Assembly: GCF_025869515.1 (NCBI RefSeq)
Contig: NZ_JAOZVR010000058.1
Span: 1 to 64,000, forward strand
Direction of reading: 5' to 3'
DNA length: 64,000 nucleotides
Source of the DNA: Ferrovibrio sp.
GTDB lineage: Bacteria; Pseudomonadota; Alphaproteobacteria; Ferrovibrionales; Ferrovibrionaceae
The stretch's first letter is position 1; each line of letters opens with the position of its first letter. The notes beneath the pieces are model-generated. The model ran no database searches, was not told the DNA's origin, and saw only the letters and a list, made by a program, of their open reading frames with translations. Below, one piece after another: positions 1-64,000 of the stretch. Made by a program: the position numbers and the translations under genes.

Positions 1-1
1 C

Positions 2-424
2 GTCGGCCATGTGCGCCGCGTCGTGGTGGCATCGCCGGACTACCTGGCGCGTCAGGGCGTGCCGCGGCATCCCGACGATCTGCTGCAGCATCCGGCCGTG
101 ATGTTTTCCGCCGGCATGGCGATCGACGACTGGGTGTTCCGCGACAATATCCGCATCGCGCCGGCGGCGCGTTTCGCGGTGAATTCCTCGGAGGTCGCCA
201 TCGGCGCGGCCATCGCCGGCCATGGCGTGACGCGCGTGCTGTCCTACATGGTGGCGCCGGCGCTGGCGGCGGGTCGGCTGCAGGTCATCCTGCGCGATTA
301 CGAACTGCCGCCGGTGCCGGTGCAGCTGGTGCATGCGGAAGGGCGGCGCGCCAATCCCAAGATCCGCGCCTTCCTCGATTTCGCCGTCGAGCGGCTGCGC
401 GCGGAACCGGTGCTGCGGGAATGA
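2..424 (+). CDS. LysR-family transcriptional regulator, C-terminal part
   Basis: This is the effector-binding half of a LysR-type regulator; the N-terminal helix-turn-helix lies beyond the left edge. The frame is open from base 2 and runs through the first in-frame GTG (base 11), so the gene starts upstream. The roughly 140 visible residues fit the second lobe of the periplasmic-binding-protein-like domain, with the typical stretch SSEVAIGAAIAGHGV near residue 60 and a basic C-terminal helix. It converges on the Bug-type gene and shares a hairpin terminator with it. LysR proteins usually control a divergent neighbour, which would also lie outside the window. The family call is good; the target is unknown. 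Confidence 0.85.
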   Translation, partial: VGHVRRVVVASPDYLARQGVPRHPDDLLQHPAVMFSAGMAIDDWVFRDNIRIAPAARFAVNSSEVAIGAAIAGHGVTRVLSYMVAPALAAGRLQVILRDYELPPVPVQLVHAEGRRANPKIRAFLDFAVERLRAEPVLRE

Positions 425-446
425 CGAATAGATTCTGCCCCAAAAG

Positions 447-484
447 AAAGGCCGGCCCCAGCAATCAGCTCCGGGCCGGCCTTT
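447..484. terminator. bidirectional rho-independent terminator
   Basis: A perfect 12-bp inverted repeat (447-458 with 473-484, core AAAGGCCGGCCC) encloses a 14-base loop. The outer A and T bases give a short U tract in either direction. It sits between two convergent stop codons and should end both the LysR and the Bug-type transcripts. Confidence 0.85.
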
Positions 485-507
485 GGTGTCCTGGCGGGTG
501 AAAAGCC

Positions 508-1524
508 TCAGTCGGCGCGGGCGCCCGAGGCCTTCACCACTTTTTCCCATTTGGCCAGCTCGGTCTTGATATAGGCGGCGAATTCATCGGGCGTATAGCC
601 CACGGCCACCGCGCCCTGCTGCGCCATCTTCTCGGTCAGGTCGGTGGTCTTCATCGCCTTCACCACATCGGCATGGATTTTGGCGACGATCTCCTTCGGC
701 GTGCCGGCCGGGGCCAGCAGGCCGAACCACGAGGCCGCCTCGAAGCCCGGCACGCCGGCTTCGGCAATGGTCGGCAGCTCGGGCATCGCCGGCGAGCGCG
801 TCGCCGTGGTCACCGCGATGGCGCGCAGCTTGCCGGCCTTCACATGCGGCAGGGCCGAAGGCATGTTGTCGAACATCACCTGCACCTGGCCGCCCATCAG
901 GTCGGTCAGCGCCGGGGCCGAGCCCTTGTAGGGGACATGCTCCATGGCCACGCCGGTCATCACCTTGAACAGCTCGCCGGAGAGATGGATCGAGGTGCCG
1001 TTGCCGCTGGAGGCCATGTTCAGCTTGCCGGGATTCTTCTTGCCGTAATCGATCAGCTCCTTCACCGACTTCACCGGCAGGTCGGGCGTCACCACCAACA
1101 TGTTGGGCACGGCGGCGACATTGGTGACCGGCGTGAAATCCTTCACCACGTCATAGGGCATCTTGGCATAGAGGCTGGCATTTATCGCATGCGTGCCCAC
1201 GGTGCCCATCAGCAGCGTGTAGCCGTCGGGCGCCGCCTTGGCGACCATGGCCGAGCCGATATTGCCGCCGGCGCCGGCGCGGTTGTCGACGATCACCGGC
1301 TGGCCCCAGGCCTCGGAGAGTTTCTGCGCGGTCAGGCGCGCCACGATGTCGGTGGTGCCGCCGGCCGGGAAGGGCACGACCATGGTGACCGGCTTGGACG
1401 GAAAGGCCTGCGCCCTGGCATCGCTAACGGCGGCCGGCAGGATGCCGGCGAGCGTGACGGCGGCCAGTGCGGCGGCCAAGGGTGCTGCGGTGAAAATTCG
1501 GGTGAGGCGCTGCATGGTCGCCAT
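508..1524 (-). CDS. tripartite tricarboxylate-type (Bug family) substrate-binding protein
   Basis: Periplasmic solute-binding protein of the Bug/TctC family, 338 residues, the usual length. The N-terminus is a signal peptide (basic start, hydrophobic stretch, cleavage probably after the AQA near residue 39). Mature-protein family motifs are visible: [13 protein letters not shown] after about residue 50 and [12 protein letters not shown] around residue 80. The ATG at 1524 is preceded by GGAGG at good spacing. Bug proteins bind carboxylates, amino acids or aromatic acids for TctAB-type transporters, but no tctA or tctB is in view. Orphan Bug genes are common in proteobacteria. The ligand cannot be told from the sequence. 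Confidence 0.92.
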
Positions 1525-1590
1525 GGTTGATCCTCCGGGTTGGCTTGCGGGCTCTGTTTAGCACGCTCCTCATACGGAGGAAATGGCGAT

Positions 1591-1614
1591 GGCCCGGCAA
1601 GGCATTGCCGGGCC
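1591..1614. repeat. 10-bp perfect palindromic hairpin
   Basis: GGCCCGGCAA (1591-1600) pairs with TTGCCGGGCC (1605-1614) around a 4-base loop. It lies between the Bug-gene start and the stop of the metallophosphoesterase gene. No T tract follows on either strand, so it could be a U-less terminator at the end of the importer operon or an intergenic repeat element. Confidence 0.5.
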
Positions 1615-1657
1615 TACCGAATTTCACGCCTGCAGATTGAATCTGCCCACAGATTAC

Positions 1658-2449
1658 CTAGAGATTGAAGGTGTTGGTGCGGTCGAGGAAATCGTGGAAA
1701 TGCACCACCACATGATCGGGGTCGACCCGCACCACGGCATAGGCCGGCGGTTCGTGGCTGCCCGGCACGATGCCGTCGCTGACGAAATCCAGCGCCACCT
1801 GGTGACTGGTCGCGCGCATGGTCGAGAAGGGGATGCCAAGCCAGGAGCCGCAGATCGGCCGGTGCAGATGGCCGAAGAAGAAATGCCGGATGCGCGCCGC
1901 GTGGGGCCGCACCACGGCGGCGAATTTTTCCGGCTCGCGCAGGCCGATCGTGTCCATCTTGCGGATGCCGACCGGAAACGGCGGATGATGGCAGAACAGG
2001 AAGACCGGCCGGTCGGTTTCGGCCTTCAGTTCCGCATCGAGCCAGGCCAGGCGGCGGTCGCACAGCACGCCCCAGGAGACATCCGGCTCATTCGAATCGA
2101 GGAAGATGCAGCGGCCGGCCGGCGTATCCAGCACGCGCTGCACGAAGCCGTTTTCATCCAGCGGCGCCTGCGGGAAGGCCTGCAGGAAATTCGGCCGGCT
2201 GTCGTGGTTGCCGAGCAGCAGATGTACCGGCAGCGGCAGCCGCGCCAGTTCGTCGCGCAGCGCGGCATAGGCTTCCGGCGCGCCCCAGTGGGTCAGGTCG
2301 CCGGTGATGACGACGAAGGCGGCATCGGCATGGCGGCGAACGATATCGTCCAGGCACAGCCGCAGGCGCGCCTGCGGATCGAGGTCGTACAGCGTCTGGC
2401 CTGGCGGCACCAGATGGGTGTCTGTCACATGGATGAACTGGAAGGTCAT
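1658..2449 (-). CDS. metallophosphoesterase (class III phosphodiesterase, CpdA/GpdQ-like)
   Basis: Binuclear metal phosphodiesterase of 263 residues. All ligand motifs of the calcineurin-like fold are visible: DxH at residues 10-12 (TDTH), GD near 50 (ITGDLTH), GNHD near 80, CHHPP near 150 and GHLH near 195. Family members hydrolyse cyclic nucleotides (CpdA) or glycerophosphodiesters (GpdQ). It is the last gene of the importer operon, separated from the binding-protein gene by a hairpin terminator, so it may be read at a reduced level. The context of a Ugp-like importer and a GlpR-like operator favours glycerophosphodiester hydrolysis over cAMP, but this is inference. No signal peptide, so cytoplasmic. 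Confidence 0.88.
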   Translation of the reverse strand: MTFQFIHVTDTHLVPPGQTLYDLDPQARLRLCLDDIVRRHADAAFVVITGDLTHWGAPEAYAALRDELARLPLPVHLLLGNHDSRPNFLQAFPQAPLDENGFVQRVLDTPAGRCIFLDSNEPDVSWGVLCDRRLAWLDAELKAETDRPVFLFCHHPPFPVGIRKMDTIGLREPEKFAAVVRPHAARIRHFFFGHLHRPICGSWLGIPFSTMRATSHQVALDFVSDGIVPGSHEPPAYAVVRVDPDHVVVHFHDFLDRTNTFNL

Positions 2450-2483
2450 GGTCGCTCCGGCGCGGCTGGCATGAAACGAAAAA

Positions 2484-2513
2484 GGCCGGCGGCGGAAATT
2501 TCCGCCGCCGGCC
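2484..2513 (-). terminator. rho-independent terminator after the binding-protein gene
   Basis: A perfect 15-bp inverted repeat (2484-2498 with 2499-2513) is followed on the minus strand by CTTTTTCG. It lies 15 bases after the binding-protein stop and before the metallophosphoesterase start. It should end or attenuate the operon transcript here, which fits the usual excess of binding protein over downstream genes. Confidence 0.85.
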
Positions 2514-2528
2514 CGTTGGCTGGCAATG

Positions 2529-3809
2529 TTAGCTGGATTTCGGCAGCAGGGCCTGCACGTCCTTGGCCATTTTCTTCAGCGCATCCTGCGGATCGGCCGA
2601 CTGGTTCACGATGCTCTGCAGATGGTCCTTGATCACGTCGGTGATCTTCAGGCCATGCTCGCCCGGGAAGGCATACCAGCCGGTCAGCACCGGCAACTGG
2701 CCCACCGCGGTCATGTGATTCGGGTTCTGCTTGTAGAACTCGCCGAGCATCGCCGGGTCCTTGGCCGGTTTGGCATTGGCCGGGAAATAGCCGGTGCCCT
2801 TCACCATGTAGGTGGCACCGACCGGGCCGGTGGCGAACTTGACATATTCCCAGGCTGCCGCCTGCTTCTTCGGATCCTTGGCGAAGATCATCGCCGCGTT
2901 GCCGCCGGCCGGCAGCAGGCCCTTGGCATCGCCGAGCGGGAAGCGGGCGGTGCGCAGCGCGAACTTGTCGCCGATCTGCTTGGTCACGCCGGAGAGGCGC
3001 GAGGTGGAATGGGCCCAGATGCCCAGGTTGCCGGAGACGAAATCCTGCAGCACCGCAGCCGCCGCCACATCGCGCATGGTGCCTTCTTTCACCATCTTCG
3101 CCAGGGTGGCGACCGCCTTCTGGCCGGCCGGGCCGTCGAAGGCCACCTTGGTCTCGTCCGGGCTCAGCATGGTGCCGCCGTTGGAAAAGACCAGCGCCTG
3201 GAACATCCAGTTGCCGGTGATGTCCCAGTCGTAATGGAAGCCGTAGGTCTTGTCGCCGAGCGCGCGGATCTTCTTGGCGAGATCGAAAACGCCGTCCCAG
3301 GTGGTGGGGAAATTGTTCGGGTCGCCGCCGGCCTTTTTCACCAGGTCGGCATTGTAATAGAGGATCGGCGTGGAGAGCGAGAAGCCCATGCCATACTGCT
3401 TGCCCTTGACCTGGCCGAGCGTCAGCAGCGAACCGTCATAGCCGGCACCGGCCCAGTCCTTCTCCTTGGCGATGAACTGGCCCATGTCGACGGCGATGTT
3501 GCGGTCGACGAAGATGCGCTGGCGGTTCAGGCCGTGATAGGCCACGTCGGGCAGCTGGTTGGTGATCGCCTGGCGCAGATTCTGCTGGGTGATCTCCTCA
3601 TAGCCCGGCTGCGGCGCGCGGAAGGTCACCTTGATATTCGGGTGCTTGGCCATGAAATCCTTGGCGATGGTTTCATGGACCTCCTTGAAGATGTCCGGGA
3701 TCGAGTAATCCACGGTGATTTCCGTGGTCTGGGCCAGGGCGCTGCCGGTCGGGGCTGCTCCGGCCATGAGCGTCGCGGCGAGCGCGAGTCCCAGTGCTGT
3801 CTTTTTCAT
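2529..3809 (-). CDS. extracellular solute-binding protein, family 1 (UgpB-type)
   Basis: Periplasmic binding protein of a carbohydrate/glycerol-phosphate-type ABC importer, 426 residues. A signal peptide ends near residue 26 (ALAQ). The mature part has the family 1 features: EITVDYSIPDIFKEV at the start, a hinge region, and a C-terminal GTGYFPAN / KITDVIKDHLQS segment. The start is the ATG at 3809 behind GGAGAGG. It follows the ATPase and both permeases on the minus strand. The GlpR-like half-sites upstream of the operon suggest glycerol-3-phosphate or glycerophosphodiesters as ligand; a sugar is the main alternative. Confidence 0.88.
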   Translation of the reverse strand: MKKTALGLALAATLMAGAAPTGSALAQTTEITVDYSIPDIFKEVHETIAKDFMAKHPNIKVTFRAPQPGYEEITQQNLRQAITNQLPDVAYHGLNRQRIFVDRNIAVDMGQFIAKEKDWAGAGYDGSLLTLGQVKGKQYGMGFSLSTPILYYNADLVKKAGGDPNNFPTTWDGVFDLAKKIRALGDKTYGFHYDWDITGNWMFQALVFSNGGTMLSPDETKVAFDGPAGQKAVATLAKMVKEGTMRDVAAAAVLQDFVSGNLGIWAHSTSRLSGVTKQIGDKFALRTARFPLGDAKGLLPAGGNAAMIFAKDPKKQAAAWEYVKFATGPVGATYMVKGTGYFPANAKPAKDPAMLGEFYKQNPNHMTAVGQLPVLTGWYAFPGEHGLKITDVIKDHLQSIVNQSADPQDALKKMAKDVQALLPKSS

Positions 3810-3873
3810 ATTGCCTCTCCTTGGTTGGTCGGCCCACCGGTCCGTCGATGGGATGGTCTGTCCGGCGTGGCTG

Positions 3874-4740
3874 TCATTTGACGCCGCTCATCGTCACGCC
3901 TTCGATGAAGCGGCGCTGTGCAAACAGGAAGGCCAGCAGCAGCGGGGCGGTGATGATCACCGCGCCGGCCATCAGCGGGCCGAAATCGGTGCCGGCCTCC
4001 TGGTTGTCGAAAAACACGATGCCGAGCGGCGGCGTCGCCAGTTCGGGCGAGGTCACCACCAGCAGCGGCCAGAAATAGTCGTTCCAGTGCCAGACCAGCG
4101 ACAGGATGCCGAAGGCGACGATGGCCGGCATCGCAGTGGGCAGCACGATGCGCCAGACGATGGCCAGTTCGCTGCAGCCATCCAGCCGCGCGGCATGGAT
4201 CAGGTCGTCGGGCACGGTGCGGAAGAACTGTCGCATCAGGAAGATGCCGAAGACGGAAATCACGCTCGGCACGACCAGGGCGGCGTAAGTGTCGAGGATG
4301 CCGATCTTGTAGAACAGGATGTAGAGCGGGATCGCCGTCACCTGGGTGGGGATCAGCAGGGCCAGCAGCACGATGCCGAACAGCGCATCGCGGCCGGGAA
4401 ACCGCAGCTTGGCGATGGCATAGGCCGCCGGCACCATGAAGGTGACCTGGCCGATGAAAATGGCGGCGCAGACCAGCAGGCCGTTTGCCAGGTAGCGCAG
4501 CAGCGGCTGCTTGGTGAAGGCGGCCGTGTAGTTTTCCACCGCATGCCAGGTCTGCGGCAGCAGGGCGATATCGGCAGAGAAAATCTCGTTCGGCGGCTTC
4601 AGCGAGGTGGAGATCATCCACACGAAGGGCACCAGCATCACCGTTGCGCCGGCCAGCAGCACCAGATGGCGCAGCAGCCGGGCTGCCGGCGACAGCCGGC
4701 CCATGCGATAGCGTTCGCTGACAGGCCGTGCCGCGCTCAT
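3874..4740 (-). CDS. ABC importer permease, second subunit (UgpE/MalG-type)
   Basis: Inner-membrane permease of 288 residues with about six membrane segments. The cytoplasmic EAA loop that contacts the ATPase is seen as IHAARLDGCSELAIVWRIVLP. MalG-type features include the C-terminal membrane-anchored RRFIEGVTMSGVK tail, typical of the second permease in sugar-type importers. The start is the ATG at 4740, which overlaps the stop of the upstream permease as ATGA, so the two are translationally coupled. A longer in-frame extension upstream is a shadow inside the preceding gene. Confidence 0.92.
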   Translation of the reverse strand: MSAARPVSERYRMGRLSPAARLLRHLVLLAGATVMLVPFVWMISTSLKPPNEIFSADIALLPQTWHAVENYTAAFTKQPLLRYLANGLLVCAAIFIGQVTFMVPAAYAIAKLRFPGRDALFGIVLLALLIPTQVTAIPLYILFYKIGILDTYAALVVPSVISVFGIFLMRQFFRTVPDDLIHAARLDGCSELAIVWRIVLPTAMPAIVAFGILSLVWHWNDYFWPLLVVTSPELATPPLGIVFFDNQEAGTDFGPLMAGAVIITAPLLLAFLFAQRRFIEGVTMSGVK

Positions 4741-5661
4741 CCGTAATGCACCCGCTTGTCCAGCACCTTGGCCTGCAGCAGCGTCAGTGCCAGCACGAAG
4801 GCAAGGAAGATCAGGGTCAATGCCGCGGCATAGCCGGAACGGAAGAAGGAGAAGCCTTCCTGGTAGATGGTGTAGAGCAGCACCTCGGTGGCCTTGTTCG
4901 GACCGCCCTGGGTCAGCACCGCGACCAGGTCGAAGCTTTCCTGGAAGGCGCGGATCGCGCTGATCACCAGCACGAACATCAGCGTCGGGCCGAGCATCGG
5001 CCAGGTGACGCGGCGAAAACGCTCCCAGGCCCCGTCGGCGCCGTCGATGGCGGCGGCATCGTAAAGGTCGTGCGGAATACTCTTCAGCCCGGCCATGAAC
5101 AGCACCATGTTGAGGCCAAGCGCCTTCCAGATGCCGATGGCGGCGACGGTGGGCAGCGCAGTGGCCGGATTCTTCAGCCAGTCGATGCCACTGGCGCCGA
5201 ACAGTTCGACGACGCGGTTGACCAGGCCGAAGGAGGGGTGCAGCAGGAATTCCCACACGATCGCCATCGCCAGCAGCGTGGAGGCCACCGGCAGGAAGAA
5301 GGCGGCGCGATAGAAGCTGCGGCCTGCAGGGTCGGCCTCGATCAGCAGGGCGGCGCCGAGGCCGAGCAGCACCGACAGCGGCACCACCAGGCCGATATAG
5401 ATCATCGTGTTGCCCAGCGAGCGCCAGAACACGCGATCGCCGGCCATGTCGACGAAATTGCCCAGCCCGATCCAGTTCAGCGTCGGCGCGCCGAACTGCC
5501 AGTCGGTCAGCGCCAGGATCACGGCGCCCAGAGCCGGGCCCAGCAGCAGCAGGATCATCAGGATCGTCGCCGGCAGCGCCAGCGACCAGCCGGCCATCGC
5601 CTCGGCCACTGCGCCGGCATGGCGCCGGCGCGCGCGCGGCGGTGCGGCGGACAGGGCCGCG

Positions 5662-5669
<8 letters not shown>
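4737..5669 (-). CDS. ABC importer permease, first subunit (UgpA/MalF-type)
   Basis: Inner-membrane permease of about 310 residues. After a basic cytoplasmic start there is a first membrane segment (LPATILMILLLLGPALGAV), and the EAA loop appears as DAAAIDGADGAWERFRRVTWP. I chose the GTG at 5669 because it overlaps the stop of the upstream ATPase gene (GTGTCTGA) and gives a normal family length; a longer frame to 5828 would lie inside the ATPase gene. It couples by ATGA overlap to the second permease. The same substrate uncertainty applies as for the binding protein. Confidence 0.9.
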
Positions 5670-6888
<1,219 letters not shown>

Positions 6889-6956
6889 CTCTTCCTGCCC
6901 CTTTTCTGTGGTCGGGCTAGGAAGTAATCGGCAAAAGCTACATGAATGTGACAATA

Positions 6957-6998
6957 TTGAACAAAATCGAACATTATATTAATAAAAGAATGTTCGAA
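6957..6998. promoter_or_regulatory. divergent promoter with GlpR-type operator half-sites
   Basis: The short AT-rich gap between the importer operon and the DeoR-type gene holds TTGAAC (6957-6962), 17 bases and TAATAA (6980-6985), a good sigma-70 promoter for the plus strand. On the minus strand 6973-6978 reads TATAAT. The inverted repeat TCGAACATT (6967-6975) / AATGTTCGA (6989-6997) overlaps both. ATCGAACATT (6966-6975) agrees fully with one half of the known E. coli GlpR operator (WATGTTCGWT-AWCGAACATW), and 6989-6998 agrees in 9 of 10 positions with the other half. The half-sites face outward with a 13-base gap, unlike the E. coli arrangement. Autoregulation plus control of the importer is the likely role. 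Confidence 0.75.
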
Positions 6999-7021
6999 TC
7001 GACAGGAAGCAGGAGTCATCC

Positions 7022-7837
7022 ATGATCAAGGCGGAGCGTTGGCGGGACATCCTGCAGATTCTGAACGGCGATGGCGCCGTCTCGGTGGCCGAAATGGCGC
7101 GCCGCTTCGGCCTCTCCACCATGACGATCCGGCGCGACCTGATCGAACTGCAGCAGCAGGGCCTGCTGGCACGCACCCATGGCGGCGCGGTGCTGGATGC
7201 CGCGATGCACGGCTACGCGCGCTATGAAAGCGGCACTTTCGAGGATCGCCTGAAGGTGCAGGCGGCGCAGAAACGCGCCATCGCCGAACGCGCCGCGCAG
7301 CTGGTCAGCGACGGCGACAGCCTGCTGATCAATGCCGGTTCGACGATGACGGTGTTCGCCCAGGCGCTGCGGCAGCACCGCAACCTGCATGTGGTGACCA
7401 ATGGCCTGACCGTGGCGCTGGAACTGCGCAGCAATGCCAGCACCGAGATTTTCGTGCTGCCCGGCATGCTCGACCGCAAGAAGATGTCCACCGTGCTGCA
7501 GCCCGATGGCCGCACCTTCGCCGACCTGCGACCGCCCTCGGCTTTCCTCGGTGTGGTCGGCGTGATGCCCGATGCCGGTCCGATGATGGCCGACCCGGTG
7601 GAGGCGGCGATGAATCGCGCCTTTATCGAAGCCTGCGACGAAATCACGCTGCTGGTCGATTCCAGCAAGTTCAGCGCCCAGGCCGTGCATCGCATCGTGC
7701 CGATGGACCAGATCGACCGCATCATCACCGACGACGGCATCGGCGACGAGGATCGCGACGCCATCGTGGCGCAGGGCATAGATCTGATCGTGGTGTCGGC
7801 GCCGTTGCCGGCCGAAGAGCGCGAGGCGCTGTCATGA
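7022..7837 (+). CDS. DeoR/GlpR-family transcriptional repressor
   Basis: A 271-residue DeoR-type regulator. Residues about 20-50 form the winged helix-turn-helix with the family signature ARRFGLSTMTIRRDL, followed by RTHGGAV. The rest is the sugar-phosphate-sensing domain, with the phosphate loop NAGSTMT near residue 105 and the conserved C-terminal DSSKF near 225. DeoR proteins bind phosphorylated sugars or glycerol-3-phosphate. GlpR-like half-sites lie in its own promoter. It is divergent from the importer operon and overlaps the HAD phosphatase by ATGA. GlpR is the best match by context, but AgaR-, GatR- or UlaR-like ligands are not excluded. Confidence 0.92.
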   Translation: MIKAERWRDILQILNGDGAVSVAEMARRFGLSTMTIRRDLIELQQQGLLARTHGGAVLDAAMHGYARYESGTFEDRLKVQAAQKRAIAERAAQLVSDGDSLLINAGSTMTVFAQALRQHRNLHVVTNGLTVALELRSNASTEIFVLPGMLDRKKMSTVLQPDGRTFADLRPPSAFLGVVGVMPDAGPMMADPVEAAMNRAFIEACDEITLLVDSSKFSAQAVHRIVPMDQIDRIITDDGIGDEDRDAIVAQGIDLIVVSAPLPAEEREALS

Positions 7838-8565
7838 ACATCCGTGGCCTGCTGTTCGACAAGGACGGCACCCTGGTCGATGTCGACCGCACCTGGGGGC
7901 CGGCGGCCTGGGAGGTGATGACCGATCTGGCCGACGGCGACCGCGCGCGGCTCGAGGCGTTGATTGCCTGCAGCCACTATATCGAAGAGGAACGCCGCTT
8001 CCGCATGTCGTCGCCGCTGCTGGCCGGTGCGCCGGACGATTATGCCGATGACTGGGCGGCGGCGCTCGGACGGCCGCCGGATGATGGCTTCCGCCGCGAG
8101 CTGTCGCAGCGGCTTGGCGAGGCCGGCCTGCGCCATCTCACGCCGCTCGGTGCGCTGCCCGAACTCTTCGCGGGCCTGCAGGACAGCGGCCTGCCGATCG
8201 GACTGGCCACCAATCACGGTGCCGCCGGTGCGCGGCGGCAGCTGCGCGCACTCGGCATCGAGGCGCATTTCGGTTTCGTCGCCGGTTCGGATTCCGGCTT
8301 CGGTCGCAAGCCCGGCCCCGGCATGGTGCAGGCCTTTGCCGCCGCCGCCGGCCTGCCGGTCGGAGAAATCGCCCTGATCGGCGATTCCTTCCACGATCTG
8401 CATGCAGCCCGCGCGGCCGGCGCCATCGCCATCGCGGTGCCCAGCGGCCTGATCCCACGCGCGGCCCTGGCCGCCGAGGCCGATCTGGTGATCGGCAGCC
8501 TGGCCGAGCTGCCATCACTGTTGGCCGCTGCCGGTGGCCCGGGACGGTCTCTGGCAGAGCGGTAA
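7834..8565 (+). CDS. HAD-superfamily hydrolase (phosphoglycolate-phosphatase-like)
   Basis: Predicted cytoplasmic phosphatase of 243 residues. HAD motif I is DKDGTLVD at residues 9-16, with Asp9 as nucleophile and Asp11 as acid/base. Motif II is LATNHG near 130, motif III the Lys in GRKPGPGM near 155 and motif IV IGDSFHD near 185. The helical cap between motifs I and II puts it in subfamily IA. It is coupled to the DeoR-type gene by ATGA. In a glycerol-phosphate setting it could act on glycerol-3-phosphate or a related phosphate ester; 2-phosphoglycolate is the textbook family substrate. Confidence 0.88.
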
Positions 8566-8644
8566 TTTAATGGCGCGGGTCTTTAAGCCCGGCGCCGCAG
8601 TGGCTACATTGCCCTGTCTCTTTATTCCAAAGGTTTATGCGTCC

Positions 8645-9337
8645 ATGGACACGATCCGTTCCGTTCTGGTGCCGATCCACCGCGAAGGCTGGAAGTTCAT
8701 CGCGATCTTCGCGATCGTCACCCTGGTGCTGTTCTGGGTCGCCGAACCGCTCGGCTGGCTGGGCGTGATCCTGACCTGCTGGTGCGCCTATTTCTTCCGC
8801 GACCCGCCGCGCGTCACCCCGGTCCGCGACGGTCTGCTGATCTCGCCGGCCGATGGCGTGGTGCAGATGATCGAACGCGCCGTGCCGCCGGAAGAGCTCG
8901 GCATGGGCACGGATGCCCGCACCCGCATCTCGGTGTTCATGAATGTGTTCGACGTGCATGTGAACCGCGCCCCTGTCGACGGCGTTGTCACGGCTCTGGC
9001 ATACCGCCCGGGCAAGTTCCTCAATGCCGCGCTCGACAAGGCCAGCATCGACAACGAGCGCCAGTCGATGCGGCTCAGGCTCGCCAACGGCAAGGAAATC
9101 GCAGTGGTCCAGATCGCCGGGCTGGTGGCGCGGCGCATTCTGTGCGAGGCCCGCGAGGGCCAGAGCTACAAGGCCGGCGAACGTTTCGGCCTGATCCGCT
9201 TCGGCAGCCGCGTCGATGTCTATCTCGAGGACGGCATGGTGCCGCTGGTGGTGACCGGCCAGCGCTGCATCGCCGGCGAAACGGTGATCGCCGAGGATGG
9301 CGCCACCGAGCAGCCGCGGACCGGCGAAGTGCGCTGA
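8645..9337 (+). CDS. psd: phosphatidylserine decarboxylase
   Basis: Converts phosphatidylserine to phosphatidylethanolamine at the inner membrane. The 230-residue protein is of the short alphaproteobacterial type. Hydrophobic segments at residues about 18-50 anchor it, [11 protein letters not shown] near 100 is the conserved His-rich core, and FGSRVDVYL near 185 contains the Gly-Ser self-cleavage site that creates the pyruvoyl group. The start is the ATG at 8645, which keeps the family N-terminus. The phosphatidylserine synthase gene follows 67 bases later, so the two consecutive steps of the pathway are encoded together. Confidence 0.95.
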
Positions 9338-9404
9338 CCTTTAATGCTGCCGTAACCCTGACCTGCCAGAAGGTATGGGCAGGGGTGCGGACCGAGGAGG
9401 CCCG

Positions 9405-10265
9405 ATGAAGCCGATCAATCTGAAACCGCCGCATCGCCTGGGCAAGCTGCCGCTCAACACGCTGGCGCCCAATATCCTCACCATCATCGCGCTCTGCTCG
9501 GGGCTGACGGCGATCCGCTTCGCCCTGCTCGGGCAGTTCAAGTTCGCCGTGCTGGCGATTGCCACCGCCGCCTTCTTCGACATGCTGGATGGCCGCGTGG
9601 CGCGCCTGCTGAAAGGTGCGTCGAAATTCGGCGCCGAACTCGATTCGCTGTCGGATTTCCTGTGCTTCGGCGTGGCGCCGGCGATGGTGCTGTATTTCTG
9701 GACCCTGCACGAGATCGGCAGCGGCAACACCGGCTGGCTGGTGGTGCTGGCCTTCAGCGTCTGCGCCGCTTTGCGCCTGGCCCGTTTCAACACAGCGCTG
9801 GACGATACCGAGAAGCCGCAATGGACCGGCAGCTTCTTCACCGGCGTGCCGGCACCGGCCGCCGCCGGCCTCAGCCTGCTGTTCCTGATCATCAATCTGG
9901 AACTGGAAAGTGACTTCTTCCATTCGCCGTATCTCAATGCGATCTGGATGCTCGGCATCGGCGGCCTGATGATCAGCCGCGTGCCGACGTTTTCCTTCAA
10001 GCGCGTGCGGGTGAAGCGCGAATATGTCGGCGTTGTGCTGCTGGTCGTCGGCCTGCTGGTGGCCGGTCTGCTGAACCAGCCGTGGTATACGCTGGCGGCG
10101 ATGGAACTCGCCTATATCGTCTCGATCCCCTTCTCGGTGAAGGCGCATGCCCGCTTCAAGCGCGGCGACCAGACGGTGGCCGCGACCGATGCGCAGGATG
10201 GCGTGCCGGTGGCGGATCAGCCGGCCAGGAGCGACGGCGACCCGTCGCGCAGCATCCTGCACTAG
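9405..10265 (+). CDS. pssA: CDP-diacylglycerol-serine O-phosphatidyltransferase
   Basis: Makes phosphatidylserine from CDP-diacylglycerol and serine, feeding the decarboxylase encoded just upstream. The 286-residue integral membrane protein carries the CDP-alcohol phosphotransferase signature D-x2-DG-x2-AR-x8-G-x3-D-x3-D, read here as DMLDGRVARLL, then KFGAELDSLSD, at residues about 56-82. About eight membrane segments follow, and the C-terminus is a polar tail. The ATG at 9405 has a strong GAGGAGG. The longer frame beginning at 9375 has no ribosome site. Confidence 0.95.
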   Translation: MKPINLKPPHRLGKLPLNTLAPNILTIIALCSGLTAIRFALLGQFKFAVLAIATAAFFDMLDGRVARLLKGASKFGAELDSLSDFLCFGVAPAMVLYFWTLHEIGSGNTGWLVVLAFSVCAALRLARFNTALDDTEKPQWTGSFFTGVPAPAAAGLSLLFLIINLELESDFFHSPYLNAIWMLGIGGLMISRVPTFSFKRVRVKREYVGVVLLVVGLLVAGLLNQPWYTLAAMELAYIVSIPFSVKAHARFKRGDQTVAATDAQDGVPVADQPARSDGDPSRSILH

Positions 10266-10292
10266 GCCGCAAACGTCCGGTTTTTTTCGCGG

Positions 10293-10658
10293 CTAGTGGC
10301 TGCGCCGCTTCTGCTCGTCCAGCTTGGTTTTCAGCTTGGCGGCAAAGTCGCCGCCGTCCTGCTTCTGAGCCAGGAACAGCTCGATGGCGAGCGTGGCGCG
10401 CTCCTGGTCGGTTGCCGGGGGTCCCTTGCGGGCGATCTTTTCGGCCAGCCGCACGATCTTCGGGTCCAGTTTGGCCCGGATCGCCCTGATCTGCTGGGCC
10501 AGGATCACCCGGGGGTCCTTAGCCGGCCCGGTATATTGCTGCGCCGGCTTGGCCGCGGACTGTTTCTGGGCTGCCGGTTCCGCCCCGAACAGCCGGGCCA
10601 GCAGCCCGGGTTTCCCCGGGGCTTTGGCGGCAGGTTTGGACAGCTTGGACTTGGACAA
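10293..10658 (-). CDS. hypothetical basic protein
   Basis: Unrecognised 121-residue protein. The N-terminal 50 residues are rich in Lys, Ala and Pro and look disordered. From about residue 50 there is a charged helical segment (AQQIRAIRAKLDPKIVRLAEKI) with a second helix at the C-terminus. It converges on pssA and is divergent from the gene at 10774. Codon use matches the neighbours, which supports a real gene. No function can be assigned. Confidence 0.65.
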   Translation of the reverse strand: MSKSKLSKPAAKAPGKPGLLARLFGAEPAAQKQSAAKPAQQYTGPAKDPRVILAQQIRAIRAKLDPKIVRLAEKIARKGPPATDQERATLAIELFLAQKQDGGDFAAKLKTKLDEQKRRSH

Positions 10659-10773
10659 GGCGGCGGTTCTTTCCCGGCAGGGTTTCTCAGGCGCTCGTTA
10701 ACGATTCGCCCCCATACCTGCCACATTACTTTAAGTTCTTGTCAAGGGGTTGGTGACATCTTACATCTTAACC

Positions 10774-11085
10774 ATGAGCCTATTTGTACCACCGGTAACG
10801 TCGCTGCCACAAACCCAGCCGACCAGTGCGGCACAGGGTCTGGGGCAGCAGAATCAGGCGCCGAACGCCGTTCAGGCGGCGGCGGCGGTGACGGCCATGC
10901 CGGTGGGCGGCCAGCAGACCCGGATGGCGGCGACCGCCTCGGGCAATACCGGCGGCTCGGTCGGCACCAAGGGCGAAAAAGGCAAGAAGTCGGATTCGCA
11001 GGCTTCCGCCACCGAGACCAAGACCAGCGGCACCCGCGGTGCCCATCCGCGCGGCATGGGTCGCAAGGCCGATCTCAGCGTCTGA
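10774..11085 (+). CDS. hypothetical low-complexity protein
   Basis: Unrecognised 103-residue protein, rich in Gln, Ala, Ser, Thr and Gly with a Lys-rich stretch (GTKGEKGKKSD) near residue 70, so probably disordered. I chose the ATG at 10774 (MSLFVPPVTS); an upstream GTG at 10750 is also in frame. There is no signal peptide and no clear ribosome site, so the call rests on reading-frame length and codon pattern. It precedes two tandem paralogous genes but shows no similarity to them. Confidence 0.5.
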   Translation: MSLFVPPVTSLPQTQPTSAAQGLGQQNQAPNAVQAAAAVTAMPVGGQQTRMAATASGNTGGSVGTKGEKGKKSDSQASATETKTSGTRGAHPRGMGRKADLSV

Positions 11086-11116
11086 TCCGTCATAAAACCT
11101 GTCCCGATTAAATCTG

Positions 11117-11148
11117 CGCCGGCGGGAAACTGTCCGGGGGCGCCGGCG
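11117..11148 (+). ncRNA. leader hairpin upstream of first HTH-like paralogue
   Basis: CGCCGGCG occurs at 11117-11124 and 11141-11148. Because it is self-complementary, the two copies can form an 8-bp stem with a 16-base loop containing GGAAACTGTCCGG. A closely similar loop (GGGAAACTTCTCCGG) is presented by a hairpin in front of the second paralogue, so the leader seems duplicated with the gene. Whether it is a functional RNA element is inference. Confidence 0.4.
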
Positions 11149-11187
11149 TTCTGACTGCATGGTTGTGTGCGTCGACGGAGGCCGGCC

Positions 11188-11538
11188 TTGAATCCCATGC
11201 AGTATCCCCGCCATGCCCGTCCGGCAAGCCGGCCTGCCGGCAGCCCTCTCGCCCGCGGCGGTCTCGCCACGGTGGAACGCAGCGCGCGCAGCTATTTCGC
11301 GCAGGATGTGCAGCCGCTGGTGCTGCAGGCCTGCCGCGCCCATAGCATCGGCTTCGATCTGTTTGCCGCGCGCTTCAGCATGCCGCGCGGCGCGCTGGTG
11401 CTGATGCTCAAGGGCCATGACCCGGTGCCGCGCCCGGTGCAGCGCGGGATCGAGGATTTCGTGCTGCGCGGCCTGAGCCTGAGTGCCGGTGTCACGCCCT
11501 GGCAGGCGGCGGCCGCCACGGCGCAGGACCGGCTCTAG
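11188..11538 (+). CDS. small HTH-like protein, paralogue 1
   Basis: A 116-residue protein of no recognised family. Residues about 40-95 (YFAQDVQPLVLQACRAHSIG, then FDLFAARFSMPRGALVLMLKG) align with the next gene, position by position through DVQPxVLxAC, IGF, PRxALVLxLKGxDxVP. The pattern resembles the helix-turn-helix and following VS/VP-P helix of XRE/HigA-type repressors, so DNA binding is a reasonable guess. The TTG at 11188 is chosen because GGAGG (11177-11181) stands six bases before it; GTG 11167 and ATG 11197 are alternatives. The first 30 residues are basic and Pro-rich. Confidence 0.6.
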   Translation: MNPMQYPRHARPASRPAGSPLARGGLATVERSARSYFAQDVQPLVLQACRAHSIGFDLFAARFSMPRGALVLMLKGHDPVPRPVQRGIEDFVLRGLSLSAGVTPWQAAAATAQDRL

Positions 11539-11597
11539 CGCGGGTAAAACCCGTCGTTGCATCACGCATTTGTCCCGCGCTGGTCACCGCGCGGCGC

Positions 11598-11624
11598 GCG
11601 GCCGGGGGAAACTTCTCCGGCCGC
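11598..11624 (+). ncRNA. leader hairpin upstream of second HTH-like paralogue
   Basis: GCGGCCGG (11598-11605) pairs perfectly with CCGGCCGC (11617-11624) around the loop GGGAAACTTCT. The loop and closing bases match the leader hairpin of the upstream paralogue (GGGAAACT, then TCCGG). It lies about 50 bases before the start codon. Confidence 0.4.
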
Positions 11625-11670
11625 TGTGCTGTTTGGTCCGTCGATCAGTTCGCAAGACCTGCGCCCGGAG

Positions 11671-12348
11671 ATGCCCGTGACCCTCCATGCCACGATCCAG
11701 CCCGATGACGATTTCCTGCTCGATGACGGCCTGCCCTGCCTGCGCCGCGACGGCCAGCTCTATTACCTCGGCGATGTGCAGCCGCGGGTGCTGGAGGCCT
11801 GCCGGCATTTCGAGATCGGCTTCGAGCAGCTCAGCGAAAAACTCGGCCTGCCGCGGCCGGCGCTGGTGCTGATCCTCAAAGGCTACGATGCCGTGCCGCC
11901 GGCCCTGAAAAGCATGATCGACCGGCTGGTTGCCCAGGCCGGGCTGCAGCAGCCGGCGACCAGCCACTGCACAGTGCCGGCAGACCGGCTGCCGGCCAAT
12001 GAATCGGATGGCGAATCGCAGGGTGATTCGCGCGCCGATTCGACGGCCGAATCGGCAGTGCCGGTCGTCACCACGATTCATGCGGTGCCGATTCCCGATC
12101 CGCCGCGCGCAGAAAATGACGCCGCCGATCGCGCCGCACCGGGTCGCGATCTGGCGCCAATCACCGTGCCGGCCGAAGAGGTGGTGATACCCGATGTAGT
12201 GGCACTCGACCGGCCGGGTGCGCCGCATCTCGTGGTGCCGGATGCCACACCGGAATTCTCGCCGGGCCTCGCCGGTTTCACGCCGGGACTGCGGCGGAGC
12301 GCGCGCCGCAAGGCCGCGCCGAAGCGGGGTCAGTTTTTGTTAACCTAA
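11671..12348 (+). CDS. HTH-like protein with acidic tail, paralogue 2
   Basis: A protein of about 225 residues. Residues about 25-80 repeat the domain of the preceding gene (YYLGDVQPRVLEACRHFEIG, then FEQLSEKLGLPRPALVLILKG). The segment from FEQL to PALKSMIDRLV looks like an XRE/HigA-type helix-turn-helix. From about residue 95 onward the chain is Asp, Ser, Ala and Pro rich and looks disordered, ending in a basic RRSARRKAAPKRG patch. The ATG at 11671 abuts GGAG, so the GTG at 11677 (six-base spacing) may be the real start. Function unknown; a regulator is inferred from fold resemblance only. Confidence 0.65.
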   Translation: MPVTLHATIQPDDDFLLDDGLPCLRRDGQLYYLGDVQPRVLEACRHFEIGFEQLSEKLGLPRPALVLILKGYDAVPPALKSMIDRLVAQAGLQQPATSHCTVPADRLPANESDGESQGDSRADSTAESAVPVVTTIHAVPIPDPPRAENDAADRAAPGRDLAPITVPAEEVVIPDVVALDRPGAPHLVVPDATPEFSPGLAGFTPGLRRSARRKAAPKRGQFLLT

Positions 12349-12412
12349 CCCCGCCACTCTCCCTCGCGTGACATCCGATTCGACACGCGATTCATTCCTG
12401 GGGGATAAAGAC

Positions 12413-12565
12413 ATGCCGGCCCGCATTCGGCACCTGCGCACTATACTTGCGTCCATCAACGAACAGCTGCAGCAGGACGGTCTTCGCCCCGAAGCGCGCG
12501 CTTATCTCGAACGCACCGCCGATGCCTGCCGCACGGCGATCCGCGATCTGGCGATCAAGTTATAG
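12413..12565 (+). CDS. small helical hypothetical protein
   Basis: A 50-residue protein that looks like two amphipathic helices (RHLRTILASINEQL and EARAYLERTADACRTAIRDLAI). The ATG at 12413 is preceded by GGGGGA at usable spacing; an upstream in-frame GTG at 12368 would add 15 residues. Unrecognised. It converges on the DMT transporter gene with 23 bases between them. Codon composition fits the genome, but such a short frame remains uncertain. Confidence 0.5.
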   Translation: MPARIRHLRTILASINEQLQQDGLRPEARAYLERTADACRTAIRDLAIKL

Positions 12566-12588
12566 GGCTGCGCGACTCTAGGCTCTGT

Positions 12589-13479
12589 CTAGGCCTTGGC
12601 CCGCAGGGTCTGCCAGCCGGTGACGCGGCGCAGCAGCCCGGCATTCACCATCAGGCCCAGCAGGATCAGCACGGCGCCGCCGAGCTTGATCTCTGACGGC
12701 ATCTCGTCCAGCACCAGCCAGGCGCTGAGCAGGCCGAAGACCGGCACCAGCAGGGTGAAGGGCGCCACCAGCGACGCTTTATACTGCCGCAGCAGCAGAC
12801 TCCAGCCCGCGAAGCAGGCGGTGGTGGAGAGCAGTCCGATATAGAGTACGGCCATGATGCCGCGCAGCTCCAGTCCGGCGAAGGCGGCGGCAATCGCATC
12901 CGGCCCCTCGAAGATCCATGACAGGCCGAACATCGGCAGCGGCGGCACGGCGCTGACCCAGATCATGAAGGCGAGCGGCTGTGGCGCGGCGGCGCGGCGC
13001 GTCAGGATATTGGCAAAGCCCCAGCAGGCGGCGGCGGCGATGATGGTGGCGAAGGCGATCAGGCCGGCGCCCGTGTCCATGTCGATGGCGATGACGACAA
13101 TGCCGGCGGCGGCAATCGCCAGCCCGGCCCACTGCACCTGGCCGGGCCGCTCGCCCAGCAGCATGGCCGCGAACACCACGCTGAACAGCGCCTGCGCCTG
13201 CATCACCACCGAGGCCAGGCCGGCCGGCATGCCATGCGCCATGGCGAGGAACAGCAGGCTGAATTTCATGATGCCGAGCACCAGCCCGGTGCCGAGCACC
13301 CAGCGCCACGGCACGCCGGGGCTGCGGAAGAACAGCAGGAAGGGCAGGCTGGCCACGGCAAAGCGCAGGCCGTTGAACAGCAGCGGCGGGAAGGCATCGA
13401 GCCCGAGCCGGATGACGACGAAATTGAAGCCCCAGATCGCGGCGATCAGGACGGCAAGGGCAATATGCGGCAACGGCAT
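12589..13479 (-). CDS. EamA-domain DMT-family exporter
   Basis: Inner-membrane transporter of 296 residues with ten predicted membrane segments in two EamA repeats. The first repeat opens with AIWGFNFVVIRLGLDAFPP, and the repeats end with LLGERPGQVQWAGLAI and LVLDEMPSEIKLGGAVLI, the usual end-of-repeat motif. Relatives export amino acids or other metabolites. I chose the ATG at 13479 (MPLPHIA), because the extension to 13599 has no typical features. The gene is divergent from the class V aminotransferase across 212 bases. Substrate unknown. Confidence 0.9.
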   Translation of the reverse strand: MPLPHIALAVLIAAIWGFNFVVIRLGLDAFPPLLFNGLRFAVASLPFLLFFRSPGVPWRWVLGTGLVLGIMKFSLLFLAMAHGMPAGLASVVMQAQALFSVVFAAMLLGERPGQVQWAGLAIAAAGIVVIAIDMDTGAGLIAFATIIAAAACWGFANILTRRAAAPQPLAFMIWVSAVPPLPMFGLSWIFEGPDAIAAAFAGLELRGIMAVLYIGLLSTTACFAGWSLLLRQYKASLVAPFTLLVPVFGLLSAWLVLDEMPSEIKLGGAVLILLGLMVNAGLLRRVTGWQTLRAKA

Positions 13480-13556
13480 GAGCGGGCTTTCGGGGGGAGG
13501 CAGCTTTGTGATTTTGCCGGCGACCATGCCGGCCCGGCCCGGGGCAGGCCAGCAAA

Positions 13557-13623
13557 AAATTGTCGGGGTACATTCAGCAGACCACGATCTGCCCGTCACT
13601 TACCGTTAAGGTAAATTGTCGGG
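13557..13623. repeat. direct repeats AAATTGTCGGG and nearby TTACC/GGTAA palindrome
   Basis: AAATTGTCGGG occurs at 13557-13567 and again at 13613-13623. Between them, TTACC (13600-13604) and GGTAA (13610-13614) form an inverted repeat around GTTAA. The elements lie in the divergent promoter region of the exporter and the aminotransferase and could be regulator sites. Confidence 0.35.
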
Positions 13624-13691
13624 CGGCAATATGTCGCTCGACAGGCCGGCTGCCGCCGGGCACAGACAGGGCTTCACAGCGGATGGTCCCG

Positions 13692-14873
13692 ATGAACCAG
13701 CAAACCCCAGGCCAGACTCTTCTGCCCGCGCAGCGCGCGCTGTTCGATATCCCCGAGGATGTCGCCTATCTCAACAGCGCCTATATGGGGCCGATGCCGA
13801 AGCTGGCGGTGGAAGCCGGCGAGGCCGGCATGCGCGCCAAGCTCCATCCCTGGACCATCGCGCCGGTCGATTTCTTCACCGAATCGGAAGCCGTGCGCGG
13901 GCTGTTCGCCCGCCTGGTGAATGCGACAGCCGAGGATATCGCGCTGGTGCCGTCGGTGTCCTACGGCATGGCGGTGGCGGCGAATATCCTGCCGCTGCAG
14001 GCCGGCCAGACGGTGATCGCGCTGGCCGAGCAGTTTCCCTCCAACGTCTATCCCTGGATCGAACTGGCAAAGAAAACCGGCGCCGCCTTCGTCACCATTC
14101 CGCGTCCCGCCGACGATGACTGGACCTCGCGCGTGCTGGAGCGCATCGATGCGCGCACCGGGATCGTGGCGCTGCCGCATTGCCACTGGACCGATGGCGG
14201 CCTGCTCGATCTGGTCGCCATCGGTGCCGCCTGCCGCAAGGTCGGCGCGGCCTTGTGCATCGATGCGACGCAGTCGCTGGGTGTGATGCCATTCGACGTG
14301 GCGGCGATCCAGCCGGATTTTCTGGTTGCCGGCGGCTATAAATGGCTGCTCGGCCCCTACACCTACGGCTATCTCTATGTCGCACCGCGCTGGCAGGACG
14401 GCGCGCCGATCGAGCAGAACTGGATCGCGCGCCGGGAATCGGAAAACTTCGCCGGCCTGGTCGACTACAAGGCGGCGTATCAGCCCGGTGCGCGCCGCTT
14501 CGATGTCGGCGAGCGCAGCAATTTCGCGCTGACGCCGGCGGCGAAGGCCTCGCTGGAGTATCTGATCGGCCTCGGCACCCAGCGCATCTACGCCACGCTG
14601 AAAACGCGCAACGACAGGATCGCCGAACGCGCGAAGGCCGAGCTGGGCCTCGATACCGTGCGTGCCGACCGCCGCGCCGGGCATTATCTCGGCCTGCGCT
14701 TCGGCGATGCCAAATTTTCGAATGGCGGCCCGACGGAGCTGCCGGGCAGGCTGGCGGCGCAGAAGGTGTTCGTCAGCGTGCGCGGCAAGGCGATGCGCGT
14801 CACGCCGCATGTCTACAATACCGATGCCGATATCGAGCGGCTGTTTGCCGTGCTGAAGACGGCGCTGCGCTGA
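13692..14873 (+). CDS. class V aminotransferase (pyridoxal phosphate enzyme)
   Basis: A 393-residue fold-type I PLP enzyme of the NifS/isopenicillin-N-epimerase-like class V group. The cofactor lysine sits in GGYKWLLGPY near residue 215, preceded by the cofactor-binding Asp in CIDATQSLG near 190 and HCHWTDGG near 160. It lacks the SufS/IscS cysteine loop, so a desulfurase is unlikely. The start is ATG 13692; the GTP-like upstream extension reads into promoter elements. Kynureninase-like or amino-acid epimerase activity is possible. The divergent exporter may handle its product. Confidence 0.88.
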   Translation: MNQQTPGQTLLPAQRALFDIPEDVAYLNSAYMGPMPKLAVEAGEAGMRAKLHPWTIAPVDFFTESEAVRGLFARLVNATAEDIALVPSVSYGMAVAANILPLQAGQTVIALAEQFPSNVYPWIELAKKTGAAFVTIPRPADDDWTSRVLERIDARTGIVALPHCHWTDGGLLDLVAIGAACRKVGAALCIDATQSLGVMPFDVAAIQPDFLVAGGYKWLLGPYTYGYLYVAPRWQDGAPIEQNWIARRESENFAGLVDYKAAYQPGARRFDVGERSNFALTPAAKASLEYLIGLGTQRIYATLKTRNDRIAERAKAELGLDTVRADRRAGHYLGLRFGDAKFSNGGPTELPGRLAAQKVFVSVRGKAMRVTPHVYNTDADIERLFAVLKTALR

Positions 14874-14895
14874 AGTTCAGGCCGGTGCCTGCGGA

Positions 14896-15438
14896 CTATG
14901 TTTCCGCTGTCTCCACCGGATACCAGTCATCGACCTGCAGTTCGGTACGCAGCGGGCCGCTGCCATGGCCGTCGCGCGTCATGAACACGGTGACGCCGAA
15001 CAGGTGGCGGACACGGCCCTCCGCATCGGCCAGCGGCAGCGCGATGCGCTCGATCGGTACCGGCAGGCTGCGGTTGCGCGTCACGCTCTGCGCCTTCTGA
15101 TAGACGACGGCCGGTTGCTCGATCACCCGCCGGACCATCGCCGTCACTACCGGAAGCATTTCCGGTGTGTAGATGTCCTCGAAGCTGAGGCCTTTCGGGT
15201 TGCTGCCGTGCCAGTCGATCATGTTCTGGCCGAGCAGGTGGAAGCGGAAGCGTCCGTCAGGATCAAGGTCGACGATCCAGATATCGGGCAGGGCGGCGGA
15301 AAACTGCAGCGGATCGAGGTCGTGCAGCATCGGCACCCGGTTGTCGCCGGCGCGATACAAGGCCAGCCAATGCTGCGTCGCGGCGCGATGGCCCGGCAGG
15401 GTCAGGGTTTCGAGCAGGCTGGATAACGGGCGATCCAC
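14896..15438 (-). CDS. PAS_5-domain protein (copy 1)
   Basis: A 180-residue stand-alone sensor-like protein. An N-terminal helix (LPGHRAATQHWLALY) precedes a PAS_5-type domain: DLDPLQFSAALPDIWIVD, then RFRFHLLGQN, NPKGLSFEDIY, and the closing strand HLFGVTVF. It is one of four closely related genes in 3.1 kb. Family members in alphaproteobacteria bind unknown ligands and carry no output domain, so partners are unknown. No signal peptide. It converges on the aminotransferase with 22 bases between stops. Confidence 0.85.
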   Translation of the reverse strand: MDRPLSSLLETLTLPGHRAATQHWLALYRAGDNRVPMLHDLDPLQFSAALPDIWIVDLDPDGRFRFHLLGQNMIDWHGSNPKGLSFEDIYTPEMLPVVTAMVRRVIEQPAVVYQKAQSVTRNRSLPVPIERIALPLADAEGRVRHLFGVTVFMTRDGHGSGPLRTELQVDDWYPVETAET

Positions 15439-15508
15439 CCGGCCAGTATAGCGGCCGGATCAGGCGGTGCATGCAAATTGAGTGTGGCGGAATGCGGCAG
15501 GCAGACGG

Positions 15509-16078
15509 CTAGCAGGCCGGGCGCACCGCCATATCGTTGCTGCCGCTGTGCAGAGGAATCCGGTAGCGATGCTGGAAGTCGGTGGAGGCCAGCGACTGCG
15601 TGTCGTCGCGGTCGAAGCGGAAGAAGACCGTACTGCTGATGATATGGCGTGGCACGCCGTCGGCATCAGCCAGCGGCAGGCTGATGCGCTGCAGCGCAAT
15701 GGAATAATTCCATTGCGGCTGCATGCTGCTCAGCCCATGCATGACGGCGGCCGGCAGATGCAGGATCGCATGCGCCATGTCGAGCAGCCGTTCGCGCGTC
15801 GGCGATTCGACCAGATCGGCCAGGCTTTTCTGCCGCACATCCTGGCCGTAGAAATCGTTCACATTGCCGCCGGCGAGGCGGAAGCGGTACAGGTTGCCGC
15901 CTTCGTGATTGAGGATGCAGATATCCGGCAGATGGCGGCCGAGACGGATCGGATCGATCTCCTGCAGGGCAGGAACCTGCGCGCCGGCAGCCGTATAGAG
16001 ATCGAGCCAGTGCCCGACCAGGGCGCGATGCGCCGGCAGCTGCATGTCGTTTAACAGGGTACTGAAGTCGTAAGACAT
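15509..16078 (-). CDS. PAS_5-domain protein (copy 2, most divergent)
   Basis: A 189-residue member of the same four-gene family. It keeps the N-terminal helix (LPAHRALVGHWLDLY), the EIDPIRLGRHLPDICIL core and the RFRLAGGNVNDFYG turn, but lacks the NPKGL/SPKGL loop seen in the other three and has RQKSLADLV instead. The C-terminus has a unique YRIPLHSGSNDM tail. The start is ATG 16078, with GAGGG upstream; a longer open frame reads into copy 3. The divergence suggests a different ligand or partner. Confidence 0.82.
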   Translation of the reverse strand: MSYDFSTLLNDMQLPAHRALVGHWLDLYTAAGAQVPALQEIDPIRLGRHLPDICILNHEGGNLYRFRLAGGNVNDFYGQDVRQKSLADLVESPTRERLLDMAHAILHLPAAVMHGLSSMQPQWNYSIALQRISLPLADADGVPRHIISSTVFFRFDRDDTQSLASTDFQHRYRIPLHSGSNDMAVRPAC

Positions 16079-16181
16079 CACCGGACCCTCGCTGTTGGCC
16101 GCAGTATGCGGCCGGGCTGCCATGGCGGCAATCGGAATCCGGATCGGCCTCCGCGACTCGCCCGGTATGCGGCCTGCCGCG

Positions 16182-16730
16182 TCAGGATGCGGCCTGCAGC
16201 GCTGCCGGAATCTCGTACTGGTATTCGACGCCGATGCGGGTGCTTTCACCGCCGCGCCCAAGGCTGGGGTCGTTGGCGAAAACGGTCGCCCCCAGGATAT
16301 GCCGGATATGGCCGACGGCATCGCGCAGCGGAAAGGCCACACGGTCGAATGCCGCCGGCACGCTCCAGTCCGGGATCGTTGTCTGCATCTGGTGATACAG
16401 GATGCAGGGCGTCTGCACGACCTGGCGCGACTGCCGGATCACCACCGGCAGCATGGCCGGCGAGAAGATGTCCTCGAAATGCAGACCCTTCGGATTGCGG
16501 CCATACCAGCGGACCAGGGTTTCTCCGGCCAGGTGGATGCGGAAACGGCCGTCGTCTTCGGCATCGACAATCCAGGCATCCACAAGGGCCCTGGGGAAAT
16601 GCAGCGGATCGAGCGCCGAAAGCGGCGGAATATCGTCATGGCGGCGATAGAGATCGAGCCAGTGTTCGGCGACGGAGCGATGGCTGGTCGCGCGCAGATC
16701 GGCAGACAGGGTATCGAGGGTACGGATCAT
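16182..16730 (-). CDS. PAS_5-domain protein (copy 3)
   Basis: A 182-residue paralogue with the family order: helix HRSVAEHWLDLYRR, LDPLHFPRALVDAWIVDAEDDG, RFRIHLAGE, RNPKGLHFEDIFSPAMLP, and the closing strand RHILGATVF. It shares the FPRALxDAWIVDA stretch almost exactly with copy 4, so these two are the closest pair. Its start at 16730 is 85 bases downstream of the GST gene on the same strand, so a joint transcript is possible. Role unknown. Confidence 0.85.
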   Translation of the reverse strand: MIRTLDTLSADLRATSHRSVAEHWLDLYRRHDDIPPLSALDPLHFPRALVDAWIVDAEDDGRFRIHLAGETLVRWYGRNPKGLHFEDIFSPAMLPVVIRQSRQVVQTPCILYHQMQTTIPDWSVPAAFDRVAFPLRDAVGHIRHILGATVFANDPSLGRGGESTRIGVEYQYEIPAALQAAS

Positions 16731-16815
16731 TGGGGCGGACGGGGTTATTGCACCTTCGCACCATTACCCGATGCGGCAGCGCCGTCTACTAAACAAGCGG
16801 TAACCATGGCGGCGA

Positions 16816-17451
16816 TCAGCCGGCCCGGGCCAGTTCGGCGGCCAGCGCGCGCTGCACGGCCGGGCGTTCGCCCATGCGGCGGCGATGGTCGATCACCCGC
16901 GGCAGACGCGCGATATCGACGCCATCGGCTTCCAGCCATTGCGCCAGGGTGAAGAGATAGGGGTCGCAGATCGTGTAGGTCTCGCCCATCACCCAGGGGC
17001 CGGCCAGCATGCCCTGTTCGATCAGCGCGAAACCTTCATACACGCTCTGCGGCACCTGACGCTGCATCGCCGCGATGGCCTCGGCATTTCCGGCATCGAC
17101 CCAGCGATAGCCGCGCATGCGATGGGCATGGGAAACATGCACGGTGGAGCACAGATAGCTGTTGAAGGCCTGCACCTGCGCGAAGGCGAAGGCATCGTCG
17201 AACGGCGCGAGCCTCGCCCGCGGAAAGCTCTGGGCGATGAAGGCCAGCATGGCCGGGGTTTCGGTCAGCACGCCGCGATCGGTCACCAGTGCCGGCACGC
17301 GGCCCTTGGGGTTGATGGCGAGATAGTCTGGCTTGCGCTGGTCGTTGCCGGAAAAGCTGATCCGCGTCGTGGTATAGCTGGCGCCGGCGTCCTCCAGGGC
17401 GATATGCGAGGCCAGCGCGCAGGTATGGGCAGCATAGAAAAGATTCAGCAT
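16816..17451 (-). CDS. glutathione S-transferase family protein
   Basis: A 211-residue cytosolic GST. The thioredoxin-like N-domain covers residues 1-78, with the cis-proline motif GRVPALVTDRG near 50 and the glutathione-contact ETPAMLAFIAQ near 65. An all-helical C-domain follows, with a well-formed DPYLFTLAQWLEADGVD. The N-terminus (FYAAHTCALASHI) resembles beta-class GSTs, with Cys11 or a nearby Ser as the catalytic candidate. It stands between PAS_5 copies 3 and 4 on the same strand. Substrate unknown. Confidence 0.9.
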   Translation of the reverse strand: MLNLFYAAHTCALASHIALEDAGASYTTTRISFSGNDQRKPDYLAINPKGRVPALVTDRGVLTETPAMLAFIAQSFPRARLAPFDDAFAFAQVQAFNSYLCSTVHVSHAHRMRGYRWVDAGNAEAIAAMQRQVPQSVYEGFALIEQGMLAGPWVMGETYTICDPYLFTLAQWLEADGVDIARLPRVIDHRRRMGERPAVQRALAAELARAG

Positions 17452-17476
17452 CGAGCAGTTCCTTGTCGTCTTTGTT

Positions 17477-17989
17477 TCAGGCGATCGGATACCAGTGGTT
17501 TATTTCCGGCGCGGCATCGGCTTCGCGCTCGCGATTGAAAATCGAATTGCCGAGAATGTGACGGATCCGGCCGTCGCTGCCACGCAGCGGGAAGGTCAGG
17601 CGTTCGAAGAAGCGCGGCCAATGCCGTTCCGGCGACTGGGTATGCACGCGCTGGAAGCCGGCGCAAGGCCGTGCCAGCACCATCTGCGACTGCGTCACCA
17701 GCATCGACACCATCGCCGCGGGGAACAGGTCTTCGTAATAGAGGCCCTTCGGGCTGCGGCCATACCATTCCACCAGGGTTTGCCCCATCAGGCGAAAGCG
17801 GAATCTGCCGTCCTCCGTGGCATCGACGATCCAGGCATCGGCCAAAGCCCTGGGGAAATGCAGGGGATCGATTTCGGCCAGTGTGGGAATGCGGCCATTG
17901 CCGCGATACAGGCCCAGCCAGTGTTCGGCCACGGCACGGTGGCCGGGCAGTTCCAGGTCGTTGAGCAGGCTGTCGAGCGGACGATCCAT
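17477..17989 (-). CDS. PAS_5-domain protein (copy 4)
   Basis: A 170-residue paralogue: helix LPGHRAVAEHWLGLYR, EIDPLHFPRALADAWIVDA, RFRFRLMGQT, RSPKGLYYEDLFP, and the closing strand RHILGNSIF. The start (MDRPLDSLLND) nearly repeats that of copy 1 (MDRPLSSLLET), so copies 1 and 4 share N-termini while 3 and 4 share the core. This is a mosaic pattern suggestive of duplication with recombination. It is 26 bases upstream of the GST gene and probably cotranscribed with it. Confidence 0.85.
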   Translation of the reverse strand: MDRPLDSLLNDLELPGHRAVAEHWLGLYRGNGRIPTLAEIDPLHFPRALADAWIVDATEDGRFRFRLMGQTLVEWYGRSPKGLYYEDLFPAAMVSMLVTQSQMVLARPCAGFQRVHTQSPERHWPRFFERLTFPLRGSDGRIRHILGNSIFNREREADAAPEINHWYPIA

Positions 17990-18008
17990 GCGGGGGGCCA
18001 GAAATGAA

Positions 18009-18039
18009 ACGGCCCCGGCAGCATAGCCGCCCGGGCCGT
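18009..18039 (-). terminator. probable terminator after fabI
   Basis: ACGGCCC (18009-18015) pairs with GGGCCGT (18033-18039). On the minus strand the stem is followed by TTCATTTC. It lies 30 bases beyond the fabI stop, before PAS_5 copy 4. Confidence 0.6.
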
Positions 18040-18069
18040 TCGTGTAATCAGGGGGCGAGCAGCCGTGTA

Positions 18070-18903
18070 TCAGCCTTCGCCGTTACCACCGTTGCCGCCG
18101 TTCTGCAGATCGGCGGGATTGGGCATGCCGAGCGTATGGAAGCCGCTGTCGACATGCACGATCTCGCCGGTGACGCCGGCGCCGAGATCCGACAGCAGGA
18201 ACAGCGCGGCGCCGCCGACTTCGTCGAGCGAAGCATTGCGGCGCAGCGGGCTGTGCTGCGCGGTGAATTTGAAGGTGGCCCGCGCCGAACCGATGGCCGA
18301 ACCGGCCAGGGTGCGCATCGGGCCCGGCGATACGGCATTGACGCGGATATTCTGCGGGCCGAGATCGACGGCGAGGTAGCGCACGCTGGCTTCCAGCGCC
18401 GCCTTGGCCACGCCCATCACGTTGTAGTTCGGCATCACGCGTGTGCTGCCTTCATAGGTCAGCGTGATCAGCGAACCGCCCTTGCTCATATAGGGCTGCG
18501 CCAGCCGCGCCACCTCGGTGAAGGAGTAGCAGGAGATCATCAGCGAGCGGCCGAAGTTGCCGCGCGTGGTATTGAGGTAGCGGCCCTTCAGCTCTTCCTT
18601 GTCGGAATAGGCGATGGCATGCACCACGAAATCGATCTGGTTGCCGAAGGCGGCGCCGACCTTCTCGAAGGCCTGGCGCATCGAGGTTTCGTCTTCCACG
18701 TCGCAGGGCACCACGGCCTTGGCATTGACGCTTTCCGCCAGCGGCCGCACGCGGCGCTCGAAGGCCTCGCCCTGGAAGGTGAAGGCGAGTTCGGCGCCAT
18801 GCCTGTGCAGCATGTCGGCGATGCCCCAGGCGATCGAATGGTCGTTGGCGACTCCCATGATGAGGCCGCGCTTGCCGCTCATCAATGCAGGCGTATCGGT
18901 CAT
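18070..18903 (-). CDS. fabI: enoyl-[acyl-carrier-protein] reductase (NADH)
   Basis: Catalyses the last reduction of fatty-acid elongation. The 277-residue protein is a short-chain dehydrogenase fold of the FabI type. The dinucleotide loop is GVANDHSIAWGIA near residue 17, the catalytic Tyr and Lys are in NYNVMGVAKAALE (Y-x6-K) near residue 160, and SPGPMRTLAG follows near 195. The C-terminus carries an unusual Gly/Asn-rich tail (NGGNGGNGEG). It is the third gene of fabA-fabB-fabI, 45 bases after fabB. FabI-type reductases are the targets of triclosan-like inhibitors. Confidence 0.95.
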   Translation of the reverse strand: MTDTPALMSGKRGLIMGVANDHSIAWGIADMLHRHGAELAFTFQGEAFERRVRPLAESVNAKAVVPCDVEDETSMRQAFEKVGAAFGNQIDFVVHAIAYSDKEELKGRYLNTTRGNFGRSLMISCYSFTEVARLAQPYMSKGGSLITLTYEGSTRVMPNYNVMGVAKAALEASVRYLAVDLGPQNIRVNAVSPGPMRTLAGSAIGSARATFKFTAQHSPLRRNASLDEVGGAALFLLSDLGAGVTGEIVHVDSGFHTLGMPNPADLQNGGNGGNGEG

Positions 18904-18948
18904 GTTAAATCCGGTGAATGAAAATCTGTGTCGGGGAAGGCGGTGAGA

Positions 18949-20184
18949 TCAGGCGGCGTAACGCTGGAAGATCAGCGAGGCATTGGTGCCGCCGAAGCCG
19001 AAGGAATTCGACATCACGCGGTTCAAAGTCACGTTGTCCCGACGCTCGCGCACGATGGGGAAGCCTTCCGCGCCAGGATCGAGATTTTCGATATTGGCCG
19101 ACGCGGCGATGAAGCTGTCGCGCATCATCAGGATCGAATAGATCGATTCCTGCACGCCCGCCGCGCCCAGCGAATGGCCGGTCAGCGACTTTGTCGAGCT
19201 GATCGGCGGCACCTTGTCGCCGAAGACTTCGCGGATCGCCTTCAGTTCGGTGATATCGCCGGCCGGCGTCGAGGTGCCGTGCGTGTTGATATAGTCGATC
19301 GGCGCGTTGTGACCGTGGCCGCCGGCATCGCTGAGCGCCAGATTCATGCAGCGCACCGCGCCTTCGCCCGAGGGCGCGACCATGTCGGCGCCGTCCGAGG
19401 TGGCGCCGTAGCCGATCAGTTCGGCATAGATCCTGGCGCCACGCGCCTTGGCATGCTCCAGCTCTTCCATCACCAGGATGCCGCCGCCGCCGGCGATCAC
19501 GAAGCCGTCGCGGTCCTTGTCATAGGCGCGCGAGGCCTTTTCCGGCGTGGCATTGAAAGACGAGCTCATCGCCGGCATGGCGTCGAACAGGCAGCTCAGC
19601 GTCCAGTCCAGTTCCTCGCCGCCGCCGGCGAAGATGATGTCCTGCTTGCCGAGCTGGATCAGTTCGGCGGCATTGCCGATGCAGTGCGCCGAGGTCGAGC
19701 AGGCCGAGCTGATCGAATAGTTGACGCCCTTGATCTTGAAGGCGGTGCTGAGCACGGCGGAGCAGGTGCTCGACATCGTGCGCGGCACCATGAAGGGGCC
19801 GATCTTCTTCGGGCCGCCCTTTTCGCGGGTGATATCCGCGGCGGCGACCAGGTTGCGGGTCGACGCGCCGCCGGAGCCGACGATCAGCCCGGTGCGCGGA
19901 TTGATGATATCGCCGGCTTCCAGACCGCTGTCGGCGATGGCCTGTTCCATGGCGAGATAGGCATAAGCCGCGCCGTCGCCCATGAAGCGCTTCTGGCGGC
20001 GGTCGATCGCGGCTTCGAGATCGATCTTAACCGTGCCATGCACCTGGCTGCGGAAATTCAGCCTGGCATAGTCTTCGGCAAACACGATGCCGGAACGGCC
20101 GGCCTTCAGGCTGTCGGCCACGTCCTCGGCATTGTTGCCGATGGAGGAGGTGATGCCGAGACCGGTAACAACAACGCGACGCAT
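18949..20184 (-). CDS. fabB: 3-oxoacyl-[acyl-carrier-protein] synthase I
   Basis: Elongating condensing enzyme, 411 residues. The Cys-His-His triad is visible: Cys in [10 protein letters not shown] near 165, His in [11 protein letters not shown] near 300, and His in [10 protein letters not shown] near 335. The C-terminal [14 protein letters not shown] is typical. The start is ATG 20184 ([10 protein letters not shown]). Placement directly after fabA supports the FabB role, elongating the cis-3-decenoyl intermediate towards unsaturated fatty acids. Confidence 0.95.
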
Positions 20185-20304
20185 GGGCGTGAGACTCCTC
20201 AAATGCGGGCCGGACTTCGTGGCCGGGCCACAATCATAAGGCAAGAACCGTTACAGTTCGCCGCGGCGGATTTCGTTCAGGCCGCGGCATTAAGCAGCAG
20301 CTGT

Positions 20305-20829
20305 TTACGCAGCAGCGGGGGCCATGCCTTCGGGGAATACGCCGACGCGCATGTCCTTGCATTCATAGGCCGGCTTGCCGTCGATAAACATCGTGCCGTC
20401 GGCAATCGCGATGCCGAATTTGCGCATCAGCACGCGCTTGATATCGATCTTGAAGGTGATCTTCTTGGCCGCCGGCGTGACCATGTCGGAGAATTTCACC
20501 TCGCCGACGCTGAGGGCGCGGCCCTTGCCGGGCGCCTTCATCCAGCCGAGGAAAAAGCCGACCAGCTGCCACATGGCATCGAGGCCCAGGCAGCCCGGCA
20601 TCACCGGATCGTTTTCGAAATGACAGGGAAAGAACCAGAGGTTGGGCTTGATGTCGAGCTCGGCTTCGATCTCGCCCTTGCCGTATTTGCCGCCTTCGCT
20701 GACGATCTTCACGATCCGGTCGAGCATCAGCATGGGCGGCAGCGGCAGGCGGGCATTGCCCTCGCCGAACAGCTTGCCATGCGCGCAAGCCAGCAGATCC
20801 TCGTAGCTGTAACTGTTCTTCCGTTCCAC
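20305..20829 (-). CDS. fabA: 3-hydroxydecanoyl-[acyl-carrier-protein] dehydratase/isomerase
   Basis: Dehydrates 3-hydroxydecanoyl-ACP and isomerises the product, starting unsaturated fatty-acid synthesis. The 174-residue hotdog enzyme has the active-site His in [12 protein letters not shown] near residue 70 and the Asp in [10 protein letters not shown] near 84. It heads the fabA-fabB-fabI operon and is divergent from irr across 293 bases. In several alphaproteobacteria fabA and irr are neighbours, so the layout is a lineage trait rather than proof of iron control. Confidence 0.96.
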
Positions 20830-21122
20830 GATGGTGAAATCCTCAACCCGTCTGGCACCGCCCGGAACATCCGGAGGCGGCGCAATCCTCCATGGCGAAT
20901 TCCGCTAAGTGGCGGGCCTGTCATCGCCTTCCGGGGACAATGTAGTGATCCGCAGGCCAGCCGCAACAGTTTCGTTGCATCTTGTTACAATGACGCGATC
21001 ACGATGCCGCAGCGGCAGCCCAAGATTGCAGAGCCCGGATCAAGTGGTTGTGATTACAGGCCAATCCGGCCCAGATGACATTCCTGTGGCCGTCGCTAAT
21101 GCTGTGCTGTATATCAAAATCC
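20830..21122. promoter_or_regulatory. divergent fabA/irr promoter region
   Basis: This 293-base gap separates the starts of fabA (minus) and irr (plus). It is more AT-rich than its surroundings near 20960-21000, where TACAAT (20986-20991) is a possible plus-strand -10 element without a clear -35. I see no Irr box of the kind found downstream of irr, and no FabR-like palindrome that I can support. Confidence 0.4.
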
Positions 21123-21542
21123 ATGGGCAAGGTGATCGAACCCCGTTTTGAGGCTGCCGCCGGGCAGCTGCGTGCTGCCGGTCTGCGCACCACGCGGCAG
21201 CGTCTGATGCTGGCCGAAATCCTGTTCAGCCAGGGCCATCGTCACGTCACCGCCGAGAGCCTGTTCACCGAGGCCGCCGAGCGCGGCGCCCGCCTGTCGC
21301 TGGCCACGGTGTATAACTGCCTGCACCAGTTCACCGCCGTCGGCCTGCTGCGCATGGTGACGGTGGATGCCGGTCGCGCCTATTTCGATACCAATCTCTC
21401 GCCGCATCATCATTTCTACTATGAGCGCAGCGGCGAGTTGCGCGACATTCCGGAAGCCGAAATCGCAGTGGCCAGGCTGCCAGCGGCGCCGGAAGGCGCG
21501 AAGATCGCGCGTGTCGATGTCATCCTGCGCCTGCAGGATTGA
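21123..21542 (+). CDS. irr: Fur-family iron response regulator Irr
   Basis: Haem- and iron-responsive transcription regulator, 139 residues. The winged helix covers about residues 10-80 (RTTRQRLMLAEILFS, then LATVYNCLHQFTAVGLL). The Irr-defining stretch FDTNLSPHHHF with the following RDIP is at about residues 92-110; the three histidines are the known haem/metal site region of Irr and set it apart from Fur and Zur. The ATG at 21123 gives the normal length; an upstream start at 21075 is in frame. Irr binds TTTAGAA-N3-TTCTAAA-type boxes, and one lies 23 bases after its own stop. Confidence 0.92.
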   Translation: MGKVIEPRFEAAAGQLRAAGLRTTRQRLMLAEILFSQGHRHVTAESLFTEAAERGARLSLATVYNCLHQFTAVGLLRMVTVDAGRAYFDTNLSPHHHFYYERSGELRDIPEAEIAVARLPAAPEGAKIARVDVILRLQD

Positions 21543-21564
21543 CAGCTGCGAGCCATTCGCAGAT

Positions 21565-21580
21565 TTTAGAATGATTCTAA
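21565..21580. promoter_or_regulatory. Irr box (iron control element)
   Basis: TTAGAAT (21566-21572), one base, then ATTCTAA (21574-21580) is a perfect 7-bp inverted repeat. It fits the known iron control element of Irr (TTTAGAA-N3-TTCTAA core). It lies seven bases upstream of the -35 hexamer of the rubrerythrin operon promoter, not over the promoter, which leaves open activation as well as repression. Confidence 0.85.
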
Positions 21581-21586
21581 CATAGC

Positions 21587-21614
21587 TTGACTGATCGCCG
21601 CGCGGGTCCATAAT
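21587..21614 (+). promoter_or_regulatory. sigma-70 type promoter of the rubrerythrin operon
   Basis: TTGACT (21587-21592) and CATAAT (21609-21614) are separated by 16 bases, a near-consensus promoter that is unusual in this GC-rich DNA. The predicted start near 21621 gives a leader of about 145 bases before the rubrerythrin ATG. Confidence 0.7.
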
Positions 21615-21633
21615 CCCCGCGTTCCGAATCTCT

Positions 21634-21741
21634 GTCCCGCTGCTCCCCGCCCCACTGATTTCTGGGTGGCAGTCCGGGGGCCAGGGCGGGACATGCGCCG
21701 CCGGGCCCCATGTTTTCCGACATGGTCCGCGCCCCGGCGGC
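21634..21741 (+). ncRNA. structured 5-prime leader of the rubrerythrin operon
   Basis: Two successive stems can form in the leader. GTCCCGC (21634-21640) pairs with GCGGGAC (21686-21692). GCCGCCGGG (21697-21705) pairs perfectly with CCCGGCGGC (21733-21741), and its loop holds a further CCATG/CATGG hairpin. No known riboswitch class is recognised. The ribosome site AAGGAGGA is left single-stranded after the second stem. A regulatory role is inference from the compact pairing. Confidence 0.45.
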
Positions 21742-21766
21742 AGGCGAAAACAAGGAGGACCAGCAC

Positions 21767-22183
21767 ATGGCAGCACTCAAGGGTACCAAGACCCACGGCA
21801 ATCTGAAGGAAGCCTTCGCCGGCGAAAGCCAGGCGAACCGCCGTTATCTCTACTTCGCCCAGAAGGCCGATGTGGAAGGCTACAACGACGTCGCCGCCGT
21901 GTTCCGCTCGACCGCGGAAGGCGAGACCGGCCATGCCCATGGCCATCTCGAATTCATGGCCGAAGTCGGCGACCCGGCCACCGATCTGCCGATCGGCCCG
22001 ACCGCGTCCAACCTGAAGGCCGCGGTTGCCGGCGAGACCCACGAATATACCGACATGTATCCCGGCATGGCGAAGACCGCCCGCGAGGAAGGCTTCGACG
22101 AGATCGCCGAATGGTTCGAGACGCTGGCGAAGGCTGAAAAGAGCCATGCCGGCCGCTTCCAGAAGGCGCTCGACACGCTCTGA
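21767..22183 (+). CDS. rubrerythrin-like diiron protein
   Basis: A 138-residue ferritin-like four-helix protein, cytoplasmic, expected to reduce peroxide at a diiron site. Ligand motifs are [13 protein letters not shown] near residue 15-27, [15 protein letters not shown] near 50, [15 protein letters not shown] near 90 and [11 protein letters not shown] near 120, i.e. the two ExxH pairs plus bridging Glu. The C-terminal rubredoxin domain of classical rubrerythrin is absent, so another electron donor is needed. AAGGAGGA precedes the ATG at 21767. The Irr box and promoter upstream tie it to iron control, and the next two genes are on the same strand. Confidence 0.93.
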
Positions 22184-22287
22184 GTCTCCGCTCCGGTGAC
22201 GTAACGGTCCGGCGGGTGCCCAGATACGCTTCTGGGCGCCCGCCGGTATTCCTGCGTTAGACGCACCCGAAAATCCTGGGGGACTGA

Positions 22288-23652
22288 ATGCGCGAAGGCA
22301 GCCTGGACGCGCCGACCCGGCATCCGCTCGACTGGCAGAATCCTGATTTCTACGACCTTGAAAAGCTCGACGTCGAGATGCGACGCGTGCTCGACATCTG
22401 TCATGGCTGCCGTCGCTGCTTCAATCTGTGCGACAGTTTCCCGCGCCTGTTCGATCTGGTCGATGCCTCGCCGACCGGCGAACTCGACGAAGTGAAGTCG
22501 GCGGATTTCAAGCCGATCGTGGATGCCTGCACGCTCTGCGACCTGTGCTACATGACCAAGTGCCCCTATGTGCCGCCGCACGAATTCCAGCTCGATTTCC
22601 CGCATCTGATGCTGCGCTACCGCGCCGCCGAGCGGCATCACGGCCACAAGGATGCGATCGGCGACCAGCTGTCGCAGACCGACCGCAACGGCAAACTCGC
22701 CGGCCTGGTGGCGCCGATCGCCAACTGGGCATCCGAGCGCGGCAACAGCCTGACCCGCCCGGTGATGGAAGCGGTGATGGATGTGCACCGCGATGCCGAG
22801 CTGCCGAAATTCAACGCCAAAACCCTGGTGGCACGCGCGAAAGCCGAGCCGGCCGCGGTCAACAGCGCTGCGCCGGGCTATGGCAAGCGCAAGGCGGCGA
22901 TCTATGCCACCTGCTTCGGCAACTACAACAATCCCGATATCGGCGTCGCGGCGCAGAAGATCCTGGCGCATAACGGCGTCGCGCTGCGTGTCGATTATCC
23001 CGGCTGCTGCGGCATGCCGCGCCTGGAACAGGGCGATATCGAGGATGTGGCGAAGAAGGCGCGCGTGGTGGCGGAATTCTATGCGCCGCTGATCGACCAG
23101 GGCTACGACATCGTGGCGCTGGTGCCGTCCTGCGCGCTGATGCTGAAATTCGAATGGCCGCTGATTCTGCCCAACGATCCGCTGGTGAAAAAGCTGGCGC
23201 AGGCGACCTTCGATATCTCCGAATACATCGTCGATATCGCCAGGAAGGACGGCCTCGCGCCGGGACTGAAGCCGCTGGCTGGCGGCGTCACCCTGCATCT
23301 GGCCTGTCATGCGCGGGCGCAGAATATGGGCGCCAAGGCCACCGAGCTGATGAAGCTGATCCCCGAGATGAAGCCGGGCGAAGACCTGGCCGTGATCGAA
23401 CGCTGCGCCGGCCATGGCGGCAGCTGGGGTGTGCGGAAAGAATTCTTCGAAATCGGTATGAAGGTGGGCAGGCCGGTGGCGCGCACCGCGGTGAAGGAAG
23501 CCAAGGCGCATATCGCATCGGAATGCCCGCTCGCCGCCATCCATATCCGCCAGGGCATGGAACGCGAGGGCAAGGATAAAGAGGGCTTCACCCTGCCGGC
23601 CAGGGCCGATCATCCGGTGGAACTCTTCGCCAAGGCTTACGGTTTGATTTAA
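22288..23652 (+). CDS. iron-sulfur CCG-domain protein (GlpC/HdrD-like)
   Basis: A 454-residue cytoplasmic oxidoreductase subunit. Two ferredoxin-type [4Fe-4S] motifs are at the N-terminus: [11 protein letters not shown] near residue 38 and [13 protein letters not shown] near 82. Two cysteine-rich CCG-type segments follow: CFGNYNN with [13 protein letters not shown] near 210-255, and [11 protein letters not shown] with [10 protein letters not shown] near 340-380; the second has CAG in place of CCG. Such domains occur in GlpC, glycolate oxidase GlcF and heterodisulfide reductase. It sits between rubrerythrin and a DUF3501 gene, a recurrent trio in proteobacteria. Electron delivery to rubrerythrin is an attractive guess. 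Confidence 0.9.
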
Positions 23653-23697
23653 ACGGTATCCGGTGACGGAGGGGCTTCCGGCACACAGGAGAGTATG

Positions 23698-24288
23698 ATG
23701 AGTCTGAAGACCACGATCACCCGCGCCGACATCCTGCCGATGGACGAGTTCGTGAAGGTGCGCAAGGACAAGCGCGCCGAGATCGTCGGCATCAAGAAGC
23801 ACCGCCGCGTCGGCGTCGGGCCGTTCTGCACCTTCTATTTCGAGAATTACGCCACCATGTGGTGGCAGATCCACGAGATGCTGTTCATCGAAAAGGGCGG
23901 CGAGAATCAGATTGCCGACGAGCTGCATGCCTATGCGCCGCTGATCCCCAAGGGTACCGAACTGGTCTGCACCTTCATGATCGAGGTGGATGATGCCGTG
24001 CGCCGCCCGGCCGTGCTGGCGCAGCTGACCAATATCGACCAGATGGTGGTACTGGAATTCGGCCCGCACAAGGTGCGCTCGGTGCCGGAGGACGATGCCG
24101 AACGCAACCGCGAGGACGGCAAGACCTCGTCGGTGCATTTCCTGCGCTTCCCCTTCACGCCCGAACAGGTGGCGGCCTTCAGGGCGCCGGGCACCCGCGT
24201 GCTGCTCGCCATCGAGCATCCCAATTACGGCCATATCGCCGTGATGCCGGAGACCACGCGCGAAGCGCTGGCCCAGGACTTCTCGTAA
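23698..24288 (+). CDS. DUF3501 family protein
   Basis: A 196-residue protein of the DUF3501 family, function unknown. Characteristic stretches are [14 protein letters not shown] near the start, [27 protein letters not shown] near 38-65 (quoted in parts: [18 protein letters not shown]), and [13 protein letters not shown] near the end. AGGAG stands six bases before ATG 23698; the adjacent ATG 23695 is the alternative. It closes the rubrerythrin operon and is followed by a hairpin terminator. Genome neighbours of this family are usually rubrerythrin and the CCG protein, so all three probably act together. Confidence 0.9.
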
Positions 24289-24333
24289 CAGGGATTTCGC
24301 GTAAACCCTGTCTTTTTGCCGGATCAAAGCGTC

Positions 24334-24366
24334 GCGTCACGGGTTACCTGCAGTGACGCTTTTTCT
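24334..24366 (+). terminator. rho-independent terminator of the rubrerythrin operon
   Basis: GCGTCAC (24334-24340) pairs with GTGACGC (24353-24359), followed directly by TTTTTCTTT. The stem can extend by AAAGC/GCTTT-type pairing. It isolates the rubrerythrin-CCG-DUF3501 unit from the following VOC gene. Confidence 0.82.
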
Positions 24367-24385
24367 TTGACCGGAGGAGACAGAC

Positions 24386-24817
24386 ATGCAGTTCCATCGC
24401 GGCCGGCTGATCGACCATGTTCAGCTTGTGGTGCGCGACCTTGCCGCGTCGCGCCGCTTCTATGAAGCCGCCTTCGGTGCGCTCGGCCTGAAGATCGAAA
24501 CCGAAGGCCCGGGCTTTTTTGGCTGCGACGAGCTCTATATCAGCACGGCCGAAGCGCACGAGGACTTCCACCTCACCGGCCGGGCGCATATCGCTTTCCA
24601 AGCCGCCGACCAGGCCATGGTGCAGCGGTTTCATGTGGCCGTGCTGGCGGCCGGCGGCAAGGATAACGGGGCGCCGGGCTTCCGCGAGACATACCATCCG
24701 GGTTATTACGCAGCCTTCGCCCTCGATCCCGACGGCAACAATATCGAGGCGGTGTTCCATGGCCTGGCCACCCGCTCGGCACCCAGCGTGGCCATCGTGC
24801 CGCACCCGAAAGCCTGA
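24386..24817 (+). CDS. VOC (glyoxalase/dioxygenase) superfamily protein
   Basis: A 143-residue single-unit VOC fold protein. It shows the first beta-alpha-beta module (DHVQLVVRDLAASRRFYEAAF) with a metal-ligand-type His near residue 11, the AHIAFQAAD turn near 68 and the closing FALDPDGNNIEAVFH with the ligand-type Glu near 120. His, His and Glu positions suggest a divalent metal site. Relatives are glyoxalase I, ring-cleaving dioxygenases and fosfomycin-resistance proteins; the substrate cannot be told. Confidence 0.88.
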   Translation: MQFHRGRLIDHVQLVVRDLAASRRFYEAAFGALGLKIETEGPGFFGCDELYISTAEAHEDFHLTGRAHIAFQAADQAMVQRFHVAVLAAGGKDNGAPGFRETYHPGYYAAFALDPDGNNIEAVFHGLATRSAPSVAIVPHPKA

Positions 24818-24908
24818 CGGATCGCCACGCGCGATTGGGACTTGGACTTTCCGGCGTAAGGCTTCATGCTTGCGGCAGCCCCAGCTGAAGCCCTGCGCGG
24901 AGTCCGCC

Positions 24909-25517
24909 ATGACCGTCCTCACCACCGAAGCCGACCTGCGCGGCTGCTACGACATGCCCAACGACACCGTTCAGCGGAAAATTCTTTCCCGCCTCGACAA
25001 GCATGCCAAAGCCTTCATCGCGCTGTCACCCTTCCTGGCGCTGTCCACCAGCGGGCCGGACGGCGCCGACTGCTCGCCGCGCGGTGATGCGCCGGGTTTC
25101 GTGCATGTCGAGAATGACAGCACGCTGCTGCTGCCCGACCGGCGCGGCAACAACCTGATCGACAGTCTGCGCAATGTGGTGCAGCACCCGCAGGTCGGCC
25201 TGCTGTTCCTGGTGCCGGGTATCAACGAGACGCTGCGCGTCAACGGCACAGCCAAGGTGATCACCGATCCGCAGCGTCTGGCGCCGATGACCGCGCAGGG
25301 CAAGGCGCCCGGCTCGGCACTGGAGATCACTGTGCGCGAGGTCTTTTTCCATTGCGCCAAGGCGATGATGCGCTCGGACTTGTGGAACCCGGACAAGCAT
25401 GTGCCACGCTCAAGCTTTCCCACGCTCGGCAGGGTGATCGCCGATCAGGTGGCGGGGCTGGAGGTCAAGGCCGTCGAGGCCGTGATCGAGGAAGGCTACA
25501 GGACGCGGCTGTATTAG
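24909..25517 (+). CDS. pyridoxamine 5-prime-phosphate oxidase-like FMN protein
   Basis: A 202-residue split-barrel flavoprotein-like protein (COG3576 type). Features are FLALSTSGPDGADCSPRGDAPGFV near residues 45-65 (strand and flavin-contact loop), LLLPDRRGNNLIDSLRN near 78-95, where GNN is typical, and VREVFFHCAKAMMRS near 145. The ATG at 24909 is used; a longer frame starting inside the VOC gene is a shadow. It probably reduces or oxidises a small molecule with FMN; pyridoxal metabolism proper is unlikely. It ends two bases before the next GST start. Confidence 0.88.
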   Translation: MTVLTTEADLRGCYDMPNDTVQRKILSRLDKHAKAFIALSPFLALSTSGPDGADCSPRGDAPGFVHVENDSTLLLPDRRGNNLIDSLRNVVQHPQVGLLFLVPGINETLRVNGTAKVITDPQRLAPMTAQGKAPGSALEITVREVFFHCAKAMMRSDLWNPDKHVPRSSFPTLGRVIADQVAGLEVKAVEAVIEEGYRTRLY

Positions 25518-25519
25518 CG

Positions 25520-26188
25520 ATGCCCGCCTATTGCCTGCATTACTTCCCGGAATCGGGCAACAGCTACAAGCTGGCGCTGATGCTCACGCTTTGCGGCCAG
25601 TGCTTCGAGCCGGTCTGGACCGATTTCGGCGGCGGTGTCACCCGCACGCCGCAATGGCGCGCGACCGTCAATGCCATGGGCGAGATTCCGGTGCTGGAAG
25701 AGGATGGCGTCAAGCTGACCCAGACCGCGCCGATCCTGATGAAGCTGGCCGAGCAGTATGGCAGGTTCGGCGGCGAGACCGCGGCCGAGAAATACGAGGT
25801 GCTGCGCTGGCTGTTCTGGGACAACCACAAGCTCACCGGCTATATGGCGACCTATCGCTTTCACCGCAGTTTCACGCCGAAACCCAATCCGCAGGTGCTG
25901 ACCTATTTCCGCCGCCGGCTGGATGATTTCCTCGCCATCCTGGAGACGCATCTGCAGGATACGGCCTTTGCAGTCGGCGACCGGCCCACGGTGGCGGATT
26001 TTTCGATGATGGCCTATCTGCATTTTCCGGCCGACGAGACCGGCTACGATTTCGCTGCCACGCATCCGGCGATCAGGGCATGGCTCGACCGCATCGCGGC
26101 GCTGCCCGGCTGGCAATCCGCCTATGACCTTCTGCCAGGTCAGCGCCTGACGCATTACGCCAAAGACGCCGAACCGCTGCACGCCTAG
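25520..26188 (+). CDS. glutathione S-transferase family protein
   Basis: A 222-residue GST. The N-domain has FPESGNSYKLALMLTLCG at residues 9-26, the cis-Pro segment MGEIPVLEEDG near 54 and TQTAPILMKLAEQYG near 68. The helical C-domain contains the N-capping motif VGDRPTVADFSMMAYLHFP near 155. It directly follows the PPOX-like gene (two-base gap) and may share its transcript. Its last four bases overlap the stop of the convergent haemoglobin gene. Substrate unknown. Confidence 0.9.
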   Translation: MPAYCLHYFPESGNSYKLALMLTLCGQCFEPVWTDFGGGVTRTPQWRATVNAMGEIPVLEEDGVKLTQTAPILMKLAEQYGRFGGETAAEKYEVLRWLFWDNHKLTGYMATYRFHRSFTPKPNPQVLTYFRRRLDDFLAILETHLQDTAFAVGDRPTVADFSMMAYLHFPADETGYDFAATHPAIRAWLDRIAALPGWQSAYDLLPGQRLTHYAKDAEPLHA

Positions 26189-26712
26189 TCAGTGTTTACC
26201 GGTTCGCTGCGGACCGGCCCGAGCCAGTCGGGCGTCTCGCCGCGATTGAAGCGAATGCCCAGCACGAAAGACTGCGCGATCTTCTCGGCGCGATGGACGA
26301 ACAGCGCCGCGGCTTCGGGCGGACAGATTTCGGCCACGGTGGCGCGGAACAGCGCCAGCCAGTGATCGAAATGCGGCTGGTCGAGCCGCGGCATGCCCTG
26401 CTCGCCGCGACCGTGATCGAGTTTGAGATGCGCCTGCATCGGCCGGCCGGCATAGCGCCCGGTCATCAGCAGCACCGAGGACCAGAAATCCACCATATTG
26501 GCCAGATGGGCGTCCCAGCGGTCGCCGATGGCCCCGTTGAAGATCGGGCCGAGCAGATCGTCGCTGCGGATGCGGCCGTAGAAGCTATGCACCACCCGGT
26601 GCACCATGGCTTCATCCACGCCGGCCTGCGCGCCGGGCGACAGCGCCGCGCGACGGGCCTGGCGTTCAGCCAGCGTGGTGTCGGTTTCGTCCTGGTGGGC
26701 CATGCCATCCAT
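26185..26712 (-). CDS. group III (P) truncated haemoglobin
   Basis: A haem-binding 2-over-2 globin of 175 residues including a roughly 35-residue N-terminal extension. Group III hallmarks are VHSFYGRIRSDDLLGPIFN near 42-60, HLANMVDFWSSVLLMTGRYAG near 70-90, and the proximal histidine in QPHFDHWLALF near 112. Group III globins in bacteria are linked to low-oxygen or nitric-oxide stress. Its stop overlaps the end of the convergent GST gene by four bases. No clear regulatory site is visible upstream. Confidence 0.9.
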   Translation of the reverse strand: MDGMAHQDETDTTLAERQARRAALSPGAQAGVDEAMVHRVVHSFYGRIRSDDLLGPIFNGAIGDRWDAHLANMVDFWSSVLLMTGRYAGRPMQAHLKLDHGRGEQGMPRLDQPHFDHWLALFRATVAEICPPEAAALFVHRAEKIAQSFVLGIRFNRGETPDWLGPVRSEPVNTD

Positions 26713-26790
26713 GATAGGGCAGGCCGGGGTGATTGATAGCCGCGACCCCTTGTCGCAGATCGCGGGCCACAGCCCGCCCCGCGGCCGGAC

Positions 26791-27414
26791 TCAGTCGAAG
26801 GTCTCGCCGGGATACAGGCCCCAGAGATAGGCACGCAGCATCCAGCCGCGGGTACCGGCGATCTCCACCTGGCACCACATGGCATCCGGGCATTTGCGCA
26901 GGCGCGCCTGCACGCCGGCCTCGGCGGTCAGCAGCACGTCCGTATCCGCGTCGGGCTTGCGATAAAGCGAACGCACGCCACCCTCGACCATGGCATAGCG
27001 TTTGCCCGAGGTCAGGTTCTTGTGCACCCAGGTCTCGGTGCCGTCATGGTCGCGGATGCGGCGCCAGTATTCGTATTCGGCCACCACCTCGACCGGCAGG
27101 CCGCGGCGCTGATACTGCCAGGCGATCGGATAGCGCGAGCCCGGCCCGGTGCGGGCATTCACTTTCTCGGCGGCCAGGCTGACGAAACGCGGCAGCGGCA
27201 GGCCGGAATCGGCGCCCTTGTCCGGCAGGTCGGCCGGCGTCGCGGTGCCGGCCGGCTGGCCGGCTGCGGTGCTGGCGGCCGTGGTGACCGGGCCTGTGCT
27301 CAGGGGGGGCGGGCTGGCCGAGACCGGCGTCAGCGTCGTCCTCTTTGCCTCGGCCGCCAGAACCGGCGGGACGAGCAGGACGAGACCCAGGGCGAAGACG
27401 AATCGCGGCAACAT
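26791..27414 (-). CDS. secreted bacterial SH3-domain protein
   Basis: A 207-residue exported protein. A signal peptide covers about residues 1-20 (ending VLAA), a Thr/Ala/Pro-rich linker runs to about 70, and two SH3-like (SH3_4/YgiM-type) repeats follow: KVNARTGPGSRYPIAWQY near 84 and VRSLYRKPDADTDVLLTAE near 145, ending in RGWMLRAYLWGLYPGETFD. Such domains bind cell-wall peptides. Alphaproteobacterial homologues are common, and their role is unsettled. Monocistronic, minus strand. Confidence 0.88.
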   Translation of the reverse strand: MLPRFVFALGLVLLVPPVLAAEAKRTTLTPVSASPPPLSTGPVTTAASTAAGQPAGTATPADLPDKGADSGLPLPRFVSLAAEKVNARTGPGSRYPIAWQYQRRGLPVEVVAEYEYWRRIRDHDGTETWVHKNLTSGKRYAMVEGGVRSLYRKPDADTDVLLTAEAGVQARLRKCPDAMWCQVEIAGTRGWMLRAYLWGLYPGETFD

Positions 27415-27534
27415 GAAAGCGGTGACTAGCGCAAAACCGGCAAAGGAAGGGTTAAGACCGAATCGGGTCCTCAGCAGGCGGATGGTAGCAGGGGGGAGTC
27501 CGCGCGCAACATGATTGCCCGGCCTGCCGGCAGA

Positions 27535-28845
27535 CTATTCGCGGTCGATCAGATGCAGGTAGCTGCCGAACACGCTGCCTTTACGGCAGCCGGTGGGGCC
27601 GAGATCGGCGCCGGTGGCATCGGTGGCGGCAAACAGCGGCGGCGCGCCGCTGGCCTGGCCCATCTGTACCGAATAATGGAATTCATGGCCGCGGAAGCGG
27701 CTGCCTTTCGGTCCCAGCGGGGTGTCGGCCAGCGCGGCGATGCGGCGATAGCCGAGCTGCCGCTTGCGCATCCTGAAGCTGGTCGCCACCGGCAGCAGGC
27801 CGGCCATCGCATGCGTATCGCCCTCGGCATCGGTCAGGCTCTGGCCCAGCAGCATGAAGCCGCCGCATTCGCCATAGATCGCCGCGCCGCGTGCCGCCGC
27901 CGCTTTCAGGCCGCGCATCAGCGCCATGTTGCCGGCCAGCCGGCCGGCGTGTAATTCGGGATATCCACCCGGCAGGAACACCGCATCGGCATCGGCCTCG
28001 GGCATGCCGTCATGCAGCGGCGAGAAGAAGGTGAGGTCGGCGCCCTGGGCGCGCCAGCCCTGCAGCAGATGCGGATAGCAGAAGGCGAAGGCAGCATCGC
28101 GCGCCACCGCGATCTTCTGGCCCAGCGGCGGCAGCGGTTTCAGCGTCGCGTCGGTCTGCACCGTCAGCTTGCGCAGGATCTGTTCCAGCGCGAAGCGGTC
28201 GAGCCGGCGATGCAGCCAGTCGGCGGCGCGATCGAGAAAGAGTTCCAGATTGTCGCGCTCCACCGCCTGCACCAGGCCGAGATGCCGGCTCGGCAATTTC
28301 AGGTCGGCCTGTGCCGGCAATGCGGCCAGCAGCGGCATGTCGATCTGCTTCAGCGCCGCGCGCAGCAACGTTTCATGGCGCGGCGAGGCGACGCGGTTGA
28401 GGATCACGCCGGCGATCGTCACGTCGGGGCGGAAGCTGCGGAAGCCATGCACCAGGGCGGCCACCGACTGGCTCTGGCGCGCCGCATCGATCACCAGGAT
28501 CACCGGCAGGCCGAGCAGGCGGGCGAGATCGGCGGTGGAGCCTTCACCATTAGCGGCACCGTCGAACAGGCCCATCACGCCCTCGATCACCACCAGCTCG
28601 ACATCCTCGGCACCGGCCGCCACCACGGCGGTGATGGTCTCCTGCCGCATGGCGAAGGCATCGAGGTTGTAGCAGGGCCGGCCGGCACCGGCGGCGCGAT
28701 GGAATGAGCCGTCGATGTAATCGGGCCCGATCTTGAACGGTGCGATGATGCGGCCTTCGCGACCCAGAAGGCGCAGCAGCGCCAGCGTTACCGTGGTTTT
28801 GCCGCTGCCCGAGGCCGGTGCTGCGATTACGACGCCGCTTGGCAT
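27535..28845 (-). CDS. cobB: cobyrinic/hydrogenobyrinic acid a,c-diamide synthase
   Basis: Amidates the a and c side chains of the corrin ring using glutamine and ATP; 436 residues. The N-terminal P-loop NTPase domain has ASGSGKTTVT near residue 10 and KIGPDYIDGSFH near 38. The C-terminal class I glutaminase-like domain has the nucleophile Cys in YGECGGFMLLGQSL near 330 and the catalytic-type His in RGHEFHYS near 390. It overlaps the end of cobA by 19 bases on the same strand. This enzyme is equivalent to CbiA of the cobalt-early route. Confidence 0.95.
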   Translation of the reverse strand: MPSGVVIAAPASGSGKTTVTLALLRLLGREGRIIAPFKIGPDYIDGSFHRAAGAGRPCYNLDAFAMRQETITAVVAAGAEDVELVVIEGVMGLFDGAANGEGSTADLARLLGLPVILVIDAARQSQSVAALVHGFRSFRPDVTIAGVILNRVASPRHETLLRAALKQIDMPLLAALPAQADLKLPSRHLGLVQAVERDNLELFLDRAADWLHRRLDRFALEQILRKLTVQTDATLKPLPPLGQKIAVARDAAFAFCYPHLLQGWRAQGADLTFFSPLHDGMPEADADAVFLPGGYPELHAGRLAGNMALMRGLKAAAARGAAIYGECGGFMLLGQSLTDAEGDTHAMAGLLPVATSFRMRKRQLGYRRIAALADTPLGPKGSRFRGHEFHYSVQMGQASGAPPLFAATDATGADLGPTGCRKGSVFGSYLHLIDRE

Positions 28846-29648
28846 GATCCGCTCGCCTTCAGGCCGGCCTGGAAATCGCTGCTGCCGAATACAGCGTGCA
28901 GATCGACCACCTCGCCCACCACCAGCAGGGCCGGCGGCGCCATCTGTGCAGCTTGTGCCTCGGCGACGATCCGGTCCAGCCGGCTGGTCAGCACGCGCAT
29001 CCCAGGCAGGGTGGCGTTCTGCACCAGGGCGGCGGGCCGGTCGCCGGCCAGGCCGGCATGCGTGAGTTTCGACACCAGGATATCGAGATGCTTCATCGCC
29101 ATGTAGATCACCAGAACCGGCGAGGCGCGCACCATGGCGGCCCAGTCCAGGCTGTCGGGCACCTCGCCGCTGGCATTATGGCCGGTCAGGAAGGTGACGC
29201 AGGAATTGGTGTCGCGATGGGTCAGCGGGATGCCGGCATAGGCCAGGCCGCCGATGCCGGCCGAAATGCCGGGAATGATGCGGAAGGGAATGCCGGCCTC
29301 GCGCAGGCTGAGGGCTTCCTCGGCGCCACGGCCGAACACGAAGGGATCTCCGCCCTTCAGCCGCAGCACGCGCTTGCCCTGGCGCGCCAGCTCGACCAGC
29401 CGTTCGGAAATGTCGCGCTGCTTCGGCGATGGCTTGCCGCCGCGCTTGCCCGCGTATTCCAGCACCGTGTTCGGCCGGGCACAGCGCAGGATGCCGTCGC
29501 CCACCAGGGCGTCGTAGATCACCACATCGGCCTGGTTCAGCGCATTCACCGCATGCAGGGTCAGAAGTCCCGGATCGCCGGGGCCGGCGCCGGCCAGCCA
29601 GACCCAGCCGGGCTGGAAAACAGGCATATCGAGGGCAGGCAATTGCAT
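28827..29648 (-). CDS. cobA: uroporphyrinogen-III C-methyltransferase
   Basis: Methylates uroporphyrinogen III at C2 and C7 to precorrin-2, the branch point towards cobalamin and sirohaem. The 273-residue SAM-dependent protein has the family motifs VWLAGAGPGDPGLLTLHA near residue 16, RLKGGDPFVFGRGAEE near 95 and PGISAGIGGLAYAGIPLTHR near 125. No CysG-type N-terminal domain is present. It is divergent from cbiD across only 44 bases, and no riboswitch fits in that gap. Confidence 0.95.
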   Translation of the reverse strand: MQLPALDMPVFQPGWVWLAGAGPGDPGLLTLHAVNALNQADVVIYDALVGDGILRCARPNTVLEYAGKRGGKPSPKQRDISERLVELARQGKRVLRLKGGDPFVFGRGAEEALSLREAGIPFRIIPGISAGIGGLAYAGIPLTHRDTNSCVTFLTGHNASGEVPDSLDWAAMVRASPVLVIYMAMKHLDILVSKLTHAGLAGDRPAALVQNATLPGMRVLTSRLDRIVAEAQAAQMAPPALLVVGEVVDLHAVFGSSDFQAGLKASGSCQAAS

Positions 29649-29692
29649 GCCGCGCAGGGTACAGCAGGGCGTCCGCGGTGTATATTGGCGGC

Positions 29693-30826
29693 ATGTCCGA
29701 AGTCGCCGCCGATACAGGGTCAGATCCGGTCGCCAGCATACTCCGCCGGGGCTGGACCACGGGGGCCTGCGCCACCGCCGGCACGCGCGCCGCCTACCAG
29801 GCGCTGCTGACCGGCCGTTTCCCCGATCCGGTCACCATCACCCTGCCGAAAGGCGAACAGCCCAGCTTCGCGCTGGCCATCGAACGGCGCGGCGAGGACG
29901 AGCGCGGCGCCTGGGCCGAGGCCGGTATCGTGAAGGATGCCGGCGACGATCCCGATGTGACGCATCAGGCGCTGATCCTGGCCCGGGTGCGGCGCGCGCC
30001 GGCCGGCAGCGGTGTGATCTTCCGTGCCGGCGAAGGCGTCGGCACCGTCACGCGGCCGGGCCTGCCGCTGCCGCCGGGCGAGCCGGCGATCAATCCGGTG
30101 CCGCGCCGTCTGATGCAGCAGGCGGTGCGTGATCTCGCCGGGCTGCATAACGATGCCGGCGATGTGGAAATCGAGATCAGCGTGCCGGGCGGCGCCGAAC
30201 TGGCGAAACAGACCTGGAATCCGCGGCTCGGCATCCTCGGCGGCCTCAGCATTCTCGGCACCACCGGCATCGTCGTGCCGTTTTCCTGTTCGGCCTGGAT
30301 TCATTCGATCCATCGCGGCGTCGATGTTGCCGTCGCGGCCGGCCTCACCCATGTCGCCGGCTGCACCGGCTCGACCTCGGAAGCCGCCGTGCAGGCGCTG
30401 CATGGCCTGCCCGAGCTGGCGCTGCTCGACATGGGCGACTTCGCCGGCGCGCTGCTGAAATATCTGCGCCAGCATCCGGTGCCGCGACTGACCATCGGCG
30501 GCGGTTTCGCCAAGCTGGTGAAACTGGCGCAGGGCCAGATGGATCTGCATTCCGGCCGCAGCCAGGTCGACAAAACCGTTCTGGCGCAGTGGCTCGGCGA
30601 CCTTGGTGCGCCGGACGCGCTGATCGCCAAAGCCGCAGCGGCGAATACCGCGCTGGAAGTTCTGGCGCTGGCGCAGGCCGCCGGCCTGCCGCTCGGCGAT
30701 CTGGTTGCGGCGAAGGCGCGCGCGGTGGCGATGGAGATTGTCGCGCCGTCCGCCATTGCCGTCGATGTGGTGGCGGTGGAGCGCACCGGTAACGTGGTGG
30801 GGAGAGCCGATGGCGCGGCTGCGTAA
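29693..30826 (+). CDS. cbiD: precorrin-5B C1-methyltransferase (CbiD)
   Basis: Methylates C1 of the corrin ring after ring contraction and acyl loss; 377 residues. The family opening RRGWTTGACATAGTRAAY is at about residues 18-35, GEGVGTVTRPGL near 115 and SCSAWIHSIHRGVDVA near 198, followed by GCTGSTSEAAVQ. CbiD is the cobalt-early (anaerobic) replacement for CobF, and no CobF is seen. The ATG at 29693 is used. Its last 17 bases overlap cobK. Confidence 0.94.
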   Translation: MSEVAADTGSDPVASILRRGWTTGACATAGTRAAYQALLTGRFPDPVTITLPKGEQPSFALAIERRGEDERGAWAEAGIVKDAGDDPDVTHQALILARVRRAPAGSGVIFRAGEGVGTVTRPGLPLPPGEPAINPVPRRLMQQAVRDLAGLHNDAGDVEIEISVPGGAELAKQTWNPRLGILGGLSILGTTGIVVPFSCSAWIHSIHRGVDVAVAAGLTHVAGCTGSTSEAAVQALHGLPELALLDMGDFAGALLKYLRQHPVPRLTIGGGFAKLVKLAQGQMDLHSGRSQVDKTVLAQWLGDLGAPDALIAKAAAANTALEVLALAQAAGLPLGDLVAAKARAVAMEIVAPSAIAVDVVAVERTGNVVGRADGAAA

Positions 30827-31583
30827 CCTGCTGCTGCTCGGCGGCACCGGCGAGGCGCTGCGGCTGGCGCGCGAGCTGCAGGGGCATAACCGCGTGCGCT
30901 GCATCTCCTCGCTGGCCGGCCGCACGGAAAATCCCGAACGCCCGCCGGGCGATGTGCGCATCGGCGGTTTCGGCGGCATCGACGGACTGAGCGATTATCT
31001 GGTGGCTGAGAAGATCGACCTGGTGCTGGACGCCACGCATCCCTTTGCGGCGCAGATGGCGCGGCATGCCCATGACGCCTGCGCGGCGCTCGGCATCCCG
31101 CGCGCCAAACTGGTGCGGCCGGCCTGGGTGCCGTCGCCGGGCGACCGCTGGACCATGATGCCCAGCGTGGCGGCGGCGGCGATCTTCCTGCGTTTCCATC
31201 CGGCACAGCGCATTTTCCTCACCGTCGGCCGGCAGGAGATCGGGCCGTTCGTGCCGCTCGGCCATGAGGATACGCCGCACGGGAACGGTCGGTGGTTTCT
31301 CACCCGCATGATCGATCCGCCGGCCGATGACATCGCGCTGCCGCGCGGCGAAACCCTGCTGGCACGCGGGCCGTTCACGCCCGATGACGAAAAGGCGCTG
31401 ATGCAGCAGCACCGCATCGACCTGCTGGTGACCAAGAATGCCGGCGGCGCCGCGGGCAAGATCGCCGCCGCCGCCGAGCTGCATCTTCCGGTGCTGATGA
31501 TCGACCGCCCGCCGCTGCCGCCCGGCGCGGCACTCGACTCGGTCGGCGCCGCGCTCGGCTGGATCAACATCCACGCGGTCTGA
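30810..31583 (+). CDS. cobK: precorrin-6A reductase (CobK/CbiJ)
   Basis: Reduces precorrin-6A with NADPH; 257 residues. The nucleotide-binding start LLLGGTGEALRLARELQ is at residues 7-24, the ISSLAGRTENP loop near 32, DATHPFAAQMARHA near 73 and FLTVGRQEIGPF near 135, all typical. The ATG at 30810 lies inside the end of cbiD, giving translational coupling. It converges on a chagasin-like lipoprotein gene with four bases between them. Confidence 0.94.
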   Translation: MARLRNLLLLGGTGEALRLARELQGHNRVRCISSLAGRTENPERPPGDVRIGGFGGIDGLSDYLVAEKIDLVLDATHPFAAQMARHAHDACAALGIPRAKLVRPAWVPSPGDRWTMMPSVAAAAIFLRFHPAQRIFLTVGRQEIGPFVPLGHEDTPHGNGRWFLTRMIDPPADDIALPRGETLLARGPFTPDDEKALMQQHRIDLLVTKNAGGAAGKIAAAAELHLPVLMIDRPPLPPGAALDSVGAALGWINIHAV

Positions 31584-31587
31584 CGCG

Positions 31588-31986
31588 TCAGCGGATCTCG
31601 AAACTGTAGATCACCTCGCGCACAGCGGGGCCGCCGGGCTGGCGATAGACGAAATACAGGATGGTCGGCCCGGTGCCGGCGGCGCGGAAATGCCAGACCT
31701 CGGCACTGCCGCTCTCGTAGGCCGGCTCTTCCGCCAGGGCCAGCGCTTCCGTGCCGGGTGCTTCATTCACCATGCTCCAGCGATGGCCGGTGCCGTGATC
31801 GGCCGGCAGGCGGATACGCACCTCTTCGCCCTGCATCAGGATGAAGCGCCCGCCGGATTGCGGCATCTCCAGCGTCAGCAGATCGGGTTTGGCCGCCGGC
31901 TCGACTTCGGCGGTGCCGCAGGCGACCAGGCTGCCGCACAGCCAGGCGATGGTAGCGAGTCGCAGATATGCCGGACGCAGGGTCAT
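31588..31986 (-). CDS. chagasin-type (I42) protease-inhibitor-like lipoprotein
   Basis: A 132-residue exported protein. A lipoprotein signal ends in LVAC (Cys23 region), so it should be anchored in a membrane leaflet facing the periplasm. The domain resembles chagasin: GEEVRIRLPADHGTGHRWSM near residues 53-72, where the GTGHRW loop matches the inhibitor NPTTGY/GTGY loop position, and a final beta strand EVIYSFEIR. Chagasins inhibit cysteine proteases. The start is ATG 31986; a longer frame to 32115 would enter cobM. It lies within the cobalamin cluster, 31 bases after cobM, with no obvious link to it. Confidence 0.75.
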   Translation of the reverse strand: MTLRPAYLRLATIAWLCGSLVACGTAEVEPAAKPDLLTLEMPQSGGRFILMQGEEVRIRLPADHGTGHRWSMVNEAPGTEALALAEEPAYESGSAEVWHFRAAGTGPTILYFVYRQPGGPAVREVIYSFEIR

Positions 31987-32017
31987 GAGGACTCCATCTC
32001 GAATCAAGGCGGCCAGC

Positions 32018-32803
32018 CTAGCGCGATTTCGCCGGTTTGGCTTTCTTTCCGGGCCGCAGCACATGCACATGCCGCGGATCGTACAGCGCGCTGTCGCGGA
32101 AATCGGCGGCTTCATCCAGCACGCGGCCGACCAGGATCAGCGCCGTGCGGGTGATCTTGGCGGCACGCACTTTCGCGGCAATCGTGCTCAAGGTCGCACG
32201 GATAATCTCCTGGTCCGGCCAGGTGGCGCGCACGACGACGGCAACCGGGCAGTCGGCGCCGTAATGCGGCGTCAGTTCCTGCACCACATGGCGCATGTTG
32301 CGGATCGAGAGATGAATCGCCAGCGTGGCGCCGGTGCGGCCGAAATTCGCCAGCGTCTCGCCTTTCGGCATGTCCGAGGATTTCATCGCCGTGCGGGTCA
32401 GGATCACGCTCTGCGCGATCTCGGGCAGGGTCAGTTCGGTCTGCAGGATGGCAGCAGCGGCGGCGAAAGCCGGCACGCCCGGCGTGATGGTGAAAGGAAT
32501 GTTCAGTTTTTTCAGGCGGCGGATCTGCTCGGCGATGGCGCCATAGAGCGACGGATCGCCGGAATGCACGCGCGCCACGTCCAGCCCCTTGTCATGCGCC
32601 GCCACGATCTCGGCCATGATCTCATCCAGGTTCAGCGGCGCGGTGTCGATCACGCGGGCCGCCTTCGGCGCCATGTCAACCACGGCCTCGGGCACCAGCG
32701 AGCCCGCATAGAGGCAGACCCTGCATTTTTTGATCAGCGCCGCGCCGCGCAGGGTGATCAGGTCGGGTGCGCCGGGTCCGGCGCCGATGAAATGGACCGT
32801 CAT
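32018..32803 (-). CDS. cobM: precorrin-4 C11-methyltransferase
   Basis: SAM-dependent methyltransferase adding the C11 methyl group; 261 residues. Motifs are [18 protein letters not shown] at residues 3-20, [20 protein letters not shown] near 78 and [24 protein letters not shown] near 105 (seen as TPGVPAF and LTLPE). Equivalent to CbiF. It is the last corrin gene of the long riboswitch operon and overlaps the upstream fusion gene by ATGA. Confidence 0.95.
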
Positions 32804-34602
32804 CTGTCGAACTTCTTTTCATAGCCGCGCGGCGTATAGGCGAAGCGGCGGCCGTCGGGCAGCGCGATCGCGCGACTGGCGCTGCTGCCCACCAGCACCA
32901 CGGTCAGCATGTCGACCTTGTCGATATCAAGCGCGGCCAAAGTGGTCAGTGTCACCCGCTCGCCCTCGCGACCCAGGTTGCGCGCCAGCACCACCGGCGT
33001 CTCATTCGGGCGATGTCGCAGCAGAATATCCTTCGCCATCTCCAGCTGGTGGCGGCGGCGCTGCGACACCGGGTTGTAGAAGGCGATGACGAAATCGGCC
33101 TCGGCGGCGGCCTTGACGCGTTCGAGGATGGCTTCCAGCGGCGTCAGCAGATCGGACAGCGAAATCGTGCAGAAGTCATGCCCCAGCAGCGCGCCGGATT
33201 TCGCCGCTGCCGCCTGCAAAGCCGAGATGCCGGGCGCGACGCTGACGGCGATGCGCTGCCAGTCCTTGCGCTCCGGTTCCTTCTCCAGCAGGGCGAACAC
33301 CAGTGTCGCCATCGCATAGATGCCGGGATCGCCGGAGCAGACCAGCGCCACCCGCTTGCCGGTGGCGGCGAGATCCAGCGCGGCGCGCACGCGCACTTCT
33401 TCTTCGCCCAGCTCATAGCGATGCAGGGTCTTGCCGGGCTGCAGCTCCGGATAGAGATCGAGATAGAGGCCGTAGCCGACCCAGTCGGTGGCGTCCGCCA
33501 GCGCGATACGCGCCTCCGGCGTCAGCCATTGCGCATCGCCCGGGCCGGTGCCCACCACATGCAGCTCGCCGCGTGGCGTGCCGCGGGTTTCGCCATCGAA
33601 AGGCGCGGGCGCCAGCGCCATGGCGCAGGTGGCGCGTTCGGATTTGCGCTTGGGTACGATCAGTTCGGCCAGCGGTCCTGCGGCGGCCAGCGCGGCGCCT
33701 TCCGACACGCCATGGGTGCCGACCTCGGCGAATACCACCGCGGAAGGCGTGGCCATGCGTGGCGTCTCGGCCTCCAGTGTCGCGGCATCGAAGACGCGGA
33801 ACGGCACGCCGAGCCATTTCGCCAGTTCCTGCATCGCCGGTTCGTCGGCCTTGAGATCGAGTGAGTAAATCCCGGCAATTGCGTCGCGCGCGATGCCGGC
33901 TTCGTCCAGGGTGCCCTGCACCAGGCGGATCAGCTCGACCGGCCGCGTGTTGCGTTCGCAGCCGACACCGATGGCGACGCTGCGCGGATGATAGATCAGG
34001 TGATCGGGGCTGCCCTCGATGGCGCGATGCGTCACCTCGATCAGCATACTGCCGTCGTCGCGAATCGGCAGGTTGGTCTCGCGCAGCCACGGGGCATGCC
34101 CTTCGATACGCACGCCGTTGCCACGCAGAAGATTCGCCATCAGGCCCTTGGCGTCGTCCGGATTGGCCAGCGTATAACCGTCGGGCGGCTCGTCCAGGCC
34201 GAGGCCGAAGGCGAGATCGCCGGCCGTGGTGATCGCCGCAATGCCCTGCAGCACGCTGGCGATGCGGCGCGCGAGCAGATTGGCGCCATGATGGCCCCCC
34301 AGCAGCGGCACCACCGAAGACCCGTCGGCCGCCACCGCGATCAGCGGCGGCTCGCTGTGCTTGTCCTGCAGCAGCGGCGCCACGGCGCGAATCAGAATCC
34401 CGGCGGCGCAGATGCCGATCACCGGCCGGCCGGCGGCAAACAGCTGCGCAATCGCCTTGGTCGGCCTGCCGAGAGGCAGGGCATGCACCAGCGCGGCATC
34501 GTCGGGGGCATAGACCTCCCAGGCGGGGAAGGCGGTCATCAGCGCCTGCGCGGTACCGCGCGCATTCGGGGTCAGCAGGACCAGGGCCGGTTTGCCACTC
34601 AA
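32800..34602 (-). CDS. cobJ: CbiG-CobJ fusion: acyl-removing protein plus precorrin-3B C17-methyltransferase
   Basis: A 600-residue bifunctional corrin enzyme. Residues 1-345 are CbiG-like: [20 protein letters not shown] near 55-75, [16 protein letters not shown] near 98, IGVGCERNT near 212, and the C-terminal CobE-like part with [13 protein letters not shown] near 290. Residues about 345-600 are CobJ/Cbi[38 protein letters not shown] near 430, [22 protein letters not shown] near 465 (read in parts) and [14 protein letters not shown] near 515. CbiG opens the lactone and releases the two-carbon fragment in the cobalt-early route. The TTG start overlaps cobI as TTGA. Confidence 0.93.
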
Positions 34603-35327
34603 CTCTGGAACTCCATGAAATGCTGCTCTCCGCGCCGGTGCACCAGGATCATGGCGAAATAGGGAATGCTGGCCGGATCAATCTCGGCCAGCGGCAGGAT
34701 GCGTTGCCCGGCCATGGTGGCGCGTTCGATATACTGGGCGCGGTCGGCGAGGCCCAACTGCTGCAGCAGGGCGACAATGCGCGGGCCATGGCGGCCAAGC
34801 TTCAGGATCGCGGCGGCATCGGTATGCAGCAGCTTGGCGGCGATGGTCTCGTCATCCAGCGGCGCCGGGATCACCGTCAGCACATCGTTGCGCGACACCA
34901 GCGGATGTTTCAGCGCCGCCGCGCAGGCCGTAAGCGACGATACGCCGGGCACAACCTCGACCGGAAAGCGTTCGGCCAGCCGGCCGAACAGATACATGAA
35001 GGAGCCGTAGAGGAAAGGATCGCCCTCGCAGAGCACCGCCACCGTGCGCCCGGCCGACAGATGCGCACCCAGTTCCCCGGCCGCCTGCTCATAGACCGCC
35101 TGGGCCGGAAAGCGCGCCACGGTCAGCGGCATGCGGATCGCCAGCTCGGTCTGCCGGCCGCGCAGATGCGGCGCGACGATACTGCGTGCCAGGCTGTCGC
35201 CCTGCTCGGGCGCCGGGTATGCAACAACATCGGCACTTTGAAGCAGGCGCAGGGCCTTCAGCGTGATCAGCTCGGGATCGCCCGGACCGATACCGAGGCC
35301 GTACAGAATTCCACTCATTTGCGGCAC
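34599..35327 (-). CDS. cobI: precorrin-2 C20-methyltransferase
   Basis: Adds the C20 methyl group that is later lost on ring contraction; 242 residues. Typical parts are LYGLGIGPGDPELITLKALRLL (seen as GIGPGDPELITLKA near 12), VLCEGDPFLYGSFMYLFGRL near 97 and VPGVSSLTACAAALKHPL near 122. The GTG at 35327 is preferred because AAGGA precedes it; the ATG three codons later is the alternative. It starts one base after the cobL stop. Equivalent to CbiL. Confidence 0.95.
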   Translation of the reverse strand: MPQMSGILYGLGIGPGDPELITLKALRLLQSADVVAYPAPEQGDSLARSIVAPHLRGRQTELAIRMPLTVARFPAQAVYEQAAGELGAHLSAGRTVAVLCEGDPFLYGSFMYLFGRLAERFPVEVVPGVSSLTACAAALKHPLVSRNDVLTVIPAPLDDETIAAKLLHTDAAAILKLGRHGPRIVALLQQLGLADRAQYIERATMAGQRILPLAEIDPASIPYFAMILVHRRGEQHFMEFQS

Positions 35328-35328
35328 T

Positions 35329-36531
35329 TCATTCCTTGGTGACGCTCCATTGTGTGATCGGCATCATCGCATGCCAGCCATGAAAGCGGCCGACCGGCTC
35401 GGCCCGCTGCACGGCAAAGCGCGCCAGATCGCCGCCGTGGCTCTGGCGCGCCTGCACCAGCAGGATTTCGCCTTCCAGGGTCACCACATTGGCGACCAGC
35501 CGGCCGCCGGGCTTGAGCGCCTGCCAGCAGCGTTCGATCAGGCCTTCGGTGGTGACGCCGCCGCCGATGAAGATGGCGTCGGGTGCCGGCAGGCCATCCA
35601 GCGCCGCCGGCACGGTGCCGCCCCGGATGTCCAGCTGCGGCACGCCCAGCGCCGCCGCATTCTGCGCGATCATGCTGCGCCGCGAATCCTTGTGTTCGAT
35701 GGCGATGGCGCGATTGCGCCGGTCGGCACGCAGCCATTCGATCGAGATCGAGCCCGAGCCGGCGCCGACATCCCACAGCAGGTCGCCCGGAAACGGCGAC
35801 AGGCGCGCCAGGCTGACGGCGCGGATCTCGCGCTTGGTGATGTTGCCGTCATGGAGATAGAGATCGTCGTCGAGTCCGGCGAGCCGCGTCAGGCCCGGGC
35901 CGTCCGTGATTTCGACCGCCAGCACATTGAGGTCGGCGCAGGTCTTGTGCGGCCAGTCCTTCGCGGTGCCGGTCAGGATGTTTTCCTGCGCGCCGCCCAG
36001 ATGCTCCAGCACGGTGAGGCTGGCGCTGCCGAAACCGCGTCTGGCCAGATACTCGGCGATCTTCGCCGGCGCGGCGCCGTTTTCGGTCAGCAGCAGCAGG
36101 CGGGCACCGGGCATCAGGAAAGCGGCCAGCAGGTCGAGCGGGCGCCCATGTAATGAAAGGCAATCCACTGCATCCAGAGGCCAGAGCAGCCGGGCTGCCG
36201 CCAGCGAAAAGGCGCCGGCATGCGGGATGACGGAAATTTCTTCCGCCGGCACGCGTTTGGCCAGCGTGGCGCCGATGCCGAACCACAGCGGATCGCCGCT
36301 GGCCAGCACGCAGACCCGGCGGCCTTTATGGTCGGCGATGCTGTCGGCCTGGGCCAGCAGCGGCGTGGTCCAGCCGATGCGGCGCTGATCCTCGCGGGCC
36401 GGAATCATGGCGAGATGGCGTTCGCCGCCGATCAGCAGTTCGGCGGTTTCGATCACGCTGCGCGCGGCGTTGCCGAGGCCGTCGAGCCCGTCCTCGCCGA
36501 TACCGACAATGCTGAGCCAGCGCCTGTTCAT
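35329..36531 (-). CDS. cobL: precorrin-6B C5,15-methyltransferase / C12-decarboxylase (CbiE-CbiT)
   Basis: A 400-residue fused enzyme. Residues 1-205 are the CbiE part (LSIVGIGEDGLDGL near 6, VLASGDPLWFGIGATLAKR near 75, GAFSLAAARLLWPLDAVD near 105). Residues about 225-400 are CbiT, with the SAM loop WDVGAGSGSISIEWL near 250 and FIGGGVTTEGLIE near 320. It methylates C5 and C15 and decarboxylates the C12 acetate. It overlaps the cobH stop by ATGA. Confidence 0.96.
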   Translation of the reverse strand: MNRRWLSIVGIGEDGLDGLGNAARSVIETAELLIGGERHLAMIPAREDQRRIGWTTPLLAQADSIADHKGRRVCVLASGDPLWFGIGATLAKRVPAEEISVIPHAGAFSLAAARLLWPLDAVDCLSLHGRPLDLLAAFLMPGARLLLLTENGAAPAKIAEYLARRGFGSASLTVLEHLGGAQENILTGTAKDWPHKTCADLNVLAVEITDGPGLTRLAGLDDDLYLHDGNITKREIRAVSLARLSPFPGDLLWDVGAGSGSISIEWLRADRRNRAIAIEHKDSRRSMIAQNAAALGVPQLDIRGGTVPAALDGLPAPDAIFIGGGVTTEGLIERCWQALKPGGRLVANVVTLEGEILLVQARQSHGGDLARFAVQRAEPVGRFHGWHAMMPITQWSVTKE

Positions 36532-37169
36532 GCGGGACTCCAGGTTGCTAGGGCATTGATGGCTGCCGCCGCCATGGCGCTGCCGCCGCGCCGGCCTTTC
36601 AGCGTCGCCCAGGCCACGCCATCCGGCGCGTGGTCGATCAGCGCCTGCTTGGATTCGGCGGCACCGACGAAGCCGACCGGGAAGCCGAGAATGGCGGCGG
36701 GTTTCGGTGCACCTTCGTCATTCAGCATTTCCAGCAGGCGGAACAGGGCAGTCGGCGCATTGCCGATGACGACGACGGCCCCATCGAGATGGGGGATCCA
36801 TAATTCAACAGCCGCGGCAGAGCGCGTGATCTGCTTGGTACGGCCGATCTCGCGCGCCTCCGGCGTGTTGAGGAAGCTCAACACGCGATTGTCGGCCGGC
36901 AGGCGCGAGCGGATCACGCCATAGGCCACCATGTCGACATCGCTCAGGATCGGTCTGCCGCTTTGTAATGCAGTATGGACTGCGGCTGGTAAATCCGGCG
37001 TCCAGGCCAGGTCGGGCAGAATCTCCGGCATGGCGCAGGCATGGATCAGGCGCAGCGCCAGTTCGTCAATGCCCGGCGGCAGATGCGACAGGTCGACCTC
37101 GGCGCGGATCAGCTCGAAGCTCAGGCGATAGATCGCATCGGGGTCGCGCAGATAGTCGTAAGCCATCAT
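36528..37169 (-). CDS. cobH: precorrin-8X methylmutase
   Basis: Moves the methyl group from C11 to C12 to give hydrogenobyrinic or cobyrinic acid; 213 residues. The catalytic histidine is in RLIHACAMPEI near residue 43, and further family parts are ILSDVDMVAYGVIRSRLP near 75, AVVVIGNAPTALFRLLEML near 135 and GFPVGFVGAAESKQAL near 162. Its ATG pair at 37169/37166 overlaps the cbiX stop. Equivalent to CbiC. Confidence 0.96.
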   Translation of the reverse strand: MMAYDYLRDPDAIYRLSFELIRAEVDLSHLPPGIDELALRLIHACAMPEILPDLAWTPDLPAAVHTALQSGRPILSDVDMVAYGVIRSRLPADNRVLSFLNTPEAREIGRTKQITRSAAAVELWIPHLDGAVVVIGNAPTALFRLLEMLNDEGAPKPAAILGFPVGFVGAAESKQALIDHAPDGVAWATLKGRRGGSAMAAAAINALATWSPA

Positions 37170-38206
37170 TTGGTCAGGGTCTTGGGTCCCAGCGGGTGGT
37201 CGGCATGCGGATAGGGATGGTGCCCGTGCCCGTCATGCCCGTGCTCATGTCCATGGTGATGGTCGTGCCCATGATCGTGCCCGTGATCATGGCCATGCCC
37301 GTGACCGGTGCCGATGCCCTCGACATGATGGTGATGGCTTTCCTGCGCCAGGCCGACCTCGTCCTCGAAGCCGAGCACCTGGGCGCGGTATTTGCACATC
37401 TGGCAGTTCATGTTGTTGGTGCCGGCAAGAATTTCCTGCAGGCGGTCCTCGAACACCTCGAGTACCAGCGGATGGTCGTTCAGGTAGCCGGCCTTGACGA
37501 ATTCGATCTCCGGATGGGCGGCGGCGACGATATCGGTGGAATCGTAGATGCGCTCGACCAGGATGCCGGTGAACAGGAAATACGGAAACACGATCACGCG
37601 CTTGTAGCCGAGCCTGGCGACATGCTCCAGCGCCGGCTGCACCAGCGGAAAGGTGACACCGGAATAGGCGGTCTCGGCCCAGCCGAAGCCGAAGCCTTCC
37701 CACAGCAGGCGCATCACTTTGGCGATGTTGGAATTGGCGTCCGGATCGGAGGTGCCGCGCCCCACCACCACCAGGCAGGTTTCATGGCGGGCGATGTCTT
37801 CCCCTGCAGCATTCAGGGCAGCCTGAACACGGTCGCCGGCGGCGCGCAGCATCTTCAGGTCGATGCCGAGGTCGCGGCCGTAGCTGATCGTCACACCCGG
37901 GTGTTCGGCCTGATAGCGGTTGAGCACGCTCGGGATGTCGTTCTTGGCATGGCCGGCGGCGAACAGCATGCCGGGCAGGGCCAGAATCCGCGTGTTGCCC
38001 TTGGCGCGCAGGGCATCGAGCCCGTCGCGGATGATCGGTGTGGCGAATTCCAGGAAGCCGAAATCGACATCGTATTGCGGCAGGCGGCGTTTCATGTGAT
38101 CGGCCAGCGCGGTGAACTCGGCCACCGCGCGCTCGTCGCGGCTGCCATGGCCGCACAGCATGACGCCGGTCTTCTGGAAGGGATTGGGGATCAGGGGGCT
38201 GTTCAT
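37166..38206 (-). CDS. cbiX: sirohydrochlorin cobaltochelatase CbiX, long form with His-rich tail
   Basis: Inserts cobalt into sirohydrochlorin or precorrin-2, the first committed step of the cobalt-early route. The 346-residue protein has two chelatase half-domains: MLCGHGSRDERAVAEF near 16 with the active-site His, LPGMLFAAGHAKNDIP near 75 with the second His, and VVVGRGTSDPDANSNIAK near 145. A CQMCKYRAQVLG motif near 270 may bind a metal or cluster, and the last 60 residues are an HGHDHGHD-rich tail. Such tails are thought to store or deliver cobalt or nickel. The co-occurrence with CobN in one operon is odd. Confidence 0.94.
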   Translation of the reverse strand: MNSPLIPNPFQKTGVMLCGHGSRDERAVAEFTALADHMKRRLPQYDVDFGFLEFATPIIRDGLDALRAKGNTRILALPGMLFAAGHAKNDIPSVLNRYQAEHPGVTISYGRDLGIDLKMLRAAGDRVQAALNAAGEDIARHETCLVVVGRGTSDPDANSNIAKVMRLLWEGFGFGWAETAYSGVTFPLVQPALEHVARLGYKRVIVFPYFLFTGILVERIYDSTDIVAAAHPEIEFVKAGYLNDHPLVLEVFEDRLQEILAGTNNMNCQMCKYRAQVLGFEDEVGLAQESHHHHVEGIGTGHGHGHDHGHDHGHDHHHGHEHGHDGHGHHPYPHADHPLGPKTLTK

Positions 38207-38215
38207 CCGGTCAGC

Positions 38216-38599
38216 TCATGCCATCGCGATGGCTTCGATTTCAAGCAGCCAGCGCGCTTCCAGCGTGGTGGCCACCATCACGGTCAGCGCCACCTTGCGT
38301 TCGCCCAGCATTTCGTTGCGCACCTTGCGGTTGGCCGGCACCTGCTCGCGGTCGGTCAGGAAGGTCGTTACCTTCACCAGGTTGTCCAGCGTCATGCCGG
38401 CATCCTGCAAGACGGCCTCGATATTGTGCCAGACCTGACGCGCCTGGCCCTCGAAATCCGCGGCAATGCTGCCATCGGCGGCTTCTGGAATCTGGCCGCT
38501 GACAAACAGGATGCGCTGGCCTTCGGTGATCTGGCAGCCATGGGTATAGCCACCGACGGCGGCGCCCACGCTGGCGGGATTGTGCAGACTTTTCTTCAT
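38216..38599 (-). CDS. RidA/YjgF-family protein
   Basis: A 127-residue RidA fold protein, expected to form a trimer and to hydrolyse reactive enamine/imine intermediates. Features are ILFVSGQIPEAADGSI near 30, QARQVWHNIEAVLQDAGMTLDNLVKVTTFLTD near 52-84 (read in parts) and the C-terminal EIEAIAMA. The canonical arginine of active RidA (near residue 105, in the R-x-x-V/P context) is not clearly placed here, so it may be a non-archetypal member. It lies in the riboswitch operon between cobO and cbiX with gaps of 2 and 9 bases. Confidence 0.88.
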   Translation of the reverse strand: MKKSLHNPASVGAAVGGYTHGCQITEGQRILFVSGQIPEAADGSIAADFEGQARQVWHNIEAVLQDAGMTLDNLVKVTTFLTDREQVPANRKVRNEMLGERKVALTVMVATTLEARWLLEIEAIAMA

Positions 38600-38601
38600 G
38601 C

Positions 38602-39246
38602 TCAGAACTCTATCCCCTTTTGTGCCTTCACCCCAGCCTGGAAGGGATGCTTCACTTCGGTCATCTCGGTCACCAGGTCGGCGGCCTCGATCAGCTCAGG
38701 TTTGGCGTTGCGGCCGGTGACCACGATATGGAGCCCGGGCGGTTTTTGGCGAAGGGTTTCCACCACCTCGGCCAGATCGAGGTAATCGTAGCGCAGCACG
38801 ATGTTGAGCTCGTCGAACACCAGCATGTCATAGGCCGGCGGCTCCTGCCGTGCCGCCTCGATCATGCGCCTGGCCTCGTCCCAGGCGGTTTTGGCGGCGG
38901 CGATGTCGCGGGCGCGGTCCTGGGTATCCCAGGTGAAGCCCTCGCCCATCGCCTTGATCGTCACCTGCTCGGGAAACATCTCCAGCACCGGGCGTTCGCC
39001 GGTCTGCCACTTGCCCTTGACGAATTGCACGATGCCGACCCGGAAACCGTTGCCGATGGCGCGCATCACCAGGCCGAAGGCGGCGGTCGACTTGCCCTTG
39101 CCCTTGCCGGTATGGACCATGAGCAGACCCTTCTCGATGGTCTTGGTCGCCAGCATGCGGTCGCGCACCTCCTTGCGCTTCTTCGCCTTCTCGTTGGCGC
39201 GCGCGTTGGCCTCGTCCTCGCTCAGGCCGGGTTCCTTGATCTTCAT
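38602..39246 (-). CDS. cobO: cob(I)yrinic acid a,c-diamide adenosyltransferase
   Basis: Attaches the 5-prime-deoxyadenosyl group to the reduced corrinoid with ATP; 214 residues. The inverted P-loop GKGKGKSTAAFG is near residue 45, VQFVKGKWQTGERP near 73, and VFDELNIVLRYDYL near 140 is the metal/ATP motif of the CobA/BtuR group. The N-terminal 35 residues are a charged helix as in family members. The ATG at 39246 overlaps the cobN stop (ATGA). Confidence 0.95.
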   Translation of the reverse strand: MKIKEPGLSEDEANARANEKAKKRKEVRDRMLATKTIEKGLLMVHTGKGKGKSTAAFGLVMRAIGNGFRVGIVQFVKGKWQTGERPVLEMFPEQVTIKAMGEGFTWDTQDRARDIAAAKTAWDEARRMIEAARQEPPAYDMLVFDELNIVLRYDYLDLAEVVETLRQKPPGLHIVVTGRNAKPELIEAADLVTEMTEVKHPFQAGVKAQKGIEF

Positions 39247-42200
39247 GCCGCCAGCATCCTTTCCAGCAGGTCCGGCACCGAGTTGGTTTTCGGATGCCAC
39301 AGGCCGCGACGGATCGCCTCGGCAAAGCGTTCGGCGATCTCGCGCGCCCCGGCCGGGTTGTTGCTTTCGAGAAAGCTGCGCGTCTCGGCATCGGCCAGGT
39401 AGGCGTCATACAGCGCCTCGAACTGGTGGTCGCGCACCAGGCCGGTGGTGGCGGCGAAGGCGAACAGGTAATCCACCGTGGCGGCGATCTCGAAGGCGCC
39501 CTTGTAACCATGGCGCTTCACGCCGGCGATCCATTTCGGATTGGCGGCGCGGCCGCGCACGACGCGGGCGATTTCCTCTTCCAGCCGGCGGATGCGCGGT
39601 GCCTCGGGGCGCGAATGATCGTTGTGATAGGCGGTCGGCGCCGTGCCGGACGCGAATTGCACCGCTGCCACCGCGCCGCCCTCGAACTGGTAATAGTCGT
39701 CGGAATCAAGCAGGTCATGCTCGCGGTTGTCCTGGTTCTGCACCACCGTATCGATGCCGCTCAGGCGCTGCACGAACACTTCCGCATCGGCAATGCCTTC
39801 CGCGTCGCCGCCATAGGCATAGCCGCCCCAGGCGATATAGGCGCGGGCCAGATCGGCGGTCTCGGTCCAGCCGCCTTCGTCGATCATCGCCTGCAATCCG
39901 GCGCCATAAGCCCCGGGCTGCGCACCGAAGACGCGATAGCCGGCGCGGCGCTTTGCCTCCGCGGCATCCAGGCCGCGCGCCATCATCGCCGCCGCCTCGT
40001 CTTTCACGCGCTGCGCCAGCGGATTGACCTCGGGCGGCTCGTCCAGCGCCTGCACGGCGCGGCTGGCGGCATCGAACAGGTTGAGCTGCATCGGGAAGGC
40101 ATCGCGGAAGAAACCGCTCACCTTCAGCGTCACGTCGATGCGCGGCCGGTCCAGCAGGTCGGGCGGCACGATCTCGAAACCGGTGACGCGGCCCGATGTG
40201 GTTTCCCAGGTCGGTCGCGCCCCGATCAGGGCCAGCGCCTGGGCGATGTCGTCGCCGCCGGTGCGCATGTTGGCGGTGCCCCAGGCATTGAGCAGGATGG
40301 CGCGCGGCCATTCGCCGTGATCCTGGCGATGGCGCTGCAGCAGCGCATCGGCCGACTGCCAGCCCAGCGTCCAGGCTGTCGGCGTCGGCAGGCTGCGCGC
40401 ATCCAGCGAGAAGAAGTTGCGGCCCGTGGGCAGCACTTCCGGCCGGCCGCGGGTCGGCGCGCCGCTCGGCCCCGGCGGCACGAAGCGGCCGTCGAGGCCG
40501 CGCAGCAGATTCTCGATCTCAGCGCGGCCGCAGCCGAGCACGGCGGCGCGCAGGCGATAGTCGATTTCCTGCAGCACGGCGCGGGTTGCCAGCCAGGATT
40601 CATCGGGCAGCCGGCGGTCGGCCACCAGCTGCTTGGCCAGAATCTCCAGCCGTTCGATGGTGTCGCCATGGCTGCGCCAGCTGCCCGGCGCCAGGTCGGC
40701 CAGCACGGCCGGCTGCGGCCCGTCCCACGGTGCCGCATAATCAGTGCCGAGCGGATCGAAGCCGAGGCCGAGATCGCTGCTCAGCGCGCGCAGGATCGAG
40801 GCCCGGCCCTCCTTGCCGTCGCCGCGCGGCAGCCGCACCAGCGCCACCAGCAGGTCGATCAGCTGCTCGCCATGCGGTTTGGTGCCGTAGACATGCAGGC
40901 CGTCGCGGATCTGCAGTTCCTTCAGGTCGCACAGGTGATTGTCGAGTTTCAGCAGGGCAGTGTCCGTTGCCTCGCCGATCTGGATGTCGCAATCGGCATC
41001 CAGGCCGAGCCGCCGCGTCTCGGCGATGATGCGTTCGGCCAGCAGCGGCAGGCGCCGGCGATCCATGCCGGCGGCTTCATAATATTCGTCGACCAGCTGT
41101 TCCAGCGCGGCCAGGTCGCCGTAGATTTCGGCGCGCGTCAGCGGCGGCGTCAGGTGATCGAGGATCACCGCCGCCGTGCGGCGCTTGGCCTGCGTACCCT
41201 CGCCCGGATCGTTGACGATGAAGGGATAGAGCTGCGGCATCGGGCCGAACACCGCCTCGGGCAGGCAGTCCTCAGAGAGGGCCAGCGCCTTGCCGGGCAG
41301 CCATTCCAGATTGCCGTGCTTGCCGCAATGGATCACCGCATCGGCGCCGAAGCTTTCGCGCAGCCAGGCATAGGCGGCGAAATAGTGATGCGGCGGCACC
41401 AGGTCGGGGTCGTGATAGCTGCGCGCCGGATCAATATTGTAGCCGCGTGCCGGCTGGATCATCACCGCCACATTGCCCAGCGGCAGCACCGGCAGGGCAA
41501 AGCCGTTCCGTCCATCGGCACCGGCATCGATATGGGGATCGTCTTCCGGTTCGCCCCAGCGTGCGGTCACCGCCTGCTGGATCGCCGGCGGCAGACGCTC
41601 GAAGAAGCGGCGATACAGCGCCAGCGGATAGACCACGCGGATGCGCCGCCCGGCGGCGGAGGCGAAATCGTTGGTGACGCCTTCGATCAGCGCCTCGATC
41701 AGGCGGTTGCCGCTCACCGGCAGCGCATTCAGCTCATAGCCGGCGTCTTTCATGGCGCGCAGGATTTCCACTGCACTCTGCGGCGTGTCGAGGCCGACGC
41801 CGTTGCCGATGCGACCGTCGCGGTTCGGATAATTCGCCATCACCAGCGCGACCTTGCGTTCGGCCGGCGCCAACCGGCCGAGCCGCGACCAGGCGCAGGC
41901 GAGTTTGGCGACGAAGGCGCAGCGGCCATGATCGGGCTGCAGCCGCACGATGCTGCATTCGGTGCGCGTGTCGAACTGCGCCTCGGCCTTGAAGGCGACG
42001 GCGCGGCTCAGGATGCGGCCGTCGATCTCGGGCAGCGCCACGGCAATGGCAAGGTCGCGCGGATTGAGGCCGCGCGTGCCGGTTCTCCAGTCTTCCGCCG
42101 GCTGCGTCGCAAAAACAACCTGCAGCACCGGGCAGTCGCACTGGCCGAGCGGGTCTTCGCTGCCGCCGTCATTGCCGGCCGGGCTGCCGAGCGCGAAGCT

Positions 42201-43013
42201 GGTCGCGTTCAGGATCACATCGGGCAGCGCCTGATCGAGCAGGGTGCCGACGATATCCGCCGACAGGCGGTCCTTCAGGCTGGTGACATAGATCGGCAGC
42301 GGGTTGAGGCCTTCGCTGGCGAGCGCCGCGATCAGCGCATCGACGGCGGCCAGATCGCCGGCCTGCATCAGCGCGCGATAGAACACGATGGCGGCCACCG
42401 GCTGCGGCCCGCGCCGGTGCGTCCCGTCCCAGGCCTGGCGCAGGCTGTCGAGATCGGGATCGCCGATCTGCGGCCAGTACAGGCCGGCGGCCGGGAGCGG
42501 GCGCGCGGCGGGCGGATCCTCGTCGCGGCCGATCAGGGCGGCGGCACGGTGCAGCGCATGACGCAGGTTTTCGATGCCGCCTTCGCGGAAATACTCGAAC
42601 AGCGCGGCGCGGTTTTCATCGTCGACCGTGGAGAATCCGTCGAGGCCCGGGTCGGGCTGGCGGTCACCGGGCAGGAAGGCGAGCAGGATGCCGCGCGCGC
42701 GGCACAGGTCGCTCAGCCGCTCGACGCCGTAGCTCCAGTAGCTCTGGCCGCCGAGCAGCCGCACGATCACCAGCCGCGCATGGGCGATCACGCTCTCGGC
42801 ATAGAGATCGACCGCGTAGGGATGGCCGAGCTGCAGGAGATTGGCGAGTCTGAGCGAGGGAAAATCTTCAGGCAGGCCGGCACAGGCGCTGCTGAGTGCC
42901 GACAGTTCGGTATCGGCGGCACTCAGGATGACGATGTCGCCGGGCGACTGCTTCAGGTCGACGGCACCGTCAGCCGCTGCCGCGCCGCCGGGTATGGCAT
43001 TGAGCAGATGCAC
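39243..43013 (-). CDS. cobN: aerobic-type cobaltochelatase subunit CobN
   Basis: Large subunit of the ATP-dependent cobaltochelatase that inserts cobalt late, into hydrogenobyrinic acid a,c-diamide; 1256 residues, normal length. Family parts are LRLANLLQLGHPYAVDLYAE (seen as LQLGHPYAVDLY near 60), ALVMANYPNRDGRIGNGVGLDTP near 393, DAVIHCGKHGNLEWLPGKAL near 555 with the conserved His residues, and SNNPAGAREIAERFAEAIRRGLW near the end (read in parts). The start is a GTG at 43013. CobS and CobT partners are not in the window. Its presence beside CbiX is notable. Confidence 0.96.
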   Translation of the reverse strand: MHLLNAIPGGAAAADGAVDLKQSPGDIVILSAADTELSALSSACAGLPEDFPSLRLANLLQLGHPYAVDLYAESVIAHARLVIVRLLGGQSYWSYGVERLSDLCRARGILLAFLPGDRQPDPGLDGFSTVDDENRAALFEYFREGGIENLRHALHRAAALIGRDEDPPAARPLPAAGLYWPQIGDPDLDSLRQAWDGTHRRGPQPVAAIVFYRALMQAGDLAAVDALIAALASEGLNPLPIYVTSLKDRLSADIVGTLLDQALPDVILNATSFALGSPAGNDGGSEDPLGQCDCPVLQVVFATQPAEDWRTGTRGLNPRDLAIAVALPEIDGRILSRAVAFKAEAQFDTRTECSIVRLQPDHGRCAFVAKLACAWSRLGRLAPAERKVALVMANYPNRDGRIGNGVGLDTPQSAVEILRAMKDAGYELNALPVSGNRLIEALIEGVTNDFASAAGRRIRVVYPLALYRRFFERLPPAIQQAVTARWGEPEDDPHIDAGADGRNGFALPVLPLGNVAVMIQPARGYNIDPARSYHDPDLVPPHHYFAAYAWLRESFGADAVIHCGKHGNLEWLPGKALALSEDCLPEAVFGPMPQLYPFIVNDPGEGTQAKRRTAAVILDHLTPPLTRAEIYGDLAALEQLVDEYYEAAGMDRRRLPLLAERIIAETRRLGLDADCDIQIGEATDTALLKLDNHLCDLKELQIRDGLHVYGTKPHGEQLIDLLVALVRLPRGDGKEGRASILRALSSDLGLGFDPLGTDYAAPWDGPQPAVLADLAPGSWRSHGDTIERLEILAKQLVADRRLPDESWLATRAVLQEIDYRLRAAVLGCGRAEIENLLRGLDGRFVPPGPSGAPTRGRPEVLPTGRNFFSLDARSLPTPTAWTLGWQSADALLQRHRQDHGEWPRAILLNAWGTANMRTGGDDIAQALALIGARPTWETTSGRVTGFEIVPPDLLDRPRIDVTLKVSGFFRDAFPMQLNLFDAASRAVQALDEPPEVNPLAQRVKDEAAAMMARGLDAAEAKRRAGYRVFGAQPGAYGAGLQAMIDEGGWTETADLARAYIAWGGYAYGGDAEGIADAEVFVQRLSGIDTVVQNQDNREHDLLDSDDYYQFEGGAVAAVQFASGTAPTAYHNDHSRPEAPRIRRLEEEIARVVRGRAANPKWIAGVKRHGYKGAFEIAATVDYLFAFAATTGLVRDHQFEALYDAYLADAETRSFLESNNPAGAREIAERFAEAIRRGLWHPKTNSVPDLLERMLAA

Positions 43014-43033
43014 GGTGTTGCCGCTTTACGCTG

Positions 43034-44074
43034 TCAGGCCGCGAGGGCGGCGCGGATCGCCGCCTCGTCCAGCCCGGCGCGGCCGATCACCACCAGGCGG
43101 GTGGCGCGCGGCTCATGGCCCTGCCAGTCGCGGTCGTAGTAATGGCTCAGCCGCGCGCCGACGCCCTGCAGCACCAGCCGCATGGTCTTGCCGGCGACGG
43201 CGACAAAGCCTTTCACGCGCAGGATGTCGTGTTCGTCGATCACCGGCAGCAGCCGCTCCAGCAGTGCTTCGGGCGCGACCTGTTCGGGCAGCGTGACGCT
43301 GAAGCTGAAGAAATCCTCGTGGTCGTGGTCGTCTTCATCGTCGTGATGCGATTTGCGCGCGGCGATATCGTCTTCGGCCGCGGCGTGGATGCCCAGAAGG
43401 ATGTCGGCGGCGATCTCGCCCCGGGCAATCGCCAGCGTCTTCACGCCCTGACGCAGATGCACGGCGATTTCGCTGCGCACATTGTCCAGCGCGCCGTCAT
43501 CCAGCAGGTCGGCCTTGTTCAGCAGCACGAGGTCGGCGCAGCCCAGCTGATCCTCGAACAGTTCCTCCAGCGGATTGTCGTGATCGAGATTCGGATCGGC
43601 GGCGCGTTGCGCGGCCAGCGCGTCTTCATCCTCGGCGAAACGGCCTTCGGCCACGGCGGCGGCATCCACCACGGTCACCACGCCATCCACCGTGGTGCGA
43701 TTCCTGATGCCGGGCCAGGCAAAGGCCTGAACGAGGGGTTTCGGCAGGGCGAGGCCGGAGGTTTCGATTACGATATGGGTGGGCGGATTGGGGCGATCCA
43801 GCAGCTTTTGCAGGGTGGGCAGGAAATCGTCGGCGACCGTACAGCACAGGCAGCCATTGGCCAGCTCGACGATATCGTCTTCGCCGCAATCGGGCGCGCC
43901 GCAGCTTTTCAGCAGCTCGCCATCGATGCCGATCTCGCCGAATTCATTGACGATCAGCGCGATGCGCCGGCCATTGGCGTTGGTGATGAGATGGCGGATC
44001 AGCGTGGTCTTGCCGGCACCGAGGAAGCCGGTCACCACGGTCGCGGGAATTTTCTGGGCGGGACTCTTCTGCAT
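43034..44074 (-). CDS. cobW: CobW-family G3E GTPase (metallochaperone)
   Basis: Putative cobalt chaperone for corrin synthesis, 346 residues. Walker A is GFLGAGKTTL near residue 16, the metal motif is GCLCCTV near 74, the switch is ETSGLALPKP near 105 and the guanine motif is NKADLL near 185. A His/Asp-rich metal-binding stretch (HHDDEDDHDHED) is near 238. The ATG at 44074 matches the family start; in-frame ATGs at 44095 and further up are possible. It is the first gene after the riboswitch and precedes cobN by 20 bases. Confidence 0.94.
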   Translation of the reverse strand: MQKSPAQKIPATVVTGFLGAGKTTLIRHLITNANGRRIALIVNEFGEIGIDGELLKSCGAPDCGEDDIVELANGCLCCTVADDFLPTLQKLLDRPNPPTHIVIETSGLALPKPLVQAFAWPGIRNRTTVDGVVTVVDAAAVAEGRFAEDEDALAAQRAADPNLDHDNPLEELFEDQLGCADLVLLNKADLLDDGALDNVRSEIAVHLRQGVKTLAIARGEIAADILLGIHAAAEDDIAARKSHHDDEDDHDHEDFFSFSVTLPEQVAPEALLERLLPVIDEHDILRVKGFVAVAGKTMRLVLQGVGARLSHYYDRDWQGHEPRATRLVVIGRAGLDEAAIRAALAA

Positions 44075-44217
44075 TCTTCTAGCGTCCTGTTGCATGACGC
44101 CGACGCGGACCATGGCCGTGCCGATCCTGCCGCTGCGCCAGTCCTCCAGCGGCTGGGCGGGCGAGAATGACACAGGCCGGGCGCCGGCACACCCCGTCCG
44201 ACACGTCCGTTTCGACC

Positions 44218-44430
44218 AATTCCGATGGCAGGTCTCCGGGCTTGCGGTTCATCGCGGATCGCGCGCCTTCCCGGACTATCAGACTGTCCAGTGGCGTGTT
44301 GCGCGCCGCTCACCGCCCACCGTAGCGGGGGCTGCCGCGGCTTGCGGCATCCTGCGGAAAAATTCCGCAGGAAAAGCCGGCACCGCGTTCCCTTTTCATC
44401 GTGACGCCATCCAGACAGACACCGCCACGA
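44218..44430 (-). promoter_or_regulatory. cobalamin riboswitch
   Basis: On the minus strand the order of conserved elements is AAAAGGGAACGCGGTG (near 44396-44381), a stem with CCTGCGGAA/TTCCGCAGG (near 44350-44372), the box CGCCACTGGAC (near 44288-44298), and the B12 box CCGGAGACCTGCC (44227-44239). This is the standard cobalamin (AdoCbl-type) layout; the outer ends are estimates. It lies 140-350 bases ahead of cobW, so high cobalamin should shut the whole minus-strand operon. The remaining stretch 44075-44217 holds an imperfect GC-rich hairpin and no further gene. Confidence 0.93.
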
Positions 44431-44554
44431 ACCATCGCGGCGGACGGTAAGCCGCGGTACCGGTCTTGTCAAACCGGCCGGCCTTGGGCACAAAGGGGCG
44501 GGTGGTTCGCACGACGCGCGCAGTCTGCACGGCGCGCATAACAAGAGGTTCGCC
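44431..44554 (+). other. leader region of hupE-like gene
   Basis: Between the riboswitch and the HupE-type gene there is a short inverted repeat (CCGG-TCTTGTCAAA-CCGG near 44460-44478) and the ribosome site AAGAGG before ATG 44555. I see no second cobalamin box on this strand. Any promoter for the plus-strand pair must lie here or inside the riboswitch DNA. Confidence 0.4.
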
Positions 44555-45169
44555 ATGTCGTTCAAGTCCAAGCTGGGTCAGGCGGTTCTGCCGGCCGTTG
44601 TTCTGGCAAGCCTTGCCCTTCCGGCGCTGGCCCATCCCGGCCATCCGGGCGGCGAGCCGGTCGCCGCCGGCTTTACGGCAGGCTTCACGCATCCCTTCGG
44701 CGGGTTCGACCATCTGATGGCCATGCTGGCGGTCGGCCTCTGGGCCATCCAGCAGTCGGGCCAGACTCCGCGTGCGCTCTGGCTGCTGCCGGCCAGTTTC
44801 GTTGTCGCCATGGCCGGCGGTTTCGTCCTCGGCCTGGCGCAGGTTGCGCTGCCGGGCGTTGAAGCCGGCATCGCGCTTTCCGTGCTGCTGCTCGGCCTGA
44901 TCGTGGCCTTCGCCGTGCGTCCGCCGCTGCCGGCCGCCATGGCGGTGACGGCGCTGTTCGCCGTTTTCCACGGCCATGCCCATGGCACTGAACTGGGCGA
45001 TGCGTCGCAGGCCGTGACCTATGCCCTCGGCATGGTGCTGGCCACGGCCCTGCTGCACGGTCTCGGCCTTGCCGCCGCGCGGCTGGCCCAGCATGTCGCG
45101 CTGCCGGCGCTTACCCGCGCCGCCGGCGCCGCGGTGGCGCTGGCCGGCATCGTCATCCTGGTTGGCTGA
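44555..45169 (+). CDS. hupE: HupE/UreJ-family nickel/cobalt permease
   Basis: A 204-residue inner-membrane metal permease. A signal-like first segment ends near residue 25 at ALAHPGHPGGEP, giving a His-rich exposed N-terminus. Then come HPFGGFDHLMAMLAVGLWA near 47 and VFHGHAHGTELG near 137, the two metal motifs of HupE/UreJ. Six to seven membrane segments are visible. Location next to the cobalamin riboswitch argues for cobalt, although family members also move nickel. It is divergent from cobW. Confidence 0.9.
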   Translation: MSFKSKLGQAVLPAVVLASLALPALAHPGHPGGEPVAAGFTAGFTHPFGGFDHLMAMLAVGLWAIQQSGQTPRALWLLPASFVVAMAGGFVLGLAQVALPGVEAGIALSVLLLGLIVAFAVRPPLPAAMAVTALFAVFHGHAHGTELGDASQAVTYALGMVLATALLHGLGLAAARLAQHVALPALTRAAGAAVALAGIVILVG

Positions 45170-45920
45170 CACCCTTCTCGGTTTCCTGACCGAGCCGCGC
45201 TACTGGGCGGTGGTCGGCGCGGCAGCGCTGGCCGGCCTGGTGCGCGGCTTTTCCGGTTTCGGCGGCGCCATGATGTTCATGCCGATCGCCGGGCTGATGT
45301 ACGAGCCCAAACTGGCCGCCGTCTGGCTGCTGATCGCTGACGATGCGGCCGCCCTGCCGATGCTGCGCGACGCGGTCCGGCGTTGTGTGTGGCGCGAGGT
45401 GCTGCCGCTCGCGCTTGCTGCCGTGGCCGCCATTCCGCTCGGTGTTGCGCTGCTGGTGGTGGCCGATGCCGACCTGATGCGCTGGATGGTGTGCGGCGTG
45501 ATCCTGCTGGCCGTCGCGCTGATGGCCCGGGGCTGGCGCTATCAGGGCCGGCTTGGCCTGCCGGCCACATTGGGCACCGGCGCGCTGGCCGGATTGAGTG
45601 GCGGGGCGGTGGCCTTGCCGGGGCCGCCGGTGGTGCTGCTCTGGCTCGGCGGCCAGAGCGCGGCCGCCACGGTGCGCGCCAACCTTGTGGTGTTTTTCGG
45701 TTTCACCGCAATCGCGACGGCCATCGCCTATTGGTGGAACGGCCTGTTCACGGCGGAAAGCCTGCTGTCATCGCTGCCGCTGATTCCGGCCTATCTGCTG
45801 CCGCTACGCTTTGGCATGCGGCTGTTTGCGCGCGCCGACGAGGCCCAGTTCCGCCGCGTCGCGTTGGCGCTTTGCGCCTTTGCCGCCCTGTCGGGCCTGC
45901 CGCTGTGGAAAATGCTGTAG
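45162..45920 (+). CDS. TauE/SafE-family membrane permease
   Basis: A 252-residue protein with about eight membrane segments of the TauE/SafE (TSUP) family. The repeat motif GLVRGFSGFGGAMMFMP is near residue 24, and GALAGLSGGAVALPGPPVVLL near 145 is the second copy (read as LAGLSGGAVALPGPP). I place the start at TTG 45162, overlapping the hupE stop by eight bases, because the earlier frame to 45021 is inside hupE. TSUP proteins move sulfite, sulfonates or other organic anions; in this position cobalt-linked transport is possible but unproven. Confidence 0.85.
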   Translation: MADTLLGFLTEPRYWAVVGAAALAGLVRGFSGFGGAMMFMPIAGLMYEPKLAAVWLLIADDAAALPMLRDAVRRCVWREVLPLALAAVAAIPLGVALLVVADADLMRWMVCGVILLAVALMARGWRYQGRLGLPATLGTGALAGLSGGAVALPGPPVVLLWLGGQSAAATVRANLVVFFGFTAIATAIAYWWNGLFTAESLLSSLPLIPAYLLPLRFGMRLFARADEAQFRRVALALCAFAALSGLPLWKML

Positions 45921-45944
45921 GAAACCGCGACAGCGGTGCCGGCG

Positions 45945-46436
45945 TCAGTTTTTGTGCTTGCGGGCGGCCAGTTCGAGCGCTTCCAGCAGCTGGGTCTCGA
46001 TCTTGCCGCCGCTGCCCTGGATGCGCTGGCCCATCACGACATAGAGCGCGTCGATCTGCGCCGCGATGATGTCGAGCTGGATCGGGCTCGGGGCGCCCAT
46101 ATCCTTGGTGAAATCGTTGAGCGATTTGGCAAAGGCGGTGAGCAGCGGATACTTGAACATGCCGCCCATGCCCTTGATCTCGAGCGAGGCGCCGCGGATC
46201 GCCTGCATCGCCTGGTCGCTGCCGTGCCGGCCCAGTGCCACCTGGTCCAGCGCGCTGCGCAGCAGGCGCAGCTTCTCGGCGACCTCGACGGTGAACTGGT
46301 CGGTGGCCTTCTCGACCACGGCTTCCAGCCGCTTCAGTTCTTCCGGCTCCAGCTTGAGCCGGAACCCCTTTTTGAAGTTGACCGCCTTGCGCCGCAGCTC
46401 CTGGGCCGGCGGCATGAAAACTGGTTTCTTGCTCAT
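45945..46436 (-). CDS. Hpt-like helical protein lacking the phospho-histidine
   Basis: A 163-residue all-helical protein. Residues 75-110 (DQAMQAIRGASLEIKGMGG, then MFKYPLLTAFAKSLNDF) align by pattern with the Hpt phosphotransfer core H-x-L-K-G-x2-x3-G, but Leu85 stands where the phospho-histidine should be. The gene follows a receiver-domain gene on the same strand with a 26-base gap. It may bind a receiver without transferring phosphate. Function not established; similarity is judged by eye. Confidence 0.7.
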   Translation of the reverse strand: MSKKPVFMPPAQELRRKAVNFKKGFRLKLEPEELKRLEAVVEKATDQFTVEVAEKLRLLRSALDQVALGRHGSDQAMQAIRGASLEIKGMGGMFKYPLLTAFAKSLNDFTKDMGAPSPIQLDIIAAQIDALYVVMGQRIQGSGGKIETQLLEALELAARKHKN

Positions 46437-46462
46437 CCTGAGAGGCTGGCCCGTCGTTCCTG

Positions 46463-46996
46463 TCAGATGGCTTCAGCCATGACGCGGCGCTCCGGCCCGC
46501 CATAATCCGGCATTCTGCGGCGCCGGCGGTCCGGCCCGAAATACTCGCCGATCCGCACGAACTGGCGCGGTCGCGCGATGGCGGCGGCAAGGCGGGTGTA
46601 GAAGCCGTTGACGGTATAGGGCTTGGCGACGAATTCCGACACGCCGCAATCGCGGGCGCGGCAGACATATTCCTCTTCCGAATTCGCCGTCATCATCACC
46701 ACCGGCATCATGCGGTTGGGCGAGCCGGCGTCGTTGCGCAGCCAGTGCACGATATCCATGCCGTCGCGACCGAGCTTTTCCTGGCTCAGCGCCCATTCGG
46801 TGATCATGATATCGGTGCGCCCCATGCGCAGGACGTTGATGGCGGTGTCGAAATCGCGGGCGCGGTCGATGTATTGCGCATCCAGCATCTGCAGCACGTC
46901 GCGCACCATCTGGCCCATCAATCGGTTGGGCTCGACGACCAGGAAACTGATCTTCGAGAAATCGATACGCTCATGATCGGCCATGTCTTCGCTCAC
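46463..46996 (-). CDS. atypical response-regulator receiver protein
   Basis: A 177-residue single receiver domain with a basic tail. The CheY fold is clear (KISFLVVEPNRLMGQMVRDVL at the start; MMTANSEEEY near 103; FVAKPYTVNGF near 123 with the conserved Lys125). The acidic pocket is altered: Glu22-Pro23 replace the usual Asp-Asp, and Glu67 (DIMITEW) stands at the phospho-acceptor position. The tail has FGPDRRRRRMPDYGGPERR, a motif seen in related alphaproteobacterial receivers. Glu may mimic the phosphorylated state. It is probably cotranscribed with the Hpt-like gene. An AT-rich promoter with TACAAT lies upstream. Confidence 0.85.
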   Translation of the reverse strand: MSEDMADHERIDFSKISFLVVEPNRLMGQMVRDVLQMLDAQYIDRARDFDTAINVLRMGRTDIMITEWALSQEKLGRDGMDIVHWLRNDAGSPNRMMPVVMMTANSEEEYVCRARDCGVSEFVAKPYTVNGFYTRLAAAIARPRQFVRIGEYFGPDRRRRRMPDYGGPERRVMAEAI

Positions 46997-47143
46997 CGCT
47001 CAGTTCCTCCCGCGAACGGGTGAACATAAATTGTACTAGAAGATGATCATTAGCAAAAGCTCGTTAAAGTAGTGTTTTGCCTTAAGCGGTAAGTATCATG
47101 CCCGGCCCGCGTGGATCGAGTAAATTCTCGGTAATCCGCCTGT

Positions 47144-47163
47144 GCAGCCGGTGCGTCGGCTGC
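47144..47163 (-). terminator. hairpin after the lpoA-like gene
   Basis: GCAGCCG (47144-47150) pairs with CGGCTGC (47157-47163) four bases after the stop on the minus strand. No U tract follows, so it is at best a weak or rho-assisted terminator. The remaining part of this gap is AT-rich and holds the receiver-gene promoter. Confidence 0.4.
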
Positions 47164-47166
47164 GGA

Positions 47167-48582
47167 TCAGTTGGTCGGCGGCTGGAAACTGGCCGGGGCC
47201 GGATCGATCACCCGGCTGCTGCCGCGGCGCTGGATTTCCAGCACGGCCAGGCCGCGCTGCACCAGGCCATCGGCCCTGAAACGGAAAATCCCGTCATAGC
47301 CGGCAAAGCCATCGGGATTGGACAGGCCCGCCTCATCGAAGGGTGTGGCGGTATCGGTCCGCCGCGCCAGGATGCCGACCAGCGCGGTGGCATCGTAGGC
47401 CAGGCTGGCGAGCCGCGGCGGTCGGCGGGCGAAGCCCTGCTCGAAGCGCCGGCTGAATTCGATAAAGCCGTCCGGCGCCGGGCCGGCATACCAGCCGCCG
47501 ACCAGGGCCGGTTCGGTGCTGAGCGCGGCATCGTCCCACAGGCCGGTGCCGAGGAAGCGCACGGCGCGCGGATCGATATCGAAAAACGGCAGCAGCGGCG
47601 CCAGGGCGCGCAGCCGCGCGCCGCCTTCGGGCAGCAGCAGGCCGTCGACCGGCCGCGGCAGGCTGGGATCGGCGCCCTCCACCGGCGGCTCTTCGGGGCC
47701 GCGCGGCGGCAGGGCGCGCAGGGCGGCGGCGAAGCGGCGCACCGTCGGCGTCAGGTCGCCGGTATCGACCGGGTAGCGGTCCTGGTGCAGCATCTGGCCG
47801 CCGGCGGCACCGGCAGCCACCGTTGCAGCCTGCGTCACCGCATTGCCGTAGGGCGAATCCGGCGCCAGTACGGCGAAGCGGGTGAGGCCGCGTGTGCGGG
47901 CATAGCCGATCACGCGTTCGACCTGCTGGTCCGGCGTGAAACCGAGCAGATAGGTGCCGCCGCCCGCCACGCTGCGGTCGGTGGAAAAGCTCAGCACCTT
48001 CACATTGCGCTCGCGCGCCACCGTGCCGACGGCGGCGGCCTCGTTGGAAAACAGCGGGCCGATGATGATCTGGGCGCCCTCGGCGATCACGCGGCGCGCC
48101 GCTTCGGCGGCCTTGTCGGCGCTGCCTTCGGTATCGCGCGGCAGTAGCACCAGGCGGCTGTCGGCCAGATCGAACAGCGCCAGCTGGGCGGCGTCGAACA
48201 GCGCCCGGCCCAGGCCGGCATTCGGGCCCGATAAGGGCGCCAGGAAACCGATGCGGATGGCATCGGCGCTGCTTGGCGCGGTCAGCATGGGGGCATTCAG
48301 CGGCGGCAGCGGCTGGGTTTCGATGGCCAGCGACGGCAGTGCCGGCTGCGGCAGGGCCGTGCCGGCGGGCGGGATGTTGGTCTGCGTGCCGGCGCCCGCC
48401 TGATGGGCCGGGGTGCCGGGCGAGGGGGCGACGCGCTGCGGCGCACCCGGCGCCACCCGCTCCAGCAGTCCGGGCAGGCCGCCCTGGGCCTGCGGGCCGC
48501 TCTGGCAGGCCGCCAGCATGGCCAGCATCAGCAAAGGCAGAATACGACGGAGGAAACCGGATATCGGGGCGGACAGGGGCAT
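47167..48582 (-). CDS. penicillin-binding-protein activator (LpoA-like lipoprotein)
   Basis: About 471 residues. A lipoprotein signal ends at LAAC near residue 26 (LLMLAMLAACQS). A Pro/Ala/Gln-rich linker runs to about 100, and the rest is a periplasmic-binding-protein-like domain starting at IRIGFLAPLSGPNAGLGRAL, with IIIGPLFSNEAAAV near 165 and SLAYDATALVGILARR near 405. In E. coli LpoA activates PBP1A from the outer membrane and its gene is next to rsmI, as here. ATG 48582 or 48591 can be the start. It is divergent from rsmI. Confidence 0.88.
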   Translation of the reverse strand: MPLSAPISGFLRRILPLLMLAMLAACQSGPQAQGGLPGLLERVAPGAPQRVAPSPGTPAHQAGAGTQTNIPPAGTALPQPALPSLAIETQPLPPLNAPMLTAPSSADAIRIGFLAPLSGPNAGLGRALFDAAQLALFDLADSRLVLLPRDTEGSADKAAEAARRVIAEGAQIIIGPLFSNEAAAVGTVARERNVKVLSFSTDRSVAGGGTYLLGFTPDQQVERVIGYARTRGLTRFAVLAPDSPYGNAVTQAATVAAGAAGGQMLHQDRYPVDTGDLTPTVRRFAAALRALPPRGPEEPPVEGADPSLPRPVDGLLLPEGGARLRALAPLLPFFDIDPRAVRFLGTGLWDDAALSTEPALVGGWYAGPAPDGFIEFSRRFEQGFARRPPRLASLAYDATALVGILARRTDTATPFDEAGLSNPDGFAGYDGIFRFRADGLVQRGLAVLEIQRRGSSRVIDPAPASFQPPTN

Positions 48583-48622
48583 GGGAGGCATAGACTGGGC
48601 GGAAAGGCCCACTCTACAATGC

Positions 48623-49564
48623 ATGACGCAGCTCATTCCGAAGCCCATGACAGATCCAATCCAGTCGCCGCCCGAACGCTCAACTTTCGGGGTCGATGCG
48701 GCGCAATTCACCCCCGGCTTATATCTGGTGGCCACCCCGATCGGCAACGCTGCCGATATCACGCTGCGTGCCCTCGCCCTGCTGCAGCATGCCGACCTGG
48801 TCGCCTGCGAAGACAGCCGCGTCACCGGGCCGCTGCTCAGACGCTACGGCATCGATACCTCGCTTTTCCCATACCATGAGCATAATGCGGCAAAAGTGCG
48901 GCCCCAGCTGATCGAGAAGCTGCAGGGCGGTGCCGTGGTGGCCCTGGTGTCCGATGCCGGCACGCCGCTGATCAACGATCCGGGCTACAAACTGGTACGC
49001 GCCTGCATCGAGGCCGGTATCGCCGTCACCGCATTGCCGGGCGCCTCGGCCGTGCTGGCTGGCCTGAGCGTCTCCGGCCTGCCCAGCGACCGTTTCCTGT
49101 TCGCTGGCTTTCCGCCGCCGAAAACCGCTGCGCGGCGCAAATGGCTGGCCGAACTGGCCGGCATTCCGGCCACCCTGGTCATGCTCGAAAGCGCCCAGCG
49201 GCTGGGCGACAGCCTGGCCGATATGGAATCGGTGTTCGGCCCGGCGCGCGAAGCCGCCGTGACGCGCGAGCTGACCAAGAAATTCGAGGAAGTGCGGCGC
49301 GGCACGCTGCATGATCTGGCCGCCCATTATGCCGCCCATGGCGCGCCGAAGGGCGAGATCACCCTGGTGATCGCTCCGCCGGCGGAGCAAGCCGCGGCCT
49401 CGGCCGCCGATCTCGACAGTGCACTGGCCGAGGCGATGGCCCGGCTGCCGCTGCGCCAGGCCGTGGATGAAGTCGCGGTGCTGCTCGGGCTGGGCCGCAA
49501 GCCGGTCTATGCCCGGGCTCTCGCATTGCGCGACGGGGACTCCCGCGATGGCGGCACGGACTGA
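48623..49564 (+). CDS. rsmI: 16S rRNA (cytidine-1402 2-prime-O)-methyltransferase
   Basis: Methylates the ribose of C1402 in 16S rRNA; 313 residues, SAM-dependent tetrapyrrole-methylase fold. Family parts are YLVATPIGNAADITLRAL near 35-52, DLVACEDSRVTGPLLRRYGI near 60, VALVSDAGTPLINDPGY near 105 and LPGASAVLAGLSVSGLP near 135. ATG 48623 and ATG 48647 are both possible starts, neither with a good ribosome site. It overlaps yraN by 17 bases, the conserved rsmI-yraN order. Confidence 0.95.
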   Translation: MTQLIPKPMTDPIQSPPERSTFGVDAAQFTPGLYLVATPIGNAADITLRALALLQHADLVACEDSRVTGPLLRRYGIDTSLFPYHEHNAAKVRPQLIEKLQGGAVVALVSDAGTPLINDPGYKLVRACIEAGIAVTALPGASAVLAGLSVSGLPSDRFLFAGFPPPKTAARRKWLAELAGIPATLVMLESAQRLGDSLADMESVFGPAREAAVTRELTKKFEEVRRGTLHDLAAHYAAHGAPKGEITLVIAPPAEQAAASAADLDSALAEAMARLPLRQAVDEVAVLLGLGRKPVYARALALRDGDSRDGGTD

Positions 49565-49904
49565 CCGTCACAGCCGGGGCAGGGCCGGCGAAACCCGGGC
49601 GGTCTGGTGGCTGCGGCTGCAGGGCTATCGCATCCTGGCCCGCAACTGGCGCCACCCTTTGGGGGAGATCGATATCCTGGCGCGGCGCGGCCGGCTGGTG
49701 ATTGCCGTGGAGGTGAAGTGGCGTGACAGTTTCGCGCAGGCCGCCGAGGCCGTGCAGGCTGCGCAACGCCATCGCATTGCCCAGGCGGCTGCGGTATTCT
49801 TGGGCCAGCAGGCCGATGCCGCCACCCTGTCGCTGCGTTTCGATGCCATGCTGCTGGTGCCCGGTCGCTGGCCCCGTCATATCCGCGATGCCTGGCGGAT
49901 CTGA
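49548..49904 (+). CDS. yraN: YraN-family (UPF0102) endonuclease-fold protein
   Basis: A 118-residue small protein of the PD-(D/E)xK nuclease fold. The core GEIDILARRGRLVIAVEVKWR near residues 38-58 (read in parts: GEIDILARRG and VEVKWR) carries the Asp, Glu and Lys of the nuclease motif, preceded by the basic RGRAGETRAVWWLRLQGY. Activity of the family is not settled. The start ATG 49548 lies inside the end of rsmI. The dolP-like gene follows 40 bases later. Confidence 0.92.
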   Translation: MAARTDRHSRGRAGETRAVWWLRLQGYRILARNWRHPLGEIDILARRGRLVIAVEVKWRDSFAQAAEAVQAAQRHRIAQAAAVFLGQQADAATLSLRFDAMLLVPGRWPRHIRDAWRI

Positions 49905-49944
49905 CGTCCGGTCCGGGCTTGTCGTCACACCTGAGGAGTTCCGC

Positions 49945-50568
49945 TTGCGTCCTGTCTGCCTTGCCTCCCTGTTTCGCGTAACGCCCTTTGTCCTTCTGCT
50001 GCTGGCCGTGCCGGTCTTGCAGGGCTGTGTCGGTGTGGCGGTCGGCGCCGGTGCCGCCACCGGTGTTGCCGCCGCCGAGGAGCGCGGCATCAAGAATGCC
50101 GCCAACGACAAGGGCATCCAGCTCGCCATCAACGACAAATACCTCAAGGAAAACCAGTATGTCTGGCGCAAGCTGTCGATCACGGTGATCGAGGGCCGCG
50201 TGCTGCTGACCGGCGTGGTGGGCACGGAGTTCTCGCGCGACGAGGCCACGCGGCTGGCCTGGACGGCGAGCGACCGTATCCAGGAAGTGATCAACGAGGT
50301 GCAGGTGACCAGCGCCGGCGATCTGGTCGACAGCGCCAACGATGCCTGGATCACCACGCAGCTGCGCGCCAAGATCGCCACCGACAAGGAAATCGTCGAC
50401 ATCAACTATTCGATCGAGTCGGTGAACGGCACGGTTTACCTGATCGGCCTGGCGCAGAACGATCAGGAAATCACCAAAGTCACCGACTATGCCCGCACCA
50501 TCAAGGGCGTGCGCAAGGTGGTCAGCCATGTCTGGCTGAAGACCGATCCGCGCCGTCGCCCGGTATAG
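49945..50568 (+). CDS. BON-domain outer-membrane lipoprotein (DolP/YraP-like)
   Basis: A 207-residue lipoprotein. The TTG at 49945 is chosen because GAGGAG stands eight bases before it and it yields a proper lipoprotein signal ending LQGC near residue 27. After a Gly/Ala-rich stretch come two BON domains: about 68-130 (ITVIEGRVLLTGVV, then IQEVINEVQV) and about 135-200 (INYSIESVNGTVYLIGLA, then IKGVRKVVSHV). In E. coli DolP supports outer-membrane integrity and is also encoded near yraN. The gene before it here is yraN, supporting orthology. Confidence 0.9.
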   Translation: MRPVCLASLFRVTPFVLLLLAVPVLQGCVGVAVGAGAATGVAAAEERGIKNAANDKGIQLAINDKYLKENQYVWRKLSITVIEGRVLLTGVVGTEFSRDEATRLAWTASDRIQEVINEVQVTSAGDLVDSANDAWITTQLRAKIATDKEIVDINYSIESVNGTVYLIGLAQNDQEITKVTDYARTIKGVRKVVSHVWLKTDPRRRPV

Positions 50569-50576
50569 GACATGCC

Positions 50577-51398
50577 ATGACCGACCGCGCGGCGATCGAA
50601 ACGGCCCTCAAGGCTCTCGGCGCCGCGCCCGATGACGGACTCGACATCGCCGAGGCAGCATTGCTGCTCTCGGCGCTCGACAAGCCGGGCCTCGATCTGG
50701 CGCCGTATCGCCGCCATCTCGCCGATATCGCCGCTGCGCTCAGCCGTATCGAGGCGGATACCGAAGTGGCGCCGCGCGCCATGGCGCTGGCCGCCGTGCT
50801 CAGTGTGGAATTCGGTTACCGCGGCGACACCGAGTCCTACGACGATCCGCAGAATGCCGATCTGGTCCGCGTCATCGACCGGCGCATGGGCCTGCCGGTC
50901 AGCCTCGGCATTCTCTATATCTTCGCGGCACGCGCCCAGCTCTGGCCGGTCGCCGGCGTCGATTTTCCCGGTCATTTCCTGATCCGGCTCGAAGGCGAGG
51001 ATGGTGCGCTGATTCTCGATCCCTTCCACCAGGGGCGCATCGCCGCGCCGCCGGAAATGAACGACCTGCTGCGCCGCGTCAGCGAAACCGAATTGCGGCC
51101 CGAACATGTGCGGTCGATGACGGGCCGCGAGGTGCTGCTGCGCCTGCAGAACAACATCAAGGCGCGCGCCTGGCGCGCCGGCGATATGGAGCGGACCGCC
51201 GAAACCCTGCGCCGCATGCTGCTGGTGGCGCCGAATTTCGCGCCGGCCTGGCGCGAACTCGGCGTGGTCGAGGGCCAGCTCGGTCGCATCCGCCAGGCCA
51301 TGGCCGCCACCGAACGTTTCCTGATGCTGGCCGGCGACGAGGCGGCGAGCCTTGAGGCCGAGGCCTTCCTGCGCCACATTCGTCTGCAGCTGAACTAG
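50577..51398 (+). CDS. SirB1-family protein (transglutaminase-like with TPR)
   Basis: A 273-residue protein of the SirB1 family. The transglutaminase-like part has SVEFGYRGDTESYDDPQNADLVRVIDRRMGLPVSLGILY near 75-115 (read in parts: GYRGDTESYDDP and RRMGLPVSLGILY) and GVDFPGHFLIRL near 130. The classic Cys-His-Asp triad is not intact; only the His in FPGHF is obvious. A TPR-like C-terminus begins near 195. Function is unknown. It starts nine bases after the dolP-like gene. Confidence 0.88.
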   Translation: MTDRAAIETALKALGAAPDDGLDIAEAALLLSALDKPGLDLAPYRRHLADIAAALSRIEADTEVAPRAMALAAVLSVEFGYRGDTESYDDPQNADLVRVIDRRMGLPVSLGILYIFAARAQLWPVAGVDFPGHFLIRLEGEDGALILDPFHQGRIAAPPEMNDLLRRVSETELRPEHVRSMTGREVLLRLQNNIKARAWRAGDMERTAETLRRMLLVAPNFAPAWRELGVVEGQLGRIRQAMAATERFLMLAGDEAASLEAEAFLRHIRLQLN

Positions 51399-51449
51399 GC
51401 GTCCGGTTGAATCGGGCGCCGGCAGCCCCAGTTCAGGTCTCGCGTAAAA

Positions 51450-51547
51450 CACAAAAAAGGCCCGGCTTCCCGATTTGGGGAAGCCTGCTTTTCACAAAAA
51501 AGGCCCGGCTTCCCCGTTTGGGGAAGCCTGCTTTTCACAAAAAAGGA
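51450..51547 (+). repeat. 43-bp tandem repeat with terminator-like hairpins
   Basis: Units at 51450-51492 and 51493-51535 plus a 12-base start of a third at 51536-51547. Each full unit runs CACAAAAAAGGCCCGGCTTCC, hairpin, GGGGAAGCCTGCTTTT. The stems are GGCTTCCC/GGGAAGCC (unit 1) and GGCTTCCCC/GGGGAAGCC (unit 2, one extra pair). Flanking A and T tracts make both look like bidirectional terminators. The partial third unit supplies the AAAAAAGGA ribosome site of gshB. They separate gshB from the SirB1-like gene. Confidence 0.85.
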
Positions 51548-51554
51548 CTGTGCC

Positions 51555-52511
51555 ATGGCCCTCAAGGTGGCGATCCAGATGGACCCCATCGAAAGCATCG
51601 ACTTCGACGGCGACAGCACTTTCGTGCTCGGGCTCGAAGCCGAAGCGCGCGGCTATGCGCTGTTCCATTATCTGGCGCGCGATCTCAGTTTCCGCGATGG
51701 CAAGGTGCTGGCCCGCGGCCGCGCCATGCGCCTGCGCGCCGACCGCGACGATTACTACACGCTGGGCGATCCCGAACTGGTCGATCTTGCCGATATGGAT
51801 GTGGTGCTGATGCGCCAGGATCCGCCCTTCGACATGGCCTACATCACGGCCACGCATATCCTGCAGCATATCCACCCCAAGACGCTGGTGGTGAACAACC
51901 CGGTCGCGGTGCGCAATGCGCCGGAGAAGCTGTATGTGACGCATTTCGACGGCGTGATGCCGCCGACGCTGATCTCCTCGGATATGGAAGCCATCAAGGC
52001 CTTCCGCGCCGAACACAAGGACATCATCCTCAAGCCGCTGTTCGGCAATGGCGGCGCCGGCGTGTTTCATCTCACGCCCGACGACGAGAATCTGGGCTCG
52101 CTGCTCGAAATGTTCACCAAGCTGGCGCGCGAACCGGTGATCGTGCAGCGCTATCTGCCGGAGGTGCGCGCCGGCGACAAGCGCATCATCCTGATCGACG
52201 GCCGCCCGGTCGGCGCGGTCAACCGCGTGCCGGCCAGGGGCGAGGCGCGCTCGAACATGCATGTCGGCGGCCGCCCGGAAAAATCGCTGCTGACGCCGCG
52301 CGAACAGGAAATCTGCGACATCATCGGGCCGCATCTGAAGCGCGAGGGCCTGATCTTCGTCGGTATCGACGTGATCGGCGACTATCTCACCGAGATCAAT
52401 GTGACCTCGCCCACCGGCATCCAGCAGATCAACCGCTTCAACGGCGTGAAGCTGGAAGCCGAGATCTGGGATGCCATCGAGGATGCCCTGGCCCGCCGCG
52501 TGATGGCCTAG
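51555..52511 (+). CDS. gshB: glutathione synthetase
   Basis: ATP-grasp ligase joining glycine to gamma-glutamylcysteine; 318 residues. Family parts are [21 protein letters not shown] near 5 (seen as QMDPIESID), [20 protein letters not shown] near 85, [16 protein letters not shown] near 155 (ATP lysine), and [25 protein letters not shown] near 270 (metal and ATP residues in [10 protein letters not shown]). The ATG at 51555 uses AAGGA from the third, partial repeat unit just upstream. Glutathione fits the two GST genes in the window. Confidence 0.96.
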
Positions 52512-52737
52512 CGCCCGGATTCGCCGCGCCGGGGCTTGGCCGATCTCGTCCGGCCTGCCACCGTATGCGTGCATACATCTGCCCCGTAACACGGCGTTTT
52601 GCCGCATGAATAGGCAGTCGCATCCCGTCAGATTTGGTCAGCATCTTTCACCGTGACATTTGACCCTTGTTTGCTATTGTCCGCCGCCAACATCGGCGAC
52701 CAACCGAACGACGTTATGGGCGGGGGAAGCAGAGTTA

Positions 52738-53886
52738 GTGGTTCAGGGGGCGTTTCTCGGCATTCAGGATGTGCAACGACTGCTGGCGGACCCTTCGCCG
52801 GCGGCGCGCGCCGACACGGCCGCGAAAGTCGCCCGCGCCTATGCCAATGAAAACGAGGGCGGCCCGGCCTTAAGCGCGGTCGAGAAAGATCTCGCCCAGG
52901 CGATCATCGCCGCACTCGCCCGCGATGCCGAAACCCTGGTGCGCCAGGCGCTGGCGGAACAGCTCCGCGATTCGCCGCAATTGCCGCGCAGCCTGGCGCT
53001 CCGGCTGGCGCGCGATGTCGCCGCGGTGGCCACTCCGCTGCTGCAATTCTCGCCGGTCTTCACCGATGCCGACCTGATCGAACTGGTGCAGGCCGTGTCG
53101 CCGCTGCATCAGAGTGCGATCGCCGGCCGGGCACGGGTCTCGGCGCCGCTGGCCGATGCGCTGGCCAGCCATGCCGCCGAACCGGCCGTGGCGGCGCTGA
53201 TGAACAATCGCGGCGCCGCCGTCAGCGGCGCGATGATGGAGCGCGCGCTCGACCGTTTCCCGGACAGCCGCGCGCTGGGCGATGCGCTGGCGGGCCATCC
53301 CGGCCTGCCGCCGAAATTCGCCGCCCGCCTGATCGCCCAGGTTTCCGATGCCCTGCGCGATGCGCTGATCAGCCGCTACCAGATTCCGCCGGCGATGGCG
53401 GCCGATACCATGATCCAGCTGCGCGAGCGCAGCCTGCTCGGACTGCTGGGCGACGGCGCCGAACCGCCGGCGCTGGCCGATCTGATCGTCGATCTGCACA
53501 AGCGCGGCCAGTTGACCGGCACGCTGCTGCTGCGGTCGCTGGCGGGCGGCGACATCGCCTTCTTCGAACAGGGCGTCAGCCTGATTGCCGGCGTGCCGCT
53601 GCATAATGTGCGCCTGCTGCTGCACGATCCCGGCAAGCGCGGCCTGCAGGCGATCTACCAGCGCTGCCGCCTGCCGCAGGATCACTACAAGATGGTCGAG
53701 GCGGTGATCGATCTGGCGCGCGGTTTCGATTTCCTGCGCGGCACGGTCGAACGCGCCGAATTCGTCGAGGTGGCGACGGCCATGATGCTGGCCGATTTCG
53801 CCATGCTGTGGGATCACCAGGAACAGCGCTGGCTGACCCGTCGGCGCAGCCGCGCCCAGGCGGCGCAGAGAATGGCGGCCGCCTGA
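52738..53886 (+). CDS. DUF2336 domain protein
   Basis: A protein of about 382 residues of the alphaproteobacterial DUF2336 family. It is all-helical, built of HEAT-like repeats such as LAEQLRDSPQLPRSLALRLARD near 70 (read as RDSPQLPRSLALRLA) and DALISRYQIPPAMAADTM near 205. The GTG at 52738 is taken as start, since it is the first plausible codon after the low-complexity upstream frame. Family function is unknown; such genes are often beside signalling genes, and here a histidine kinase gene converges on it. Confidence 0.88.
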   Translation: MVQGAFLGIQDVQRLLADPSPAARADTAAKVARAYANENEGGPALSAVEKDLAQAIIAALARDAETLVRQALAEQLRDSPQLPRSLALRLARDVAAVATPLLQFSPVFTDADLIELVQAVSPLHQSAIAGRARVSAPLADALASHAAEPAVAALMNNRGAAVSGAMMERALDRFPDSRALGDALAGHPGLPPKFAARLIAQVSDALRDALISRYQIPPAMAADTMIQLRERSLLGLLGDGAEPPALADLIVDLHKRGQLTGTLLLRSLAGGDIAFFEQGVSLIAGVPLHNVRLLLHDPGKRGLQAIYQRCRLPQDHYKMVEAVIDLARGFDFLRGTVERAEFVEVATAMMLADFAMLWDHQEQRWLTRRRSRAQAAQRMAAA

Positions 53887-53890
53887 CGCA

Positions 53891-53909
53891 GGACGGCCAA
53901 AGGCCGTCC
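53891..53909. terminator. probable bidirectional terminator
   Basis: GGACGGCC (53891-53898) pairs perfectly with GGCCGTCC (53902-53909) around a three-base AAA loop, between the convergent stops of the DUF2336 and kinase genes. A GGTTTTAAGG stretch follows on the plus strand at some distance. No strong U tract adjoins the stem. Confidence 0.55.
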
Positions 53910-53924
53910 GTCTGCACTGCGGTT

Positions 53925-55682
53925 TTAAGGCGAAATGCCGGTCCGTGCGGCCGGGAAGGACACCGTGATCCTGGTGCCCTTGCCGATCGCGCTGTCGATG
54001 GCGATGCTGCCCTGATGGGCACGCACGAAGGCCTGCACCAGCGACAGGCCGAGGCCGACGCCGCCGTATTTGCGGCTGAGCTGGCTGTCGGCCTGCTCGA
54101 AGGCATCGAAAATGCGCGACTGGTCTTCCGGCGCGATGCCGATACCGCGATCCGTCACGCAGAGCAGGATTTCGTTGCTGGCCGGATCGTGGCTGGCGCT
54201 GGCTTCGACGGGAATGCCGGTCGGCGAGAATTTCAGCGCGTTGCCGATCAGGTTGATCATGACCTGGCGTACCAGGCGCGCATCGGCATGCAGCGGCGGC
54301 AGCGTGTCCGGCACCGACACATTCACCGCATCGGCATTGCGGCCGTAATGCGATGCCGCCAGCCGGGCGCAGATCGGCAGTTCCTCGTCCAGCATCACCG
54401 GCTGTTCGTGCAGCACGATCTGGTTGGCCTCGATACGGGCGAGGTCCAGGATATCGTCGATCACCGACAGCAGGTGCCGCGCGCTGCCGTTGATGTCGCG
54501 CAGATACTCGTCGTATTTCACCCAGTCGGGGCCGAACATCTTCTGCTGCACGATGTCGGAAAAGCCGATGATGGCGTTCAGCGGCGTGCGCAGTTCGTGG
54601 CTCATATTGGCCAGGAAGATCGATTTCGCCTGGCTGGCTCGCAGGGCGGCATCGCGCGCCTTGCTCACTTCGCGGAACAGCTCTTCCAGGCGGGCATTCT
54701 GGCTCTGCAGCTTGGCGCTCGCCTGCTGCTGCTCGGTGATGTCGATCACGATCAGCGCGCGGTCGCCCTGCGGCGTGGCGCGGCGGCCGACCTGGATCCA
54801 GCGGCCGCCGGGCAGCTGCAGCACGCCGCCGGCGATCTCGCTGGTCAGCAGCGCGTCGGGCAGGCCGGCGCGGCGCAGCAGGCTGTTGAGATCGGCGCCG
54901 CGCACGAACAGGCCCTCGTCCAGGCCGAGCAACGCCGGCAGCCGGCGGTTCCACAGCTGCAGCCGGTTTGCCGCATCCAGGAAGGCGAAGGCTTCCGTGC
55001 TCTCGGCAATGTCGAGCAGCTCGCCCTGGGCGGCGCGGATGCGGGCATAGAGCGTGGTATTCTCCTCGTGCAGGCGGCGGTTGCGCAGGATCACGCCGTT
55101 CACGATGCGGTTGGTCAGCATCATCGCCGCGGTATACAGCGCCGACATCACCGCCATCGCCAGGCCGATCACGGTGCCCTGCGACAGGAAGAAGGCGATG
55201 TAGGGCAGCGCGATCAGCAGCATGTAGGTGACGGCCGCTTTGGGCACCACCGCCAGCGTCGCCGCCGAGCCCGCGATCATGCCGGCGGCAACCATGATCA
55301 CCAGCATCTGATGCGCGGCATCGAGATGCGGCAGGAACAGGGCGGCTGCGCCCCAGGCGGCGCCCGAGAAGGCGGCGCCCCAGATATCGAAGGCGCGCAG
55401 GCGGGCCGAGCGCTGCTCATTGCGCTGGACCCGGCGGTTATGACTGACCCAGCGATACAGCATGTAGCTCAGGCCGGCGGCATGCAGCAGCCACCAGCTC
55501 AGCAGCCAGTTCAGCGGCACCTGGCCCACCAGCAGCAGGGCGACGGCACTGACATTGGCCAGCGTGACGGCGGCGTTGATCGGCACCACCTGGCGGAAGC
55601 TGTTCAGCGCAGGGTTCCGCCGCGGCGCTGCGACGGATGCGGCATCGGTGGGGCGGGGTGTGGTTTCGCTGGCGTCGGACAT
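53925..55682 (-). CDS. membrane PAS sensor histidine kinase
   Basis: A 585-residue hybrid-free kinase. Six to seven membrane segments occupy residues about 35-185. A coiled-coil and a PAS-like segment (FAFLDAANRLQLWNRRLPALLG) follow near 235-330. The dimerisation domain has the H-box FLANMSHELRTPLNAIIGFSD near 365 with the phospho-His. The ATPase domain has N-box LIGNALKFSP near 485, DRGIGIAPED near 515 and GGVGLGLSLVQ near 550. It resembles PleC/DivJ-type kinases of alphaproteobacteria. No partner regulator is adjacent. It converges on the DUF2336 gene. Confidence 0.93.
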   Translation of the reverse strand: MSDASETTPRPTDAASVAAPRRNPALNSFRQVVPINAAVTLANVSAVALLLVGQVPLNWLLSWWLLHAAGLSYMLYRWVSHNRRVQRNEQRSARLRAFDIWGAAFSGAAWGAAALFLPHLDAAHQMLVIMVAAGMIAGSAATLAVVPKAAVTYMLLIALPYIAFFLSQGTVIGLAMAVMSALYTAAMMLTNRIVNGVILRNRRLHEENTTLYARIRAAQGELLDIAESTEAFAFLDAANRLQLWNRRLPALLGLDEGLFVRGADLNSLLRRAGLPDALLTSEIAGGVLQLPGGRWIQVGRRATPQGDRALIVIDITEQQQASAKLQSQNARLEELFREVSKARDAALRASQAKSIFLANMSHELRTPLNAIIGFSDIVQQKMFGPDWVKYDEYLRDINGSARHLLSVIDDILDLARIEANQIVLHEQPVMLDEELPICARLAASHYGRNADAVNVSVPDTLPPLHADARLVRQVMINLIGNALKFSPTGIPVEASASHDPASNEILLCVTDRGIGIAPEDQSRIFDAFEQADSQLSRKYGGVGLGLSLVQAFVRAHQGSIAIDSAIGKGTRITVSFPAARTGISP

Positions 55683-55759
55683 CTGGCCTCGGCTTCACTC
55701 AACCGGAATTGCGGCGGCGCCGCAACCGCCCAGATGCGCTACGGGGGTCGCGACCGGGT

Positions 55760-56977
55760 TCACCAGCCGTTGACGCGATCCCATTCGGCGACGATCTCAG
55801 GCCCGCCCCCCGGCTGCCCGCTGTTCCGGGCGGGGTCGATCACAAAATAGCGATCATACATCGCGCCGGTCATGCAGACGTGGTTGGGCAGCACGCGCAG
55901 CCGGCTGCCCGGGGCATGGCCGGCAAAATCCACCGGTTCCGCCTGCTTTCCGTCAGGAGTCAGGGGACCGCCGACCAGGCCATGCTCCTGATGCACGTCG
56001 TACACGCTCAGGCCCGGCAGCGGCAGGGCATCGCCGGGGCGGCAGACCCGGCCGTATCCGGTGCCCGGCGCATGCTTGTTGGCGCCGGTATCCTTCGACA
56101 GGGCAAGGCCGCCGGCATCGATCAGGAAATGATTGCGGCCCGGATGATGTGCCACCACGGCGGCCAGCACCGAGACGGCGACATCTTCCATGCGGCAGGT
56201 GCCCAGTGCGGCCTGGAACAGGTCGAAGAACACGTAATTGCCCGGGCGCATTTCGGTCACGCCGTCCAGGCTCTTGGCAAACAACGCCGTCGGCGTCGAT
56301 CCGACCGAGACGATATCGCAGGCAAAGCCCGCCGCGCGCAGGCGCGTCGCGGCCGTCACCGCCGCCAGCCGTTCCTCCTCGGCGATGCGCTCGATCTCGG
56401 CGATGCCGGTGGCATTGTAGGAATGCCCGGCATGGGTCAGCACACCGGCCAGGCGGCTGCCCGGCTGTGCCGGGTCGCCGGCCAGTATCCCGGCCAGCGG
56501 CAGCAGGAGGTCGGAGTCCGGCGGGATGCCGGCGCGGCCCAGTCCGCAGTCGATCTTGATCAGGACGCGGAAAGCCACGCCGAGTTCGCGGCCCTTGTCG
56601 GCGATCGCCTGCGCCACGGCCGGATGGTCGGTGATGATCTTGAGATCAACGCTCGCCGGATCGCCGCCGGCGCGCATCAGGGCGGCGACCTGGTCCAGCT
56701 TCTGCGGTCCGATCGGCACTGCATAGGTGATGTCGCGGAAGCCGTGACGGGCGAAATACGCTGCCTCGGCAAGCGTCGACACCGTGACCGGGCCTTTCGT
56801 GCCGTTATGCGCCAGCTCCGCCACCCTGGCCGACTTCGCCGTTTTCAGATGCGGCCGCAGCTGCACCTTCAGCGCCTGCGCCCGCGCCTGCATGCGGGCG
56901 ACGTTGCGCAGCAGCCGGCTGCGGTCGAGGATCAGCGACGGGGTCGGGAGCTCCGTCAGATCGTGAAATGCCTTCAT
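55760..56977 (-). CDS. D-threonine aldolase / D-serine dehydratase-like PLP enzyme
   Basis: A 405-residue enzyme with an alanine-racemase-type TIM barrel and a C-terminal D-serine-dehydratase-like domain. The PLP lysine is in LRPHLKTAKSARVAEL near residue 45, other cofactor contacts are in GVLTHAGHSYNATG near 185 and SVGSTPTALFAKS near 240, and the C-terminal metal ligands are in VLPNHVCMTGAMYDRYFV near 370 (His and Cys). ATG 56977 has GGAGA upstream. Substrate is a D-amino acid or a 3-hydroxy-D-amino acid. It follows the OGT-like gene by 25 bases. Confidence 0.9.
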   Translation of the reverse strand: MKAFHDLTELPTPSLILDRSRLLRNVARMQARAQALKVQLRPHLKTAKSARVAELAHNGTKGPVTVSTLAEAAYFARHGFRDITYAVPIGPQKLDQVAALMRAGGDPASVDLKIITDHPAVAQAIADKGRELGVAFRVLIKIDCGLGRAGIPPDSDLLLPLAGILAGDPAQPGSRLAGVLTHAGHSYNATGIAEIERIAEEERLAAVTAATRLRAAGFACDIVSVGSTPTALFAKSLDGVTEMRPGNYVFFDLFQAALGTCRMEDVAVSVLAAVVAHHPGRNHFLIDAGGLALSKDTGANKHAPGTGYGRVCRPGDALPLPGLSVYDVHQEHGLVGGPLTPDGKQAEPVDFAGHAPGSRLRVLPNHVCMTGAMYDRYFVIDPARNSGQPGGGPEIVAEWDRVNGW

Positions 56978-57002
56978 TGCAACTCTCCAGTCTGCATCGG
57001 TG

Positions 57003-58892
57003 TTACGCCGGATCGATCGCAACAGGGCCCGGCGGCAGGTCGCCGGCCCGGCGGTCCCACATCGCCCGGTAGGCGGCTTCGATATGGCGGGTGAAGCGCG
57101 GCGTGTCGAACAGCGGGCAGGTGCTGCGGTTGAGCGCCAGCCTTTCCCGGATGCCGTTCAGCTTTGCCGGGCTGGTCGCCAGTTCCAGGGCCAGCGCCTC
57201 GTAATCGGCAGAGCTCGTCGTCACCATGTCCGGCAGCCCGGCCGCGTGCAACAGGCTGGCGGCGACACGGCCGGCAAAGGTGTTGCCCAGCCGGGTCAGC
57301 ACCGGCAGGCCGGCCCACAGGGCGTCGCTGGCCGTGGTATGCGCATTGTAGTGGAAGGTGTCCAGGAACAGGTCGGCCAGCCGGTGCCGCGCCAGATGCT
57401 CGGGCGAGTCCATCCGTCTGGCGAAGACCAGCCGTGCCGGGGCGATGCCGCGCGTTTCGGCTTCCCGGCGCAGCATGCCGGACACGCCGTCGCTGCTCTC
57501 CAGCAGCCACAGAACGCTGCCGGGCACCCTGTCCAGCAGGCGCATCCAGATGTCGAAGACATCGGGCGTCAGCTTGTAGTTGTTGTTGAAGCAGCAGAAC
57601 ACGAAACCGTCCTGCGGCAGGCCGGCATCCGCGCGGCTGAACGGACGCGGCGAGATGTCGCGCCGGTTGTCGGTCACCTGGTAGGAATGCGGCAGGCGCA
57701 CCACCGCTTCCGTGTAATGCGGCGCATGCTCCGGTGGGATGACGATGGGATCGGCGATCACATAATCGATGAAGTCGGCCCCCATGGTGCCGGGATACCC
57801 CAGGTAGCTGGCCTGTATCGGCGCCATGCGGCTGGCGAAGATCTTCGTCCGCTCGTTCTGCGTATAGCCTTTCAGGTCGATGGCGATGTCGATCTGCAGG
57901 CGCCGGGCGAGGTCGACGATCTCCGCATCGGTTTTCGCCTGCACATCGAGGAAATGCTCCATCCCGGCCTCCAGCCGCCGGCGCATCTCGTCGCCGGACG
58001 GCGGCCCGAAGGAAAAGCCGAAAATCTCGAAGCGGCTGCGGTCGTGATGTTCGAACAGTCCCGCCATCAGATAGGCGGTCGCATGCCGGTAAAAATCGGC
58101 CGAGAAATAGCCGATGCGAATCCGTTCGCCGCGGCGCGGCGCGGGAAAGGCGACAGTCTCGGACGGGTATTTGTCCCTGCTGTAGAATTCCGCGCATTGC
58201 TTCTGCAGCGCCGGGGTGGACGGCAGGCCCAGAAACGCGAAGGGCAGCGCGGCGACGCGCCCGGCCGCCACATTGCCGGTGATGGTCGCGCAGTCCTCGT
58301 CGAAGCTGGACCAGTCGCACAGCGCCATCTTGGCCTGGAAGCGGATGCTGTGCGCATAGGGCAGGGTCGGCTTCAGCGCGATGGCGCGGTCGATCTTCGG
58401 AATCGCCTCCGCCGGCCGGCTGAAGCGGTTGAGCACGATGGCCTGGTTGCCGAGCGCCTCGGGGAAATCCGGCTTCAGCGCGGTCGCCTTCTCATAGGCC
58501 GCCAGCGCCTCGTCGTAATGGCGCAGCGCCGTATGGACATTGCCGCAGTTGCACCAGGCCTCGGCATAGTCGGGCCTGGCCGCCAGCGCGCGCCGATAGG
58601 CCGCCAGCGCGCCGGCCAGGTCTTTGTCATATTCCCGGCAGCGGCCCAGATTGAGCCAGGCCTCGGCATTGTCCGGATCGGCCGCGGTCGCCTGCTCGGC
58701 CCAGCCCCTGGCCTCGGCATATCTGTCCTGCGCGATCAGCGCGGCGGCCAGGTTGCTCATCACCGACGGCCGCCCGGGAACCAGCCGGTGGGCCGAGCGC
58801 AGGCAGGTTTCCGCGCCGGCATAATCTTCTTTCAGCAACAGCTGCGCCGCCTGCAGGAACATTGCCCTGGCGGTTTCCAGATTATTGTTCAC
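57003..58892 (-). CDS. TPR O-GlcNAc-transferase-like (GT41, SPINDLY-type) protein
   Basis: A protein of about 629 residues. Residues about 10-185 hold four to five TPR units (pattern AEAWLNLGRCREYDKDLAGALAAYRRAL and similar, e.g. AEAWCNCGNVHTALRHYDEAL). The GT41 catalytic part starts near 240 with IRIGYFSADFYRHATAYL (His of the base motif in DFYRHA) and has ASYLGYPGTMGADFIDYVIAD near 350 (read in parts), FNNNYKLTPDVFDIW near 425, DLFLDTFHYNAHTTASDALW near 505. It should glycosylate proteins, possibly flagellin or surface proteins. GTG 58892 is the preferred start; GTG 58943 is possible. Confidence 0.9.
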   Translation of the reverse strand: MNNNLETARAMFLQAAQLLLKEDYAGAETCLRSAHRLVPGRPSVMSNLAAALIAQDRYAEARGWAEQATAADPDNAEAWLNLGRCREYDKDLAGALAAYRRALAARPDYAEAWCNCGNVHTALRHYDEALAAYEKATALKPDFPEALGNQAIVLNRFSRPAEAIPKIDRAIALKPTLPYAHSIRFQAKMALCDWSSFDEDCATITGNVAAGRVAALPFAFLGLPSTPALQKQCAEFYSRDKYPSETVAFPAPRRGERIRIGYFSADFYRHATAYLMAGLFEHHDRSRFEIFGFSFGPPSGDEMRRRLEAGMEHFLDVQAKTDAEIVDLARRLQIDIAIDLKGYTQNERTKIFASRMAPIQASYLGYPGTMGADFIDYVIADPIVIPPEHAPHYTEAVVRLPHSYQVTDNRRDISPRPFSRADAGLPQDGFVFCCFNNNYKLTPDVFDIWMRLLDRVPGSVLWLLESSDGVSGMLRREAETRGIAPARLVFARRMDSPEHLARHRLADLFLDTFHYNAHTTASDALWAGLPVLTRLGNTFAGRVAASLLHAAGLPDMVTTSSADYEALALELATSPAKLNGIRERLALNRSTCPLFDTPRFTRHIEAAYRAMWDRRAGDLPPGPVAIDPA

Positions 58893-58964
58893 GCGCGACC
58901 GCTCTCCCCGCTGCAGCACAGGCCGCGTTATAACAGACGACACGAGTCATCCGGAAATACACTT

Positions 58965-59354
58965 TCACCTCGGCGCCAGCACCAGCTGCGTCTGCGTCAC
59001 GATGGCGGCCAGCCTGCCGTCGGCCCGGGTGATCCTGGTCTGCCACACCATGGTGGTCTTGCCGCGATGCAGCGGTGTGCATTCGGCAAAGGCGCTTTCG
59101 CCCGCCGGGATGGCGGCGAAGAAATTGGTCTTGCTCTCGATCGTGGTGGTGGAAAACCCCGCGGCCAGGTTGGCCACGGTGGCCACGGCGCCCAGCGTGT
59201 CGGCAAAAGCCATCACCGCGCCGCCATGCAGGATGGCCGGGCTGGTGCACAGTTCGGCCTTCACCGGCAGTTCCGCGGTCACCTTCTCCGGGCTGACCGA
59301 CAGGATTTTCAGGCCCATCAGGTCGGCGAAGGGCAGGGTGGGCAAGGTTGGCAT
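58965..59354 (-). CDS. PaaI-type hotdog thioesterase
   Basis: A 129-residue hotdog-fold protein. The family core SPAILHGGAVMAFADTLGAVA near residues 37-57 (read as HGGAVMAFADT) carries the HGG turn and the Asp used by PaaI-like acyl-CoA thioesterases, and IESKTNFFAAIPAGE follows near 72. It is upstream of the OGT-like gene on the same strand with a 72-base gap. The acyl group is unknown; aromatic or short-chain acyl-CoA is usual. Confidence 0.9.
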   Translation of the reverse strand: MPTLPTLPFADLMGLKILSVSPEKVTAELPVKAELCTSPAILHGGAVMAFADTLGAVATVANLAAGFSTTTIESKTNFFAAIPAGESAFAECTPLHRGKTTMVWQTRITRADGRLAAIVTQTQLVLAPR

Positions 59355-59425
59355 CGCATCCTCGGGGTGTTCTGATTGCCTGAAAGGGCGTATCGGGTTT
59401 TCAGCCCGGACAGATCCGTCCCGAC

Positions 59426-60049
59426 CTACGACGTTTCCTCGTCGGAGCGCATGCCACCAGGGTTATGCATCATCGGGGCGGGCATGGTGCCATTCGGCAC
59501 CATCGGCGTCATGGTTGTTTTCTCACCCATTATGCGGCCCTGGTTCATCGCCTCCACCTTGCGGCAATAAACGTGGTAGAGCACGGTCATGATCTCGCGA
59601 ACGGAGCCTTCACCGATGCGGTAAAATACCTGATGCGCCACGCGGCGCGTGAGGACGAGTTGGTCGCGTCTCAGGCGGCCCAAATGCAGCGAGAGCGTCG
59701 AAAGGTTCATCCCGACGAGCCCTGCCAACTCGGTCACGGACCGCTCATTTATGGAGAGATGGCACAGGATCATGATTCGATAGCGGTTCGCCAGTGTACG
59801 CAGCAATTCTGCCGCGGTATCGGCCCGCAGGGCGAGTTCCGCGATCTCTTCGGCCGAGATCGTCATTTCGCTGCCAGTGGCGCGGGCTGGCGCCTGATCC
59901 TGCGGCATGGCGCTCATGCCCATCGGGCCAGAGGTCATTGGGCCAGACGTCATTGGGCCAGGCATTCCCGGCATCATTGTCGCAGCCGGGCCGCTGTTTT
60001 GCCGCATTGGCTGCGACGGCTGCTTGCCCTTGTCGTTGTCATTGTCCAT
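59426..60049 (-). CDS. ArsR-type HTH regulator with Met/Pro-rich ends
   Basis: A 207-residue regulator. The winged helix is at about residues 72-160: AAELLRTLANRYRIMILCHL, VTELAGLVGMNLSTLSLHLGRLR (read as LVGMNLSTLSLHL), then VFYRIGEGSVREIMTVLYHVYC. It lacks the ArsR CVC metal site. Both ends are unusual: the N-terminal 60 residues contain MMPGMPGPM and a repeat (GPMTS)n, and the C-terminal 30 contain MTPMVPNGTMPAPMMHNPGGM in parts. The repeat is encoded by 15-bp DNA units at 59921-59962. It is downstream of an NMT1-type importer and may control it or sense a metal. Confidence 0.85.
   Translation of the reverse strand: MDNDNDKGKQPSQPMRQNSGPAATMMPGMPGPMTSGPMTSGPMGMSAMPQDQAPARATGSEMTISAEEIAELALRADTAAELLRTLANRYRIMILCHLSINERSVTELAGLVGMNLSTLSLHLGRLRRDQLVLTRRVAHQVFYRIGEGSVREIMTVLYHVYCRKVEAMNQGRIMGEKTTMTPMVPNGTMPAPMMHNPGGMRSDEETS
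59921..59962. repeat. 15-bp minisatellite inside the regulator gene
   Basis: Three units of the form CATYGGGCCAGASGT (59921-59935, 59936-59950, and a shortened 59951-59962) encode the GPMTS repeats. Slippage would add or delete five residues at a time without breaking the frame. Confidence 0.7.
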
Positions 60050-60163
60050 GGCGTGTACCCATGGGCCTCCTCAAAGCCCGCTTTTATTGCGCCGTTCCAG
60101 GCGTCTCGTGACCGCCGCAGATGACCATGGAAATTGTCATGGCCGACATCTAGGCGATTCTCC

Positions 60164-61054
60164 CTATCGTTGCATACCCCAGCGTATCACGGTTCGGTTC
60201 TCGACGGCGCGGAAAATCACGCTTTCCACGAAAAGTCCGATCAGGATCACAGTCATCAGACCAGCAAAGACATCCGCTGTCTCCAAGGCATTGCGGCGCT
60301 CGAAAATGAACCAGCCCAGGCCGCCCGCACCCGAGGAAACGCCGAAGACCAACTCGGCGGCGATTAAGGTGCGCCATGCAAAGGCCCAGCCGATCTTCAG
60401 GCCCGAAAGAATCGATGGCAAAGCGGCGGGAACGAGGATCAGGCAGACATAGCGCAACCCGCGCAGACCGTAATTCTGTCCGGCCATGCGCTGCGCGTCG
60501 GGGACGGAGCGGAAACCGACATGCGTGTTCAGCGCTACGGCCCAGAGCACCGAATGCACCACGACGAAGACGATGCTGCCAGTACCAAGGCCGAACCACA
60601 GCAGCGCTAGCGGCAGCAGAGCGATAGCGGGCAGCGGATTAAACATGGCGGTGAGCGTGGAAAGAATGTCCGCGCCAATGCGACTTCCGGCCGCAAGCCC
60701 TGTCAGGATCGCGGCTGCCAGCATGCCGGCGCCGTATCCCATCGCGAGGATGCGGAACGAAGTTGCCACCCGTTCGAGCAGAACGCCGTCCGCAATGGCA
60801 CGAAACAGGGCGATAGTGGTTTCGATAAAGGTGGGAAACAGCAATGTGTTGTTGATCACGCGCGCATTGATCTCCCAAAGCAGGGAGACGCAGGCGATGA
60901 CCAGCAGGCGTCTGGCCCATGACTGGTCGGCCAGGCGCAGTGCCAGCGGCAGTTTTTCCTGCACGGGCGCTCCGATCTCGGATGCCTGCAGGGGCTTGCG
61001 CAGGATTTCCGGGCGCGGCGTGGCGCGGCGCCCGGTGTAATAACTTTCACTCAT
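60164..61054 (-). CDS. ABC importer permease (SsuC/TauC/NitT type)
   Basis: A 296-residue inner-membrane permease with about six segments. After a charged N-terminal 50 residues the membrane part starts at LLVIACVSLLWEINARV. The EAA loop is seen as SVPDAQRMAGQNYGLRGLRYVCLILVPAALP near 185-215 (read in parts). The family imports sulfonates, nitrate, thiamine precursors or aromatic compounds. It overlaps the ATPase stop by eight bases. It is the last importer gene; the ArsR-type gene follows after 114 bases. Confidence 0.92.
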   Translation of the reverse strand: MSESYYTGRRATPRPEILRKPLQASEIGAPVQEKLPLALRLADQSWARRLLVIACVSLLWEINARVINNTLLFPTFIETTIALFRAIADGVLLERVATSFRILAMGYGAGMLAAAILTGLAAGSRIGADILSTLTAMFNPLPAIALLPLALLWFGLGTGSIVFVVVHSVLWAVALNTHVGFRSVPDAQRMAGQNYGLRGLRYVCLILVPAALPSILSGLKIGWAFAWRTLIAAELVFGVSSGAGGLGWFIFERRNALETADVFAGLMTVILIGLFVESVIFRAVENRTVIRWGMQR

Positions 61055-61901
61055 GTGTCACCTCCGCATCCGCAACTGCGGAGTCTGCAAACAGCATGGT
61101 ATGGATACGGCGATGCAGCGACTGGAAATCTGCGCCGCCCAAATGGCGATGATCAAAGGTCGATGCATCGAGTTCGGCCATCACCTGGCCGGGGTGCGGC
61201 GATAGTACGAGGATGCGGCTGCCCACTATGATGGCTTCCTCGATCGAATGGGTGACGAACAGGGTGGTGAAACCGATGTCGTCCCACAGGCCGAGTAGTT
61301 CTTCCTGCATCCGCCGCCGCGTCAGTGCATCAAGTGCGGCATATGGCTCGTCCATGAGCAGGATATCCGGCTTCATCGCCATGGCGCGCGCAATCGCCAC
61401 GCGCTGCTTCATGCCGCCGGAAAGCGTGTGGGGATAGGCGTCTGTCGCGCGCGCGAGGCCGACCTTCTCCACATACACGCGCGCGCGTTCATACGCTTCG
61501 GCGCGTTTCGCACGGCCCGCCGCGATAAGTGGAAAAGCCACATTGGCTAGCACCGTCTTCCAGGGCAGCAACTGGTCGAATTCCTGGAAAACCATCATAC
61601 GATCCGGTCCGGGCCGCAGCACCGGCTGTCCGCGCAACATGATCTTGCCTTCGGCAGGTTCGATGAAACCGCCGACAGCCTTCAGGAGAGTGGACTTGCC
61701 GCAGCCTGACGGCCCAAGCAGCACGAAGCGGTCGCCTTCCCGGACGTCGAAACTGACGCGCCATGTGGCGGTGACGATCTGTTCCGGTGTTTTGTAGCGC
61801 AACGTGACGTCGCGGACGTTAAGCAGCGCAGTCGCGTTCTGCGGTGCCTTTGCGGGGGGCTGCGGTGACGTGTCCATCAATAGAGCGCCAGACAACGTCA
61901 A
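61047..61901 (-). CDS. ABC importer ATP-binding protein (SsuB/TauB type)
   Basis: A 284-residue ATPase. Walker A is LGPSGCGKSTLLK near residue 60, the Q-loop FQEFDQLLPWKTV near 100, the signature LSGGMKQRVAIARA near 155, Walker B ILLMDEPYAALDA near 175 and the switch THSIEEAIIVG near 210. TTG 61901 overlaps the binding-protein stop as TTGA and follows GGAAAGG; ATG 61877 is the alternative. Typical of nitrate/sulfonate/bicarbonate importers. Confidence 0.93.
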   Translation of the reverse strand: MTLSGALLMDTSPQPPAKAPQNATALLNVRDVTLRYKTPEQIVTATWRVSFDVREGDRFVLLGPSGCGKSTLLKAVGGFIEPAEGKIMLRGQPVLRPGPDRMMVFQEFDQLLPWKTVLANVAFPLIAAGRAKRAEAYERARVYVEKVGLARATDAYPHTLSGGMKQRVAIARAMAMKPDILLMDEPYAALDALTRRRMQEELLGLWDDIGFTTLFVTHSIEEAIIVGSRILVLSPHPGQVMAELDASTFDHRHLGGADFQSLHRRIHTMLFADSAVADAEVTHE

Positions 61902-62902
61902 TTGCCTTTCCGATCGTGCATATTTTCCCAGAACAAATCCTTCCAGCTTGCAGGCATGGTCTTGATCTGGCCGCGCTTATGCATGAATTCCACGTATGGC
62001 ATGATCCCGGTTGGCGTCGACGTGAACTCGAAATATTTCGGGTCCCGGATCAGCGCTTCGATGTCTTCCACCGGCGTCTTGTCTCCGCTCGATTTCACGT
62101 AGATTTCCGCAGCTCGGCGCGGGTTGCTGCTGATCAGCGCCATGGCATCTTCGATCGCCAGCGCAACGGCCTTGAATACACGCGGATTTTCTTCCTTCCA
62201 GGTGCCCGTATTGTAGAGCACGCTGCCGGAATGCGCGCCGCCGAGCACGTCCTCCGACGACAGCACGCGGTGCACCTTGGGATTTTTCTGCTCCTGCCAG
62301 AGGAACGGCATGGAGGCGAAATGCGACGTGATTTCCGTGTGCCCGCCCAGCAGGGCCTGCAGGGCCTCGGGATGCGGCATCGAGATCGTCTGTTTGTCGA
62401 GGATATCCGCCTTGGCCGGGCCGAGGAATTTCTCGGCGGCCATCTGCAGCGTGAGGGCCTGAATCGATATTTTAACGGCCGGCAGTGCGATCTTGCCCTT
62501 GCCTACCAGGTCGGCCAGGGTCTTGACTGTGGGATCGATGGTATTCAAGTGCAGGGGCGTGTTGCCCATGGAGGCGATGGCTTTCACATTCTGCTTGCCG
62601 ATGGTTTTGTCCCACAGATTGATCATCGGCGGCACGCCGCCCGAAATGAAATCGACCTGGCCCGACAGCAGGGCGTCGATCATCGCGGGTCCACCATTCA
62701 GTTTGCGCAGCGTAGCAGTCACCGGGCCGACGCCGAGTTCCTCGCCGCGCTTTTTGATCAGCTGTTCGGAGGCGATCACGGTAATCGGCATGTAGCTCAG
62801 GCCGAAGCCTTCGGCAAAGCGCACTTCGCTGACTTCGGCGCACACGGCGCCAGAGGCAAGCACCAGCGCGGAGAATGCTGCGAAAAACGATTTCCTGATC
62901 AT
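61898..62902 (-). CDS. NMT1/THI5-type ABC substrate-binding protein
   Basis: A 334-residue periplasmic binding protein. A signal peptide ends near residue 22 (VCAE). The mature domain opens with EVRFAEGFGLSYMPITVIASEQL, has GGPAMIDALLSGQVDFISGGV near 70-90 and SMPHPEALQALLGGHTEI near 175, typical of sulfonate/pyrimidine/aromatic-acid binding proteins. Its ATG overlaps the stop of the HCCA-isomerase-like gene (ATGA). The linked enzyme hints at an aromatic ligand, which remains inference. Confidence 0.92.
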   Translation of the reverse strand: MIRKSFFAAFSALVLASGAVCAEVSEVRFAEGFGLSYMPITVIASEQLIKKRGEELGVGPVTATLRKLNGGPAMIDALLSGQVDFISGGVPPMINLWDKTIGKQNVKAIASMGNTPLHLNTIDPTVKTLADLVGKGKIALPAVKISIQALTLQMAAEKFLGPAKADILDKQTISMPHPEALQALLGGHTEITSHFASMPFLWQEQKNPKVHRVLSSEDVLGGAHSGSVLYNTGTWKEENPRVFKAVALAIEDAMALISSNPRRAAEIYVKSSGDKTPVEDIEALIRDPKYFEFTSTPTGIMPYVEFMHKRGQIKTMPASWKDLFWENMHDRKGN

Positions 62903-63546
62903 CTGCTGTCTCCTGATTTGATTGCGTTGATAATTGCTTCCTCGACGAAATCGAGCCTGTCCTGACCCCAGAACATCTCGCCGTTCACGAAGTAGGCAGG
63001 TGCGCCGAACACGTCTGCCTTGATTGCATCTTCCGTGTTGCGGACATATTCGGCCTGTATATCCGGCGTCAGCGCCGCATCCAGGAGGCTGGCGTCGAGG
63101 CCGAGCCGGGAGAGGATTTCCAGCAGCACGTCGGGTGCCGATATGTCGCGATCTTCAGCCCAGCAGGCGCGCAGAATGGCTTCTGAGACCAGGATTGGAT
63201 CGATGCCTTGGCGCTGAACTGCGATGACAAGCCCCGAAGGCTGCTCGCGGGCGCCGGAATGGAATTTCGGTTCCAGCGCGATGGGCAGGCCGCGCCGGCG
63301 AGCCCAACGCTGGAGTTCCAGAAGACGGTAACGTTGCCGGGTCGGATGTCGCTGATGCAGCAGCAGTCCACCGGTTGCGGCAAAAACTTGCCGCATATCG
63401 GAGGGCCGGTGGCGGATGGTGACCCCATGGCGCGCCGCAATCGTCGCGAGGGCAATGTGGCCGAGATACGTAAAAGGTGAACTTACGGAATAGAAATACT
63501 CGATCTGCACGCGTCTTGGCCCCCCGGCTGGACTTAGTTTCAGCAT
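62899..63546 (-). CDS. 2-hydroxychromene-2-carboxylate isomerase-like (kappa GST/DsbA-fold) protein
   Basis: A 215-residue thioredoxin/DsbA-fold protein. The kappa-class start IEYFYSVSSPFTYLG near residues 15-29 has Ser in the place of the DsbA cysteines, as in HCCA isomerases. A helical insert follows (RYRLLELQRWARRRGLP), and the cis-Pro segment GAPAYFVNGEMFWGQDRLDFVEEA is near 180-203 (read as GAPAYFVNGE and WGQDRLDF). Such enzymes act in naphthalene-type ring degradation. It is the first gene of the importer operon, overlapping the next by ATGA. The promoter DNA upstream is strikingly AT-rich. Confidence 0.87.
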   Translation of the reverse strand: MLKLSPAGGPRRVQIEYFYSVSSPFTYLGHIALATIAARHGVTIRHRPSDMRQVFAATGGLLLHQRHPTRQRYRLLELQRWARRRGLPIALEPKFHSGAREQPSGLVIAVQRQGIDPILVSEAILRACWAEDRDISAPDVLLEILSRLGLDASLLDAALTPDIQAEYVRNTEDAIKADVFGAPAYFVNGEMFWGQDRLDFVEEAIINAIKSGDSR

Positions 63547-63619
63547 TTATTATAAATTTAAAATTATCAAATATAAAAAACATAGAAACATGCAATTTTA
63601 TGCAAGGCTGGTCTGCCAG
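63547..63619 (-). promoter_or_regulatory. AT-rich promoter region of the HCCA-isomerase importer operon
   Basis: The DNA at 63544-63602 is mostly A and T (for example TATTATAAATTTAAAATT near 63548-63565) in an otherwise GC-rich window. Several TATAAT/TAAAAT-like hexamers occur on both strands, so a single promoter cannot be picked. This base composition supports recent acquisition or strong regulation of the importer operon. Confidence 0.55.
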
Positions 63620-63649
63620 CAGGCCGTGAAAAATCAGGCCGTGAAAAAT
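63620..63649. repeat. 15-bp perfect tandem duplication
   Basis: CAGGCCGTGAAAAAT occurs twice back to back (63620-63634 and 63635-63649). It lies between the importer promoter and the groES promoter, outside any gene. Confidence 0.8.
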
Positions 63650-63675
63650 TATGGCGGAATCCGGGCAGCCCTCCC

Positions 63676-63732
63676 TTGACGGGGGCCGGCAGGCTGCTTA
63701 AGTGTCTGGCGCTCTCCCCAGGGGAGTGCTAA
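63676..63732 (+). promoter_or_regulatory. groES promoter and CIRCE element
   Basis: TTGACG (63676-63681) and TTAAGT (63698-63703) form a promoter with 16-base spacing that also resembles the alphaproteobacterial heat-shock sigma pattern. Just downstream, CTGGCGCTC (63706-63714), nine bases, and GAGTGCTAA (63724-63732) match the HrcA operator CIRCE (TTAGCACTC-N9-GAGTGCTAA). The right half is perfect and the left half matches 6 of 9 positions. Confidence 0.75.
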
Positions 63733-63811
63733 CAATTCAGGGAGAAGTGACTAAGTCACTGTTTTTCTTGGATTTTCCGAATTCAGATGCGACAACACTT
63801 AGGAGGATCGC

Positions 63812-64000
63812 ATGAAGTTTCGTCCGCTGCATGATCGCGTGGTGGTAAAGCGCGTTGCAGAAGAAGAGCGCACCGCCGGCGGTATCATCATCCCCGACAG
63901 CGCCAAGGAAAAGCCGATGCAGGGCGAGATCATCGCCGTCGGCGCCGGCGCCCGCGACGAGAACGGCAAGGTTCAGCCGCTCGACGTCAAGGTCGGCGAC
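63812..64000 (+). CDS. groES: co-chaperonin GroES, 5-prime part
   Basis: Seven-membered lid of the GroEL chaperonin. The first 63 residues are in the window and the gene runs off the right edge. The start [15 protein letters not shown], the mobile loop [19 protein letters not shown] near 18-36 and [16 protein letters not shown] near 39-54 match GroES closely. AGGAGGA stands five bases before the ATG at 63812. The CIRCE element and promoter upstream indicate HrcA and heat-shock control; groEL should follow outside the window. Confidence 0.97.

Follow-up and report, generated by a model that had tools for sequence, protein, structure and literature searches.

A conserved Irr box before an aerobic-type rubrerythrin operon, abutted by a candidate Fur box

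The closest described relatives of the locus studied here are, on the regulatory side, the Irr/ICE promoters of Rhizobiales and Rhodobacter, such as those of mbfA/blr7895, bfr and ccpA, and, on the gene side, the aerobic-type rubrerythrin module rbr-RFO-DUF3501 defined by Cardenas et al. in 2016 (PMC5114695), alongside which the ferriperoxin of Hydrogenobacter (PMC3317640) is a close known system. In R. sphaeroides, the Irr box of ccpA is located some 40 nt upstream of the start, and mbfA is expressed more highly without Irr (PMC3413700). Our locus, which lies in a 64-kb window (the whole stretch of DNA analysed), shares with the ICE promoters the palindrome TTAGAA-N3-TTCTAA, the regulator family and a ferritin-like target, and shares with the aerobic-type module its three genes, their order and the lack of a rubredoxin domain. 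The features of the locus are collected in Table 1; the part that an earlier note on this DNA had singled out, 21123-21614, begins with the irr start codon and ends with the -10.

Table 1. Features of the irr-rbr locus, with positions in the 64-kb window.
Feature	Position	Strand	Description
irr	21123..21542	+	139 aa, Fur-family iron response regulator; NCBIfam IrrA and Irr models
Fur-type box (candidate)	21547..21561	.	TGCGAGCCATTCGCA, 2 mismatches to TGMGAATNATTCKCA; 4 bases 5' of Irr box
Irr box (ICE)	21566..21580	.	TTAGAATGATTCTAA, perfect 7-1-7 palindrome; conserved before rbr in relatives
-35 hexamer	21587..21592	+	TTGACT, 6 bases 3' of Irr box
-10 hexamer	21609..21614	+	CATAAT, 16-base spacer from -35
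5' leader of rbr	21633..21742	+	two strong GC-rich hairpins predicted; single-sequence folds
rbr	21767..22183	+	aerobic-type rubrerythrin, 138 aa, no rubredoxin domain; Pfam Rubrerythrin 2.4e-30
RFO	22288..23652	+	GlpC-like Fe-S oxidoreductase; Pfam CCG, Fer4_17; synteny; PMC5114695
DUF3501 gene	23695..24288	+	DUF3501 protein, third module gene; Pfam DUF3501 8.9e-58

The gene 5' of the box is irr, as the earlier note had proposed. Its product passes both curated cut-offs, scoring 190.6 bits with NCBIfam IrrA (NF045678, cut-off 150) and 181.8 bits with Irr (NF045677, cut-off 170), and the histidines of the HxH haem motif, H95 and H97, are invariant among the 12 relatives compared. The product carries no Cys-Pro haem regulatory motif, its sole Cys, as read from the sequence, being that of TVYNC. 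The Cys-Pro motif is of the Bradyrhizobium type and is neither general to Irr proteins nor defining for them. Brucella Irr is also devoid of it and still binds haem (PMC3413700). Haem binding by this Irr is plausible, and, since the Cys-Pro motif is absent, haem-driven degradation in the Bradyrhizobium style is not to be assumed.

The palindrome TTAGAATGATTCTAA, found as TTAGAA-N3-TTCTAA near a promoter, is the sole Irr-box match in the window at three mismatches or fewer, where shuffles give an expectation of 0.13. The perfect box read by the earlier note, which lies at 21566-21580, is beyond chance and, as described below, conserved in relatives, and the distance of 23 bases between the end of irr (21542) and the start of the box (21566) was also correct; the seven bases counted from the box to the -35 are six, as TTGACT starts at 21587. 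The promoter TTGACT-16-CATAAT (21587-21614), whose -35 the earlier note called near-consensus, scores 10/12 and is the sole plus-strand promoter-like site that the promoter scan returned between 20850 and 22300. Transcription of rbr is predicted to start near 21621, with the centre of the Irr box about 48 bases upstream. Footprints of Fur-family proteins extend beyond a 15-bp box, so Irr bound here would reach the -35; the statement that the box lies upstream of, and not over, the promoter is therefore right for the hexamers and goes too far for the bound protein. No second Irr box was found 5' of irr within the window.

Across the 4.9-Mb genome, perfect 6-3-6 boxes occur three times, namely the rbr box and two that share one promoter, and five Irr boxes are found at one mismatch or fewer against one with the reversed control pattern. 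The genome-wide Irr regulon was read from matches with 0-1 mismatches only; at up to two mismatches the control (48) exceeds the matches (20). In this genome and genus, the Irr box of dps lies over the -10 region and that of katG in the spacer between -35 and -10, while a VIT-family transporter gene has two, the first 4 bases before TTGACT and the second over the predicted start. The two perfect Irr boxes at L046 169-232 (G000 C24) stand on either side of the promoter of a VIT1-family transporter gene, and a P-type ATPase-like gene comes after it. A further match at oxyR/ahpC (C38:6540) was not counted, its conserved form ATAATTAGACGCTTTCTAATTAT looking like an OxyR-type site.

By its sequence, the putative target operon is exactly the known three-gene aerobic-type rubrerythrin module, comprising a rubrerythrin without rubredoxin domain together with RFO and DUF3501 genes. 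The rbr product scores under the full-length NCBIfam rubrerythrin cut-off, and its residues E20, E53, H56, E90, E93, E124 and H127, which we take to be the diiron-ligand positions of rubrerythrins, are invariant among relatives.

We followed the arrangement through other genomes. A first set comprised 30 Irr-bearing genomes, among them that of the window itself, and in 26 of them rbr lies 3' of irr; the Irr box is present in 24/26 of these loci at three mismatches or fewer and in 22/26 at two or fewer, and TTGAC follows 4-7 bases 3' of the box (19-22 nt from the box start) in 23 of the 24 box-bearing loci. In a separate collection of named genomes, 19 of the 21 rbr loci that have an Irr gene in the vicinity carry the box at up to two mismatches, against 1.0 expected, and at up to one mismatch the box is found in 17/21 rbr loci with Irr nearby and in 3/59 without Irr. 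The joint pattern of box and TTGAC gives 16 matches in 385 genomes of the class and none with the reversed control; 11 of the matches stand before rbr, two before sufB, and one each before katG, a catalase gene and a DUF2061-like gene, katG and the DUF2061-like gene being named by reading translations. Over 46 distinct rbr promoters, which were selected for TTGAC, box and TTGAC are 3-7 bases apart, in most cases 4 or 6. Many alphaproteobacteria, SAR11 included, share the arrangement.

One congener (G001) separates the two genes that are neighbors here. Some 6 kb separate rbr from irr there, and the box is located 172 nt 5' of rbr, about 6 kb beyond irr; it has kept its place at rbr and not at irr, which argues that it serves rbr. 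Since the box tracks rbr across relatives, this congener included, the earlier assignment of the rubrerythrin operon as the target of the box is upheld, and the comparisons strongly support the rbr operon as an Irr target. The suggested local switch made of irr and its target fares less evenly, as the pairing of the two is real and its being local is not essential.

Two observations concern loci outside this group. L070 comes from a gammaproteobacterium that lives as a symbiont of the clam Ctena; here a gene for an Irr homologue (E 4.8e-25) is divergent from rbr and a 1-mismatch Irr box is present, which suggests that the Irr-rbr pair is not confined to alphaproteobacteria. Aerobic-type rbr loci that lack irr, most of them gamma- or betaproteobacterial, have another palindrome upstream of rbr, TTAGACTNAGTCTAA, which is exact in L065, L072, L098, L117 and L119 and has 1 mismatch in L054, L058, L078, L101 and L110; no recognisable regulator gene was seen upstream in the TTAGACTNAGTCTAA-bearing rbr loci inspected.

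The leader of rbr was considered as another site of control. Its stem TGTCCCGCTGC...GGGCGGGAC recurs in the nearest congeners, and a second subclade of the genus has different hairpins. A known riboswitch was rejected, no Rfam match being obtained for the leader even at E up to 1. The strong predicted hairpins are among the points in favor of a reading in which Irr binds as a minor input only, and oxygen or peroxide regulators, Fur or a structured leader mainly set rbr expression. In R. sphaeroides, Irr hardly alters how its own box genes respond to iron (PMC3413700), and in Magnetospirillum the rubrerythrin is 2.1-fold lower without oxygen (PMC9549626). We regard this reading as rather improbable for our locus, where the box is better conserved across orders than any other promoter feature and goes together with the presence of Irr.

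The second operator-like element is TGCGAGCCATTCGCA, which abuts the Irr box. The Fur-type motif TGMGAATNATTCKCA is enriched in the genome, with 37 matches against 5 for the control at up to two mismatches, and among its better copies are some that precede three ECF sigma genes or lie close to a bacterioferritin gene. A Fur-type box at a like offset from the Irr box (15-23 nt) is found, at three mismatches or fewer, in 12 of the 46 rbr promoters, where shuffles give an expectation of 0.06, a figure that overstates the surprise for those promoters which had been seen before the motif was formulated. Its recurrence in other families and its copies before ECF sigma genes are independent of how the motif was formulated. 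Specifically, the rbr promoters bearing the tandem fall into at least six groups, comprising two subclades of the genus, a second family (f5) and the loci L040, L060, L064 and L068, and in two of these, L064 and L068, the Irr box at rbr is perfect and is preceded at 19 and 23 nt, respectively, by a near-perfect Fur-type box, TGAGAATAATTCTCA and TGATAATAATTCTCA. The exact tandem, TGMGARTNRYTCKCA plus Irr box, has only one match in 385 genomes because most Fur-type copies are imperfect, and the scored test over the 46 promoters replaced that search. In its genome distribution the motif looks like what is expected of a Fur box, and we treat 21547-21561 as a candidate.

The position of TGCGAGCCATTCGCA just behind irr also raised the question of whether it is merely the terminator of irr. 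Read from the sequence, CTGCGA/TCGCAG could make a short hairpin, followed by TTTT. However, its position follows the Irr box and not the irr stop, whose distance varies between some 23 nt and some 6 kb, and the terminator scan of the region gave it no score, so that we rejected it as a mere terminator. A chance palindrome is excluded by the window shuffles, the 385-genome control, the counts in named genomes and the 46-promoter test, and it is highly improbable that the Irr box arose by chance, or that TGCGAGCCATTCGCA serves only to terminate irr beside a box without function.

From these comparisons we infer Irr binding, the direction of control, haem sensing and a role of Fur. The rbr operon is probably an Irr target with an iron-responsive promoter that is repressed by haem-free Irr at low iron. 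Under shortage of iron and haem, haem-free Irr would bind the box, cover the -35 and the alpha-CTD region and block RNA polymerase, which would save the iron that a diiron/Fe-S peroxide-defence module would otherwise consume; with ample iron, haem would inactivate Irr and the near-consensus promoter would fire. Repression is favored because the Irr boxes of the genus at dps and katG lie in the core promoter and the VIT pair brackets its promoter, these being iron-storage and haem-enzyme genes that Irr would be expected to switch off at low iron. It is also favored because SAR11 rbr promoters, which often have a second Irr box between -35 and -10, place a box in the spacer or the -10, and L067 has its sole box in the spacer, and because the TTGAC -35 is present nearly throughout and does not look activator-dependent. 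The ccpA box position and the mbfA expression seen in R. sphaeroides (PMC3413700) count on the same side.

The opposite direction, hinted at in the earlier note, deserves consideration, since Irr activates or represses depending on box position (review PMC7762939). Here Irr would activate rbr at low iron from 5' of the -35, iron-loaded Fur at the upstream box would counteract it, and the operon would be a low-iron peroxide defence. The box, centred near -48 and off both hexamers, suits such a role, and in Ca. Pelagibacter ubique iron limitation raises rbr mRNA 1.57-fold (p 0.025) and the protein SAR11_0401 2.21-fold (PMC2864753), the latter being assigned by synteny with SAR11 loci as the product of the third gene of the rbr operon. 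This rise is small and opposite to simple Irr repression, and another regulator may be behind it. We nonetheless judge activation unlikely: the -35 is near-consensus in almost all relatives, the SAR11 boxes in the spacer or -10 do not fit it, the other Irr-box genes encode iron storage proteins and haem enzymes, and a diiron/Fe-S module is costly to make at low iron. The site just 5' of the -35 is as the hint had it, while the sequence evidence leans to repression and the Pelagibacter data point weakly the other way.

Under repression by Irr, iron-loaded Fur would also act through the Fur-type box, the simplest options being competition with Irr and activation from its upstream position. The two boxes are separated by 3-5 bases in most cases, a spacing on which two dimers would crowd each other, and both competition and joint binding are possible. 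A tentative extension is that the abutting operators form a two-sensor iron switch, with Fur bound at high Fe2+ and Irr at low haem, competing 5' of the -35; if so, one promoter would read free ferrous iron and haem together.

Across alphaproteobacteria, SAR11 among them, the finding connects a peroxide-defence module that is widespread but has been little studied with the haem-sensing Irr. The fixed geometry of box and -35 offers a setting for a direct test of Irr as repressor versus activator. Among the open papers searched, none names rbr as an Irr target, a prediction that Rodionov et al. 2006 may already have made.

Compared with known systems, the site belongs to a familiar kind of regulation, Irr/ICE control of iron proteins, and is a well-supported example of it. 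In contrast to the mbfA-type ICE promoters, its target is a soluble aerobic-type rubrerythrin in a three-gene operon and not the membrane protein MbfA, and unlike the Rhizobiales and Rhodobacter promoters it has irr adjacent and a Fur-type box abutting the Irr box. The description of the aerobic-type module by Cardenas et al. (PMC5114695) does not mention Irr (0 occurrences), whereas the module described here goes together with both irr and an Irr box. What is newer in the finding is the tandem Fur/Irr operator. It resembles pfeT of B. subtilis, which is PerR-repressed and Fur-activated according to the title of a paper cited in the review (reference 32 in PMC7762939), in that one iron-defence gene would receive two Fur-family inputs; the regulators and bacteria are different, and dual control is deduced here solely from the sequence.

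Follow-up and report, generated by a model that had tools for sequence, protein, structure and literature searches.

The two genes at positions 45,945 to 46,996 of the window, which is the whole stretch of 64,000 nucleotides of Ferrovibrio sp. DNA analysed here, probably encode a Cle-type receiver controlled by c-di-GMP and a dedicated pseudo-Hpt protein that serves as its docking partner. An earlier inspection of the DNA (the sequence-only reading) described a receiver with Glu67 at the phospho-Asp position and Glu-Pro where the Asp pair should stand, and a neighbouring Hpt-like protein with Leu85 at the His position. It interpreted them as a phosphate-free pair derived from a phosphorelay, with Glu67 perhaps fixing an active state. 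Both sets of residues are found as described when the receiver is numbered from its GTG codon, so that the observation is confirmed, and the interpretation is partly supported. Absent from that reading are the Arg-rich tail of the receiver, which is of the c-di-GMP type, and the fact that pairs of this kind form a broad family within the class. The positions of the features are summarized in Table 1.

Table 1. Features of the receiver and pseudo-Hpt genes and their positions in the window
Feature	Position	Strand	Remark
Gap of 170 bp between the presumed LppC-like gene and the receiver gene; possible own promoter	46997..47166	-	gap between genes
Cle-like receiver gene, CheY-type receiver with Arg-rich tail	46463..46996	-	177 aa counted from GTG
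Glu22-Pro23 codons, replacing the metal-binding Asp pair	46928..46933	-	V20 V21 E22 P23 N24
Glu67 codon (GAA), phospho-Asp position	46796..46798	-	E67 within ITEW, numbering from GTG
Arg-rich tail, residues 142-171, predicted c-di-GMP binding site	46484..46573	-	tandem YFGPDRR (152-158) and YGGPERR (165-171)
Gene of the pseudo-Hpt protein (163 aa), predicted helical bundle of the CheA-P1 type	45945..46436	-	26 bp past receiver stop codon
Conserved N-terminal motif, pseudo-Hpt residues 13-25, predicted disordered	46362..46400	-	conservation; pLDDT ~40
Leu85 codon, Hpt His position	46182..46184	-	S84-L85-E86-I87-K88-G89

The receiver matches PF00072 above the cut-off (E 6e-14). It has Glu67 instead of Asp at the phosphate site and Pro23 instead of the second Asp of the metal-binding pair, and it retains the switch Thr/Ser and the active-site Lys (T103 and K125). 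It may start at either of two codons, because an SD-like GGAGG at 47006-47010 lies 9 nt upstream of the GTG codon, whereas alignments with orthologues begin at ATG 46984, four codons downstream. Among the 27 receivers that have Glu at the phosphate site and are paired with an Hpt-like protein, which form a single branch as described below, this Glu, Arg115 and Lys125 are invariant and the second metal-binding Asp is missing in 26. The loss of this Asp indicates that the Glu site does not function as an active site.

The C-terminus of the receiver consists of RPRQFVRIGEYFGPDRRRRRMPDYGGPERR and a few further residues. This tail is an exact tandem of [YF]xGP[DE][RK]R, and a c-di-GMP-binding region with this motif is the defining trait of the Cle proteins (PMC5677366). 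When the tail is compared by sequence with the PDB, the CleD peptide 6SFT is the single match (E 1.6e-5). The first motif, Y-F-G-P-D/E-R-R, is present in all 27 Glu receivers, with Glu for Asp in one of them, and the strict motif is matched just once in 11 of the 27. R115 is equated with CleD R113 by spacing alone. CleD has Glu70 at its phosphate site and is fully functional when this residue is replaced by Ala (E70A); CleA is likewise functional with D67A, but not with mutations of the Arg residues (PMC5677366). Because the receiver has a Cle-type tail and CleD E70A is functional, c-di-GMP is most likely the input of the receiver, and the state of the receiver is probably set by something other than Glu67, as judged by analogy with these proteins. 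The window's genome encodes 12 GGDEF domains and one FliM, which has the CheY-docking motif ILNQDEIDSLL near its N-terminus.

The suggestion that Glu67 fixes an active state is doubtful in view of this tail, the behaviour of CleD E70A and the loss of the second Asp in 26 of the 27 Glu receivers. In its full form, this alternative holds that Glu67 is a built-in phosphomimic, that the receiver is constantly active and that the pseudo-Hpt is merely a docking partner. Among the residues that replace Asp in pseudo-receivers Glu is the commonest, and in several regulators it acts as a phosphate mimic (PMC12632262); T103 and K125, the residues that usually partner a phosphomimic, are retained, and Glu occupies the phosphate site in every receiver of the branch. 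Nevertheless, we consider this alternative unlikely, because neither the full function of CleD E70A nor the missing metal-binding Asp agrees with it, and because a tail of the c-di-GMP type makes a constant on-state unnecessary. The invariance of Glu67 in the branch, even though CleD E70A works, hints at some role for this residue.

The Hpt-like protein scores 19.8 bits against PF01627, below the cut-off of 24.6 bits, and has Leu85 where functional Hpt proteins have the His of HxxKG. Its resemblance to Hpt, noted by the sequence-only reading, is borne out by both a sequence profile and a structural model, which place it with the Hpt/CheA-P1 helical bundles. The homologue profile of its family matches the CheA P1 structures 1i5n, 2ld6 and 8c5v with E values of ~1e-5 to 1e-4. 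The AlphaFold2 model (pLDDT 80.2, pTM 0.78) has helices at residues 47-67, 73-93 (which contains L85), 97-110, 118-136 and 145-161, and its first 26 residues are disordered (pLDDT ~40). The best structural match of this model is 3kyj, the P1 domain of CheA3 bound to CheY6 (Z 13.8, rmsd 2.8 over 119 residues). CheA P1 domains are its best matches in general, with Z of 12-14, where helical bundles match by chance near Z ~13, and the Foldseek E value is 0.1. The sequence match is therefore stronger evidence than the fold match, which is barely above the chance range for helical bundles. In the disordered N-terminal region, L14 is invariant in both alignments and K17 is nearly invariant; this motif is possibly a binding peptide, as far as conservation and the model suggest.

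Lys88, Arg60, Asn20 and Tyr132 are invariant in the pseudo-Hpt proteins of the 27 Glu pairs, and the Hpt surface (KG, GG, F and YPL) is kept around the lost His. Another His, at column 127 (46056-46058, minus strand) next to the conserved Asp129, is present in 86 of 89 Asp/His pairs, in 28 of 28 Asp/non-His pairs and in 18 of 27 Glu pairs. As a substitute phosphate site it was rejected, since Gln stands at this position in the window protein and in the Ferrovibrio orthologues; no other His is kept throughout the Glu branch. Plant AHP6 is a decoy that blocks phosphotransfer. The pseudo-Hpt could act in the same manner between other Hpt/CheA proteins and receivers, and the surface that is kept around the lost His, as well as the presence of CheA and other Hpt domains in the genome, is consistent with such a role. 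However, the pseudo-Hpt is tied to one receiver type, which itself lacks the Asp, and nothing ties it to other receivers, so that a decoy is very unlikely.

An orthologous pair is found in eight of nine same-genus genomes, the ninth genome being 72% complete. Glu and Leu are retained in all eight pairs (G001-G008), in which the identity of the Hpt-like protein among orthologues is 67-85% and both key codons undergo silent changes (GAA/GAG and CTC/CTG). This result indicates that the observation is not noise. An intact Asp and His would have argued against the sequence-only reading, but among homologues this ancestral type is present in distant ones only, not in the close orthologues. In the comparisons run, purifying selection acts on both genes, dN/dS being 0.06-0.42 for one and 0.08-0.44 for the other. 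Loss of both phosphate sites might by itself suggest a decaying, non-functional pair. There is hardly any chance that this is so, because dN/dS is 0.06-0.44 in every comparison run and the pair is kept in the genus and on one old branch across eight families; the two genes were accordingly rejected as pseudogenes.

The Ferrovibrio loci are among the closest to the window pair, and in those compared the pair follows the same upstream gene of 494-561 aa, which we take to be LppC-like. In other families the flanking genes differ. The neighbourhood outside Ferrovibrio gives no functional clue (methyltransferase, Ldh_2, amidase, ABC, EamA, transketolase, RsmB and pyruvate kinase), no motility genes adjoin the pair in the loci examined, and a promoter scan of the region upstream of the pair found no minus-strand site.

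Receivers of this type that adjoin or are fused to an Hpt are common in the class Alphaproteobacteria, where Hpt relatives are found at E <=1e-8 in 121 of 288 genomes. From this class 173 distinct same-strand pairs were collected, in which a receiver is adjacent to or fused with Hpt; they were drawn mostly from the loci of Hpt matches and from selected stretches of the match list rather than from all matches. An earlier count over fewer loci gave 114 pairs. According to which amino acids occupy the Asp and His positions, the 173 pairs are divided into Asp/His (89), Asp/non-His (28), Asn/His (26) and Glu/non-His (27), and three are gapped at the Asp position; neither Glu/His nor Asn/non-His occurs among them. 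The His-site residue of the 27 Glu pairs is Leu in 14, Phe in 10, Tyr in two and Ile in one. A 2025 review counts 90 domains without His among 10,312 Hpt domains, and 3,111 without Asp among 152,269 receivers (PMC12632262); from these rates both losses would coincide by chance in ~2 in 10,000 cases if independent, which is a rough guide because of shared descent. The Asn receivers (e.g. L027, L029, L030, L033 and L038) have an intact second metal-binding Asp, and all 26 adjoin an Hpt with intact His, that is, a donor without an acceptor. L005, a paralogue encoded on contig 12 of the same genome as the window, is an exception to this pairing of residues: its Asp is replaced by Arg and its Lys by Leu, and a His-bearing Hpt lies on the opposite strand. 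The opposite-strand pairs L005 and L044 were included in the earlier count; under the same-strand rule L005 is dropped and its Hpt is placed among the 40 unpaired ones mentioned below.

Natural fusions of receiver and Hpt account for 54 of the 173 pairs, all of the Asp type (41 Asp/His and 13 Asp/non-His) and none of the Glu or Asn type. These fusions in relatives show that the two domains belong together. Fused proteins with an intact Asp and Leu at the His site include L069, L088, L103, L116, L118, L150 and L152, among others. The model of the fusion L099 has pLDDT 84.6 and pTM 0.75, and all of the 50 Foldseek matches listed for it are receiver matches. In the Glu pairs the receiver comes first on the same strand in 27 of 27, with 12-176 bp between the matched domains. 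If the two proteins were mere neighbours that do not act together, the pseudo-Hpt would have another job; their interaction is predicted only, and for another 40 Hpt relatives the same strand carries no receiver within 400 bp. This possibility is quite unlikely, because adjacency is kept across eight families with different flanks, the domains are fused in relatives and the receiver-first order is retained. Co-variation between the two proteins (mutual information, APC-corrected) was analysed for 170 of the 173 pairs, three being dropped for gaps, and gave no clear receiver-Hpt interface; the highest-scoring pairs, V83/W85/Y127 with N107/R81, probably reflect branch structure.

The 170 pairs whose phosphate site is D, E or N supplied 111 pairs for a tree, from which the key columns were excluded. 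All 27 Glu pairs lie on one side of a single branch with full support, and this branch spans eight families. The Glu pairs thus stem from one ancient double loss. They have since been conserved for a long time, and their His site has drifted from one bulky hydrophobic residue to another. Elsewhere in the tree His is lost several times with Asp retained. Because the 27 pairs derive from one event, their perfect co-occurrence does not represent 27 independent losses, and the independent-pairs test for co-loss, with one independent contrast on this tree, gives no statistical proof of repeated co-loss. Derivation of a phosphate-free pair from a phosphorelay-type ancestor, as the sequence-only reading proposed, is supported, since relatives with intact Asp and His make up 89 of the 173 pairs and a single derived branch contains the Glu/hydrophobic pairs.

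A control search was carried out from the receiver side at 70 loci, 40 of which were picked for their absence from the Hpt list. This search alone yields 48 distinct receivers, 29 of them with an Hpt-like frame within 600 bp, a figure that is conservative because of the way the 40 loci were picked; four of the other 19 lie less than 450 bp from the end of a stretch. For L305, an Asn receiver of the control set, the Hpt-like match is gapped at the His position. Distinct Glu receivers number 31 in total, namely the 27 paired ones, three near stretch ends (L257, L271 and L316) and L003. In the Glu branch, all 27 Glu receivers with readable surroundings have an Hpt partner. L003, from the window's genome, falls outside this branch in the receiver-only tree, where branch support is weak, and its nearest Hpt relative found lies ~2.8 kb off on the other strand and has Trp at the His site. 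L003 and this Hpt may represent a second, independent double loss. The chemotaxis region of contig 3 in which they lie (L252:4487-5194, L003) encodes the Trp-bearing Hpt relative, a STAS protein, CheA and the Glu receiver, which has a Cle-like tail.

Given its age and conservation, the pair probably functions in signalling without phosphate. In the mechanism we favour, the receiver would take up no phosphate, and c-di-GMP bound to its C-terminal tandem Arg motif would replace phosphorylation as the input. The pseudo-Hpt keeps the predicted CheA-P1/Hpt bundle and the LxxKG surface; with a bulky hydrophobic residue at the His site it could not donate phosphate. It would most likely dock on the old phosphotransfer face of the receiver as a stable partner, and would hold back the receiver, scaffold it or hand it over to its target, for which FliM, the flagellar switch protein, is the probable candidate. 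Several results speak against this mechanism, namely the lack of a clear co-variation signal, the fold match close to chance level, the lack of motility genes next to the pair, the single strict motif in 11 of the 27 Glu receivers, the common descent of the 27 pairs and the invariance of Glu67. We infer c-di-GMP binding, docking, partner switching and motor output for this pair, the first of these from the tail motif and the published work on Cle proteins.

A broader interpretation is offered tentatively, as one that we hold to be possible but not the likelier outcome. The pair would be a phosphorelay offshoot in which one ancient loss of both phosphate residues turned the old docking face into a c-di-GMP partner switch, so that Alphaproteobacteria would have Cle-type effectors with a dedicated, apparently undescribed Hpt partner. 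Asp/His, Asn/His, Asp/no His and Glu/no His would then be the four stable combinations; Glu/His and Asn/no His were not observed. A literature search of open-licence papers, a set that leaves most subscription papers outside, found no description of an Hpt partner for Cle proteins. It is not settled by what means pseudo-receivers and pseudo-Hpt proteins act when phosphate plays no part; according to the 2025 review, the activation mechanisms of bacterial pseudo-receivers remain a mystery (PMC12632262). The pairs form a natural series, in which the same two domains have both, one or neither of the phosphate residues, mostly with a c-di-GMP-type tail, and the step from phosphate to second messenger is therefore testable by comparing natural variants. 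In addition, the finding suggests a partner of the Cle proteins.

Plant AHP6 and Pseudomonas FimL have the Hpt fold without the phospho-His and serve as inhibitor or scaffold. We know of no case in which either is paired with a receiver that lacks the Asp and bears a c-di-GMP tail. The pseudo-Hpt resembles CheA P1/Hpt domains (3kyj, 1i5n and 2ld6) in its predicted bundle, its KG-GG-F-YPL surface and its sequence profile, but differs from them in that it has a hydrophobic residue for His, stands alone and has a conserved N-terminal motif. HmrX of Caulobacter (CC_1220; PMC11481889) is likewise a stand-alone CheA-P1-like Hpt, which affects motility and holdfast, but it has His81, and its gene number is not adjacent to any cle gene number. 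The receiver shares with the pseudo-receivers (ALR/PsR) the replacement of the missing Asp by Glu, although the accessible text of PMC12632262 treats neither Cle proteins nor paired losses in Hpt and receiver. The closest known systems also include CleA-CleE of Caulobacter (PMC5677366). The receiver differs from them in having a conserved pseudo-Hpt partner gene, the word Hpt being absent from the main text of that paper, and resembles them in its CheY-type receiver domain with a C-terminal tandem Arg motif, in the conserved Arg near helix 4 and, in the case of CleD, in the Glu at the phosphate site.
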